From Perkinsus olseni (Eukaryota > Perkinsozoa > Perkinsida > Perkinsidae), in the NCBI GenBank assembly GCA_013115135.1, contig JABANP010000079.1, positions 1 to 64,000 on the forward strand: 64,000 nt of DNA, in the 5' to 3' direction. The position numbers and the translations under genes were made by a program. How positions within the stretch are numbered: position 1 is the first letter of the stretch; every line of letters begins with the position of its first letter. Shown piece after piece: positions 1 to 64,000 of this stretch. The notes under the pieces are model-generated. The model had not been told where the DNA came from and searched no databases. It saw only the letters and a list, made by a program, of their open reading frames with translations.

Positions 1-503
1 CGTCCAAGGCGAAGAGTGGAAACCTGAGAGAAAAGGAGAGCATGAAATTCTCATCGACCTTCCGAGCTCTCACGTGGCCTCTGAAACAGGTCCCATCTTG
101 AACGTCATTATCGGGTCCATATTAGACACGATAGCCCAGGTACCATCCCCAACAAACTCGACATCTTCCATACCGCCGACGTTCTCCACCTCGCTTGGGG
201 GTTCAATCTCACGACACTAACAAGACTAGAGCTGACCAAGCTGCTATTGGAATCATCGCTTACCTTGCTCCCTTGTACAGTCTCCGGGATGCTCTCCAGG
301 GCCACATTCATAGACATGACCTGGTAGTAAACCCTATAGAAGAGGACGGACATGAGGACCACTGTGATGGCCATCACGTAGGTCAAACAAGAGAAGGTCC
401 GCACCATAGGCCTGGCTGGAGCTACAGCGGTGGGTTTGGCCCTACTGCCGTCGTCAACCGGCCGAGGAGACATCTGTTGTGGAGAAGTGGAGGACTTGGC
501 CAT
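1..503 (-). CDS. Paraoxonase/arylesterase-like protein, 5' part only
   Basis: Partial gene that runs off the left edge. Three exons can be joined: 503-264, 216-74 and 23-1, with donors GTAAGC and GTGAGA and acceptors ending TTAG and CTCAG; the phases agree. The N-terminus has a cytosolic Ser/Pro-rich stretch and one membrane segment (about residues 37-58, 'CLTYVMAITVVLMSVLFYRV'), so it is probably a signal-anchored type II protein. After the first intron the peptide has 'CREIEPP' then 'GGMEDVEFVGDGTWAIVSN'. This matches the opening of the paraoxonase beta-propeller (Cys, then G-x-E-D-x-E, then a hydrophobic I-S strand); the Glu-Asp pair binds the structural or catalytic calcium in that family. 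The substrate cannot be told. SMP-30/strictosidine-synthase-like propellers are the main alternative. The start is the first ATG before the membrane segment. Confidence 0.55.
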
Positions 504-2111
504 TATAAAGACTGAAATCAGTGCACAGCTAGAATGGCTGCGATGTAGGAGGTGCGATGCTCCGAGCCTTGCGGCACTTGAGAACTCGGCGTCCGCATGT
601 CTGCATCGTACTCGTTAATGAGCTGGTACGTACACTGTCAAGAAAATGGGGAGGATTCGCCCAGTCCTTTTAACTAACTGTACCTTGATAGCTCGCTAAC
701 TGCCTAACTGGTAGGACAGTGCTGCCTCGTCTGTGTAGAGTAGACAGCAAGTACGTAGCTAGTGCGTATATGCGTCCAAGGAGGGCCATTGTTGGCAGCT
801 CAAGTACTATCCTATATCGCTATCTGCCTCCGGAATTGTGTTACCAGAGTTGTCAACGACATCCACAAATTGATGGCATCATCAATCATCGATCTGATCA
901 CCACTTCGAGTTCATACACAGAAACAATGTGTGAATGCTGTCTATTTGCCCAGTCTCAGTGTGCATGCGTACATCCCTTCTAGCTACGGAGACATTCTTT
1001 GGTTGTTGTGCGACCAGTAGTGATGAGATCTGTATAAGTCAGGCGGTCTGACTCAGTCCGTAGCCATCCCGGTTACGCAGTTGATGGGCTCAGTCAATAT
1101 CTAACGACCCACAAGTAAGCAGACACCTGCCGACCATACACCACTGAAGAGAACCAAGAATTGCTGTGGAGAAACTCAGAATTGCAGGGGTGGCTGGTGC
1201 TGGAAATCCACTGCTACCAAATGACGATGCACGAGGAAGTAGACAACAGCCAGGGCGATCCAGCAAGCGATTACCTGAAAACCGACTAGTCCACGAGAAG
1301 TCGTTCTAGGACTGTACGACGAACCAGCTGAGTGAGAGAACTAACGCATACTGTGTAGTTGAACCACTGCCTTCGCGATCGGCACTAGCATCAAGCGAGA
1401 ATCCTAGTCATGGCTCCCAAGGGTCGGTCATGATGATCAGACGTCTGAGTTGTATGCAGTAGGGTCATGTAGGACTGGAGAGGAGATACGTTCGCATTCG
1501 ACGTACCGAAAGCCATGACCGAGTTCCGAACATTCCCGCGTACTCCGTCCCACAGACTACGGAAGCAGTTTCAGGCTCCAGTAAAGTGACTTATAGAGAC
1601 GAGCTAGAAACGGACTGAAAGGTGCGGACTCACGGCTCTTGCTCGCATGCATTGGCGAGCGGTTGGTCGATCGAAAGTGATGACTCGAGGCTTCGGACGG
1701 CTACTCGGGCTCAAGCACTGATCACAGTTACAGTCGTAGGGATGTGTAAATACTGCCGAGCCCATTATGATGATAACTTGAAATATTAATAAATGCCTAC
1801 TAAATTGAAACCACAGCGCGCCAAGCCCTAGTTGTATGTGCAGCAGCTAAGCCGCTCGCGCGAATTTAAGGCAGTTCTATGATTTTCGCGGGTATACTGG
1901 GAGGTGAGCCGAAGCGAAGTTGGAAGAACTCAACCTGTTACTCAAACATCGAAACGCGAATCAACAGACAGTTGAAAAACTACCAGCATGTGTACAAGTA
2001 CTCCACTAGCATTCGAACCCGCTAGTAACAAGCGACCTCGAGTGACAGGAGATTCACGGTGTATGATGCTGAGCGAGTTCCAACAAAGCTACAAAGGGTT
2101 GGAGGGATATA
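504..2111. other. Intergenic stretch, nothing recognised
   Basis: About 1.6 kb between the paraoxonase-like gene and the first carrier. Open frames here are short, lack recognisable motifs and do not join into a longer product. An AT-richer patch lies near 1760-1810. It may hold upstream sequence of the paraoxonase-like gene and the 3' flank of the carrier. Confidence 0.5.
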
Positions 2112-3053
2112 TCAGAAGCTGCGCAAACCAAAGACGTGGCGGCGTATGGATTCTATGGTGGGCCAGCTGATGAGGAGGAATGGGCCAAGGCGCATGTAAG
2201 CAGCTGTCCATCCCCTCCAGAGACCTCGCAGACCCTCTTGCCTCAGAATCCGGATGGCCCCTTCGATACCGGTGTTATATTCATCAGTACTCATGAGCCT
2301 TGTCCTAACTACATCGACGGGAGCAGCAACTGTAGAGGCCACCAGGCCGGCTGTCATACCGCCTATGGCTGACAATAGAGGCCCCTCTTCAACCCCATAG
2401 CCCTTAAGAGTACGTTTAGTGGTCTCATAAGTTGTTATCTGGGCACCGGTCACAAGGCTTGCCCGAGTGCAACTAGCCATCACTCCTTTAAAGAGAACCC
2501 CAGCAGCGTAGTTCTTAGATAGACCGTCAACAACAGAGTCAAACGAAGGCTTCGCGCCGATGCACCGACCGGTAACGTAGCGGCCATCGGGCCCCTTCAA
2601 GCCTCCTTCGTATTGGGAACGAATCTTCAGCCGATCGAGAGGTGTGGTACAGCAGGAGCCGATGAGACCACTGGTGAGGGAAGCCGCCAGAATGACCGGG
2701 AACGAGGCCGGGTCGAGGTCGGAGGTATCGGAGTAGAACTTCTTGATGGACGGGTACAAACCAATGCGGAGACATCCATTCACGAATTCAGCGGCGATGA
2801 CGTAGCGTAGCCCCGTTCTCCATATCCCACACAGGCCGTCACTTTTGACCTGCATAGTGAAACGAACCTCATGATGAGCGTAGTGCCACGCCGAGGAACC
2901 GAGACATAGCTGGCCTTACAGTGGACTTCACGATGGTAGTCAGGCTCATACGTGGCTGTTGCGTCTGCATCCTAACCTTCAGAACCTCAACAGGGTTCAG
3001 CAGCGCCGCTGTCGCAGCGATACCGAGCCCACCGGACAACCTGAAGCGTATCT
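2112..3053 (-). CDS. Mitochondrial carrier family (SLC25) protein 1
   Basis: Solute carrier of the mitochondrial inner membrane, with three repeats of two helices. Two exons are clear: about 3053-2920 and 2849-2112, joined at phase 0 (donor GTAAGG, acceptor TATGCAG). Carrier signatures are present in all three repeats: 'PVEVLKVRMQ', 'PLDRLKIRSQYE' and 'PVDVVRTRLM'. The best general fit is the UCP/dicarboxylate/oxoglutarate branch, but the substrate is not determined. No ATG is in frame at the start of the visible first exon; an upstream in-frame TAG shows that a short further exon is missing, so the true start is unresolved near 3.06-3.15 kb. It lies in tandem with a close paralogue immediately upstream on the same strand, which shows the same RSQYE and GRCIG motifs. 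Confidence 0.85.
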
Positions 3054-3612
3054 CTAGCGTTTGGGTAGCAGAGAAGAGGGATGGCTACATATCCAGGTGG
3101 GGCGCATGAAGGGGAGCTCCTCGAGGCTCCTGATGGATGACCTTGGTGAGGTTTATAGGAATCGATCCAGAAATATCAAAAAGACAAAACTTTCAGCAAC
3201 GGGGCGCTCAAAATGCACTGTTCGTCGTGCGAAAGCAAGGTGGCAAGCTAGCGTAAATCCGCGGCACGCACCGTCAAGGTATACAGAGCTTAAGGCGGCA
3301 ACCGATACTATCGGTTATAATGCTGCGATATGGTGGCTGGAGAGACGCGGAGGACAGGAGAGGCTACCGCGGAAGAGAGCCACATTCGACAGTTGAGTCT
3401 GGCGTCTCAGGACGTCTCTTCGATCGCACGCTTACCGAGAGTAGTTGATGGCTGAGGATACATCTCCATCTGCACACACGCTAAATAACACCCACCAACG
3501 ACAAGTGAAGGAGCACAGAAACTTTGTTACCCCATGCAGTGTTGACTGAGAGCTCCTTCTTGGAGCATCCTCGCGGGCAGTCGAGCGTGAACTGACTGGA
3601 CAGACGTACGGA

Positions 3613-4563
3613 TCAGAACGGTGGAAGCCCTAACACCTGTTCCCTAAGGAGACCAATGAGAGGCCAGCTAATGAAGAAGAGGGGGCCTATGCGCATGTAG
3701 GCGGCAGTCCAACCCACGAACAACCCTCTAACGCCCTCGGCCCTGATGATGTTCGACACAGTACTGGTCAAGGGATGGGAGGAGGTGGCGGAGCTCATAA
3801 GCCTCGTTCGGACCAGATCCACGGGGGCAGCTACTGTGGTGGCTAGAAGTCCAGAAATTACACCAGAGACCAAACGCGTCAAGATGCCATCTTCCAGGCC
3901 CAACTCCGCACACGCTCGCTTCGTCTGTTCGAACCCAGACACTTGTGCGCAGGTCACGAGACCGGCCCTCAGACATGTGGCATGGGCCCCTCGGAACAAG
4001 GTACCATCTTTGATTAGGGAATAGACGCCCGTCCACACCGAGGGGTACGTCGGCTTAGATTCCGATACAGCGTCCGGTGAGGTAGCGACCGTCGGGACCG
4101 AGGAGGCCTGCCTCGTACTGAGACCTGATCTTTATCAAGTCGAAAGGGTTCCCTAGGAACGACCCGACGATGCCGGTGAGGAAGGAGGAGCCCAGGGAGA
4201 GGGGGAGGCTCGTAGGGGGAACGTCACACAGGGAGGACAGGAAGCCTTTGACCTCGGGATAGAGGCCGACCCGGAAGGCCCCGTTGACGAAGTCGGAGGC
4301 CATGGAGGATTTCAAGCCAGGCAGGAATAGCCCCTTCACACCGTCCCTGTGCAACTGAGGAGACTCATCTGGATTCCTGCAGGGAAGGGCGGGCCTACAA
4401 TGTTCTTCACTGTGGCCCACAGCGTCCGAGTTGTCGTCGAGGTCTGCATCCTCACTTTTATCACATCCATCGGGTTCAGTATCCCCACGGTGAGAGCCAT
4501 CGCACTGCCGCATGCAAACCTTCGAAAAGAGCCATACCACAACATCGCGACATCATCGTTCAT
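3613..4563 (-). CDS. Mitochondrial carrier family (SLC25) protein 2, frameshifted
   Basis: Tandem paralogue of the neighbouring carrier. Exon 1 starts with ATG at 4563 ('MNDDVAMLWYGSF') and joins exon 2 across a 44-nt intron (GTAGGC...CTCAG), giving 'VKNI-LHRDGVKGLFLPG'. Signatures are 'PMDVIKVRMQT', 'PFDLIKIRSQYE' and 'PVDLVRTRLMS'. In the matrix loop after 'GRYLTGRCIG' the frame breaks near 4056-4062: four bases (ATCT) lie where the paralogue has three, and the rest of the protein ('KPTYPSVWTG' to 'LREQVLGLPPF') is in another frame. Both halves are otherwise intact and well conserved. The break may be a sequencing or assembly error, a recent disabling mutation, or a real +1 frameshift site. 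Confidence 0.8.
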
Positions 4564-5126
4564 CCAGCTTCATGGGCAACTCGATCAGCAGCCCTGCTAC
4601 ACTCTTTTGAAGCCTACATGTTTTTGTGGAAGGTGCACTCGTCCCGATTAGTCGGCATGAGATGGTCGACACAGTCTCGAGGAAACTCAGCGGGCGAAGG
4701 CACTAGAAAAACAAAAACTGTGAACGCAGGGGCCGGACCAAACACAGCCTCTGACTCTCTGCCCAAAAGACAAGCTGCTGTGGCCTGAACCACAAGACCC
4801 TGGATGGCCTACTCGCCGACTCGGCAGGGCCTATGACTCTCAGAGTGTCTACCCTCTCCCTCACCGCGCTACGCAGGGACGTGATGGATCTTCAGGTCCA
4901 GGCACATCCACGGGCGGTGATCGGGTTTGCAGTTCCCTTCTCCTTGCCCAGTTGCCCCAATCATCACTATGAAGTCAACAGACGTGGCTGATGACGTAGA
5001 AACAATTCCAGATAGGAACTTTATGATGGTGATCGTAAGTAGTATTATTGGTATGAGCAACAGTATACTACAATTAAAGCGACGTTGTTCAGTAGTTGAC
5101 GTTAGCGACGACACAAGCATCCTCCT
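4564..5126. other. Gap between carrier 2 and the DDX10 gene
   Basis: Holds the upstream flank of the second carrier and the 3' flank of the helicase gene. A short hydrophobic minus-strand open frame (5120-4869) has no family resemblance and I do not call it a gene. Confidence 0.4.
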
Positions 5127-8100
5127 CTACCCCAGCAACTTCAACGCCTCCGCCTCGAGGTCAGCCATCTCCCCTCGTTGTCGCTTAGCAGGCGGCTCCA
5201 CTGACCTAAAACAACTCAGCATGAAGGCTTAGCCCAAGGCTCCGGCTAGCTCACCCTTCTCCATCGTGATCCTCGGCAGTGTCACTATCTTCCTCCTCTG
5301 GACTCGCCAGCACGGGCTCCAACCTCCTCCACGTCATCCTCCCCCTCAGGCCTCTTACGTCGGAGCTTCTCCTTTATCTTTCGGTGTTTCTCCCGAACCT
5401 AGGATGGAGCCATCACCTGCCTCGACGATCCCAACCCTCCCCCTCATCACCTTCTCCTGCATCAACTTCCTATCCTCTTCCTCCCGCTCCTCTACCTTCT
5501 GCCTCATGGACTCTACGAATGCCTTCTTGGCAGCGGCAGCACCTAGCAGCCATCCCATCACAGACTACCACCTCCCTCCTTCATCTCACTCTCTTCGTCC
5601 TCATCCTCCTCTCCAGCCTCCTCGCGCTCCGACTCCCTCATCTCCGCTCTCATCGAAGGTCATATGCTGGTTCTTACCAAGGCCACCAGTGCCTCTCACG
5701 TATATCGAACCTGTGCCAGATCTACTGTAGTCCCGACCGTGATCCCTCCCCTACCGTCCTTCCTGACGCGTAACCGTCCCTTCTTAACGGCGTCGCGTGC
5801 CCGAGCCTCAGCCTGTGTTGCTGGTTTCTCCTCCAGAGGGGCATCATCCCCCTTGTTCGACAGTAACCTACACGTAACGCAGGCGTCTACTACAGCCGCA
5901 GCGCTCCCCATACGACCTACCAGAACATCATCTTCCTCATCGCCCTCCTGGGCCTCTCCGCTAAGGCCATCAGGGCCTTGCGCAGCGAAGAGCTCTTGCT
6001 GTCGCTTCTGTCGACGTTCGAACTTGGACAGCTTCGTAGCTGAAACGGGAGGCATCGACAACTTGGAAATCTCGAGGCGCTCGAAATTCTCCACACATTA
6101 CCCATTGAGATTCCACACCCCTCTAAAACTACGGAGGAATTAATGACCAAGGGCGCCATTAGCACGCAGCTGTTCGATCCCCTCTACTTCACACAGATTC
6201 TTCTCAATCCACTTGCCCCTTACCTTTCTTTTCTTGCAAATCCTCTTCAAGCTGCGACCATCCACCGTCCTCCTCCTCCTTGCCGGCCTCCCCGGCCATC
6301 TCCTTCTGCTTTTTGGCTAACTTCTTCTGCCGTATCTTCTCCTTCAATCGCTAAAGAGAGCTCCATACCCCATGGCCGCCAGTAGCACAGTAGCTTTCAC
6401 CACTACGCTTGCCTTACCTCCAACTTCGACATATTCTTCTTTTTCTTCCCGCTTGTCAACTCTTCCTGCGTCGGCAGAGTCACCGAAGGCGCCTCGTGAA
6501 GACCTATCACAAGCAAGCAGCTCTTACCATCACCGTGATCAAGACCCAGACTCCTATTACCTAAGCTATGGGAATAAGCAGCCACCTCATCATCAGAGAG
6601 TTTAGTCCTGCCGGCTAGGGCCACTGAGCGTGCATAGACCTGAGCACCCGTGATTCCCGCCGAGTTGATGCCCCTACGACCCACCTGTGTCGCCTTTATG
6701 GCAAGATGCTTAACCTCAGGCTCTGATGCAAGAAGGCTCTGTAGTTTACCAGTGATCTGAAGCAGCGGTGGGTAGTGAGGAAGGACAGGCCCTTGGGCGT
6801 TACGTTGAACATCCTTCTCCTGTTGATGGAGGTGACGCGTACATCCACCTTCTTCTGCGCCAACTCAGACAAGAGTGACTCCTGCTCAGCCTGCGAGATC
6901 ACGATCAAAGTGTTGTGGTAGAGGCCGCTGCCGCCCTACCTCAGTAGCGAACATGAGAGCATTGCCTTCCCGGTCGAATCGGGCCGTCCGGCCGACCCTG
7001 TGGATGTACGTGTCAGCGGTATCAGGAGCATCCACTTGTATAACCCAGTCAACCTGATACCAGAGGTGGTGGAGAACAGACAGAAGCAATGACCCTACCT
7101 GTGGGAAGTCTACTCCCCTCGCTGCAACATCAGTGCAGATCAGACACAGCCCCTTGTCCTTCGAGGCGAACTGGTCGAACACCTGCCACAGATCTACCGT
7201 CACGAGGGCCTCCTCCCGTCGGGCTCCCCCTACCTTCATCCTCTTATCAAGAGACATCCCACCGTGGAGCTCTAGCACAGCCAGGCCCGGCCTTAGCCGT
7301 CGGAAGGTCTCGTACAGGAAGCGTACCTTACAGAGGGGATGCCAACCGATGAGAGGTTGAACCACGAGCCCTACTTGTTTCGTGGCGCTGACGAACGCTA
7401 TGATTTTGGTTTGGGCGTGAGTTTTGAGGAAGGTGAATAAGGAGTTAACCTTCTCTTCTAGCTTCACTGTCATGCACAGCTGCCGCAGTCCGGTGGGAGT
7501 TGCCGATTTGAGATTCCGTGATACCTGAATGTGGATGCATCCGGAAGGGATTGAACCCGGGACCCTACGGATAGAAGCTCGGGGTTGTCCAATGCTAATG
7601 TAGCGAGCTGCTGAACACTGGTACGCATGGTCGCAGAGAATAGGAGCGTCTGGCGCTTGGGAGGTAGTGCGTCCAGGATGAGCTCCACCGTTCTCTTGAA
7701 GCCTAGGTCCAAGATCCTGACCATCATCATCACCTCCGCTTCCACGACACCTCATGGGCCCAGGCTTCACTACCGATCAGCCTCATCCAACACTAAGACT
7801 TGTACGTTAGACAAGTCGCTGCCAGCAGTCTCTTCTATGTGCTGCAGTAGCCGGCCAGGGGTGCAGACCACTATTGATAGGGAGGGGAAGACCTTCTGCT
7901 CTTCCTGGAACTTCCGTCCACCAACGACACACCCGGCGGAGAAGTCGTGATGGCTGCCAACTTGCTGCAGCACAGTGAAGATCTGTGCCGAGAGCTCCCT
8001 TGTAGGGGATATCAGAACCGCACCTAGGTAAGAACAGGCACTCCAACGCGGACCGGTAGGAGCCCAACCCCTACCAACACCATCATCAGCACTCCACTTC

Positions 8101-8660
8101 ATGCGGTAGAGTTTCTCGATGACTGGTATGATGAAGGCCAGAGACTTGCCGCTGCCCGTCCTAGCCTCGCCAAGGACCTGCAAGGCGGACGATGAACCTC
8201 TCCCGCTGCAGCATCAAGGGGCTAGTACATCTCGACCGGCCAGGGCGTAAGGGATGGCGCTCCTCTGGATCGGAGTAAGTTTGGTAAAACCGTGGTCTTT
8301 GAGACCTAATTGGGTTTTACGAGAGAGGGGAGCTCACCAAAGGCATGGCCGGTGAGGACAGGGCCCGTCGCTGACAATAATGATAACATCATGCTTCAAC
8401 CTAAGATACCCCCACACCTACTGAATCGCTGATGCTCCTCTCCTTCTGCATCCACCAGTCCCCTTCGGCGCTCGAATTGGTCTACACTCTCTCCCTAACC
8501 AACCAAGCTGCAGTGAAGACTGGGCGAAGGGGTACTCACCTCCCGAGGGCACTCAATGATGAGTCTGTTCTCGAGGTCAGCTATCTCCGCGTCCTCACGA
8601 TGCCGCAACCCCATCCGCCGATTCTCCTTCTGACCAGCAGACTCTGCTGTATCTGAAGGG
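5127..8660 (-). CDS. DBP4: DEAD-box RNA helicase, Dbp4/DDX10 type
   Basis: ATP-dependent RNA helicase of the nucleolus that in yeast and animals releases U14 snoRNA during 18S rRNA maturation. At least 14 short introns can be removed by canonical splice sites. The product shows an acidic/basic N-terminal helix ('[18 protein letters not shown]'), then '[22 protein letters not shown]' (Q motif), 'ARTGSGKS' (I), 'PTRELSAQ' (Ia), 'TPGRLLQH', 'DEADR-ILDLGF' (II), 'FSAT' (III), '[10 protein letters not shown]' (V) and 'HRVGRTAR' (VI). '[10 protein letters not shown]' and 'LLQHIEET' are diagnostic of DDX10. The C-terminal region keeps the Dbp4-type block ('[28 protein letters not shown]') and a Lys/Glu-rich tail ending '[13 protein letters not shown]'. 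The start codon lies upstream of 8600 and is not fixed. Confidence 0.92.
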
Positions 8661-8959
8661 AGTATTAGTCCCACTACTAGCTCTTCGCAAATACACGTTT
8701 ATGCCGTGGGATCGCCAAGGGAAGGGGAGATGAAATCGCCGCATGCACGCGGTACTCGACGCGAGTCCATTGTACAACAGAGTTGACGCCGTGATGAAGG
8801 AAAATACAGCGATAGCTGGTAATGGACGGCCCCGCTCCTACGCGTAGAGGTGCCATCACCCCTTCAACTCGCGGAGTTTGGAAACACTAGTTCGATAATG
8901 ATTGCGTATTAACAGCGAATGTATAGACAGTGGCGCCGTCAGGAGGCGTGCGAAGTGGA
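8661..8959. other. Upstream flank of DDX10 gene
   Basis: About 300 bases between the helicase N-terminus and the end of the ankyrin gene. It probably contains the missing first exon or 5' leader of the helicase; no other feature is visible. Confidence 0.35.
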
Positions 8960-10864
8960 CTACCCTTCCCAATCAACGGCGATTGGATCCCTAGTACCCT
9001 TTCTTCCCTTTCCTTTGCCTTTTCCTTTACCCTTCCCTTTTCCTTTTCCCTTCCCTTTCCCTCCTTTCCTGTGCATTTTACTCCCTTGCCTCCGCGTTGA
9101 AGGCTCTGCCTCTGCGGTCGTCATGGTGTTGAGGTATACTGACACAGGCTCACTACAATACCCATACATACTCCCACAACACAACCTCATCATTCACAGA
9201 CACCTTCAGTTAAGACATGTACCATCATCATCATTTACTACCAGAACAACAGCTGAGCAGATCCAGCATCTCCCTCGCCATCGGGTGACCTAGACAGATC
9301 CATGGACGACTCCACACACGCACCAGCCCTCAACACTTCCGAGTAGTTTAGCATGGTCCCTGGCCTTGAGCCCTCCCATATCGCATTGTATGTCCTTCAA
9401 GCCCGCCCCCACCAACAGTTCGACCAACTGAGAGGCAGGGAAGGCGAGATGCTATCGGGCGGCGAGTACAGCGCACTGACCTCAACCTGGCCACCCTTGA
9501 CAGCGTCAATCAGGAGACTACCAGGAAGGCGCCTCAGCCGTCTGATATCCAGCGAGGCCCCAGCGGCCAGCAGCACCTTGACACACTCTACTCGGCCGAG
9601 CTGAATGGCTATGCTGACTGCTGTGCCTAGACCCACCACTACTATGCTATGCATGAGCATTGCGCCTACAGGTAGAAGAGATCTCTTCCACTCCCGAAGG
9701 GAGAACTCCTTCCGGCGTCAGGCCCACTCTATCGACATCAGCACCGCATTCCAAGAGAGCTCGCAGTAACTGCATCCACAGAATGCACATTGAGGTGGAG
9801 GTTGAATGGAGTACCTCCCCATGGCCCATGGCTGCGGCAAGTATCACTGGCACACTGCTTGATTCAACTATGGGATACCTCACAACAGTAAAGGCAGCAG
9901 TGGCCTCTAACACGCCATTAACGTCGGCCCCTCCTTGTATGAGGAGCCTGGCTATGGTCGGATCGTCCTTCCTGCCCAGGCATACGGAGCACCTTGAAAA
10001 GAGCGTACTGCGTTAAGTTTAGTATGGGGAGGTTGATACAAGGCAGCCGTGAGTTGATCTCGACTGGCGGCCTTCCTCCCGATAATATCTTCCACTACAG
10101 CAGGTATTTGCCTATCACACGCGTCCAATAGTATCTAGTACATAACACTGGTACTGCCGATAGCGCAGAACCCAAAGCATACCTGGTACACTACTGCCGA
10201 GGCCTTCTCTTCAAGGACCTTGCCGACAGCCTCGCACACACCTCCCGATAACAGCTCAGTATGGGTGTACTCCAAGCCGTCTAGTTCCAGCATTAGTTTG
10301 ACCTATTCTCGAGAATCCCCCTGTACTCCCTATCAAGCTGGTCCCATAGTACCACTTCATCATGACCAGCCTTGGCCGCCATCATAATAGCAGTTCGGCC
10401 CTCTGCAACATCTCTTGCGTTGACGTCTATCTCAGGTACGGCCAAGAGCAGCTTTACACACGTCCAAACGCCTAAGGCCGTGCATTGCTGAGAGGTGGCG
10501 CACCACAAGTACCCTTCGGAAGCGGCGTGCATGAGGGGCGTTCTTCCGCACTCATCAACCTCATTAACATTTGCACGCATGCACAAAAGATACCTGCGGG
10601 CCATTGAAGCACGAGCGTCCTCGGCATTGAATTAAGGCTTTACTTGACAACAGCCCCATGGTCATAATGGGCCGCCTCTATCAGAGCAGTACGACTGTAT
10701 CTTCCCCTCTGTGCAAGGTCAGCTCTCTGTACTGCATGCAGCCTGATCACAGCTTCAATATCGCCCTTAGCGGCAGCCCATACCTGAAAACACCATCACC
10801 ACCAGCAACTTCTCTCAGTCTTTCCCTTCTACGAATCTTTCGCCAGCAAAGGGGTCCACTCCAT
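8960..10864 (-). CDS. Ankyrin-repeat protein with possible Lys-Gly tail
   Basis: Series of small exons encoding ankyrin repeats. Readable pieces in order include 'VWAAAKGDIEAVIRLHAV', 'TALIEAAHYDHGAVV', 'VNEVDECGRTPLMHAASEGY', 'CVKLLLAVPEIDVNARD', 'RTAIMMAAKAGHDEVV', 'LLRALLECGADVDRVG', 'VECVKVLLAAGASLDIRR' and 'LVELLVGAGL'. One junction (phase 2, AA|G at about 10.6 kb) was checked and keeps frame. The likely start is ATG at 10864, but the join to the first repeat is off phase, so the N-terminus is uncertain. Downstream a minus-strand frame (9193-8960) gives 'TRRQGSKMHRKGG', about ten Lys-Gly pairs and 'RKGTRDPIAVDWEG'; I infer this is the C-terminal exon, though the join is unproven. Function is not determinable beyond protein-protein interaction. 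Confidence 0.62.
9001..9066. repeat. Polypyrimidine microsatellite
   Basis: CCTTTT/CCCTTT hexamer-like tract. Read on the minus strand it encodes alternating Lys and Gly in frame with the end of the ankyrin gene model. Confidence 0.85.
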
Positions 10865-11258
10865 CAGTCGTAGCGTACTGTTGTCGGGCCTCTGTGAAAG
10901 GCATTCGACAGAAACAGGAGGATTCAATAGACTGCTGCCTTTGCTAAATCCCAGGTGAGCTCCTAGGAGGGAATCTATCGTATAGAAGACGATTCAGGCA
11001 GGGCTCACGAGACCCAGAAAAAATTTGATACAGAAAAACCGCAAATAAAACTCAAAATATTAGCGGAGCGAAGCGCGCTTCGGACTCCCCGCTCGAAAGA
11101 GTATCTTGAGCTCTTGGATGGACCTCAGCTTTCTTCTCTACGGTGAACGTGTGTGGTTGCGATGGGTATGCTCAGCTGAGCGCGTGCCTCCTCAGCTCTG
11201 CCGGTTTGCCGTTTGTATTCCCATTGCCATACTCTACATGACTACCTACTTAGAAGAG
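10865..11258. promoter_or_regulatory. Divergent intergenic region, ankyrin gene / MAP kinase
   Basis: About 390 bases between two divergently transcribed genes, so it should carry both promoters. It contains an AT-rich patch (about 11010-11060) followed by a GCGGAGCGAAGC motif that recurs elsewhere in the window. No TATA-like element can be assigned with confidence. Confidence 0.35.
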
Positions 11259-13266
<2,008 letters not shown>

Positions 13267-13658
13267 CGATGTCTCTCAGGGGACTCGACGTCGCATTACG
13301 AGAGTATGGGCTTCTGTGATGAACCCTCTCCTCCTCCTCTCCCATTCTCTCTCATCACTGCCATAAGCAACAACATATTCACTTTTTACCTCTATTGTTA
13401 TCTGATAAGGGATTGGCTACCACCGACGTCGTTTGCTCTTCTCTCGCCCTGCAACAGCCTTGGTCAATCGACCCGATCGATTATGATGATGGGGGTAGAT
13501 AGGACGACATAGCGGAAGCCATTTGACTTGCGTGTTTTATTATTATCCTAGTTGCATTGATAATATGAATTTACATTGTCAATCTATGATGATCCTCGAT
13601 TTTGTGTTAGTCTGGGTCCTCGGAGTCCTCCGACTAATACCTCTTGTGAAGATACTCA
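13267..13658. other. Spacer between MAP kinase and Ap4A phosphorylase genes
   Basis: About 390 bases holding the 3' flank of the kinase and the promoter of the next gene. Open frames here have no recognisable content. Confidence 0.4.
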
Positions 13659-14826
13659 TTGCCTTTTCCCATGACACCCTTTTCTGGTCCTATCTCTTCA
13701 AGGAATATCCGTGCCCTGGTCACGGCGGCTACAGTTGCAGTATGTAGTGGTATCGTTGGTGTATTATACTACCAGCGAATCAACAGCGTGCCTGATGAGG
13801 AGTACCCTCTCAGCGGTCTGTCGGATGATCAGCTTCGTAAGAGGATAAGCGCACAGCAGGAGAAAGCGAAGAAATGTGGGTCCTTGGTCGCTGTACCGAC
13901 GACCGAGCAGGCCGTCGAGGGCGGCTGGGTGAGAGTCGCTGAGAATTTGAAGTGGAAGCCTAAGGGATCTAGCGCTATCAAGAGGAACCCCTTCCTACCC
14001 CCCTATGAGCCAGGTCTGTGTATCGGGGACCTCGCCGAGACTGGTCATAGGTTGTTGCTTAATAAATACGCGGTTATGCCTGGCCACCTGCTGGTGGTGA
14101 CCAAGCTATATTTCAATCAGAATGATTCTCTCACGTGGGCCGATTTCAAGGCAGTTCACAGAGTACTACAAGCTCTAGGGGATAGGGCTGTAGCGTTCTT
14201 CAATCATGGGCCTGAGTCTGGATTCAGCCAGAAACACAGGCATATACAGGTAGTAGTGCCGAGCACTCGGGACGATAGGCCATGACTAGCCACGTGAGGA
14301 TCTTTGCTTCGCTCCGCCCGATTTTGACTCCACCTAATAGACTGAATGCCATTGAACATCTCGGCTCGGTTATTGATTTGCCCTGCTGGAATTGTTCAGA
14401 TTATACCAGACGTTGAGTATCCCTTGAAGGCGGCCTACAAGGAAGGGGCACAGGTTGGGTTCAAATACGCTACGAGACCGCAAGCTAGCATCGAGGCAGT
14501 TGACTCGGTGAGCGAGAACCTCTTCACAACGGGCTCGGCAGGTTCTCTTCAGGCTCTTAAGGAGTTGGGCTTAAGCTGGTCGCCTAACAGTAGCTTCAAC
14601 ATGCTTTGGACATTGGACGGTCCTCTCGTGGTCATACCACGATCGAGGGACGCTACCAAGGATGGAGGGGTGGGCGTTAATGGCATCGGGTAGTAGTCCG
14701 GCGGGGGAGAGGAGACTCGCCTAGGTAGCACTGAATAGGATGTGATGTGCATGGTCGTTGTCCTAACTGTGCAGGGGAACAATGATAGACAGCTTCGGGA
14801 CTGGCTGTATTGATGGCAGTATTTGA
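13659..14826 (+). CDS. Ap4A phosphorylase (ATP adenylyltransferase)-like protein
   Basis: Member of the HIT/GalT superfamily, similar to yeast Apa1/Apa2, which cleave diadenosine tetraphosphate with phosphate to give ATP and ADP. The first exon carries an N-terminal membrane segment ('ALVTAATVAVCSGIVGVLYY', about residues 18-38), 'NPFLPPYEPGL', 'LLNKYAVMPGHLLVVTKLY', 'FNHGPESGFSQKHRHIQV' (H-x-H-x-Q, the nucleotidyl-transfer histidine triad). The next exon needs a GC-AG intron (14279-14340), giving 'STRDD-R-LNAIEHLGS', then a 31-nt intron (14369-14399) to 'IIPDVEYPLKAAYKEG'. The C-terminal block 'SFNMLWTLDGPLVVIPRSR' and 'GVGVNGIG' matches the family. The last exon (about 14775-14826) is tentative. 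The membrane anchor is unusual for this cytosolic family. Confidence 0.82.
14279..14340 (+). other. Probable GC-AG intron in the Ap4A phosphorylase gene
   Basis: The only phase-consistent join between 'VVPSTRDD' and 'LNAIEHLGS' uses a GC donor (AG|GC) and an AATAG acceptor, restoring Arg across the junction. The obvious GTGAGG donor at 14294 would leave an in-frame TGA in the exon. The intron carries the GCTTCGCTCCGCCCGATTTT motif. Confidence 0.6.
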
Positions 14827-15223
14827 CAGAAATGTGGTATGAGAAGAAAGGTCTGTTGGTTTATTCAGGTTCACAGGCTCACTGTTCGTTAAGTCCCAGG
14901 CCCAGCTCAGTGTTGTGAAACAACAGACTATCCTAGGAGTAGTACTGAGAAGACCGTCCTCGACCGATTCTTTCCTTAGGTCCTTCGCGAGGTGGGCGTC
15001 CGTGCCAAGTTGTGAAGCTTGAAATACCAAACCGATTTGTTAATGCTCTTCATTGTTTACTACAGTCAAACCTCCTTCCACATAATCGTATGAGGCTTCC
15101 AATATCCACTCTAGTGCTGAGCTTGTCAGGGATGGGGCATACGGAGTGTGACAATGCCATCGTTCAGGGCTGCTACTAGCACAGTAGTTTGACCACAGCT
15201 GCTGTTGCTGCTGCTGAAGGTTC
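14827..15223. other. Upstream region of PPKL gene
   Basis: About 400 bases between two plus-strand genes; no gene seen. The minus-strand frames here have no recognisable content. Confidence 0.4.
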
Positions 15224-18200
15224 ATGGAAGTCGAGCAGCAGATGGGCCAAGTGCCCCTGCCACGCTTTGGTCACACCTGCACCCTCATTGGGGGAGCCCG
15301 AGTGGTGCTCTTCGGTGGCGCTACTGGCGATACGGGAAGGTAATAGTAGTAGTTGTAACTATGGAGTACTGGGATTGGAATCTCTGATGATAAGCAGCAG
15401 TGTTACTGATGTCGCTAGGGACGCGGGAGAATCACTTTCCCAGAGGCAAGGAGGCACTCTGTTCGAGCGGCGGTTTTTCCACTGCTCCGCCTGTATACGC
15501 GCCAATTTGTCCGATTGAGTGGTGGCTCATTCGATGCGGTACTGCAGAGTGCCCACGGGAATTCTTGGCAGCTGATGATGCCGGCCCGAATGGGGTTCAA
15601 AATGATGGGTGTCGTGCCCTCGGCTGCTGACGATTCTTTGTGATGATAAGGTACAATATAACAGATGACACTTACGTCCTCGATGTCGAGTCTAATATGT
15701 GGAAGAGAGTCGATATGCGGAAAGGTATCCGAGGTCGAAGCTGGCAGAAGACGGAATCTGCATTGCCTACAGATTCCTCTGCTCCCAGTCCTAGGGCGGC
15801 CCATGCTGCTGTTTGCGTTGATCATATGCAGCTGGTAGGCCGCACTCCTGCCTCTCAATGAAGGAAAGGTCGCCCGTGCGGCTCCCACATACTCGTCGTT
15901 CAGGTAGTTTTCGGTGGTGCTACTGGCGGAGGGAGTCTAAGCAACGATGATCTGTACCACAACTTCCACTCTTCTGATCGTCATGTGATGATGTTAACGT
16001 AGATACCTTCTAGATTATCGTGATGAGGACAGACCTGAATGGGTGGCCATACCAGTAGGGAAAGGCCCGACTCCGGGCAAACGGTAGTGCACCTCCCTGG
16101 CGATGATGATGAGCGCTACTCAGTGCTCACTAGATACGGCCATACGATGGTCTTCCACAAACCAGTGCTCATAGTGTACGGCGGCAATAATGGCACGGTG
16201 AGTGGCGTGCTCTATGGGATGATGCTGATTAGAGTATAGATATCAGCCCTGCTCTTCTCCGTCTCTCGGGATCTCCTCCGTCATTCCACCTTCTATATAT
16301 TTGTACGGCTCCCGCAGTGGACGGTGAGGGCCTGATAAGATGATGCCCTCACTTCAGGAGACTATGTCTGACATATGGATTCTGGACGTGGACCGATCAC
16401 CGTTTCTGTGGAATAAAGTGGATCCTGTTGGAGGAGGGAAGCCAGCACCAGTGCCGAGGGTAAGCAGGGCTTCTACAGGCCCCCTTCCCCAGGCGGTTCC
16501 CTCTGGGACATGACGATAGTTCCGTTGGCCTGGAGCCCCTCTGCTGCAGCTGTGTAGGTCTTCCTGTGTAGGCCTATCACTCAGCCGACGTTTGCCGCGA
16601 AGGCCCTGCGACAGGGATGATGGTGGTCTTCGGTGGGAGGACGGCAGACAATCAGTCTCTTAGTGACGCCTGGGGCCTCCGTCAGCACAGGGACGGCAGG
16701 TAGAAGTGGTAGTGTAAGTGCATTGGTAGGAAGTCGTGGTGGTGTAGGTGGGATTGGGTCGAGGCTCCCACTAAGAAAGGAGAGCCCCCCGAGCCCAGGT
16801 TCCAGCATGTTGCTGTCTTCGCCCATACTAAATTCATCATTGGTGAGTGTGAATTCTCATACGCCATCAGTAGTACTTTTCTGTTTTCAGTTGGTGGTCG
16901 CTCCGGCGACGTGAGTCGTTCACTCGCGACCTGTGTCTATGACACGGAGCAGTGCGAGTGGAGAGAGATCCCGAGCGTGCAGCGCTTTCGGCATGCTACT
17001 TGGATGCTGGGGCCTCTGCTCTTTACGTGAGCAGCTCGGCCGAGGGTGAATCCCGAGGTACTCTCCTCAAGGTACGGCGGCTTCAATCACGTCCATCCCT
17101 CCGCTCCCACCAACGATCTGCAACTACTTGATATTGAGAGGGTAGGTGATTGTGGTGGCGGTAGTGGTGGTGATCGTAAGTGCAGGCTCTGGGACTGGTA
17201 CTACCACGAGCAGCGGCACCTCCTGCAGCGGCGACAGAGGCAGTGCAGCAGCAGCAAGAGGAAGCTGGGCCTGCTGTGGGCTATGATGCTATTATGGCAG
17301 GCGCTAGAGTACCACAACAACCACTGGCGGCTCAGCCACAGATGGATTACGTAGGATACACTCGTGTACCTGCTGGCGTTAGATAGCCCCCTCAGCCGTA
17401 CCAGGGCCCAAGGCCGCCATCATCGGGCCGATCGTCCTCACTGTCTCCATCACTACGGGAGGGTATCGAGCAGCAGCAGTCGAAGGGGACATGGGGTCCC
17501 ATCGGCGCCCCTGCACTAGCCGACAAAGTCTACATTGCTAGTGAGAGGGACTCCATGGCCACGGTAAGAACATCTCTATGCTTCCGGTTGGGGGTAGTTC
17601 TACCCCAAATGCCCAGGTACATCAAGTTGGTCTAGATGCTCTCGGCGAGGAGTCCAAACGTATACGCCCGCCAGGGTCACGCCCTGTTGTAACACCAACA
17701 AGGACACGACAAATGAACTCTGATGAGGGGTCTTTACATCACTTTGTAAACCTGGCGATGGCGATACCGGCAGTCTGCGTCTTCGTTTTTCTATCTCCGC
17801 TGTTTGTGATCTGTCTGCCGAAGCATGCGACAAAACTGGCCCGAGTCGCTTCCAGGGGTCCCGCGGCCGGCTATGTGGGCTCGAATCGAACCTCCCCGGT
17901 CGCCTCGTATCATCGCTAATCGCTATCGCTGATAACTGAGGGACAGTTATTGCGCCCTGATTAGTCGCTTTCCTCGCCTTTAGGTGATCGAGCAACTGCT
18001 ACGGCCAGAGTCATGGCAGCCCGATGTGGACCCTAATAGGTTTATACTGCAGCCGTCGGAAGTGAGGCAGCTGTGCAAGTCGGTCCTGCAGTTGTTGAGG
18101 AAGCAACCCATGGTGAGTCTACGTTGAACACAGGCTATCAGTTATCGACTTCTCGGTAGGTGTTGAAGCTTCGAGCGCCCATTAAAGTGTATGGGGATAT

Positions 18201-19623
18201 CCACGGCCAATTCATGGACCTGATGCGCCTCTTTCAAAGGTCGGCATCATCGTGCTCCTATGCGGCTAATGCTGAGGCTTACTAGGTACGCTGCCCCCAC
18301 CGACGGTCCTGGTGGTGACATTGAAACGATGGACTACCTCTTTCTCGGGGACTATGTCGATCGAGGCTCGTTCTCTCTGGAGACCATCTGTCTTCTGCTC
18401 GCCTTGAAAATAGAGTAAACCCTTCCTGATTTTCTAGTAGAGTTGAGTAGGTCGTGGCAGATACCCGAATCAAATCCATTTAATAAGAGGGAATCATGAA
18501 GACCCCGCCATAAACTCCTCCTATGGTTTCAGAGATGAGTGTAAGCGGCGTCTGAGGGATGATGTTGATAATGACCCGAACTGCAGCTGGGCCTGGTTTA
18601 ACAAAGTGAGCATCGGCCATGTGGTCAGGAGTGCAGCGGTCGTTCAGGTTTTTGAATGGATGCCCTGTGGAGCGGTCATAGAGGACCGCATCCTCTGCAT
18701 ACATGGTGGCATCGGTGGCAGTATCGATAAGGTGGAAATCCTTCAACTCCGTCAACGCCTTGCATTTGGCGTTTGTCGGTCAGGTCGAGCAAATAGCTAA
18801 ACTGGAGCGGCCTCTGGTCGTGGCGCAACAACCGATGAGCATGATCGATCAGCAAGTGACGGATCTTTTATGGTGGGTCATGGTCGCCTAGTCATCGTAG
18901 AGTACGTCATCCGATAACGGTGCCAGGTCGGATCCAACAGACTCGGATGACATCTTCGGTGTGACCTCCAATGAGACCAGGGACCCCGATGGCTCGGGGC
19001 ATATCGTTAAATTCGGTCCGGACAGGTAAGGAGACGAGCGGTCCATCTATCCTGCTGCTGCAGCGGGTCTTCTGTCCTCAGAGTGGTGCAGTTCCTTGAG
19101 GAGAACGCTCCCCTGACGATGATAATTAGAGCTCATGAGTGTGTCATGGACGGCTTTGAGAGATTTGCCGATGGTCGCCTCATCACCCTCTTCTCGGCCA
19201 CGGACTACTGCGGGCATCACAAGAATGCAGGTCAGGAGTTCAGCCACCGTACCCATTCTTATCGTCGTGCTTGACCTTCATCAGGCGCACTGCTCTTCAT
19301 ACGCCGGGATCTAACGATAGTCCCCAAGCTCATCTATCCAGTAGACCGAGCCAACATTGGTTTCGGGGCTCACGACACTCCACCGCCGCCAGGAGCAGGC
19401 TCAGACATGCAGCATCTAAGGCGGATGCAGTAGGTCTAGGAAGAGCTGTTCTCGACTGTGCAGTCACACCGTCAGGCCTAATTGGGACGCCTCCATCACC
19501 AGCGCTCGCCCGCCCACTCCGCCACGACCGAGCCGAGACCTCCATCCACCTCCGGGCTCGCATCCGTACTCCCACAACCACCCTCAGGAGAGCATCCCCC
19601 TCCCCTCAGCCGCCTGGGCTTAG
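15224..19623 (+). CDS. PPKL: Kelch-domain protein phosphatase, PPKL/BSU1 type
   Basis: Ser/Thr phosphatase with an N-terminal Kelch beta-propeller and a C-terminal PP1-like catalytic domain, an architecture known from land plants (BSU1/BSL) and alveolates. ATG at 15224 starts '[20 protein letters not shown]'. Kelch blades follow ('VVLFGGATG', '[18 protein letters not shown]', '[11 protein letters not shown]'), then an Ala/Gln/Pro-rich linker and '[20 protein letters not shown]'. The catalytic part has '[15 protein letters not shown]' (GDxHG), '[15 protein letters not shown]' (GDxVDRG), '[17 protein letters not shown]' (GNHE), 'LCIHGGIG', '[17 protein letters not shown]' and '[10 protein letters not shown]'. 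A final intron leads to a plant-like tail '[13 protein letters not shown]', '[11 protein letters not shown]'. An apparent in-frame TAG at 17383 falls inside a 36-nt intron. All metal-binding residues are present. Confidence 0.93.
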
Positions 19624-19695
19624 CCGTACCATTACGCCACGATGATGATCATCACTGTATCACTGTACCTGTTATCAGGAGGGCTTGGGCTCGCG

Positions 19696-21293
19696 ATGGC
19701 CCCTGCCGGTTCCTGGGCGTATCATCTCACAATATTATTTTTTTCCACTAGTGCTGCCTCCTCTTAATTTGATTGCGGTGGTCGTTGAATTTGATAATCA
19801 AGGCCAGACGACTCGGGTGAATTTCACGAGTGTTGTTGGTAAAGTCTTCAATCTCTACGACTACCAGGGTTACACCGTATCACCGGGCTTGCTATAGTTC
19901 TTCCAGTTGCATGGTGGTGCCGCGGTCCGTGCTCCTCATAGTCCTTGTCGCCACGCCAACAGCAGCAGCGGGTGGGGTGACTTCTCTTTGTCGGAGCTTG
20001 GGAGTTGGCGGGGGCCTCCCACGGCAGAGTTGCTGGACAGCATCATAGGTGAGGGCCCTGACCATCCTCTCGGTTCGACGCGATGTCAATCAGTGAAAGC
20101 GATTCCCTTGTAGCGCATAATTGTAGCTGAATACACGATAGAAAGCGGGAGTACCACTAGTATGCCCAATACTGCTCAGTGGGGTCACTGCCCACAGCTC
20201 ACAACCATGCAAATTCTAGATGATAACCGGGTCCACTGGTGTGAGCGCTGGAGGATTCAGTTCTCCGACCAACTATTTACTGTACCTCCACCCATGCTTG
20301 ATGAACGCCGAGTCTTTCTAGGACCCTCAATTCTAGCACATACCACACCGCTCACTTGAGGGGGGCTCGGGACACGACCTACAGGTCACACGCGCGGTGT
20401 CGCCGAGGACGGGTCCTCCTCGAGAGGCGCCAGCAGCGTCCTCTTGAGACTGAGTCGGGCAGTAGAGGCTTGCTTCGGCTCACAGGACGTTGACTGCACC
20501 AACAGGATGGGTAGGGATGCTTGCCAAGAGTCTCTACTCATGCGTCGTGCTAGGGAAGGCATACGGCTGGGAGCTGAGCATGCAGGAGTGGATCCTCGCT
20601 ACCCCATTCGGAGTACCGGCTCACGTCCATCTTCACACGCTTCCAGTCGGTGACTGGTCGGACGCCCTGCCCAACGTCACTTCTGATAGCATATGGCGTC
20701 GTATAGGGGAAAAGATACGCATCGTGGAGAAGTACACTCCGGAAAAACAGCATCCCGTCATCATCGTATCCGACTCTTGCGAGGTGGCAGGGATGGTGGA
20801 TCCGCGGACACAGTAGGGCTTATTGCATTCCCCAGGAATAGTGGCTTCGGTCGGATGATGCCTCCGTAGCTGGCCTGCTCCCCTCGCTCAACGCTCAGTC
20901 TTCTGTGCATCAGGCATGTACTCCTCTATGAGGATAGCGGCGATTTTGACCAGCTACACGGCTGCCCGCCAGACACCAAGGTCGTGAGGCATGACGAGCT
21001 GCCGGATGACGTGGCCGACGTGGTGGCTCTGGGAAGGGCCGAAGCTGCTGCTGTGGGCACTCTCCTCTCACTAGAGGCAAAGGTCGACACCTAGGTCCTC
21101 ATGCTATGTTTTTCAATCTCTCTGGTAGGTTAAGCCCGGTGGGGTCTTTGTCTCCTGTTGTATCACTACTGCCACTGAGGCCCCAGTCATGGCACAGCTA
21201 CTCCGCCATCGTAATGGTGGCGAGGTCTACATCGCTCCGCCTGGAGTATTTTGGTGGTACCGAGAACCGCCAGAGGAAGAGGGGGTCGCATGA
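19696..21293 (+). CDS. Unrecognised multi-exon protein
   Basis: Several exons join in frame but match no family I know. A plausible order is 'VVVEFDNQGQTTRVNFTSV', 'GWGDFSLSELGSWRG', 'AEYTIESGSTT', 'VHWCERWRIQFSDQLFTV', 'AYGWELSMQEWILATPFG', 'HPVIIVSDSCEVAGMVDP', 'VVRHDELPDDVADVVALGRA' and, across a clear phase-0 intron, 'LSLEAK-VKPGGVFVSCCIT' ending 'REPPEEEGVA' at 21293. Hydrophobic N-terminal frames near 19700 ('MAPAGSWAYHLTILFFSTSA') and 19916 ('MVVPRSVLLIVLVATPTAAA') look like signal peptides, but I could not fix which is used. The C-terminal half, with a 'VIIVSDS' strand and a charged loop, could belong to a glycosyltransferase-like fold; this is speculation. Start coordinate is approximate. 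Confidence 0.5.
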
Positions 21294-21384
21294 TGAGCTT
21301 TCTTTTTGTGTCGGACCTTTTGCGTTAAGGGAGGGAGCCACTTCTCGCTTTCCAGTCTGTGCTACGCTACGTCTGGAATAAAGA

Positions 21385-24300
21385 ATGGCGGCGCTGCCGG
21401 ATGCCGTCGCTTCTGCTACACCTCGGTCGTCAACCTCAGGGAGCAGACCGTACTACGTCTACTCACCTTGAAGGGTTTCAAAGCTCTCCTTGTTAGAGTT
21501 TCGGTGCCCCCAACAGCCGCCGCCGGTGGGGTCTTCAGCGCCCTGGCGGACTTCGTGTCGGATCAGGGGACTCTCAATGCTATGAGGAGCCCAGCTGCTA
21601 GAAAGGCTTCCGAGGGAGCAGCGGACTTGGTATCACCTATGAAGCTGAACATCCGCTTCATATCGCGTGTCGCGGTTTTCAATCAACGCCCACGCCGTGT
21701 TCGCCGCCTAGATATTTCCCTCTCAGTTGCGTCGAGCTGCCACTCTAATTCGGGACCAGCACGGTGAAGGCATGAAGGAAGCATCTTTGGGAGGGCTCAG
21801 TGTGGAGGACAGATTCTACGAGAACCTCAGGCTACTGACACACTCCCTCAGCCACTACCATTGTGCACTTACGACCGGTGAGGCATCCGACGCCGCTCCG
21901 CTGTCCATGTCTCCTATCCTAGCGCCGAGCAGTACCGCACCCTCCACCTTGGGCGCTGGCGGAACGACCTCGTCCACGGGTTGTCACAGGCCGGCAACTG
22001 CACCAGCTGCTGAGGGCGTGATTATGGATATACTAGCGAGTGAGCTCCGAGAGCATCCCCGCGCTAGGCTAGCCTCACCCCAGACCTCATCACCCAGGCT
22101 CTGTCATGCACTCAGGCAGCACTGTGAAGTCTGATGAGGAGCTCAACAGACGACTCGATGACCTCGTAGCGTCCTCAGCGTGCGATGTCACTCCCACGGT
22201 CAATCGGTCGGGCTCGCTGGACGTACTGATGGGGAGAAACCGAGACAAGGACTCTTGTAGGCCTGCTGGGTTCGTTGTCTGACTCGAACTATCGATCCTT
22301 CCCTCAGACCCGCGGTCTCCCTCGTCCGGTGGCATCACTCTGGGTTTACTACAGGAGGGACAGCACTCAGACCACTACACCCCGAGAGCTCCTCGGTAAG
22401 GTATGTGGCCTCCTGTTGTGATGATACTGTGAACTCAAAGGCTTCCTGGGTATCCGGACCCGCCACCTGATGAGTGGGGTGACTGGGACGAGTACCGCGA
22501 TGACCGTGACCCTGGCTATCGTGTGCGTGATGTGGAGGAGAGTGAGCTCATGCGAGAGATAGCTCAGAAGGAGCGCCGCAGCGCTGGCCGTTCGACCGGT
22601 CACCAGGACTATGTACGTGCAGAGCCTCCGTGCCTGGTCGTCACTTCATCATGGCAGCCTTCCTCGTTTGATCGACGCGAGCCATCAGCTGAGGCCCCCA
22701 CTGGAATGGATGATGATGAACTGCTTTTGGTACGTGAACGCTCAGGCACATCCACTCGCTGCGAGTTCGCCTTCTCCTCCAGCGCTAGAACTTCTAGCCT
22801 AGAAGCAATGCTGCTCACTGCAGTTCTCTCTTCCCTTCTGCCGTCTCGTGAGCTTACACGACTTTGATGGTGTTGAACAACTGCTCCCCCAATGTGAATA
22901 ACATACTCCTGCGTGGGCAGGCCCACTCTGCTGCTGCTTCCACCATCGACAAGGACCCTGCAGCATCACGAAGCTCTGACCGTTCCTCGGGTACGGCTGG
23001 AGATGAAAGCCTTGTCCCAGGGCTGCCTCTCGGAGGTGCTGCTTTGCCGCATACACGTCACCAGTATACCTTCGAGTGTGGACCCTCTCGAACCTCAGGC
23101 TCCGAGCCAGAGAGGCCCCCAAGTCCGTCGTTTGGAGCATCGGCGGAGTCGGACATTCCCAGGGAGAGGCCGCCGTCGCCGCCGAGGGTCGTCGACAGTT
23201 CGGCTCATCGAGGGCAGTCCGAGCAGGAGTCTCGTATCAGCTTGAGGTGTGTCTTGTGTATGGGTCCGTGCCGTGTAGCGGCGCGACTCGGGGAGCTATA
23301 ACCCCACTCCATCGAGTATCCCTCACGGTGTCTTGCTAGCAGGTACGATGCATACGGTAGGGCTCACGAAGTAACTGTTGTTAAGGCAGAGGTCACAGCT
23401 CGCCACGATGCCGCCATGTGGCGCAGGAATAACCTCATTTATGGCCCTCCAAGATCCGCGAGCAGAGACGACTTCTATCCACTCAAATGGTACCACACTT
23501 TCCCCTACTGCTGGCTCTCCTCCGACCTCTTCCAGGCATCGCGAGCCGTCGCTGGAAGCCATTCCGACGGTTGGGAGCAAGACCATGCGTACACCACCCA
23601 GGGCCGAATCCTGTGGGCCCATCCATCCTCGCAACTGAGTTGCCATTCACCTGGCAAGGTACGTATGATGTCCTACCGTTGAACGTGGTCTACGAACGGA
23701 ATAGGACAGGGTTCGAGGAGACCAAGGAGTTCCAGGTTGTCACCAACATGGTCATCGCTGCGAGGTGAGGACCAATGATCATCCCCTCGACACACTCGCG
23801 CAGAAATCTGATAGCTTTGAGTGCCTGAGGGCGTAGCTCAATTAAAGGTCGAGAGGGGTCGGCTTTGGGCCTCAGTTGGTACGGTAGTGACTCCGTGTGT
23901 TGTGGCAGATATAGAGTTACGGGCTTTCTTGGGTCAGCAGCCTTCAGCAAGGCTGTTCAAGCGTGGGATATGAGGTTGAACCAACATGTACTCACTGGCC
24001 ACTACCTGTCTTTGCCTGACTCGTGGTTCGGTGCTATCAGGTATGCATGAAAATTATCAAAAACGACAAGGATTTTTTCGACCAGAGCTTGGATGAGATA
24101 AAACTACTCAGTCTCCTGCAGTTGAACGCTCCAGATGGGGACATCGACAAGACGAGGTGTCTGAGGTAGATCTCCCTCAGGGACCATGCTGCCCGTTGTC
24201 ATCATAATCTACCGTAGAATGATGGACTATTTCTATCATAAGGAGCATCTTATCATTGTGACGGAGCTACTAAGGGACAACCTGTAAGGACGGCCATCCG

Positions 24301-25840
24301 TGTACGAGTACCACGCGTTGCTCGTGCTGCCTAGATACGAGTTCTCCAAGCTCACTCGGGTAGATTCGACCCAGCCCTTGCCGCCTGTTCCCGCCTTTGG
24401 AAGCCCCCTCAGTACCCCCACTGCGATGATACCTGTACTACCTTCATCTTGCCGCTGAGGCGAGCTCGTTGTCTTCAATAGACTTCTGCCTTAGGAGCAA
24501 GCCCCCGTGTCCCAGTACTTCACCATAGGGCGGCTGCAGAAGATTACGCATCAAGTAAGTTGGGACCCCCAGCCGACGGAGGCATAGGGTAGACCGGTCT
24601 CAGCTTGGGGGTAGACGACTTCCCGTTTACTTGCCTGACCTCTCCACCGTCTCCTGCAATGTGAGTTACCTAGCCCTACAGGTACTCACAGCCTTGGAGT
24701 ACATCCACTCCATGGGCCTCATGCATTGCGACTTGAAGCCAGAAAATATCCTGCTGCAGAGCTACACTACTGCTTCCGTGAAGGTGCCATCCAATGGCGC
24801 CCCCCCTTCGAACTTGTAGGCTTCCCTCTACCCAGGTTATCGACTTTGGGAGTAGCTGTTTCATCACTGATCATTTGGCTACTTACATCCAGAGCAGATG
24901 TTATCGTGCCCCAGAGGTCAGTACCGCTTCGCTCCGCCGATTTTGGGCTTATTACCATACTTCAGGTCATCCTGGGGCTATCTTACGATACGTCGATTGA
25001 CATCTGGTCACTTGGTTGCATAGTTGCCGAGCTCTGGACTTCAACTGTTCTGTTTCAGAATGATTCGGTAAGCAGTAGATGATTTATCCAACATAGACCG
25101 TACGTGTCCCCTCGTCAGATCCAGAGTCTCCTCGCTCGCGTCATCGGTATCATCGGGCCCTTCCCAGAGCATATGATGCGGCTGGGAAAGTAACATCGGG
25201 CACTGTGGATTCCAAAGGCAGTCCTCTTGCTCAGGCTCATACCACGTTATTTCACCCGTGATCGTCAAATCTACATGGAGCATCTGCCAGCTAATGGTAT
25301 GAAGGAAATGAATATCTCAAGATCCGCATCATGGGGTAGAGGAGGTCAACTCTCGATACTGTTGGCATCAAGCAGCATCACAGATAACCGTCAGCACCCT
25401 TCGCCATCTGCGGCGCCTCGCGTACTGCAAATACTCGTCCCCAAGGAGACTAGTCTACACCAACGCATGCGTAGGCTTCATTACTGCGGAGCCTCTCATT
25501 CCGCCCTGGGATGCGACCACCATCAGGCACGAAAGATGAGGCTTTCCTCGACTTCATCACCCAGTGTCTCCAACTCGACCCCAACTTGAGGCCTACCGCT
25601 CGGGAAGCGCTGCAGCACCCCTGGCTCACTAAATCAAGGCGAGAGTGGAGCTCATGTACTCGCCGTATGCGTCCCCTCCCTTCTCAACAGGTATCCAGAT
25701 GGTTTGTGATGTATCAATTATTGCGCATTTCAACCGACTTTTCAGTTGCATTATTGTTGCGTCATCAATCGACTCACTCTGATACTCCCCACTCGTGTGT
25801 GTGCGTGTGTTCAAAGTCCAACGCCGACAGTACGGCTTAG
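21385..25840 (+). CDS. DYRK-family protein kinase, DYRKP type
   Basis: Dual-specificity Tyr-regulated kinase of the plant/protist DYRKP subfamily. ATG at 21385 ('MAALPDAVASATPRSS') lies 92 bases after the previous stop and joins a low-complexity N-terminal region with a helical block ('VEDRFYENLRLLTHSL') and an acidic block ('DEWGDWDEYRDDRDPGY', 'DVEESELMREIAQKERR'). The subfamily hallmark 'VVYERNRTGFEETKEFQV' precedes the kinase domain: 'YRVTGFLGSAAFSKAVQAWD', 'CMKIIKNDKDFFDQSLDEIK', 'MHCDLKPENILL' (CDLKPEN), 'VIDFGSSCF' (DFG), 'YIQSRCYRAPEVILG' (YxQSRxYRAPE; the first Tyr is the autophosphorylation site), 'WSLGCIVAEL' and 'LDPNLRPTAREALQHPWL'. Introns are 40-60 nt. The final exon and stop (25840) are uncertain. 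Exons around 22.6-23.3 kb are not fully resolved. Confidence 0.85.
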
Positions 25841-26168
25841 TTAGACTAGCATCGATCTATTATCTGACTTCTGTCTCCACTCGTGTAGCGATACATTCGC
25901 TGCTACTATTAGAATGCCCGTGAGAGTTGCTCGACTTTTCAACGCTAGGCGGATTCTGTTCATACAAGTACATCACAGCAAAACAGGACGCTTCATAAAC
26001 AACTGATGATAGACTGATGGGATATGGGCATTATTGTGGCGCTGGGTCAGTTGTGACTTGGAAGGGGGTTTCCGTCTCTCCAGTTAGTTTTTTGATTAAG
26101 TCATCATTCCAGGCTTCCTGATAATCAGGTTCGGCCTAAAAGGAGTTGCGTGCCCATTCGGGCTTATG
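25841..26168. other. Convergent intergenic gap
   Basis: About 330 bases between the 3' ends of the DYRK gene (+) and the first secreted-repeat gene (-). No gene seen. Confidence 0.4.
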
Positions 26169-29100
26169 CTAGCGTGATGCTTGCACTACCTTCCGCTCTT
26201 CAGCGATCTCTCCAAGCTGCCTGAACCACTCGCCCAGTGAGGTGCCGTTCTCCACAGTAAACTCATAGCAGCCCTCCTGGACCCCTTTCGTCTTTATCAG
26301 TTCCAAGTCGTCCGAGGTTAGGATCTCCAGTGCCGGACTCTCGGTGTTAGACGCTCCTTCGGCCCGCGTGAAGCGTTGAGCAGCGAGCAAATAGTCGTAT
26401 AGCGCAGTCTTGCACAACATTTCAGTCGAGCTCGGATCGATTCCTTTGTGTATTGCGGGGTCTGGGAAGTGATTCTTGATGTCCCTCCATATGTCGCGGA
26501 GCTCGTACAAGCTGCCCCTGAAAAGAAGGCTTGTCAATCGACCGTGGAGGATCGGCACAGTGTATTCCTGTTAGTCCGCTCACAGCCGTTAAATAGCATG
26601 ACAGCGGAGTAAGTATCTCCATCGCGCTTAGTAACGATGATCCCTCTATAAACTGCTTATCAGAGCCTACCGTGGGGTGGTTATTTTGTTGATTCGGAAC
26701 TTTTTGCTCAGCTGGAGTGTATGCCTGAGGCGGCCAGAGCCTCCCTCTTCCGGAAGAACATTCTCGCCCTCAATAGTCAGACGGCAAAGTCCCGAGCCCT
26801 GAAACACCGTAGACAAGTGAAGGGGCTAACAGAATAACGATTAATTTCCCAGCAGGTTTAGGAAGCTAGGAGAAGTCACGGAACGCCGGCATGTACAGGA
26901 GAAGTCCCAGCCTAATCGACGACAGTCCTAGCCGCTTATCGTTTACATCTTTCAAATGGCGAAACAGTTTGATGCTGTCGTCTATGTCCGGGGTGCTTGT
27001 ATACATATTTTCAATGAGTATATCGGCTGTCAATGAGGACTTCTCCACCAAGTGTAGCCGTGGTTCTTTCTGGTCTCCCATTGCCTTCCACGACCCATCT
27101 CGCGACTCCATTTCTATTTGTTTCCACACCAGCAGAGACAGTTTTCGGTAGGTTCTTTCTCTTCTGCCGGTGTCAAGATACCGAACAGATCGCGTGACCA
27201 GGTCAACCAGTTGACTGTGACAGCTTTGTGAGACTTCTTCCTCCGAGGCAGTGTTATCGCTTGGATTGGAGGAGTGAAGGCGTAATGGTGTAACCACAGC
27301 ACTGAGAAGCAGCAACACTTCAAGCGTCGTCTCCATCTCTATCGAGAAAGATTAGCAATGCTCTTACGGGCGCATCGCGCAATCTGAGCCGTGGCAATGA
27401 TGCGTAAAATAACCGTTCTGAAAGTCATCGCGTGTTATGGCCATCTCATAGAAGGCATATTCCGGTGAAGCACCCATAGGGATGGGCTTGATCCTGATAC
27501 TGCATTCGAAGTCCTGAGGAGGTATTAACATCTTCTAGGCGCTTCTTGAATAGCCATTGGTCATTCAAGTAATATCCAATCGACTAGTCATTCGGACAGC
27601 GAGCGAATGACAGCAGAGGATAAGTCGAACACGCGACGGTAGAAGGCAGTGCGCTCCACTCACTGCGCGCTGGCCATATCCTTTCTCCTCATCAGTTGAT
27701 ATTTGCTCCCGTGTATCTTCGTACAGCCTATCGAGTTGTTCTTTCCACTGAATGAGGAGTTTGCCGTCGACGCCTCTATCCTCCCCGTTGTCGAGGGCAA
27801 TCAACGTTTTCCGCCCATTGGCCCATTCATGATTATCAGTGATACTTTCGGTAAGAGAGAAGCCGAAGCCAAGGTGCTCACTCATCCCTTTCAGACAGAC
27901 ATCAAGAAGGTCGTGATCTGCCTCTTGTAGCGGCTCCGAAATGCCGTCGAGTTCAAGCTTCGATGTAGGATACAAATTGAGCCTAAGGCAGAATGCCACC
28001 TCTAGGGCATATCCAACCGGAGCGTCTATTGCCGTATAGATCGATGAACGGAGCTAGAATCTCACTCTCCATCGCTGATCATCTTTATTTGCCTCCTTGT
28101 GGCGTCGTATTCGAAAGTGTAGTGGATATATAACGGCTCACCCTCCTCGTCGAGGTTGTCAGATCGGTACTCGTAGTTCAGCGCACAGTCAGTATTATCG
28201 AATGTCTGCGAAAAACAGCGGTTCAGCAAGGAATCAAGTGAAATTTCTTCGCTTTCGTAGTCAAGCGTGAGCTCAATCGATTTCTTGTAGTGGGATGAGA
28301 TTCACGCAACGGAAGGTGGTTCGATCATGGAAGGTGCAGACTTTGCACTACTGAGAACTGGTCGAGAAATGGAGTAAACAGTGATTGACATCAGAACGTG
28401 CTAGTTGTTGCTCACGTCTCCCTCCTACCGTTTTCACCTCCACCCAGTCATCGCTACTCTCCGATTGGGCCGCGGAGAACTCAGTATCTAGAACTCTCTC
28501 CAAGGCTGCGTTCTCCGTTGTGAAGTCAAATAAATTATCGCCTTGCTTGGCCTTCTCCAACTCGCGGACACTGACGATCGACTCATCCGTTTTCACTCTC
28601 ATGGACCTCCGAAGACTCGCTGACTTCGACCCGACTTGTTTGCCTCCAATTCTTCTACTCAAATATCCGTAGATCGCCTCTTTGCAATTTCGAGGCTGCT
28701 TGCTGGAGCTATCGAGAGACCGCCCCAATAGGGATTGCACGGTTTTCATCAGCCTCCACCTACAACAACGACGTTACGAGTCTTCGCGCAGCGGATTCTT
28801 TCGCCCTGTTGGGACGGGAAAATCTAAATGACCAAGATCCCAAGTTGATCGTAAGTGGGACGTGGCTCGATACACCCTCGAATCAACAGGCTTAATTCAA
28901 TTTGCGAGCTTACTCGTTCCTTCTAAACATTCGTACATCCCTCTTGTCATCAGTGAACTCTAGATAATAAGAGTTTCTACCAGCCGCAGAGTACTTCAAT
29001 GAGCATCTAGCTTCAGGCTCCTTAGGTAGAGAGCTCTGATCACGAACAACCTCACATCCACGCTGCTCTCGCAATGAACGTTCGCATCTCGAATGAGGGC

Positions 29101-29434
29101 AGAGAGGGACGTTTCACGACTCGTGATGCAGAGACTCCAGAGACTGATTGGGGAACCGAGGGAAAATATGCATGTTGACCTTCTTGGATGAGTATGATGA
29201 CGCAGGATACACGGGCTAAGAATCCCCGTCTTACCTTTCTTCTCCGACTGAAGAGGCCCTGAAAACGAAACAGGATACGTGACGAACTCTAGGAGGCCAC
29301 CTTGATGGTATCAGCGCCCGACGTGGCTACATGAAACCACCACCTCCACCTCGCCCCACCTGGCTTACCCTGATACTGTGTAGCCCATCACTGGGCATTA
29401 GGATGCTGAAGATGAGGGTGAGGCCAAAATACAT
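26169..29434 (-). CDS. Secreted repeat-family protein 1 (four repeats), unknown function
   Basis: First-exon signal peptide at 29434 ('MYFGLTLIFSILMPSDG') followed by donor GTAAGC. The mature part holds four copies of a two-part repeat. C-parts: about 29000-28919 ('CSLKYSAAGRNSYYLEFTDD'), 28230-28065 ('CALNYEYRS', 'IKMISDG'), 27525-27395 ('QDFECSIRI') and 26790-26690 ('GLCRLTIEGE', 'LQLSKKFRIN'). Each is followed by an intron and a helical N-part with a Cys-x-x-x-[LAV] and Tyr-Leu signature ('NCKEAIYGYLSRR', 'DVCLKGMSEHLGF', 'SCHSQLVDLV', 'MLCKTALYDYLLAAQRF'). Exon joins at the C/N boundary share phase 2. I recognise no known domain. Apparent signal peptides at 27336 and 26622 lie inside introns of this model. 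It ends at 26169 ('ERKVVQASR'). Confidence 0.7.
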
Positions 29435-29916
29435 CCCGGACTAAAAATGGCCCTGTGAAACCGAGTAGTTGATGAGAATCACGAAGAAACACGGCGTGCA
29501 AGCCAAGTCGTGGATAGGTGGGCTTGCGACCGCCGGCTCAACTCGCAATGTCCCTTCTGATCGCTAGGCGAGAGCATTGAGACGTTCTCACGCTCTCAGG
29601 CCTGTGACCTTCATATTGCGAATAAAGACTCCCCAACAGGGCGATTCCCAGAGTTCTGCTGGACGCAATGGAAGCTTACCGATCAGAGCTCGTACCAGGA
29701 GCTTTGCAAATCCCAGGACCCAAGAACGCAATCTCTCAGTCTTGTGGACATCAGCAAGAAGTAAGATACAGCAATGACAATGCGAGTAGATAAGTTTGGT
29801 ATTCCTCGCTGATTCACAGAGGGGAGAGAAGGGCCTTTGGCTCTGAATAATCTTCGAGCAAGAATGTGTCCACCTGAGCAACAACAAAAAAGCATGCCTC
29901 GAACTGAGAAGGTGTA
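29435..29916. promoter_or_regulatory. Upstream region of secreted repeat gene 1
   Basis: About 480 bases between two head-to-tail family members. No other gene is supported; it should contain the terminator of gene 2 and promoter of gene 1. Confidence 0.35.
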
Positions 29917-32615
29917 TCAAGGAGGAATTTGTGAGTCATACCCGAATTTGTGTAAATTCTCCCTTACTTTGCGAGCAATGGAGATGAGCTTTTTCATTGC
30001 AAGAGCGAAATCTAGGCTGGTGGTGGTGAACCGTCGCTCGGACTCCTCCTTGCACGACTCGGGGTCGAGCGTAGGAAATCGCTCGCTACTTGTTGACGTA
30101 GCAGCAGCAGCGGCAATCAAATACGCTATGTAAACTTGCTTGCACAGTTCTGATGTCGTCGTGACATTGCTAATCCCCAGCCGAGGGAATACCAATAGTT
30201 TTTGCAGCTCTGCCATGGATCCCTCTGGCTTATAGAATCTCATCCTAAGCGAGGAAGCCATCATGATGAATGCGTAGCATAGGGAGCCTTCCACTAGAGC
30301 GTGACGTTTCGAGTCTTACTCCTCTCCATGAATGTAGTTGATACCGAATGATTGGTTGAGTCCAAGGGCATATTGCTGCCCAGATCGGCCGAACGCGGTG
30401 AAGTGACATACAGTGTCGTCCTGAAGGGCGCCCGACGTTGAACGAAGGTGGAGGGAAGTGGAACCGAAGTGGAATGCCGCAAAGCCGGAGCCCGAAGTGT
30501 GTTTTCAAGAGAAGCTACTCAGCATGCTTACACGCATTAAAACCTGTCGTTGTATTCGAAAATGTTTCTTCCGATCAGGGTCAACTTCCATGGCCTCCAT
30601 GGTCTGCACTATGAGCTTGCTAGCTAAACTACTCGGATGAAGTTGATATAGCCTTGGATCATTTTCCCAAGATGAAATCGCCTTCCATGCGGGCTCCAGC
30701 TCCAATTGTTTTGCTCCGTACCGAGCTAAGCCGAGAGGTGTTTGAGGCCTTGTCGCGTTGCTTGAACGGCTTTTCAGTGTTTCTATGAGCTTCTTCTGAC
30801 AACTGTCGGCTTTCTCGCTCTCTCGAGGGGATGAACTCGGAAGAAGTACGTAGATTCCCCACGATTGCTGGACCAACCTGAAAAGCTGGGCCAGGTGCGC
30901 CCTAGTCGGTGATTTTCCAGTCTGAGTTGTGTGGCATGCTCGACCGGTTGACAGAGTCTCAGAAGCGTACTCACGGCTTTAGGAAATTGACGTCATCCTC
31001 GCTGGAAAAGTAAGCCTCAATAAAGCCATTTTTCTTCACAGCAAGCCCGTAATGGCCGTTGAATCTGTGTTGGTTCGATTGGGTTGAGAATCGAGCAATA
31101 CAATCGAGGTCCTGAGCGGGAATGACAACACTCGAGAGCCGAAGGCGATCGTCTGGAGTAGATATCACACAAGTAGGAGTCTTACGGATCTCATGAAGTA
31201 TCCAGAGATGGATCCTTCTTTCATAAAGTTGGAGATCTTCCTGTACAGGACTTCCAGACTTGACTCCCATTCCTTTAATATACCGGTATTCACTGCACTG
31301 TCGTCGTGTTCAGCCAACCCTTCCACAGTTTGCCGGATCTCCTCTTCGGAATAAGGAGTCGAATGACCAGTCTCGAGCTCGCTCGCAGAATGCAGCCATC
31401 GAGCTAAGGTTTCATCGCAGCAGCATCTTTCTCCCTGACCGCCGCCGTCAGTCAACTTGAATCTGCGGCTCTCTTCTACTCCCCAGAAGGGTCCTGGATA
31501 AAGTGAGAGTCTGACATAGCAGAGTTGTGATCTGAGCAAAGGGTGCTGGACCAGCTTACATGCCGTCACTTAGGCTTTCAATATAGTTGGAATCCGCTCG
31601 ACACTGGAGGCGGTATTCAGCCGGGATCCATTCATTCTTCGCGTCACCTCCACACACGATCTGGTTGAACTTGTATACTAGAGAATGTGCATTGGGGTCA
31701 ACTACCTGCGAGGAGTTCAGTGATTTCAACCACCTACGCGCCGAGTTCGAAGGCATACCGCGGAGATAGATTTCCCTTGTTCTAGGATCGTTCCGCTGGC
31801 TTCTTCGAACAAGATGCCAAGAAGGTGGTCAAGAAATCCCGATTCAACTGCTGTGAATATCCCATTTTTTCCACGGTCTAGCCTCTTCAAAGTGGTAGAC
31901 GCTCGTTTTTTCTTGTGCTCTGGTGTCTCCGGTGGGAGATGCATAGGTCCAGGCTTGGGAACAGTCTTGTCCAGGTCAACACCTCTATGTAGGTAGCTGC
32001 TCAAGGCTTGTTCGCACTTTTTCGGATGCTTAGACAATGAGAATACTGAGCGATCTGTGAAGTAATCCGTGGGTATCAGCCTCAGCCTGTCAGCAAAAAC
32101 CATGCCTCGTAATGGCAAAGCGTCTCGATGGGCGTGATGGGAGAGCACCTACTCGTTCCTGCGGAAGAGTTCTATCCTTCGATAATCTGGGGCAAGCTCG
32201 AGGTAAAAGTCAGTTGGTCCTATTAGACGCAGTCCACATTTCTTGGGGAGCCTGAGCACCCGAAACACCACTATACATCGTCATCACAAGCCGGGTTCGG
32301 ATGAATGAGCGGGAAGAACATCTTTTTGGGGCTCACGTTTTTATTGCCTCGGCTGCCGCGCGAACCCTGAGACAGAATGCTTTCACTGTTCTTGCAACCG
32401 CCAATCTGCACCGATCAACCAACTCTACGCCGTATGCGAATCATTAATAGCGTTCATCGTAATTTTGGAACTAGGCGAGGGTTGGAAAAGTGTGATGGTA
32501 CTTCGTGTAGCCCTGAAAGTTACAGTCTCACTTTTTTCAGCTTGGATCCACTGCTAAGCTCGAATGGTCCAAAGATGGAGAGGAGCACGAATGCTTTGAG
32601 AAGCGGCTTGGACAT
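29917..32615 (-). CDS. Secreted repeat-family protein 2 (four repeats), unknown function
   Basis: Signal peptide exon at 32615 ('MSKPLLKAFVLLSIFGPFEL') ending 'SGSKLKK' at donor GTGAGA. Four repeats follow. C-parts: about 32265-32165 ('CGLRLIGPTDFYLELAPDYR', 'IELFRRNE'), 31745-31560 ('YRLQCRADSNYIESLSDG'), 31155-30975 ('QDLDCIARFS', 'YGLAVKKNGFIEAYFSSED') and 30460-30350 ('CHFTAFGRSGQQYALGLNQS'). N-parts: 'LRLIPTDYF' with 'KKCEQALSSYLHRGV'; 'LSLYPGPFWG' with 'CCCDETLARWLHSA'; 'IYVLLPSSSP' with 'DSCQKKLIETLK'; 'MRFYKPEGSMAEL' with 'ELCKQVYIAYLIAAA'. Introns after each C-part fall in the same place as in gene 1. The repeat order matches gene 1 one to one, so the two are recent tandem duplicates. 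Function unknown. Confidence 0.7.
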
Positions 32616-32875
32616 GAGGGATGGCTACTGCAGAGGTGGGTCGCATCAGAGTGGCTTCAGTCTCTTATCGGGAGCGTTGCTCCAAGGCCCACTTTATTAG
32701 TAGTACAAGAGTCACGCGAAGTACACACAGCGACAGCACATGGCATACATCATGATAAACGGTGTAAAACCTTTACAACGGAGATCTAGCTTCAGATTAC
32801 GACAACCGAACTTCTAAGCATACTAATTCCTTCTACCAACGAATTCAGCGAACGTTCAAACGTCAGTCGAAACGA

Positions 32876-33881
32876 TTACACGACATCTCCTTCCGGCTCA
32901 GTCTCGGCCGTCCGTTGAGCCCTCGGGGGCTCAATCGAGACTTCTGGCATTCTTCCATCGTCCACGGTTCCTCCGAGCTGTTCGAAGAGGGCATCCAGCG
33001 CCGGTCTCATGAACGTGCTGTATGTCAGGTCGATGACGCCCGGGTCTTTGTAGCCCGATAGGACGCGCGAAATCCTCTGGGCAGGATCCATGGCATTCTC
33101 TACGCGGAATGTCTCCCTGCTGGTCAAGTCTTTGGAAGCGGTCGAAAGAACGTGGCCCAATGCCGCACCGCAATCGACTCTATTTTCCTCTGGTATGTTC
33201 CACGACGAACTCAGCTCGCCTTCTGAAGGGCGTTCCAAAACTTGCCTGAAAAATTCATCACTTGAAACTGACTCGACCCTCCAGTTCGCTGGGATCAGCC
33301 TACTCAGCTCTCTCCATTCTCTGTATTCCGTCTAAAGTCGGCGTGAGTTCAAGATAGATAGCAGGTTGGTTAGACGATTTATCCATAAGCAAGGCGCATA
33401 CGGGCTGAATATAGAAGCGAGGAGACGTAGTTCCGTGCGGCCATCAGTGTTTTGACGCACCTTGCCCGTCTCGTGAGACGAAGGTCTTTTTTCCCCATCC
33501 TTGTTGCCACTTATGCGCTAAATTGTCTTACTCAATCGCTGAAAAGAGAGAGGTCGGCCGGGGCTTCCGAGTCCAAACGGCAATGGCATGCTATCGCAAC
33601 GAAACTCTGGCTCAGTCCCTTCGAGGGAGCCGAGGCTCTGCTCAGAGTTCGACTTCAGACTCGCCAAGCCGTTCATCTTCTTATGGAGTATTCCTATACG
33701 CCTCTCTCTCATCAATACTGGTGCAATGCATCGGCGGTTCTTCTCCATGGCCGGGGCGATATCATTCGAAACACCGCGAGTTCCCGCGTCTTACCTGGAC
33801 CTTCTTCCTCAGAGCGGCCGCTTCAGATTCAATCGCAGCCAGGATTCCAATGAAGATGATATTCAAGAAGGTGAATTGCAT
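32876..33881 (-). CDS. Secreted repeat-family protein 3 (single repeat), unknown function
   Basis: Short member of the same family. ATG at 33881 gives a clean signal peptide 'MQFTFLNIIFIGILAAIESE' then 'AALRKKVQ' at donor GTAAGA. One repeat follows: C-part about 33420-33320 ('CALLMDKSSNQPAIYLELTP', 'GIQRMERAE'), phase-2 intron, then N-part 'QVLERPSEGELSSSWNIP' with 'RVDCGAALGHVLSTA' and a C-terminal tail 'IEPPRAQRTAETEPEGDVV'. The region 33790-33440 may hold an extra coding exon ('RRIGILHKKMNGLASL') or a long intron. With one repeat it shows the minimal unit of the family. No known domain is recognised. Confidence 0.6.
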
Positions 33882-34296
33882 CGCGGAAGTACTGAAGTAC
33901 TGCCTATGAGTATCACTCCTTTCAATGGCTCCCCTGTTTCGTGGATTCCCGATGGAACGATTATTTCAGGTAAACTACCCCCTGTGTATGTGACAAAGCA
34001 AGAGATGTAGACACTTGAGTGTACACACGGTAGATTGATAAATTACAAGAACAGCACACAACTGGTTATCCTCAGCTCATGACATGGAGCTCACGCATCG
34101 ATCAGTCGGGCCACTCTGCATACAGCTATGTGATACATATGATATGAGGATAATCATTGGTGAGCTAGGGAGGTCTTAGCCTTCTCCAACCCAAGAACTC
34201 GGTCGAGGTATCGCGTAGTCGCCGTCCCTGTCAGCAGAAACACACGGGTCAATCACGGTAAGGAGAAACGAGAAGGCTGAACATCTAGCGCGAGAC

Positions 34297-37200
34297 TTAC
34301 TCGTCAGCGAGCATCTCTTTGGCCACCTTCCCGAGCACAGTTAGAAGCCTTCCCAGAGCTGAGCTGGCAGACACGTAGTAACGTCCAGCCTCGCGCTCAA
34401 TGATACCCTCAAGATTAATAAAACCAGGGCTTCCTCTTGGCAGCTCGTTAATGTATTTGGCTGCGGCTGGTAGCAGCCGAGTCGTCTCAAGATAGTAGAC
34501 AAAAGCAAGTTTGCAGAGCTCTGCTGTGTTCTTCCCGCTCGGTGTCCCATGGCCCATCAAATCCTCACTTGCCTCTGAGCTACTCTGTGAGGCCGTTCTT
34601 CCAGGAGGAGAGCTTGTGTCCCAGCGGCTATACCACCCAACTGATTTCAGATCCTGCTCGATTTTATCCACATTCACCATTACGGACCTGCAGCACGCCC
34701 GCATCCTAACTGATGGCAGCATGAATTCGAGGACGTACCCTTCGAGTCCAACAAATGCTAGCCTGAAAGAACGGTCGAGACCGACGCGGTAGCCTCCTTC
34801 ACTGTCCTTCATTCGCAGTTCGCAACGCGGATTCCTGGGGTCCCGGGCAAGGTTCTGCAAGATAGTCGACTACGTACCGAAGAGCAACCAGCAGTTTTCC
34901 TACCATTGCACTCATCTTCCCCAGCTCCTGTAGGTAATCTTCATTTCTGGTCAATCGCTGGGCGAGACCGAAGATAACGTCCGTGGTCAAATCCGAGTCA
35001 AGTGATTGGAATGCAGTTGGTCGACGAGCCTTCCAATCCAGCCGAGCCCAGTCATTTCTCGCTTCATTTGCGAGTTGCTGGTGAGCGAATCCTCGTAATT
35101 CGTCGAAGAGCAGCTGCGTCCGGCGTGGCTCTGGCATTGACTCCACGAGGTAATTCCATGAAGCGGCCAAGATCGTAGCAAGCTTGTACTCGCAGGACCC
35201 AGCCTCGGTGGTGGCGGAAGTCGACGAAATATGCGAACTTAGGTTCGGGATGACAGACGAAAGGGGTATGTTAATCCTGAAGGGTTCGAGGTGAGACATG
35301 GAGAATACAGTCAGTAATCAGTAGTGTGCTTCCAACGCATCAGTCAACTACGAAACCGGTTTGTTGGCGATGAGTTCGCTCTCTTACCGCGATGGAGGTT
35401 TATGTCGAGAGAGGATGGATACTGCGAGGAAAGCCTGATTGTTCTGCGCGATATCCAAATGTAGAATGACTCCAGCCGGAGAGGTATTCACCATCTTGTG
35501 TAGACTGCACTGTGTGTCCTGCAAACGACAATGCGGAATCGACGTGGCGGGGGTGACGTCAGAACACTACTTCATCCATGGAGTCTGCTCTCGAAGGATT
35601 AGCAACTGCTTTTTCCGCGAAGAGGCTATAGAGAGATAGCATACACTTGTGTATATCCTGGAGTATTCGAATGTCCAACGCTTTGTCATCAACGGCGTGA
35701 GATCCATCGGGCGTAGTTCTCATAGCAGTGAGGGTCGCCAGCATCCTTTGCCCATGATCCGGAACAACTGGCTCGTCCTTAGCGCGATGCCGGAGATATC
35801 CGATCCTCAAGAGAGTCGCTATCGCCGTAGGGCAGTCCTTGACGTAAGGCATTGAAATTACTCTATCGAGCTCATCACGCACATCCACTGTAGGCGTGAA
35901 TGATCTCTTGAAGAGTAATCTCATTCTAAACAGGAATCAGCTGCAGAAGTTACAGATCTGCCTATCGTGAGAGGGTGAAGCTATGCGCGTAGAATATGGA
36001 GAATCGGTGTTTACCTTCCGTCGCTGATCATGTTGATGCTCCCCGGGTAATAGCCCAAACGTAAAGGTCCCTTCAAATTATCCGGCGGACCCGTAACTTT
36101 GTAAGTAAACTCGCAGGTCTCTGTATCTAGCCCCTGAGAGGTACTAGATTCCAGGCTTTGTTATTAGAATCACAGAGACTAGAGGAGACGGCCTACCTCC
36201 CGCAAATCGATGGCGGTTTCTTTCCCGTACATGTTCTCGAATGCAAAACTAAGTGCTGCTAACGCACACTTATGGGCTCGGAATTGGGTGGAGGTCTGTC
36301 CCTTACGGGCCTTCTCAGTCGACACCACCATGGTCGGGTGTTTGCCGTTCAAGGCTGTTTTCTCTGCATCGCCGCATAACCATCTCATGGTGCTGCCCTT
36401 GGGGGAAAGGGAGTACTGTGTGCCATTAATGATATATTCATTTAAAGCATCCTCGCAGCTTCGAAGTTTTCCGTTCTTCGTAGATTCGCTAGCGACTCTG
36501 ATCACAGTGGAAGCTCTTCCTGCCTCTTCCGAGACTAGGGAGGAGACTATCATGGTGCTGAAGAGACGGCATCAATCGAGCGAGTGGTTGACGCGTCATG
36601 GAAAAGCCTACGAATCTTTCCGGAAGCTCAGTAGCCGACCCTCATTTGGATCTAATACGAGATGGAAGTCTCCTGCATCGCCAGTACCATGAAGAACGCA
36701 TTGCCGGGGTGGAAACTGATCAACAACGGATGGATGACATCGATGGGTGAGCGAACAAGGGGACTCACCGAGCGAACGACGGCCCTCTTGCCCGCGAGAA
36801 CCTCCTCGACTTCCTTGTATAAGTCCTCTATTATTGGGCACAGTGAGTCGTGCTCGGACAGATCGAACAACATGAAGCGATTGTTGTACGGAGTGGAGCG
36901 AATGGCCTCAAGTCGCTTCATGGCCACCTCCGGTGAGATGAGACGCTTCATCTCGCAGTTGGCCGTTGAAGCTGTCCGATGCTCTCCGATATGAACGCCC
37001 ATTTTCAAGATGCTCTCGAACGCTTGAAGACATCCTTCCGGCTGCGGGTCGATAATGACAACATTGGGGTTCTCTTCTATTGGCAATGCGTCGTAACTAA
37101 CGACGGCACGTAATTATATATCCTCAAAGACTCTCGAAAACGTCGGCCTTTTTCGGACCACTGCTCAGCATCCACCCCGGTCGAGATGTTGAGATACTGG

Positions 37201-37610
37201 GGCCCCTTCCTTACGTGCCAAATTGGAACATTTCGATGCGGGTACGGTCCGAGGTGAGCTGCAAGTAGTAGGAGTTCGGGCCAGCCGTTGAGTTGATAGT
37301 GTAGGAGGCAGCACAGGTGTCGGGCTCGGGCTCCACTGCCTGACTTAAAGCACTTAAAACTTCGATGAGTGACGACATTCAGGACGCTGTCATCACCTGA
37401 GCTTTTGATCTTGTTCTTGACCTCAGCGAACGTAGAGACCTGCCTATGGATCTGCCTAGGGATTTGCGCAGGGAGTTGGCGGCTTTCTGAGTCGGACCAG
37501 CATCTCAATAGTGTCTTAGGCAAATCGCTTACCTTCATCGACGACCCTAGCACCTCGTCGTAGCGCTGCAGACTCAGGAGTAGACCAAAGGTGAATGATA
37601 GACGCCGCAT
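34297..37610 (-). CDS. Secreted repeat-family protein 4 (five repeats), unknown function
   Basis: Longest member. The likely signal peptide starts at 37610 ('MRRLSFTFGLLLSLQRYDEV') and ends at donor GTAAGC. Five repeats: C-parts at about 37375-37215 ('CAASYTINSTAGPNSYYLQL', 'RIEMFQFG'), 36720-36620 ('CVLHGTGDAGDFHLVLDPNE'), 36150-36015 ('CEFTYKVTGPP', 'INMISDG'), 35560-35410 ('CSLHKMVNTSPAGVILHLDI') and 34860-34730 ('CELRMKDSEGGYRVGLDRSF'). N-parts include 'PEGCLQAFESILKMG', 'LRSCEDALNEYI', 'DCPTAIATLLRIGYL', 'GSCEYKLATILAASWNYL' and 'ELCKLAFVYYLETTRLL'. Introns separate C- and N-parts as in the neighbours. The protein ends 'LGKVAKEMLADE' at 34297. It is divergent to the proteasome gene. No function is assigned. 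Confidence 0.7.
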
Positions 37611-38662
37611 AGGGGAGAGTTGCTCTGAGACGGTAAGGGCGGTTAACGAAACATCCACTTGTGTGCAAGTGAACGGCAGCCTTCGCGTCCCTCCCCCCAC
37701 AGCACAGTTAGCCATGCCATGCGCGCTGAGCGTTGACTTTGACCGACGCAGCAGAGGTACGAGTCCTAAGCTTGCAATCATGGACAGGGCGGTCTCATGC
37801 GAGATGATACACAAAGGCCGATAATGGAATAGTTACTTTCGTGCTGCGAGCTCAAATCGAGGCGAGCGAAACTTGCTCTTTCACTGCACTTGCACGTATC
37901 AGATGTTGCGTACGATGTCGTCGTCGTCGTCGTCGGATGATGATGATGATCATCATCATCCTAAATTGAGTTGATTTGAGATAACATGACATTGTAGCTC
38001 CAATTTTTTCTGGTCCGATCATCATCCCTAGGCCTTGGGAGTGAACAGTTTGTGACTTTGCTGTGGTCCTGAGGTCGTTTAGGTTGAACTCCCGTAGGGT
38101 CTATCGGCTCTAAACTGAGTTCAGGGAACAGCAACAACAGCAGCAGCGGTGGCTCTTAGTGCTGTTGAAGCGGTAGTACCGACTCGTCGAGAAGGTTGTT
38201 AGTGCCATTTTCGAGGTGATCCGAGACGCTAATTTTCGTCCGCAGGCGGCGGCTCACGTCTCCTAGCATGTTCGTTAGCACATAGCTGAACAGGTCGCAT
38301 TTTCCGTCTGGCCTGTAAAGGAATCACGTTCGAAGACTTCACCAACGCATCGAGTGTTTCACAGATCGGTTGTTGAGAAGCCTTCTGAGGGCGTTGACTT
38401 GTCTGAGGAAGCCCCGCCTCCTTCCTTAAATTACCTCGCCTGTTAAACCCCACTTTGCGGAGCAACAAAAAAGGGAGCCCCGTTCTCTCTTAGTGACTTG
38501 ATGCACTACGTTGCTATTCACTGTGGTCTTGAGGGGAACATAGGTCGGAGGACAGGTCCGTGCACGACGTAGTCGAGGCTGCTTGAACGTCCCGAGGATG
38601 CCGGGTCGTGTCTCCCTGATTTCTAAGTTGTAGTTTTTGCTACTGTACCATCCTCCTTCGCC
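37611..38662. promoter_or_regulatory. Divergent region between secreted repeat gene 4 and proteasome alpha-7
   Basis: About 1 kb that should hold two divergent promoters. It contains a run of TCG/CGT trinucleotides (about 37918-37935) running into a perfect GATGAT.../...ATCATC palindrome centred near 37949. Short minus-strand frames at 38.2-38.5 kb have no recognisable content; another at 38.4-38.9 kb overlaps the proteasome exons in antisense and is a shadow. Confidence 0.4.
37935..37961. repeat. Trinucleotide palindrome
   Basis: A GATGATGATGAT stretch meets its reverse complement at a central GATC, giving a perfect palindrome of at least 22 bases that could form a hairpin or cruciform. It directly follows a (TCG)n run. 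Confidence 0.85.
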
Positions 38663-39822
38663 ATGTCGGGTTATGATCGTGCTATCACCGTATTCTCGCC
38701 CGATGGTCATCTCTTCCAAGTTGAGTAAGTATTCTGGGTATCCTAGGTTGACCCAAGCAAAATTATCCATCATAAGATACGCTTTGGAGGCAGTAAGAAA
38801 GGGCACGACAGCTGTTGGAGTTCGAGGAAAGGACACCGCCGTCCTTGCCGTTGAGAGGAAGGCTATTCCTAAGCTCCAGGACCCCAGGTATGTCACGAGG
38901 TCCTCTGAACCTAGTCGAATGCTCTACATCAGGACGGTTCGGAAGATCCTAAAAATCGACCAGCATGTGGTGCTAGCCTTTGCTGGTCTCAACGCTGACG
39001 CGAGGGTAATAGAGGGTAGAACCGCCGTATTCAAAGACGTGATTTGGTCGATTGCAGGTATTGGCTAATAAGGCTCGTGTAGAGTGTCAGAGCTATCGTC
39101 TTAATGTCGAGGACCAGCCCACAGTAGACTACGTGGCTCGTTATATCGCGGGAGTTCAACAGCAGTACACCTACAAGGGAGGTCATGAGGGAGGGTTCTA
39201 TCGGCTCTATCGTATTCGTCAATGACAGGACGTATTACTACTACCTCACATGTGCTCGAATGCGCCTGAGCGTAATTTGTCTTTCCTCAGGCGCTCGCCC
39301 ATTCGGCATTTCCACTTTGATCATTGGCCAGAATGAAAATAAGAAACCACAATTGTAATAAGCATCCCTACAGTAATGCTGTGTTGAGCTCACTCTCAAC
39401 TGCTGTTGTTGCAGGTATCAGACCGATCCTTCCGGTTCCTTCAACTCGTGGAAGGCTGCTGCTATCGGCAGGAACAGCAAGACTGGTAATATTCACAACT
39501 ACTGAGCCCGCCTCCACGCCCCCTTCTTAGTGACCGATTACCTCGAGAAAAACTACAAGGAGGATATGGCTGAGCAGGAGACGATCGATATGGCCATCCG
39601 GGCTTTGCTGGAGGTTGTGGATCCCAGTGGGAAGAACGTCGAGGTCTGCCTCATGAAGCCTGATGGCACTCTTGTTATGCTCGAGGACACTGTGGTGGAG
39701 GATCTCTGCAAGGTAGTACTGCCACGGAGGCGCTCATGATGATAGCACCCACCCCAACTCCTGATCAGTCACTCGATGAGGGTCTCGAAAAGGCCAGGCA
39801 ACAGCAGCAGCAGCGCGCCTGA
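38663..39822 (+). CDS. PSMA7: 20S proteasome subunit alpha-7 (alpha4 type)
   Basis: Structural alpha-ring subunit of the 20S proteasome core. ATG at 38663 begins with the alpha-subunit signature '[27 protein letters not shown]', here split by a phase-2 intron after 'FQVE'. Following exons give '[20 protein letters not shown]', '[20 protein letters not shown]', '[20 protein letters not shown]', '[12 protein letters not shown]', '[20 protein letters not shown]' and '[13 protein letters not shown]', ending with a Gln-rich tail ('[10 protein letters not shown]') in place of the usual acidic/Lys tail. Seven short introns are removed with consistent phases. Alpha subunits lack the catalytic Thr, as expected. 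Identification is firm; the choice of alpha4/PSMA7 among alpha subunits rests on the N-terminal signature and 'CQSYRL' block. Confidence 0.94.
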
Positions 39823-41447
39823 GTAATAAACCACCATTTGTGAGCGTACTGGGAATGATAGTTTCTCACACCGATCTTTGTTCGTTTTGTTGGTTACGGC
39901 CGAGGCTAGTTTTCGAAGGTAATTTTTCCTCTCTGTTATCACCGGCATGGTAGGCGTCTCCCTGCGGGCACTCTGGCGTCTGACAATTCTCCGCTTCGCC
40001 ATTGTTACGGTGATTGTTAACCTACCCTGCACGCGTAAGTTCATCGGTCATGCTATCAACACCATGCTCATCCCTGTCGATATACTCTCCAACGGCGATC
40101 CGATGATCATGGACACGAGCGGTAGTGCAGTGAGTCTGTGTCTGTCATTAATGGGCTCTGCGCTACTACATCGACTCTAGCCTTGAGGTGGATAAGGCTC
40201 ACCCTTTTTGGCAACAACAGCATCTTTTTGACACCCCCACCATCCTGTACCATACCACTCCATGCTACACTCTACCGTCGATCCTGCTGGCCGTCACGTC
40301 CGCGGGGCTTTTTTCGATCATCATATTTTCGTACGGTACTGAGCTGTGCATTGATTGTTACATTGTATAAAGGGAGACCGTTCCATGTCAGTAGGCGTCT
40401 CCCTTATTACTGCTGCGTCGTCTGAGCACATGAGATAAGCTGTTGAGGCCACGCAGATGATGAACATGATGATGGATTCTGTAGTAGCCAATCCTATTAG
40501 ACAACTCTGATTTGTGTTGCTTGCTCTCCGCCGATTTTGTTGCTACTTGCTCTCAGCTGATAGCATCTTCATAATGTCAAACGTCACACCGTCTCGTGTC
40601 GGGTATGAGCACAACCGTCGTATTGGCCAACCGTGACTTCATCCGGGATATCAGGGATGCTTGTTGACTAGATATCCTCGTACGAGCCTTCACTAACGCA
40701 CCGGGCGAATCGTTCTCAACGGCGGTGTCGAGTATAATCCAACAGACCATAGGCTAGAGGTTCGGCAATACCTCACCAGAACTTAATCACAGGGAGTGGT
40801 AGTAGTCACCTGCTGCTCACTGCCAGCCAGGGGGTCTGAGAAAACTGTGTAGCGGGGCATCCATTCGGGTGTGTCTCTTCAAGCGTGATCATACTGAGAC
40901 AGCTGTAATCTCATTTTCCCCCAATCGTGGGTAATGGTTGAGGGTGTTGTAGCGGCGTGGTAAGGCATGGCTGACTTCCTCCTTGTGTTCTGCTTCGGAT
41001 TGCTCCTTTGGGAGGTGCTGTAGCAGAGCGAATAAGCAGCGCAGTACACGTTAGAGCTTGCAGTCGAGAGCAATGCTCTCAGAGCATCCCTGAAGCCTGG
41101 AGCCTCGGTGAACCCAAGGCACGATGACTACTTAATTGAGGGGCCAGATGGTATCTTCTGCTGTTCCACGGAGATCTTTCAACTCGGAACATCTCTGAAA
41201 GTTTCAATTGGAAGAGTTGGATAGATACTCATAGATGATAGTAGCGTGGCCTTACTTGGCAGAGGTTTCGTCCGACTCACGGTGTCGCATCCGCCGGCTA
41301 CCCACTTCCACCCTCATGGTGCCTCCATACTGTATAGCATGTTGTGTTACCAGTCTATGGTCAATATCTTTGCTCATGGGGTGCAGCTCGCCATCACTCT
41401 GGGCAGTCGCAGTGTAGTCCTCTATATATAGTACTCACTGCCGGGTC
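39823..41447. other. Unresolved region, probably exons of an unrecognised plus-strand gene
   Basis: Several plus-strand peptides look coding but I cannot join them: 'MLIPVDILSNGDPMIMDTSG' (about 40055-40120), 'SLEVDKAHPFWQQQHLFDTP' (about 40170-40240), 'LKPGASVNPRHDDYLIEGPD' (about 41090-41150) and 'FVRLTVSHPPATHFHPHGAS' (about 41265-41330). No family is recognised. A short intron-like motif CTCCGCCGATTTT occurs near 40526. Confidence 0.3.
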
Positions 41448-42103
41448 ATGGATGAGAGAGGGGCGTCAAGGACGTCCATGATACCTCAGCCGACTGGCGA
41501 ACTCGGTGATGGGCCTTCTGGCAGCAGCAGTCCGCCCTTCAGTCCAGCATGCCTTGTTGTAGGTGTTTCCACCCGTCCTACTACGGCGGCGGATTCGGAG
41601 AAGATGACGGGCGATGGTGAGCACGCGAGGGAGAGGATGGTAGAGCAAGTAGATGAGATGGCTACCGACGGAACGGTAGCTAGGCCATGCTCATCCCGAT
41701 CCCGAAGTGTCTCGACAGGTCCTCAACCTGAAGGCACGGTTCCTCATGCATTTGAACACGAGGGACTTCCCTAGGGCTTTGGAGACGGCGAGGGAACGTA
41801 GGGAGGAGAGCTGTCGTCGCTATGGGGCATCAGAATTGATGGCCATTTCCGGGTGGGAAGTGGACGAACCTGGAGGTGATCTCTTCAGTATCGGCTCTGG
41901 ACCCTGAGGATGCCACCGTGAAGGAGTTCCAAGTGGTCATCCAAAGATGGATGGATCTATTATGTCGGTGCCTGTGCATCCCCACATAAATACGTGCGTT
42001 GTGTGCAGGCATGAGAGACGACGATGATGATGACGAGGAGGAGGAGGAGAGCTCAGACCATTCTTCTAACAACGGAGATGGGCATGCCGAGATGGACAGT
42101 TGA
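41448..42103 (+). CDS. Unrecognised protein with acidic C-terminal tail
   Basis: A frame opening at 41448 ('MDERGASRTSMIPQPTGELG') is low-complexity Ser/Pro/Glu-rich. Two other frames carry better-looking peptides: 'LKARFLMHLNTRDFPRALET' with 'ARERREESCRRYG', and 'WTNLEVISSVSALDPEDATV' with 'KEFQVVIQ', which resemble helical hairpins of TPR proteins. The end 'RDDDDDDEEEEESSDHSS' then 'NNGDGHAEMDS' is strongly acidic, typical of nuclear proteins or chaperones. I could not join these by consistent splice phases, so boundaries and start are approximate and the TPR suggestion is weak. The gene may begin further upstream in the unresolved region. Confidence 0.35.
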
Positions 42104-42215
42104 CCTTGGCCAGGGTGACTTGCGTTAGTCAATAAGGAGGCAGCGCAAAGCGGTCTACAATAGCCACTCACTGCCGCTGCTGTGCATCTGGCTGGATCTT
42201 CAAACTAGATACATC

Positions 42216-43921
42216 ATGTTACTCAATTATCATTCTCCCTTCCTTCTTATCCTCCCCAGTTGGGGACAACACTGTGATCAACATCAACTACAGTACTCTG
42301 TTCTAGAGGACTGTCCAACCTCCCATCCAGACAGCAGCCATATCAGCATCTTTGCTGAGAGGCTTCCTGACGTGGGTGCCTGCGAAGTAACTCTACCCGC
42401 ACTATCCGCAGTCCGGAGAGGGCCTCGTCCAGGTCCCAGACCCACTGCATGGCGTGCCCTGCGATGTACGCTGCGAGAAAGGGGAGTTTTATACAGGCCT
42501 TCTGGTCAATCGCCATATTGAGGGTCGATGTGTCAAGTGCCAGAGCGGCCAGTGAGTCGTGGTGGATAGGAAAGGTCGGTGACGATTTCCGCTCGATAGA
42601 TACAGCGTGGGCGGAGGCAAAGTGTTGACGAACTGGGTGCCATCGAAAGCACACCCTTCCATGAAAAGCTGGTGTGTCCATTCTCTCGAGTTTGGGTACG
42701 GATGGGCCATTGGGGAATCCTGGGTGCCGTACAGGGTCAACACTAGCACGGACAATAACAGCAGCAGCGAGAGATGTAACTATCGACATGGGTGTCGTGC
42801 GGTAATGGTAGTCCTAGCAGGCATGTCATGGGTTGCGAGTGAGGACGGCGAAGTGGTGTACTCCGGCGAGAACTACGGCAACCCAGATATCGACAGCGTC
42901 CTCAGACTGCAGGACAATTGGCTCAGCGATGGAGAGGCCCGCTTCGTGTATATGGTAATAGCGGGCTGTGGGCATCGGTAGACCAACGACGCACAGGTTG
43001 ACGGCGAGGACGAATTTGACGGTTTTCGGTTCATGGTTGACGGGGTGATGATGCTAGGCCCCGAGTACACCACCGTTGATGATGATGGTAATCTCGTTTG
43101 GAAGGAGGTGAGGTCCTTGAGGCGGCTGTGCCCCATCGCTGTCATAGGGAAGTGTGTCGTTGGAGGCCGGGCCGCACACGTTGGAGTGGGTCTACTCTAA
43201 AGATATGTCGGAGGACTATGGCTACGACCGAGCTTGGATACGGTCTATAGAGCTCCTAGGGACCCGGACGGTAGATCTCGAGTGCCTCCCCTGTCCACCC
43301 GGTGACCAACGTGGGTCCTTTGTCCCGCCTCCTTCGGGGCGCAACCCTCCTCAGGGCTGCTGACGAGTACCGTAAGGGAGCAGTGCCTGTTCTGCGGGAG
43401 GGATGAGTATCCAGATCACAACACTAGTGTGTGCCAGCAGTGCCCTCCTGGACAGTAGGTGTCGCCATGCTTTTCCACGATGCTTTAGTCGGCCGCAGGT
43501 ACGCAGCTCCAGGGGACTCCTCATGCTCTGTAAGGCCCCCGTGCACAGCCGAGGACTATTCTATACAGTACTCGGACTGTGACGCGGCGACGTGGAAGAG
43601 AACGGTACCTCTACCTTCACTTTCTGCTACACCACCACCAATGCGGGCATAGGGACGCTACGGCTGGTCATCTCCAATCGTCTGCGATTCCCAACTGCCC
43701 GAGAGTGTCCCTCTTCCTACCGAGACGATAACGACGGCCTGCGAGGATTGCCCTACAGGGAGCTATCTGGACCCCCAGGAAGGCAGGTGTATCCGGTAAC
43801 TCTAGGGGCTATACACCCGTCGTCACACCACCTTGCAGTCCTCAGGTGCCCGGCTGAGGTGGGCAAGATCGCTACAGCGCAGGGCTGTAGACGCTATCCG
43901 CACGCTATCCACGCTATCTAA
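42216..43921 (+). CDS. ELAPOR/EIG121-like cysteine-rich secreted protein, short form
   Basis: Resembles the extracellular region of animal ELAPOR1/2 (EIG121, KIAA1324), membrane proteins with ephrin-receptor-like Cys modules that cycle through late endosomes. A hydrophobic start 'MLLNYHSPFLLILPSWG' could be a signal peptide. Matches in family order are 'VRCEKGEFYTG', 'GRCVKCQSGQ', 'GMSWVASEDGEVVYSGENYG', 'DEFDGFRFMVDGVMML', 'SLEAGPHTLEWVYSKDMSED', 'DRAWIRSIELLGT', 'LECLPCPPG', 'CSVRPPCTAEDYSIQYSDCD' and 'ACEDCPTGSYLDPQEGRC'. Animal proteins are about 1000 residues with a C-terminal transmembrane helix; here the readable part is about 500 residues and no membrane helix is seen before the convergent gene at 43.93 kb, so it may be truncated or secreted. 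Exon joins are only partly resolved. Confidence 0.6.
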
Positions 43922-44070
43922 TAACAGCATCAACTCCTAGACGGGTAGGCTCTCTCTGGTGAGGAGTAGTAATAGCATGCGGGTCGGCCAGTATGAAGCC
44001 CTGAGGGAAGAGCCGATCGAGTAATAGCAGCCTCAGAGCGACGGCCCCAGTACACCAGCCCATCTACAGC

Positions 44071-47005
44071 TCACGCTTCAAGAGACTTACCGGAGCCTCC
44101 ACGCGGTGGTGGTGGCCAGCGGTCCCTTCCAGGCATTGGAGGGGCATTTGGTGGGGGTGGGGGAGGGACAGGACAGCTGGCCGGGGTGGCATAGCGACCA
44201 AAGTTGGAGCCCACAGGAGGCGGGGGAGCACTTCCGCTGCATGTGTAATAGCTCGACGGTGGGCGCGGTGTGAGTATTGCATATGAGCCGGCTTGGGATG
44301 ACCAGCCTCTTTGGTACTCATCAGACCATTGCCCCGGGCAACCCGTATTGGGGCCCTCGGAATCTCGCCAAGCTGGGATCCGGTTGTCCACCACGGGATG
44401 TGCCGTCGATCGGGACCAGCCACCACTGTGATAATAGCTCTTCGTTGAGGCCCCCCTACCACTACTGGGTGTATTCCTCCCGCCGCGATCCGCCATCGGA
44501 TCAGGGGGAGGCGGAGCCCCGGCCGGTGAGGTACTGGGCTGGAGGACAACCTTGCCATCGCTACCTCCGACGGATTGTGGACCGGCCCTGTCCTCACTCG
44601 CTGTGCCAGAGCTCTCCATAGGGACAGGGGCCGGAGGGGCGGGCAGGACCTTCTTCGGCGACAGTACAGGTGTAGCTGAAGTCCCGCTTCGTCTGCTGGT
44701 CGACCCCGCCCGGCTACTAGTGTGGCAAGACCGTGATCTGTGTCGTCTAGTGCCCCGGTGACTGCTGCGATGGTGAGAGGAGGAACCCCTCGAGGAGCGA
44801 TGCCTTCGACTCCGTTCTCGGGAAGACCGTTTGTCGTGGCGCCTAGAGGATGAGGATCGTCGACCCCGGCGGCTGCGGCTCCTCCCTCGAGCGTGCGGTG
44901 ATGCTCTGTTCGACCGGCTGCGCTTCGGCGACTGAGAAGTTGGTCCAGCTCCTCTGCCGACAACTTTCTCAGAAGCTGAGGGCTCGCCAGTGGAAGCTAC
45001 AGCAGTAGGCTGTCCGCTAGTGGGCCGGAGCGAGCTCGATGGCGCTTCTGCAGGCGGCTCTGCATTGCCACCTGGCGGTTCATCCCTCGGCTCCTCAACT
45101 GCCTCCATTTCCTCATTCACAGCGTTGCCTTCATCCCTCGGCTCCTCGACTTCATCCATGTCCTCAGTCACAGCGTTCCCTTCATCCCTCGGCTCCTCAA
45201 CTGCCTCCATGTCCTCATTCACAGCGTTCCCTTCATCCCTCGGCTCCTCGACTTCCTCCATGTCCTCGCCCACCCTCTTCCCTTCATCCCTCGGCTCCTC
45301 GACTGCCTCCATGTCCTCGCTCACCCCCTTCCCTTCATCCCTCGGCTCCTCGACTTCCTCCATGTCCTCGCTCACAACGTTGCCATCGCTCTGTACCACA
45401 GGCTCACAGCCGCCGCCTTCAACGTCCTCGGTCGTGCACAGAGCCGACTCGCCGGTGGAAGCCGATAAAAACGGCTCAGCAGCAGTACTCTCCTCGGCCT
45501 GGTGGAGGTGGCTAGGTGGAGCAGGACTCGAGGACTGTGCGGCATCCACGCCAGGTTCCATCTTTATTTTCGATGCTCTATCAACCCTCTCGAGCTTACA
45601 CTCAGTGAGAGCACGCCTAGCACGCCCCAATCCACGACATGCCGAAGTTGATCCCGCAGGCTCGCGTTTCACAAGTGGCGCCCTCGCCTGCACTCTCCGG
45701 GATACCTCTTCCTTGACCATCGCCGTAGAAGGGCCCTGATCCCCGACCGTTGTCTCCCTCGCCTGGGAGGGTTTCTCTCTCCTCGACCGAATGGTGGAGC
45801 CCTCGGCGAATGGGGATTCTCCTTCAGAATGCTGCTCAGTCCCCTCAGTTGACCCGCTTGCGTTTGACGGAGATGCCGGAAGGACCCGAGCTACAGCCGG
45901 TGGAAGGAAGGGAGGCTCATTCTCGTGTGCACCATGCTCTCCTGTGGAGGCAGTGCTACCAGTAGTACTCGAAGCCTCGACCGGCCTCAGTGCCGCTGCC
46001 CTCTTGGATTTCTTTCGAGTACCTTTCGCCCTCGCCTCCGGTTCCGGGGAACGGCGCCGTCTCCGCTTCCTGGGTCTGCTAGAGCCCTTTCCGCCTTTCT
46101 TTGAGCCCCTTCCTTCTCCCGCCGGCTGTGGCGCTGACTTCGACGCTTTGGCTTTCTCTCGGCGTTGGGTCTCTATTTCCCCGTCATCATCGCTAGGCGA
46201 GTCTTGTTGCGGATGCCGCTTTTGATACTTCATTATGCGGCTTACAATAAATGCCCTTTTACCCGTCGAACTGACACCAACCTCCTCACAGCACTTCCGC
46301 AGCTGCGGCAGACTCAGCTCATCCAGCTGCTGCCTCGTGAATGGTCGGACGAGATCCTCAAGGGGGCGCCGGCGACGCTGGAGGGGACGTCTGGATCCCC
46401 GCCGACCGCTGCGGGGCCTCTTCCTGAGGAGCCTCTGCCGTGGACGGCTGGTCCTCAGCGTTGTAGGTCTGCGGAAGAAACCAACGTCCCTGTCTAATGG
46501 TCGCCCCTCCACCTTGATACCAGCATGGACTCTCGAAACCCAACGGCTAGCTTCATCTGCTTCTTGTCCTTCAACGAATCAAAGCCGTGAACATGCTTCC
46601 CCAACCACACGCTGAGATGCCGGATACTGAGAAAAGATACCTGCTGCAGCGTAGCCAACCAGCTGCCCACCTCCTCTGGCCACACAAGTCCTTCACAGCC
46701 GGACAGCCTATGAAGACGTCCTCCGCTAAGCAGTGCTCATGCACGTACAAGGTTCGGACACCGTCAGCACTGAAGACATCCGAGGTCGGGTAACCGAGCC
46801 TCAGGCTGTGCTCCAGGATCTTCCGCCCGCATCCGCAGCAGCGAGTGTTACTGTGCTCCGGTTGGTCCACTGTGAAATACCATTTTTCTCGACTCCCGTC
46901 ATCTGGCGACTCGTAAAGAGTCCAGCATTCACGCCGGTCATCCCACTCGGCGTTGAAGACCGGCGAGGGCCTGGAAGACCCCACAGGGGCCTCAATGGCC
47001 GACAT
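44071..47005 (-). CDS. PARP-type zinc finger / SAP domain protein, disordered
   Basis: Probable nuclear DNA-binding protein. ATG at 47005 ('MSAIEAPVGSSRP') leads to a PARP-type zinc finger: 'CCGCGRKILEHSLRLGYP', then 'YVHEHC' (C-x2-C...H-x2-C), which in PARP1 and DNA ligase III senses DNA breaks. A second small block 'HLSVWLGKHVHGFDSL' and 'LAVGFRES' is shared with the downstream paralogue. A SAP motif follows ('LDELSLPQLRKCCEEVGVSS', 'GKRAFIVSRIM'). The rest is disordered: six acidic 20-residue repeats ('EDMEEVEEPRDEG'), an Arg/Ser-rich stretch and a Pro-rich end. The splice between the second block and SAP is ambiguous: an Arg-rich or an Ala/Pro-rich linker is possible. A donor GTAAGT near 44085 suggests a last exon ending at 43930 instead of the stop at 44071. 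Confidence 0.72.
45065..45375 (-). repeat. Coding tandem repeat, 60-bp units
   Basis: Six imperfect 60-base units inside the SAP-protein gene encode 'EDMEEVEEPRDEG' followed by variable 'KGVS', 'NAVN' or 'NAVT' residues. The length is a multiple of three, so copy number can change without breaking the frame. Confidence 0.9.
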
Positions 47006-47750
47006 TGACTAAGTCAATCAACTGGGCAATCGGGTGGCATTGGTGTATTCCAGTATCCTTCTCTATGATGCACCACTCCCTCCCCATGTTCAGTAAACTA
47101 ATTCCGAGACTCAGAGTCGATTCTGGAGTTGATTTTTACACGTTGAATTCGTTCCTAGGCACCGATGCGTGCATGCGAGGCCCATATCGGCAATCATTGC
47201 CGGGCAATGGTCGACTCTGACTGCGCTGATACCAACCAGCAGCTCCAGCCTCGATAACGGAAACTGACGCTGATTTGGTCCCTCCAGTGGTCTTGTGCGA
47301 CTGAGGTCATCAGGTCCTCAAGAAGCCTCACAGAGGGAAGGCCATAAGCATAAGGCTTTACTGCTCACCGCACAAGTATTGACTGGAGCCATCTATGGGC
47401 TGAGCCCACTAAGTAGATTGGAAAAACACAGCCGAACAGGGCTTCATAGAAACACTCATTATTCTCCTCATGACAGTCTAACTCTAATCAGCAGAAGCTT
47501 ATAACCATAAAAAGAATAATCAACTACTATGTCACCTTCAAAACCGGCGGGTCCCCACCGGGCGGCGTAGTATGGCCGGGGGATTTCTCCAGGGCCTGAG
47601 GATAAAAACGCACGAATAAAAAGTGACGTGGGCAGCTTGCAGAGTAGGCCATCCCAAGATGGAAGAGACCCTTGTTCTCCTACACAGGCATGCTGAAACC
47701 GAAATTAAATTATCGATATTGACTAGAGAGTAATGCTCTTCGGCGCTGAC
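47006..47750. other. Spacer between the two PARP-type zinc finger genes
   Basis: About 750 bases. It holds the 5' flank of the upstream-coordinate paralogue and possibly the last exon of the next gene: after the donor at about 47822, an acceptor at about 47698 opens a frame to a stop near 47544, which I consider tentative. Nothing else is seen. Confidence 0.35.
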
Positions 47751-49508
47751 TCACAAAAATGCAAACAGCATTCCTCTAAAGTCCACCGATGTGGCAAAAA
47801 AGGTGTCGCAGTGCCAAAACTCACCTGAGCCTTCACGTGCGTGCGGCCTGCGGCCCTTGTGGCGGTCTGGTGCCACTGGTATACCCAGCGGTGGCGAAAC
47901 GCCAGCGCCAGGCGGAGGCGGAGGCGGAGGCGGGATAGGCTGGCCAGAGGGAGGTGGATAGTAGTCAAGATATGAGGTCATAGGGGGTGGGGGAAAGCTT
48001 CCTCCGCCAGAGTAACAGGGGTAATGAGACATGGATGTTGGAGGACCCATACACGGATTCATCGGAGCTGAGCATATCCCCTGGTCACTTTCGGGCTGCT
48101 GCATGACGTAACAAGAAGCCGGACACCGGTCACCAGCTCTCCAGAAGGCCTGCCCTCCCGATGGATGCCATATCAGCATTCGGAACCGCACCCATCGCCA
48201 ACCTTGCACTCATAGCACTCCCCTCAGTCTGTGTTGCGCGTTCTTCCCCGGCCCTCGCAGCTCTCCTGGCCGTGCGACCCGCCGACGTCCCTCCGGAACT
48301 CGCCACATACCGCTCCGCCGCCGCAGCACTCCCCAGCAAGATCGGCATCTCGACCGCGGCTTGCCGTTTGCTCCGTCCAACGTTCGGCCCCTATTGCTCT
48401 CCTATTCCCGCTCGACTCCGCCTCGCCCTTCACTTGTGCCGCCTCCGCCTTGGCAACTCGATCATCCTCCTCCTTCGGCGTCTCATCAGGAGGTTCAGGA
48501 GAGTTGAGATCTATCACCTCAGTGACGGTCGATCTACGCACTCTCGCCACTGGGGCGCCTCCTCTCGAACCCTCCCTTGACACTCTAGCTCGCCTCTCGA
48601 TGTTCGCGTGCGATTTTCGGAAAGGAGCATCCCTACCGGAGTGACGTCTGAGGGCCGACACATCCTCGCGGGGACCGCGCCCCTCAGTCGATGCAGTGCT
48701 TCTACTCCTAAACTTCTTGCGGGGCGCTGTCGAGTCTACTCCCGGTGGCAGCGAGCACAGATGCGTATCACGCACTCGCTCAGCCACGGCCTTCTTCCCA
48801 GCTGCCCGGCTACCGGGCTTCCTGCCGCGTCTGCGTACCTGAGATTAGCAGGGCATCTTCGGTCGCTGCTCCAGCAGAGAACCTCACCGGGATGTGAGAA
48901 TTGGTCGGTGGGGCCCCAGAGAGATCCTTCCTCGGTGTGGTCCTCACTGGGTCACACGCCTCAGAGTCACATGCCTGGAGGCCACAACGCCGTTCAGTAG
49001 TGATGAAAGTGTTCTTTCTCACCAAAGACGCCCTGAATCCCCTGGTTAGCTGAGCCCCCTCCTCCTCACTCAACTTCTGCCATCCATGTACATGTGCAGC
49101 CAGCCACAGGACGAGTCTTCGGCCACTAAAATATGATTCCTGCGAACGACCCAGGCGGAGCGGAGCTCACCTCCTGCCACGACAGGCATCCCTGAGGTCC
49201 CCGAGAGCTGTGAAGACATCGTTCGGCAGGCAGTGCTCGTGGTGGTACGCTGTCTTCACACCGTAAGCACTGAAGCTGTCCAGGACGGGATATCCCACCC
49301 TCAGCTGATGCGCCAAGATGCTCCTCCCGCAGCCAGAGCAGCGAGTCTGATCGTGCTGCGGCTTCTCCACCAGGAAATGCCACTTGCCTTCATCACTGCT
49401 GGCCGATGACGACTCGAACAGAGCCCAGCAATTGCGCTGGTCGTCCCATTCGGCATGAAACGCCGGTCGAGACCTTGAAGGCCCCGAGTGACCCTCGGTC
49501 ACTGACAT
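47751..49508 (-). CDS. PARP-type zinc finger / AT-hook protein
   Basis: Tandem paralogue of the SAP-domain gene. The start ATG at 49508 ('MSVTEGHSGPSRSRPAFHAE') is chosen because it aligns with 'MSAIEAPVGSSRPSPVFNAE' of the paralogue; a longer frame starts at 49595. The zinc finger reads 'CSGCGRSILAHQLRVGYP' then 'YHHEHC'. The second shared block is 'RRLVLWLAAHVHGWQKLSEE' and 'LTRGFRASL', joined by a phase-2 intron as in the paralogue. Next, across an intron, comes an AT-hook-like 'RRRGRKPGSRAAGKK', then a disordered region with 'VTEVIDLNSPEPPDE', which fits a SUMO-interaction motif, and a Pro/Tyr-rich end ('SYLDYYPPPSGQPIPPPPPP'). Both paralogues have a splice donor at the same residue after the Pro-rich end. 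It is probably a chromatin or DNA-damage factor; no enzyme domain is seen. Confidence 0.7.
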
Positions 49509-49716
49509 TGACGGAGTCAACTGAGAAAGTCGCGGACAGTCGATAAGAGGCGGCGCGGGGTCGGTCGATCGCCACCCGGCCCTGATGAGGAACACAAAGC
49601 GATGGCGAATGATAATAAACTAGCATGACACCATGATCCTCTACGGTCTGTACAGCGACAGACGACTAAGACATCATAACTACTCTATTTCTGCTCAGGT
49701 GAAGAAGCTGATGAAT

Positions 49717-52700
49717 TCACAGCTGGAATAAGAACTTGAGGTCAGCGATGGTGAGCTTCTCAAGGGCACCGTTGAAATTACCACCAATGGTTCCATCGAA
49801 GATCAGCTGCTTCTTCTCCTACCACAAGGAAATGATGAGTATGCTATTGTCCTAATCTGTCGGAGACAGCTCGAGAAGAGCACAGCATATGAAGCACGGA
49901 TAGAGATAACGCAGCAGCTCGCTCGATCCCTGGCGGTGTTAGAAAATGACTTTGAGGTGGCCTTACTTGCAGTGCCTTGATCTGCTCCTCGATGGTGTTC
50001 TCAGAGATAAGGTGATGACTTCTCACAGCCTGCTGCTGTCCCAGGCGATGGCAGCGCTGGATGGCTTGCTTCTCCAAGGCTGGGTTCCACCACGGGTCTG
50101 AGCAGTGCAACCTGATCCACTTGCCGGCATATCGCCCTAACCAAGCACGAAGACGTGGCTGGCCCTCTGGAGATTGAGGCCTTCCCCACCAGCGGAGATC
50201 GATACCAACAGGAGGCTGCAGTCGGACGCCGACGACTGAAACACGAAGGTGAAAGATCGTCGTTAGTGATGACTGTGGCCCACCTCCACGAAGGCCTTGA
50301 TGATTCTGGTGCGGACGGCGAGGGGTATCGAACCGTGGATGATCTGATGCCGAGGGAGGGCATACACAGGAGCACATGACAGAAACATATAGCATGACGT
50401 CAATCGCCCTTTCTCGAAGCGACAGTCTCACGAAGGTGGTGATCCCTCTAGCCTTGAGATGGTACTGGCACAGCTCAAGAAGCTTCACGAAGCAGGAGAA
50501 TACTAACCTGAGATGGCGCGTCGATACTTCCCCGGCAATCAATGGGCTTGCATTTTCGCTGTCAAGAATGATCGGGGCTGAGTTCTGTGTAGTACTATAC
50601 CGAGTATAGTATATTCAGCGAGCACGGGGTCGGGCGGAGCGAAGCGAAGAACGGTGTGACGCGGATTTTGAGTCGAAATTGCACGCAGATGACCTCACGA
50701 CGTCGTCGAGAATTTCGCCGAATGAGCCAGATGTCGAAGTCACTGAGTTAGGGTGAGTGAAATTGTCCGACGAACTGTCTCACCCCTTAGCCTGTGGATT
50801 CTCTCGGCGCATCTCCAAGACCTTGGAAATGAGAGCATCGATCTTGGACGATGATGGTATGGCGGGCCCGTGCATGCTCTGTAATTGGGTAATGACACTG
50901 TTCCTCGGGGCCAGGCTCGACAGGGAAAGGAGGGCCCTGACTTCCTCCGAGGATGTACCCTTCATCCCATCCGGTGCCATAGTCGTTTGAACCTGAACTC
51001 ATAGACATACCGAACGGTTGATCCCGATGCAAGAGCTCTCGGGCAGCCAAGAAGCGTACCCAGGATCGATGCAGCATCGACTTTCCCTCCACAGACAGGG
51101 CACTGCAGGAGAGAGTTCTCGAAGGAAACGCTGGTACTGGTCACAGCCGCGGCGCCGACGCAGTCTCTGTGGGCAACCAATGATACAGCCCCTGAGTAGA
51201 AACAAGTGGACGTCACCTGTGGAACTCGTGACCACAGTCCATCCAGACTAGAGCGTCTCCTGAGTCGCCCGAGAAGATCTCGTCTTGGCACATATCCTGA
51301 GAGCAACACTTGAAGCGGTCGATGATGCATCGCTTCCTACACATCTCCTCGCCACCTCCTCGTCTTTGGTATCGGCCAAGTACTTGTGGTTGGCAGCCTG
51401 AGCAGAAGCCACTGCGCCATGGCCGACCACAGATGGCAACCCACCAGCCTGAGCTTCACGATTAATGACAACACCTCCACCATGTGCTCCCCCATTTCAT
51501 TCCTCCTCAGATAGCCGCGAATCCTAGCCTGGTAGAGCTCGAAGAGGTTATCGTAGACCTCTCGGTCCTTAGGCTTCATCGGAAGTGTATGCACTGCACT
51601 CGTTAATTCAGGTAGACGGACTTCGACTTGCTTCTCCGCCTTAGTGCGCCTCAGCATCAGTCGCTTCAGCACTCTCGATCTGAGGAGCCTCAGACCCTCC
51701 GCTCCCTCGAAGGCATCGAAGCCGTAACTGACACAACAAAGCCTCTGATAAGCTCGGTAGCCGGGCGGGCCAGTTCACCTCTTTATGGGGTTTGCAATGA
51801 ACCTGGTGAAATAAATATAGTGACTGATTCTGGGATGCCCGCAGGCCTTGCAGTTCTCAATTGGGTGGTCCAGGAGCACACAGTCGCAGCCCTCCCAATC
51901 GCACATCCGAGCACCCTCAGGTAGGACGCGGAGGAACCTAAAGTGACCGCCGGGGTGAGAGCCATTGCCTGGGCCTCTGAGTTCCTCACCTTATCAGCGA
52001 GAAGAGGTCTCCCACCTTATTCTGGAGAGGGGTACCAGAAAGACACCACCTGAACCTCGACCGCAAGGCACACCTGATGAGAGTATCGTTACTCTAAGAA
52101 ACGAAGGGTCGATATGGTCCTCACGCGGCCTTGGCGGTCGAGGAACCGGCAGCCTTGATCTTATGTGCCTCATCCAGCACGATCCTCTCCCAGCGAAGAC
52201 CGTGGAGGAAGCCCGCTCGGCGCAAAAGGTCTTCCAAATCGGACCTATCGGTCCCTGAGAAAGACATCTATCCCGAGAGCTCCGAGAAAAGCCTGCCTGA
52301 GCTCACCGGTCTCGTCGCTGCTGTCCTCGATGCATGCCTGCCCACGCTGACGCCTCCGCGATCGAACCCTTCGCCTCGCTCTCTCCGCTGCTGCCTCTGC
52401 ACGGCGCGCGCCTGCTTCCCCTCTGCTCAGCTGGGCGAGAGATGCTCACGGTCGCCTTGCTCCAATCCGGCCATGCTCTATCACCAGTGGCCCCAGATGC
52501 AGAGAGCCGCGGCACAGCCCCGCACTGCGGTGATGGGCGGACAGCACCAGACTGGTACAACGGCGCCATATCACGGGCATTGGCATCGACGTTCTCCTTG
52601 CCACTCTCCATCTCCTCGGCCTTGATGCGCTTGCCAAAGCCCAACAGAGGGCTCTCCTCGTGCTCGCTGCGCCTCCCCGGCAGCCCCCCTCTCTTCACCG

Positions 52701-54481
52701 GCGGACTGTACATCATCCTCTTGGCACCACCCGCCCTCCCACTCGGCATACCCGACCCCGCACCCCCATCGGACCGCGGCATAGTGCTGAAGAAGAGATC
52801 CTTCTGCGTGATGGGCTCGGCTCTCGCCTGCCACCCTCCGAGACGGGTGTCCCAGGAGCTCTCATTCTCCACCTTAATGTAGCCCAGATTGGTGCAGTCC
52901 CTGAGAGGGCTGTTGGGCTTCGGCTGGGCGATCATTGGCTCTCCCTCCTCCTTCACAGCGATAGTCGGGCCCCACTTGGTACTCGTACGACGGTCCCCAT
53001 GGCCGTGGTCTCCCGTCCGCCAGATCGAAGGCGCTCGACTCTCTCCAAGTGACGGCTGATCTCCGATCAAGGAAGGCCTCGTGAGACTATCCCTACTCTC
53101 ATAACGCGCCTCTTTCGATCCGAGTCGCCAAGTCGGGCCCGATGTCATGGCTGCTAAGAGGCTCAGCAGTAGTAGTGGTAGTTGGACGTGGAGGAAGGTG
53201 GAGAGATAGACGGCTTCGCATCGGCCCTCCAGCTGTAGAGCCCACGCTGGGCCTCATGGCTGAGCTGGTGGTGCTGCCCAAGGAAGGCCGGTTATAGGGG
53301 GATGTCCTCGCATTAGCGCTGGGATGAGAGCCTCCGCTAGCCCTGGCATCTCTTCCGTGCTCGATTTTTGCCCGCAAGCTCCTCAGGGTCTCAAACCAAG
53401 TCCTTGGTCCCTCCCTGACTGCTCCCTGTGTCCTCCTTTTTCACAGAGTGCTCCTCTCGACCCTTCCAAGCCGGTGGGCCTGTGAAGAACTCCTGTATGC
53501 TTTTGCCAGTGCCCTGATGATTATGTTGATGATGGTGGCTCGGGGCACCACAAGCCTGTGGAAGAGCCCTATCCTCCCTCAGACCTCCTCCTGCTGGTAG
53601 TGGGCGATCCTCTCCGCCAAAGAGGTTCCTCTGCAGCGAGTGGCCCGACGAACTCGCAACGCTGGGACGATTATGAGTCCACGATGACGAGGAAGAAGAC
53701 GAGGGAGCGCTCGGCTGGTGCGCTGATCCACCGTACTGCGCTCGGCCACTGGCGTCGTATGTCCAAGTGGTACGAGGCCTCTTCGGGCACTTCTCCTTGT
53801 GCGAGTACAACAGCTCGGGCAGCCACTTTCGCTTGCAATAAGGGCACTGCATTTTCAGCCGATCCAGCTCCTTCCGATACTCCGCCTCCAAGGTCCTGTA
53901 CGTCGTCAATACAATATCGTACTTCCTCAGTTCCTTCGCACTGATCTTGGATTTCCCGTGATACAGGAAGATCTTCACAGTGCCGGGCTTGAGGTATTTC
54001 ATCGTCTCCGCCTCCCACTGGAGCATAGCGGTCGTAGTGCACACGATGAGAGTCGGGTTTTTCTCTCGTTGGAGCTTCTTCGTGATCAACGACACCGTCT
54101 GGATGGTCTTTCCCATGCCCATCTCGTCGGCCAAGATACCCCCCTTACAGTCCTCCTTAGCCTCCTGCTCGCACATCCAAGCAAGGCCTTCACGCTGATA
54201 GGGCAGCAGCGGCATCGCCAACTACAAACAACGAGGCCATGGACCGCAGGACCGAAGACCAACCACCCAGTGTCGCTGAAGCCGCATTCATTCGAACATG
54301 GAAGATCACTGATCTGCCTTCTTCGAACTACCTTAGACCAGGAACGAACCCCAGCACTCACCTGCGCCGGAGGAGGGTACTTGAGGACCAGCTCGGGAGG
54401 TATCTCCTGGACCATCGTGCCGAGCTCCCGCTTCACTCTGGCCTCCTCGTCCGTCGGAGCGCCTCCTGGATTGGGGTTCAT
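49717..54481 (-). CDS. RAD16: SNF2-family ATPase with RING finger, Rad16-like, copy 1
   Basis: DNA translocase of the Rad5/Rad16/HLTF/Uls1 group; in yeast Rad16 acts with Rad7 in global genome nucleotide excision repair and ubiquitylation. ATG at 54481 ('[17 protein letters not shown]') joins '[16 protein letters not shown]', then '[14 protein letters not shown]' (motif I), '[16 protein letters not shown]' (Ia) and a C2HC finger '[20 protein letters not shown]'. After a long disordered insert come '[11 protein letters not shown]' (DEAH), '[20 protein letters not shown]', '[11 protein letters not shown]', 'QAANHKYL', a RING ('CDMCQDEIF', 'DCGHEFH', 'LQCPVCGGK'), '[18 protein letters not shown]', '[20 protein letters not shown]' and '[10 protein letters not shown]' at the stop. 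The insert contains 'KSIQEFFTG', a PIP-box-like sequence. All ATPase motifs look intact. Confidence 0.9.
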
Positions 54482-54704
54482 GTTTTCATCTTTGATGAAG
54501 GTCTTTAGGGTACATTATTTGATAAAGTTGGGGTTCCCAGAATCAACTCCTGCCAATTACGCCGCACCGAACGATCCCGAAACTCAACCCCCTTCCTCAC
54601 TAGGAAAAGTGCGAAGGCCGTGGCGACTGCGGTCGCAACCATGCCAGCGTGAGGCGTCGAAAGAAAGGCAGAATACATGAGTAATGTACGGCGGTGCGAT
54701 ATTC

Positions 54705-57700
54705 TCAGAGCTGGAAGAGGAATCTTATGTCCTCCAGCGAGAGCCCCTCCAAACTGCCATCACCGTCTAATTATACCACGACACACTGCCCGCTTCTTGT
54801 CCTACGCTCAAGAACTATCGTCCAGTGCTGTTGCAGCAGTTGCTCACCTGTAACGCCACAATCCTTTCCTCTATGGTATCCTTGGTGACCATCTTCACGA
54901 CTTGAACCCGCTTGCTCTGTCCTAACCGATGAGCCCGCTGGGTGGCCTGCTGTTCGACTGCCGGGTTCCACCAAGGATCTGATAGAGGTATCATTGGTCA
55001 ACAGGCCATAACACCGGCGCCCGGGCTAATTTCATCGCGTCCCAATCGACATCCCAGCGACAGGCTATCAATTCTGTATCAGCGCATAGGTATATTCTTA
55101 AATGAGTTACCCACGGTGAGTACGCGGCTGTACAGCGCTCGTAGTTCCAAGTTACCGAAGGATCAGTAGAAATCCAGGCGGCCTGGCTCACCCAAGAGAA
55201 ATATATGATTCGCTGCTTGGAGGTTGAGGCCCTCCCCACCGGACATGAGGGATATCAGCAACAACGGACAGGTATCAGCGGGGGACTGACGAACGGAGAA
55301 TGAACGTGGATTATGCATCCACATATCTCACCTCGATGAAAGTCTTCATAACCTTGGAGCGTAGAGGCAGTGAGAGCTCGCCGTGGAGGATCTGAAGGGC
55401 CATTCAAGCAGAGACCTCACGGCACGGTCAGACTCACGAGTGTGGTGATGCCGGCTTTGTGGAGGCGGTACTGGCACAGCTCGAGTAGGGATACAAAGCA
55501 GGAGAAGACGAGCCTGAAACGTCACACCTACAGTGGGGTGGGGGAAAGAGTGAATTGATGAGAGCAGATCTGAAAACAGATCTCCGAGGACGGCTCCTCT
55601 TCTCTCTTGCGACCATTCTCGCTGTGTGGTAACAGATGCATCGCGGTAGTCAACATTCAACAGTCTGGCGACACGTCTAGTATATCACAGTCACCATCCC
55701 TCAGTGGTGACACGTCTAGTATATCACAGTCACCATTCCCTAAGCGTGGTGACACGTCTAGTATATCACAGTCACCATCCCTCAGTGGTGACACGTCTAG
55801 TATATCACAGTCACCATCCCTCAGTGGTGACACGTCTAGTATATCACAGTCACCATTCCTAAGCGTGGTGACACGTCTAGTATATCACAGTCACCATCCC
55901 TCAGTGGTGACACGTCTAGTATATCACAGTCACCATCCCTCAGTGGTGACACGTCTAGTATATCACAGTCACCATCCCTCAGTGGTGACACGTCTAGTAT
56001 ATCACAGTCACCATCCCTCAGTGTGGTGACACGTCTAGTATATCACAGTCACCATCCCTCAGTGTGGTGACACGTCTAGTATATCACAGTCACCATCCCT
56101 CAGTGTGGTGACACGTCTAGTATATCACAGTCACCATCCCTCAGTGTGGTGACACGTCTAGTATATCACAGTCACCATCCCTCAGTGGTGACACGTCTAG
56201 TATATCACAGTCACCATTCCTCAGTGGTGACACGTCTAGTATATCACAGTCGCCATTCCACAGTGTGGTGACACGTCTAGTATATCACAGTCACCATCCC
56301 TCAGTGGTGACACGTCTAGTATATCACAGTCACCATTCCACAGTGTGGTGACACGTCTAGTATATCACAGTCGCCATTCCTCAGTGCACGTCTACGCGTC
56401 GCGTAGTATATCAGAGTCACCATGAACATTCCACATTTCGTTATCACGAGTATGCAAGAATGAGAAATTGCAGCCCATGATCTATCATCACTCAGTCGTG
56501 CTAAATCCGGTAACCCCTGTGACTATGCAAACACCCAGAGTTGAGCATTGCCTACCCCTTCGCCTCTCCATCGGCCTTCCTCATAGCCTGCACCTCCGCG
56601 ACCAACCCTTCGATCTTCGATGAGCTCTCGAAGCTGGATATCGGTACTCTCTTCAAAATGCTAGCCTTGCGTGGCACTCTCGGGTCATTCTGCAGTTGCC
56701 GAAGGGCGACAGCCTCCACGATGCTGTCATCAGTCTCATCTTCCTCATCGCCACATAGGGGCTACGAAAAGGGCATTTCAGAAGAACAATCCGATGGGCG
56801 ATCTGGCATGCTCACATTGCCATACCACACCTCCAGCTGTTTCGACAAACCGGGCAGTACTGTCCTTGGAGACGGAGCCACGACTGCACGCAGGAACTGA
56901 GGAGAGTAGTGGTAAAACCGAGCGCACACTACTTACGATATCAGCCTTTATCGAAACGTGGAAAGAGGAATCACGAACGGGAAGCGCCTACCGTACTTAT
57001 GGAAGAGATGATCACACTTAGCCTTGGCGAGTGCCTGGCCGGCACATCCTGTTCGCGGAGGGATCTCCTGGTGGCAGATGCCCTGGCGAGAAAACAAGGT
57101 ACGACTGGACGAGCATAGCAGCTTGACAGCCCCCAAAGAGAAACCCGGATGACGTACACAGCTAATTTCCTTCTGTGCTCTATGTTCTATCAGGTACTTA
57201 TGGTTGGCCGCCTGAAAGGGAAAGTCCTAATGCACCGCGTACGGCCAACTGGAGTATCATTGGCCCACTTGGCGGAGACGCAAGATCATCTTCAGGGCCT
57301 CCACCACACGCTCAGCCAGCTCGCCTTTCTTCGCGTACTTCACAACTTGGGCGCGATACTTCTCATACTTCGCTTGATAGTACGCGGCCTCCGCAGCCGA
57401 CAACACTGAGCTGGCCGGCCTCTCCTCCATAGGGGGCAACTTCACATCGCTCTGCCGCTGGGCTTTGGTTCGTCTCAGCAGGAACTTCCCCAACAGCTGA
57501 GATCGTAACATCCGCATCCCCTCAGCTCCCTCAATGGATGTCAGGCCGGACCTGCAGAATACCAATAACCTGCTACCCATCAGGTCAGCGAGTTTGACGT
57601 ACTTCTGGATGGGCCGGGCGATGAAGCGATTGAAGTAGTTGTAGTGGGCGTGCTTCGAGTGTCCACACTCATGGCACTCGTCGTCCCAGGGATGATCCAA

Positions 57701-60100
57701 CACTTCACAGCGACAGCCTGCGGTGTCGCACCCAGTCGTGGACAGCGGTCGTATCCGCAGAAACCTGTGCAAACCGACTGTGGGTGACGATGGGTTGAAG
57801 TCTTTCTACCGAGCCAAGGGAAAATAGATCGCCAACCCGATTCTGGATCGGGGTGCCGGTCAGACACCATCGGTAACGACATCGCAGGGCGGAGCTGAAA
57901 ACGGCATGGATGGGCTGGGACAAGCCAGACAGTCAACAGCAGCTGCCCCGATCCTCATCAGCTTCCACGTCCCTGCACTCACGCAGCTCGGGCGGTATTG
58001 GTCGTCCTGTTCCGAATGCGATGGGCCTCATCGAGGCAGACCCTACCCCAGACGATAGAATGGAGAAGCATGTTAGATCCGGAGCCTCTCATCGAGAGGC
58101 TCACGTTCACATCCTAAAGACGGGCAGTTCGCGAGGGAATTATCGCAAGGCCAACTCACCAATATCGTCTTCAACGTTGAAGGTCTCAGGCGGCTGCCGC
58201 CACTGCCCGCCTGCACCAGGACTGGATCGCGCGGCCGACGCTCCTTTGCGACGCTTGACGGAACTACGGCCAGCCGGACTCCTTCGCTTCGCCCTCCCCG
58301 AGCTCGTGCTGGGGTCAACCCTCACCCTGACTTCCTTTATCAGGCGTCTTGAGCTCGACCGACGGGCTGCTGCTCTCGGTCGCCCCGCGACACTCATCCC
58401 GCGCAACGGCAGAAGTGTATGCTCGCCTCTCGCAGATGCTATCGAGTTTGACCGGATTCCCACCAACCGGATCCGTTTTCACGCAGACTCCGGCATCTGA
58501 TGGCAGCTCACCCCCTACAATCTCAGCCTCGACTACATCCTCAGTGAGATCAATTACATCCACGCTCTGGTAAGGGGTGAACTCGGCCTCCAGAGACACG
58601 AGCGTCCCTTCCTCCTTACGCGACTGAGGTGTCATCGGAGGAGATCGATATGACTTCGCAGTCTTCCGATGGCCCTCCAATCCGAGGACCAGTCGCTTCC
58701 CTCCCCTCCTGCTTGCATTGAGGTTCCAGACGTTCTCCTTCCGGCTTGGAGTCCTCCTTCAACGGCTCACTTTTGGTTGCGCAACCGGATGCCATATCCA
58801 CATGACTTTCGCTGCAACGACCGAAACGGTACCTCAACGACAAGCCTGCTCGGCCCCCAGAAGGCTCGCTCTTCACTGCTGTGCTTTCGCCCTTCACTAC
58901 TGTGCTTTCGCCCTTCACCACCGGGGTTTCGCCCTTCACCACCGGGCTCTCGCCCTTCACCTCCGAGCTCTCTTTCTTAAGGCAGCTGCCGTTCTCGACA
59001 TTATCATCACGAGCCCGAGCCGTTTTGGCTGCTGATACTCCGACATAGCCCCATGGATGACAGCCTGCCCCTTTTCCTCTCCCCAACTCAAATCCTCATC
59101 AGTGCGTCCCCGACACCCCGTGCGAGGCACCCCGCTAGCAGTTCCCTGGTCCCTCTCCGTACTTCTCCTGGACGCGACCTGGTCATATGCATTGATGAAA
59201 TCTCCACCCCTCTTCAATTCCGGAAGCGGTGTGCTCTCAGAGCGCGATCGGCCGACAGGGCTCTCACCGAAGAGCAGATCACGAAAGGATGACATCAGCG
59301 AAGCGCTCGGCCTGCCGATGGCCGACCACTCAGGCTGGCATGGCCTAGGAGACTCGTTACCCTCAGTTCCGACTCCGAAGATCCCCAACAACTCAGCCTC
59401 GCCAATTCTATAGTCCCTTGGATCCCCTCCTCTGCCCGTCCTCCGATCACCATCTTCACCACCGCTACAACCCTCCTTGTGAGAGCCGAGCTTCTCGGGC
59501 AAGAAGAGCTCAGCGCAAAACTCACAGCGCTCCTTCAGCTCATTCAACTCAGCCCGATACTCAGACTCGAGGGTCTGGTAAGTGGTGATCACGATATCAT
59601 ATTCCAGCAGTTTCGGCGCCGTGATTTTGTGCTTCCCATGATACAAGTAAACTTTCAGGACACCAGGACCAAAGTATTTCAATATTTCCGCTTCCCATTG
59701 GCGCACTGCGCCAGCAGGGGCGACTATCAGGGTAGGGCCGGGCGTCTCAGCCCGACGGACGCAGACCAATGATGAAAACTGGATGCTCTTACCCATGCCC
59801 ATCTCATCACCGAGAATGCCGCCCCGGCGGCCTTGAAGAGACTCCTGATTGCAGAGCCAAGCCACGCCTTCACGCTGGTAGGGGAGGAGTTTAACACGTA
59901 ACTGAGGCAAGAAGGGATCGCAATAGGGGAAGGTTGGTACAGTTCCACTGGTACTTACCTCCGGGCGGTGGAGGGAATCGTTCTAGAAGGGCGAGCGGCA
60001 CTGAGCTGAAGGCCTCATTAACCTCCTTCTTCACAGCCCCGTCTTTGGTAGCAGACCTGGCGGGAGCGCACGGCTCCTCTTTGAGCGACGATGGCGTCAT
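54705..60100 (-). CDS. SNF2-family ATPase with RING finger and SUMO-interaction-like motifs, Rad16-like, copy 2
   Basis: Tandem paralogue of copy 1. ATG at 60100 ('[16 protein letters not shown]'), then '[18 protein letters not shown]', '[16 protein letters not shown]', '[20 protein letters not shown]', a disordered insert with five Val-Lys-Gly-Glu repeats ('[13 protein letters not shown]') and two acidic hydrophobic patches typical of SUMO binding ('[11 protein letters not shown]', '[10 protein letters not shown]'). The second half has '[13 protein letters not shown]', '[17 protein letters not shown]', '[11 protein letters not shown]', RING ('[10 protein letters not shown]', 'KCDHLFHK', 'YCPVCRNSW'), '[20 protein letters not shown]', '[18 protein letters not shown]', '[17 protein letters not shown]', '[20 protein letters not shown]' and '[12 protein letters not shown]'. 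An intron of about 1 kb (roughly 56540-55517) contains a minisatellite. SIMs plus RING plus SNF2 recall yeast Uls1, a SUMO-targeted ubiquitin ligase/translocase. Confidence 0.88.
55665..56423. repeat. Minisatellite, 39-41 bp unit, about 18 copies
   Basis: Head-to-tail array of a 39-base unit (variants of 41 and 43 bases) with core GACACGTCTAGTATATCACA. Each unit carries the inverted pair TGGTGAC...GTCACCA, seven bases per arm, so it can fold into a small hairpin. Variation is mostly in the short CCATCCCTCAG / CCATTCCxxAG end, and the last unit is degenerate. There are no unique spacers. It lies wholly in an intron of the copy 2 SNF2 gene. The 39-base period makes a spurious 13-residue repeat in a plus-strand frame. 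Confidence 0.95.
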
Positions 60101-60661
60101 GAGTCAACTTAACTATGAGACGTAACGATGACCAATGACGTAGCAGCCCTCATCCACAATGCCGATGTATCCGGCTGCGTTTAACGAGGCACGACAATTC
60201 CCTTCCAACCCAGAAGTACCGTAAGGCCCAACGTACAAGTTCCGACGAGGGCGAATCAATGCGAACATCAAGAATCACTGACACACCACTCCGAGCTCTA
60301 CGGCTGATTAGAAGCGCGACCTGCCAGGACGTCCACCCATCCCCAAGATTCATTATCGTGTGTCACTCAACACGAGACACAGGTCTTTTCCAGCACAGCA
60401 GTTACGACGACTGGCCATGCGAGCATCGAGCAAGCAGAGACACCCACGGAGAACCCAAGTCACACATCCCTGACTCCCTAGTGAAAGAGACGCAGCAGAA
60501 AAAAAGGTCGCGGTGGAAAACTCGACGCTTTCAGGATTCATCAATTCAGAAACACTGAAGTTGGGCGAAACGGCCCATGCCCGCGTCCCCGACCCACCGA
60601 GCATGCTAGTGAAATACGCCGTCCCCTACTAGGTAATGTACGCTGTGGGCAGCCCAGAGAG

Positions 60662-63600
60662 TCAAAGTTTGAATAAAAACTTCAAGTCCTGCAGACTAAG
60701 CTGCTGCAGGTGGTAACTAGCATTCTCATCACCGCCGACGGTGGTGTCCGCGGCGAGCTGCTTTTTACGCTGAATCGAAATAGAGAGATATTATATAGGA
60801 ACTGGCGAAGATCTTTACGGCCGAGAGACACACGCCGATCACTCAGTCTAGGAAGTCTCACGCGCGACTTGAGCAGAGAGCATGCAGTATGAGCCCGCTG
60901 TTGTGTGATGTGTCACGAGATTTTCCTTTCCAGTGGTACCAGGCGTGGAATCTGGTAAACCGTTTGCTACAATTGCCAAGTTCTACTTTATCGAGCTATG
61001 AGCGAGATTGATCCTCATGCCAGCAACAGCGACCGCAGTCGCTGCCGCACACAGGAGTGTAGCGCAGTCACTGACGAGATAATATCAGGATGCGACGGTG
61101 AGTGACTAATACGTGAGGGTAGAAAAGTACAGCGGCTCCTAGACGAAACTAACTGTGTGCCTCCGCAGAGCACGCTTCTCGCTGCTAACGTCCAATCAAT
61201 TTCACACAAGGAATTCAAGTACGCCAAGGACGAATGAAATCCACGCAAGAACACCGACATCTGCCACCAAGCCGAGCTAAGGAGGTCAATGATTAAAGAT
61301 GCTATCTACCTGTAAGATACGGATCCTCTCCTCGATCGTACCGGCGGCTATAAACTTCACCACCTGGACGTCCCGGGTCTGCCCCAGGCGGTGCGCTCGT
61401 TGCACCGCCTGGAGCTCGGCCGCAGGATTCCACCAGGGATCTGCCAGATACAGGAACACTCCTGGGATGTCATTTTGAGAAACACCGGGAGAAAATGCGA
61501 TCCCTCATTCGGATCTAGAGCGAAATACCCACCCTCGGAATAGCGGAGGAGGTCATTACGGAACGCTCGAGTCCGAGATTACAGACCAGGCCACTACGGA
61601 ACGCTTGAGTCCGAGATTACAGACCAGGCCACTACGGAACGCTTGAGTCCGAGATTACAGACCAGGCCACTACGGAACGCTTGAGTCCGAGATTACAGAT
61701 AGGATGATTACGGAACGGCTGGACCCTAGCCCAGGGTGATTGCTCAACCTTGACATCATAGATAAGGCGATTCCTACGCTCTGAGATTCGAGCTCAAAGG
61801 CGAAAATGCCACTACGCCACCCGAGTATAGCAGCATCGTAAGAACTAGTGATTCCCGTGAGTACGCGGATGGACGATTATGGACTATGCGGTTCACCGCG
61901 AATGCCGTGATGATCAACGTCAACTGGAGCGATGGGGAACATAAAACACCAACCCGAGTGTACATCAGTCGGCCGGGCGCCGAGTGTGAGGCCTACCTAT
62001 CACGAACGCCTTGTTGGCAGCTTGCAAGTTGATACCCTCCCCAGCTGCACGTAACGAGATCAACAGAATGTTGAAGGACGCGTCCTGAGTTGATAGAGGT
62101 TGCCGGTATCTCTTCACGAAGTCCGAATCCTCCCTCGCACGCCCCTTACCGACTGAAAGTAGCTCACCATCCGATTGCGGGTAGCCACGTTGAGACCACC
62201 GTGAATTATCTGAACGTGGGAAACTGGAAGCAAGAATGCCCTGGTGAGGAGCTCAGCTCACCCCACACGACCCCAGGCCGCGACGATCGATCTCCTTCTG
62301 TGTTATCTCCAACAGCGACGTGAACTGGGAGAAGATCAAGCTGAGAGAAAGCCGGTCAGGCAGGTGAGACCCATCGGAGAGGTGCGCTTACAACTTGTTG
62401 GTCGGATCCTCCTTCAGCATAGCCTTCACTGTATCCAGCACTGCCTTCACCTTGCTGGACTCCATCACCTCGGTCGATGGTATCCTGTCTATGATGGTGT
62501 TCTTTCCGAACCAGTCTGGGAGGATCCGAGGAAGGCGTCCAGACTATCTGCGTTGTTGGGAGGGCCACCAGTGACAAGGCGTGATCTCACAATCTGTTGA
62601 GGAGCAAAATTAACATCAGGTTTCGAACAGTATACTGTGATACCAAGGCCACCAGTGGTGATCGAGAATTAGTCATAGTAGAGCTAGTGATGGCCCACCA
62701 GTAACAATATCACGATCAATTCCCGTTGATTCTCCCCGTGAGTAGAAATGACGAATTTCCATCAAGCCGATCCGAGCGTGAACGAGCCCAGATATCGTCC
62801 AGAGCAATTGAATTACTGAGAATCCTACTCACCGTGCCGAGAGTGATCTCGACCTGCTCCAGACATGCCGGGCACTCCACAGTGTCAGCTGACAGTTCGT
62901 CGCCGATCCACTGCCGGATACACTCACTGAATAAGAGAAACGACCTAGCGCACATCATAAATCGCGGAGGAAATTATTCTTGAGGAGCGGCGTCGCGAGT
63001 TCAGCAGCGACGAACGCAAAATGACGGACACAACTGTTGCCATGCGAACGAGTCCTCCTATACTTATGAAACCGATCCCCGCAGCTGCTCCTCGCCATGG
63101 CTTCTCCTTCAGCAGGAGGTCTCTGCGGTATCTCGTCGTGACAGATCATCTGATGAAACGGGAGTAACTCGCAAAAACACGACGATCACGCCTAACTTCC
63201 TGCGTTCAACTCAAGTTTCGCTATCGAATTCTCGGATTAGTTTCTGGGTTATCCACGCCCGAGAATACGTACGATCGATAGAGGTGAAACAGTGAATTCT
63301 GGATTCAACTCCTACTCCCATTGCATCACCACTCCGCGTTGAGAAAAGACCCTGAACTAGCTTCTGCAGACCGGTCATGACAGAGCTATTGTAGGATGAT
63401 GTGCTGACGGCTCAATGCTGTTAATCTCAAGCTGGGGAGGATTTCAGGGTGGAGGAACATACTGCACTGTGTTTCACTGAGTGCGTTACAGCTTGGACTA
63501 GCCGCCGTGAGTGATAGAGCAAACAGATATCACACTCACAGCGGCCGCAATGAGTCAATCGAACGAACACTACCCTAGCTCAGACTACCCCTGGCTTACG

Positions 63601-64000
63601 CATTCTGCACGGTCCTTTCGCGGCGGACTGTACTTGATCAGAAGCCGGCTGTTGGCTGCCTGACAATCAAACAAATGCACACCTACGACGCGTCGTAGCC
63701 GCGGGACGAATACAACCCACCGCCGCGCGATGACAGGTCGGGTCCGATCGCTCTTTCTCTCTCTCCCTCTTCTCTACCCCTCCCGCACAGATGACGGACC
63801 GCGGACCATTAATCAAGAGCTACTGCAGGCACCCCACTGAGATCCGACCCAACCACGCTTACTTGTCTGAGCCTCATGAGGAGGACTAACAGCTCCGAGA
63901 CTTTCGCCTCGAGCATGCCCTCCTCAGCGAGCTGCTCCACCTTATCCTGATACTGCTTGGCAAGGTCATCATAGAACGCCTGCTCCTCCGGCGTAAGCCG
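60662..64000 (-). CDS. SNF2-family ATPase with RING finger, Rad16-like, copy 3 (C-terminal half)
   Basis: Third tandem paralogue, cut by the right edge of the window. Readable exons from the edge leftward: '[20 protein letters not shown]' to '[10 protein letters not shown]', '[20 protein letters not shown]', RING first half '[12 protein letters not shown]' with 'CGDRFHK', RING second half '[11 protein letters not shown]' with '[10 protein letters not shown]', '[20 protein letters not shown]', '[19 protein letters not shown]', '[20 protein letters not shown]', '[19 protein letters not shown]' and the end '[16 protein letters not shown]' at 60662. The RING Cys pair is split across an intron after the first Cys (Cys | Met-Ile-Cys), as in copies 1 and 2. 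The N-terminal ATPase lobe is outside the window. The exon with 'LVFSxF' (motif IV) was not located in the 62-62.4 kb stretch. Confidence 0.85.
61556..61710. repeat. Short tandem array, about 38-bp unit, four copies
   Basis: Four near-identical head-to-tail copies of a unit built on ACGGAACGCTTGAGTCCGAG followed by ATTACAGACCAGGCCACT. Flanking partial copies (ATTACGGAACG...) are more diverged. It lies between the '[11 protein letters not shown]' and 'DPWWNPAA' exons of the third SNF2 gene, so it is intronic. Confidence 0.9.

What the first reader, a model, noticed from the sequence alone, without database searches (positions are those of the whole stretch)
26169..37610. Tandem cluster of four secreted proteins built from an unrecognised ~200-residue repeat
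Seen: four minus-strand genes, each with its own N-terminal signal peptide (29434, 32615, 33881, 37610), carrying 4, 4, 1 and 5 copies of one two-part unit. Part one is short and strand-like: a lone Cys, about 10-15 residues, then Y-[YFA]-[LF]-x-[LF], ending [IM]-x-x-[MLF]-x-x-[GNE]. Part two is helical: [LM]-[RSN]-[LF]-x-x-x-P, then Cys-x-x-A-[LFI]-x-x-[YL]-[LI]. Established: no domain I know has this pattern. Inference: a lineage-specific extracellular or host-facing family expanded by gene and by repeat duplication; one Cys in each part suggests an inter-part disulphide.
Basis: partly seen in the sequence, partly recalled or inferred. Interest (0 to 1): 0.88.

Follow-up and report, generated by a model that had tools for sequence, protein, structure and literature searches.

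The report
Two-exon repeat family of secreted proteins
Four neighbouring genes of a shellfish parasite encode probably secreted proteins built from one to five copies of a small module that matched no catalogued domain; the exon structure suggests that the modules are old and that whole genes were duplicated later, but what the proteins do is unknown.

Summary
Four minus-strand genes (starts 37610, 33881, 32615, 29434) carry 5, 1, 4 and 4 copies of a two-part unit. Each part is one exon. In my models part one runs phase 0 to 2 in 14 of 14 copies, and part two, where another unit follows, runs phase 2 to 0 in 10 of 10. A collinear second copy (contig C312) keeps the splice dinucleotides of 26 of 26 exons tested and shows purifying selection (pN/pS 0.14 and 0.34). 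The genome is Perkinsus olseni or very close.

The expansion story changes. In genes A and B, units at the same position resemble each other more than any off-position A-B pair: a four-unit gene was probably duplicated whole, and D gained a unit. Homology between positions is faint but detectable (profile-profile weak). No Pfam family or PDB sequence matched; the fold test is inconclusive. Full-length public proteins could not be searched, so absence from databases is not shown. Secretion rests on hydrophobic N-termini (weak in D); a host-facing role is untested. My mechanism, disulphide-clamped binding modules, is inference.

The parts
37533..37610 (-). gene D, exon 1: start codon and N-terminal hydrophobic segment (weak signal peptide), ends phase 0 at GTAAGC
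   Evidence: read
37215..37339 (-). D1 part one (phase 0 to 2)
36769..37096 (-). D1 part two (phase 2 to 0)
36612..36715 (-). D2 part one (phase 0 to 2); closest to B1
36197..36557 (-). D2 part two (phase 2 to 0)
36015..36133 (-). D3 part one (phase 0 to 2); closest to A2
35571..35925 (-). D3 part two (phase 2 to 0); closest to B2
35388..35518 (-). D4 part one (phase 0 to 2); no clear partner in A or B
34904..35276 (-). D4 part two (phase 2 to 0); closest to A3
34739..34854 (-). D5 part one (phase 0 to 2); closest to B4
34688..34738 (-). predicted 51-base intron inside D5 that happens to be open in frame, so the ORF 34300-34869 looks like one exon
34301..34687 (-). D5 part two (begins phase 2; last unit of D, ends phase 2 at GTAAGT)
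33795..33881 (-). gene C, exon 1: most hydrophobic N-terminus of the four, ends phase 0 at GTAAGA; this exon end differs in the C312 copy
33304..33404 (-). C1 part one (phase 0 to 2)
32879..33245 (-). C1 part two (begins phase 2), runs to the stop codon of the gene
32532..32615 (-). gene B, exon 1: signal-peptide-like N-terminus, ends phase 0 at GTGAGA
   Evidence: read
32153..32241 (-). B1 part one (phase 0 to 2); acceptor is one of several possible (32251 has a better-looking site in another phase)
31759..32086 (-). B1 part two (phase 2 to 0)
31560..31705 (-). B2 part one (phase 0 to 2); its first Cys lies later than in the other units
31186..31510 (-). B2 part two (phase 2 to 0)
30975..31111 (-). 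B3 part one (phase 0 to 2)
30532..30877 (-). B3 part two (phase 2 to 0)
30320..30420 (-). B4 part one (phase 0 to 2)
29968..30244 (-). B4 part two (phase 2 to 0)
29369..29434 (-). gene A, exon 1: signal-peptide-like N-terminus, ends phase 0 at GTAAGC
   Evidence: read
28914..29035 (-). A1 part one (phase 0 to 2); acceptor uncertain (29035, 29020 or others in phase 0)
28429..28759 (-). A1 part two (phase 2 to 0); acceptor 28759 or 28753
28066..28205 (-). A2 part one (phase 0 to 2)
27664..27982 (-). A2 part two (phase 2 to 0)
27368..27513 (-). A3 part one (phase 0 to 2)
26947..27301 (-). A3 part two (phase 2 to 0)
26671..26798 (-). A4 part one (phase 0 to 2)
26190..26517 (-). A4 part two; the frame runs on to a stop at 26169-26171; the C312 copy carries one extra base in this exon

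Best explanation
A cluster of four genes for probably secreted, soluble, modular proteins of a Perkinsus species. Each module (126-168 residues) is coded by an exon pair. Exon a gives a Cys followed by what look like short strands; exon b gives one more strand-like stretch, a helix with a second Cys near its start, and a C-terminal helix. In the models phase-0 introns bound each module and a phase-2 intron splits it. Shown: coding frames under constraint in two copies, uniform phases in the models, positional paralogy of genes A and B, no strongly hydrophobic stretch in the unit exons, no Pfam match. Inferred: the two Cys form a disulphide that pins the strand layer to the helices, so that every module is a separate rigid domain. 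Because position i in gene A matches position i in gene B, the four modules most likely each keep their own surface, and the protein works as a multivalent binding or bridging protein outside the cell (wall, matrix or host interface).
Confidence: 0.45

Rival explanations
1. Structural component of the cell wall or extracellular matrix: modules associate with each other rather than with an outside ligand.
For: Secretion-like N-termini, modules without membrane-like stretches, multivalency and purifying selection suit a matrix protein equally well. Perkinsus has walled stages (recalled).
Against: The copies are far diverged, unlike many wall repeats (recalled). No direct test.
Confidence: 0.2
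2. Host-facing effector or antigen family under an arms race.
For: The organism belongs to a parasite genus, N-termini look secreted in three of four, and the genes form a tandem cluster.
Against: pN/pS well below 1 between the two copies. Every match at E < 0.01 of seven exon queries lies at this locus on C767 or C312 (sensitivity limited). Four of 10 neighbouring ORFs scanned are housekeeping genes: mitochondrial carrier, helicase, SNF2, Ap4A phosphorylase. Two copies in one genome are a weak test of host-driven selection.
Confidence: 0.15
3. A known domain (for example a protease inhibitor, lectin or disulphide-rich adhesion domain) that has diverged beyond profile detection.
For: A two-Cys strand-plus-helix module is a common plan for such domains (recalled); profile methods lose very divergent members, and no confident model was obtained.
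Against: No Pfam family with E below 0.036 for any of 13 part-one or 14 part-two exons, and PDB sequence profiles at best E 0.39.
Confidence: 0.17
4. Chance: unrelated exons in which a reader sees a pattern of Cys, aromatic and leucine residues.
For: 7 of 13 part-one and 6 of 14 part-two exons do not pass a composition-matched test singly, and 9 of 12 comparisons between position classes have E >= 0.1.
Against: Phase 2 in 7 of 7 single-donor exons, A-B positional paralogy, the combined test, and a C1 part-one exon found where and in the phase that the model required.
Confidence: 0.03

Closest known systems
Lineage-specific tandem-duplicated secreted protein families of protist parasites (general kind, recalled)
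   Same: Tandem gene cluster, N-terminal signal-like exon, repeated Cys-bearing domain without a Pfam match.
   Different: One small cluster found, with housekeeping genes nearby, purifying selection between the two copies, and old position-specific modules rather than recently expanded ones.
Animal extracellular mosaic proteins built from symmetrical exons (recalled)
   Same: Signal exon followed by phase-matched modules, so modules can be gained or lost without a frame change.
   Different: Modules here are bounded by phase-0 introns and split by a phase-2 intron; animal mosaics are mostly built of phase 1-1 exons (recalled). No Pfam domain was detected.

Membership tests
Any Pfam-A family | whole-protein score above the curated cut-off | tested here: not met
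   10 ORFs (best E 0.038, 13.8 bits against a cut-off of 25), 13 part-one exons (best E 0.13) and 14 part-two rows (best E 0.036, BTB, one member). Exons were scanned singly, not as spliced proteins; the C1 part-one exon was not scanned.
Family with a solved structure, by sequence profile | significant profile match to a PDB chain | tested here: inconclusive
   Best E 0.45 and 0.39; these profiles used the provisional exon borders.
Family with a solved structure, by fold | fold match of a confident model | tested here: inconclusive
Secreted tandem-repeat protein family | cleavable N-terminal signal peptide | tested here: inconclusive
   Hydropathy only: C, B and A within the top 4% of 1044 ATG frames, D within the top 13.5%. 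SignalP was not available.
Secreted tandem-repeat protein family | repeats homologous to one another | tested here: met
   Leave-position-class-out profiles, combined p 1.3e-7 and 2.7e-9; uniform exon phases in the models. Seven of 13 and six of 14 units fail singly, and profile-profile comparison is weak.
Secreted tandem-repeat protein family | disulphide between the two parts of a unit | not testable with these tools
   Cys conserved in both parts; no confident model of a complete unit.
Host-directed effector family | expression and export during infection, or diversifying selection | not tested
   Only pN/pS between two copies in one genome, which shows constraint.

The most novel reading that the evidence does not exclude
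A perkinsid-specific extracellular domain with a fold of its own, coded by an exon pair split at a fixed phase-2 intron, arranged in an ancient four-position array whose positions are functionally distinct and are preserved through whole-gene duplication.
Probability: 0.3. Interest if true: 0.65.

Novelty: new variant of a known kind. Interest (0 to 1): 0.5.

Why it matters
If right, it gives Perkinsus, a genus of mollusc parasites, a defined family of probably secreted proteins with testable domain borders. It also offers an example in an alveolate of modular exon-pair evolution, in which position in the array, not the gene, predicts sequence similarity.

Tried and rejected
Read first as one 190-residue exon: the ORF 34300-34869 (D5) is better modelled as two exons with an in-frame 51-base intron. 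The structure job used the contiguous ORF, so its model contains 17 intron codons. A first alignment with all rows (A3, 26 rows) put the part-one rows on the part-two Cys; I dropped the 12 part-one rows and C1 and used the remaining 13 rows (A6).

Other family members: seven exon queries against the whole genome found nothing with E < 0.01 outside C767 and C312 (at E <= 0.001, the others at E <= 10; the tool scores only its best candidates). Weak B3 part-two hits on C555, C85, C883 and C214 (E 0.2-2.1) did not stand out in a profile scan of those four loci. A DNA motif for the end of part one found only the A2 exon in both copies. In a profile scan of the window the best ORF that is not a known unit scored 6.4 (part one) and 5.6 (part two) bits.

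Database homologues: none for the D5 exon (332 candidates, E <= 0.01) or the part-two profile (1484 candidates, E <= 0.1). These searches admit only proteins of 0.55-1.75 times the query length, so full-length proteins of the family were never candidates. The control shows that at least one P. olseni protein is in that database.

Genus: the published Perkinsus ITS primer PerkITS-85 had no match with up to one mismatch, perhaps because the rDNA array is missing from the assembly; the SSU rRNA search did not complete.

Literature: searches listed 1 of 1, 15 of 1330, 11 of 11, 12 of 6731, 12 of 16, 0 and 8 of 84 papers. No listed title or abstract start names such a family. I saw listings only, except passages of PMC6657052 and three passages of PMC2868825. 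Most subscription journals are not held, so this does not show that the family is unpublished.

Full report
What is there. On the minus strand between 37610 and 26169 lie four genes, here D (start 37610), C (33881), B (32615) and A (29434). Each starts with a short exon for a hydrophobic N-terminus that ends in phase 0 (read) and continues with pairs of exons. Part one of a pair is 89-146 bases, part two 277-387 bases, so a unit is 126-168 residues. Tail exons after the last units of D, B and A were not resolved, and the long first introns were not checked for further exons.

Gene models. I located the motif cores and listed, for each, up to nine nearest AGs and the GTs that score as donor-like in the open frame. 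Among 13 part-one exons, seven have exactly one donor-like GT past the core and all seven are in phase 2; four have several and two have none at that score. For those six, and for acceptors, I chose by pyrimidine tract and phase, so they are not independent evidence. With these choices 13 of 13 part-one exons run phase 0 to 2 and 12 of 13 part-two exons phase 2 to 0; the last unit of D ends in phase 2. The part-one exon of gene C was not used to set the rule. It turned up afterwards in a profile scan of the 570 bases upstream, with a CAG acceptor in phase 0, a GTAGGC donor in phase 2 and the motif expected. Against three profiles not trained on it, 2, 5 and 8 of 1000 shuffles score as high; since two of these profiles were the ones used to find it, the phases are the better evidence.

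A second copy as a test. Contig C312 is collinear with window 12-43888 in three blocks of 93-95% identity and then departs. I take it as the other haplotype or a homeologous copy; polyploidy of P. olseni is recalled from a paper that I did not see. Over 26 exons of A, B and D, all keep AG and GT in C312. Twenty-five have no indel and A4 part two has one extra base. Six of 23 introns have indels, up to 41 bases. Synonymous and nonsynonymous proportions are 0.074 and 0.011 in part one, and 0.034 and 0.012 in part two (gene C not counted). The frames are therefore coding and under constraint. In C312 the end of gene C's first exon is altered by inserted bases, and the last exon of gene A is split over two frames. 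I describe these and draw no conclusion on function; assembly error is possible.

History.

What it might do. All 28 unit exons carry at least one Cys. In part two the conserved Cys stands near the start of a helix in both models: Cys 114 in helix 110-125 of D5, Cys 24 in helix 22-37 of B1 (positions; helices). Strands in part one are seen only at low confidence, and that part of the D5 model had no homologues aligned. No unit exon holds a membrane-like stretch (highest 19-residue mean 1.35). The most likely working picture is a string of disulphide-clamped modules outside the cell, each position with its own surface. Secretion is plausible for C, B and A and weaker for D. Binding, location and partners are inference.

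Known families. Pfam gives no match above a cut-off, and sequence profiles against PDB nothing below E 0.39. The fold search is inconclusive because the model is poor. The protein database gave no hit for exon-size queries, but full-length proteins fell outside the length range. Since P. olseni protein records are held there, a full-length search could well find annotated versions of these genes as hypothetical proteins. Novelty therefore concerns the domain, not the existence of gene records.

Organism and surroundings. A neighbouring mitochondrial carrier ORF matches FOZ61_009307 of Perkinsus olseni at 96% over 92% of the query, and the genome holds 146 matches, with at most one mismatch, to the dinozoan spliced leader (consensus recalled). 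The ITS primer did not match. Of 10 other ORFs of the window scanned, four match housekeeping families and six match nothing. Every match with E < 0.01 of seven exon queries lies on C767 or C312, so in this assembly the family appears confined to one locus, at the sensitivity of those searches.

Verdict. The function remains inferred. Orphan secreted families are common in parasite genomes (recalled), so I score interest at 0.5; the exon-pair rule and the positional paralogy are the parts that a specialist would want.

Noticed in passing
window 12-43888 against C312:1-43654: The window is collinear with a second contig at about 93-95% identity up to 43888, where collinearity stops within the 70 kb of C312 fetched; haplotype, homeologue or segmental duplication was not resolved.
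   Followed up: partly
26500-27000: Divergence between the two copies jumps here (49 substitutions in 500 bases; 31 in the 153-base intron between A4 part one and part two), above the rest of the cluster; gene conversion or a third haplotype is possible.
   Followed up: no
33745-33810: Start of gene C's first intron: the C312 copy carries extra bases, and a 37-base stretch also matches C312 on the opposite strand (inverted repeat), changing the end of exon 1.
   Followed up: partly
26190-26517: Exon A4 part two is open here, but in C312 one extra base splits it over two frames; real or assembly error is not known.
   Followed up: partly
55666-56386: Minisatellite, 39-base unit, about 18 copies, 94% matches; a 51-base array also lies at 45079-45381.
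   Followed up: no
G000 contigs C268, C41, C270, C871: Dinozoan-type spliced-leader sequences at regular spacing; every listed exact match has C at the variable position.
   Followed up: no
44074-46578: An 835-residue open frame on the minus strand without a Pfam match at E <= 0.001; it overlaps the 51-base tandem array.
   Followed up: no
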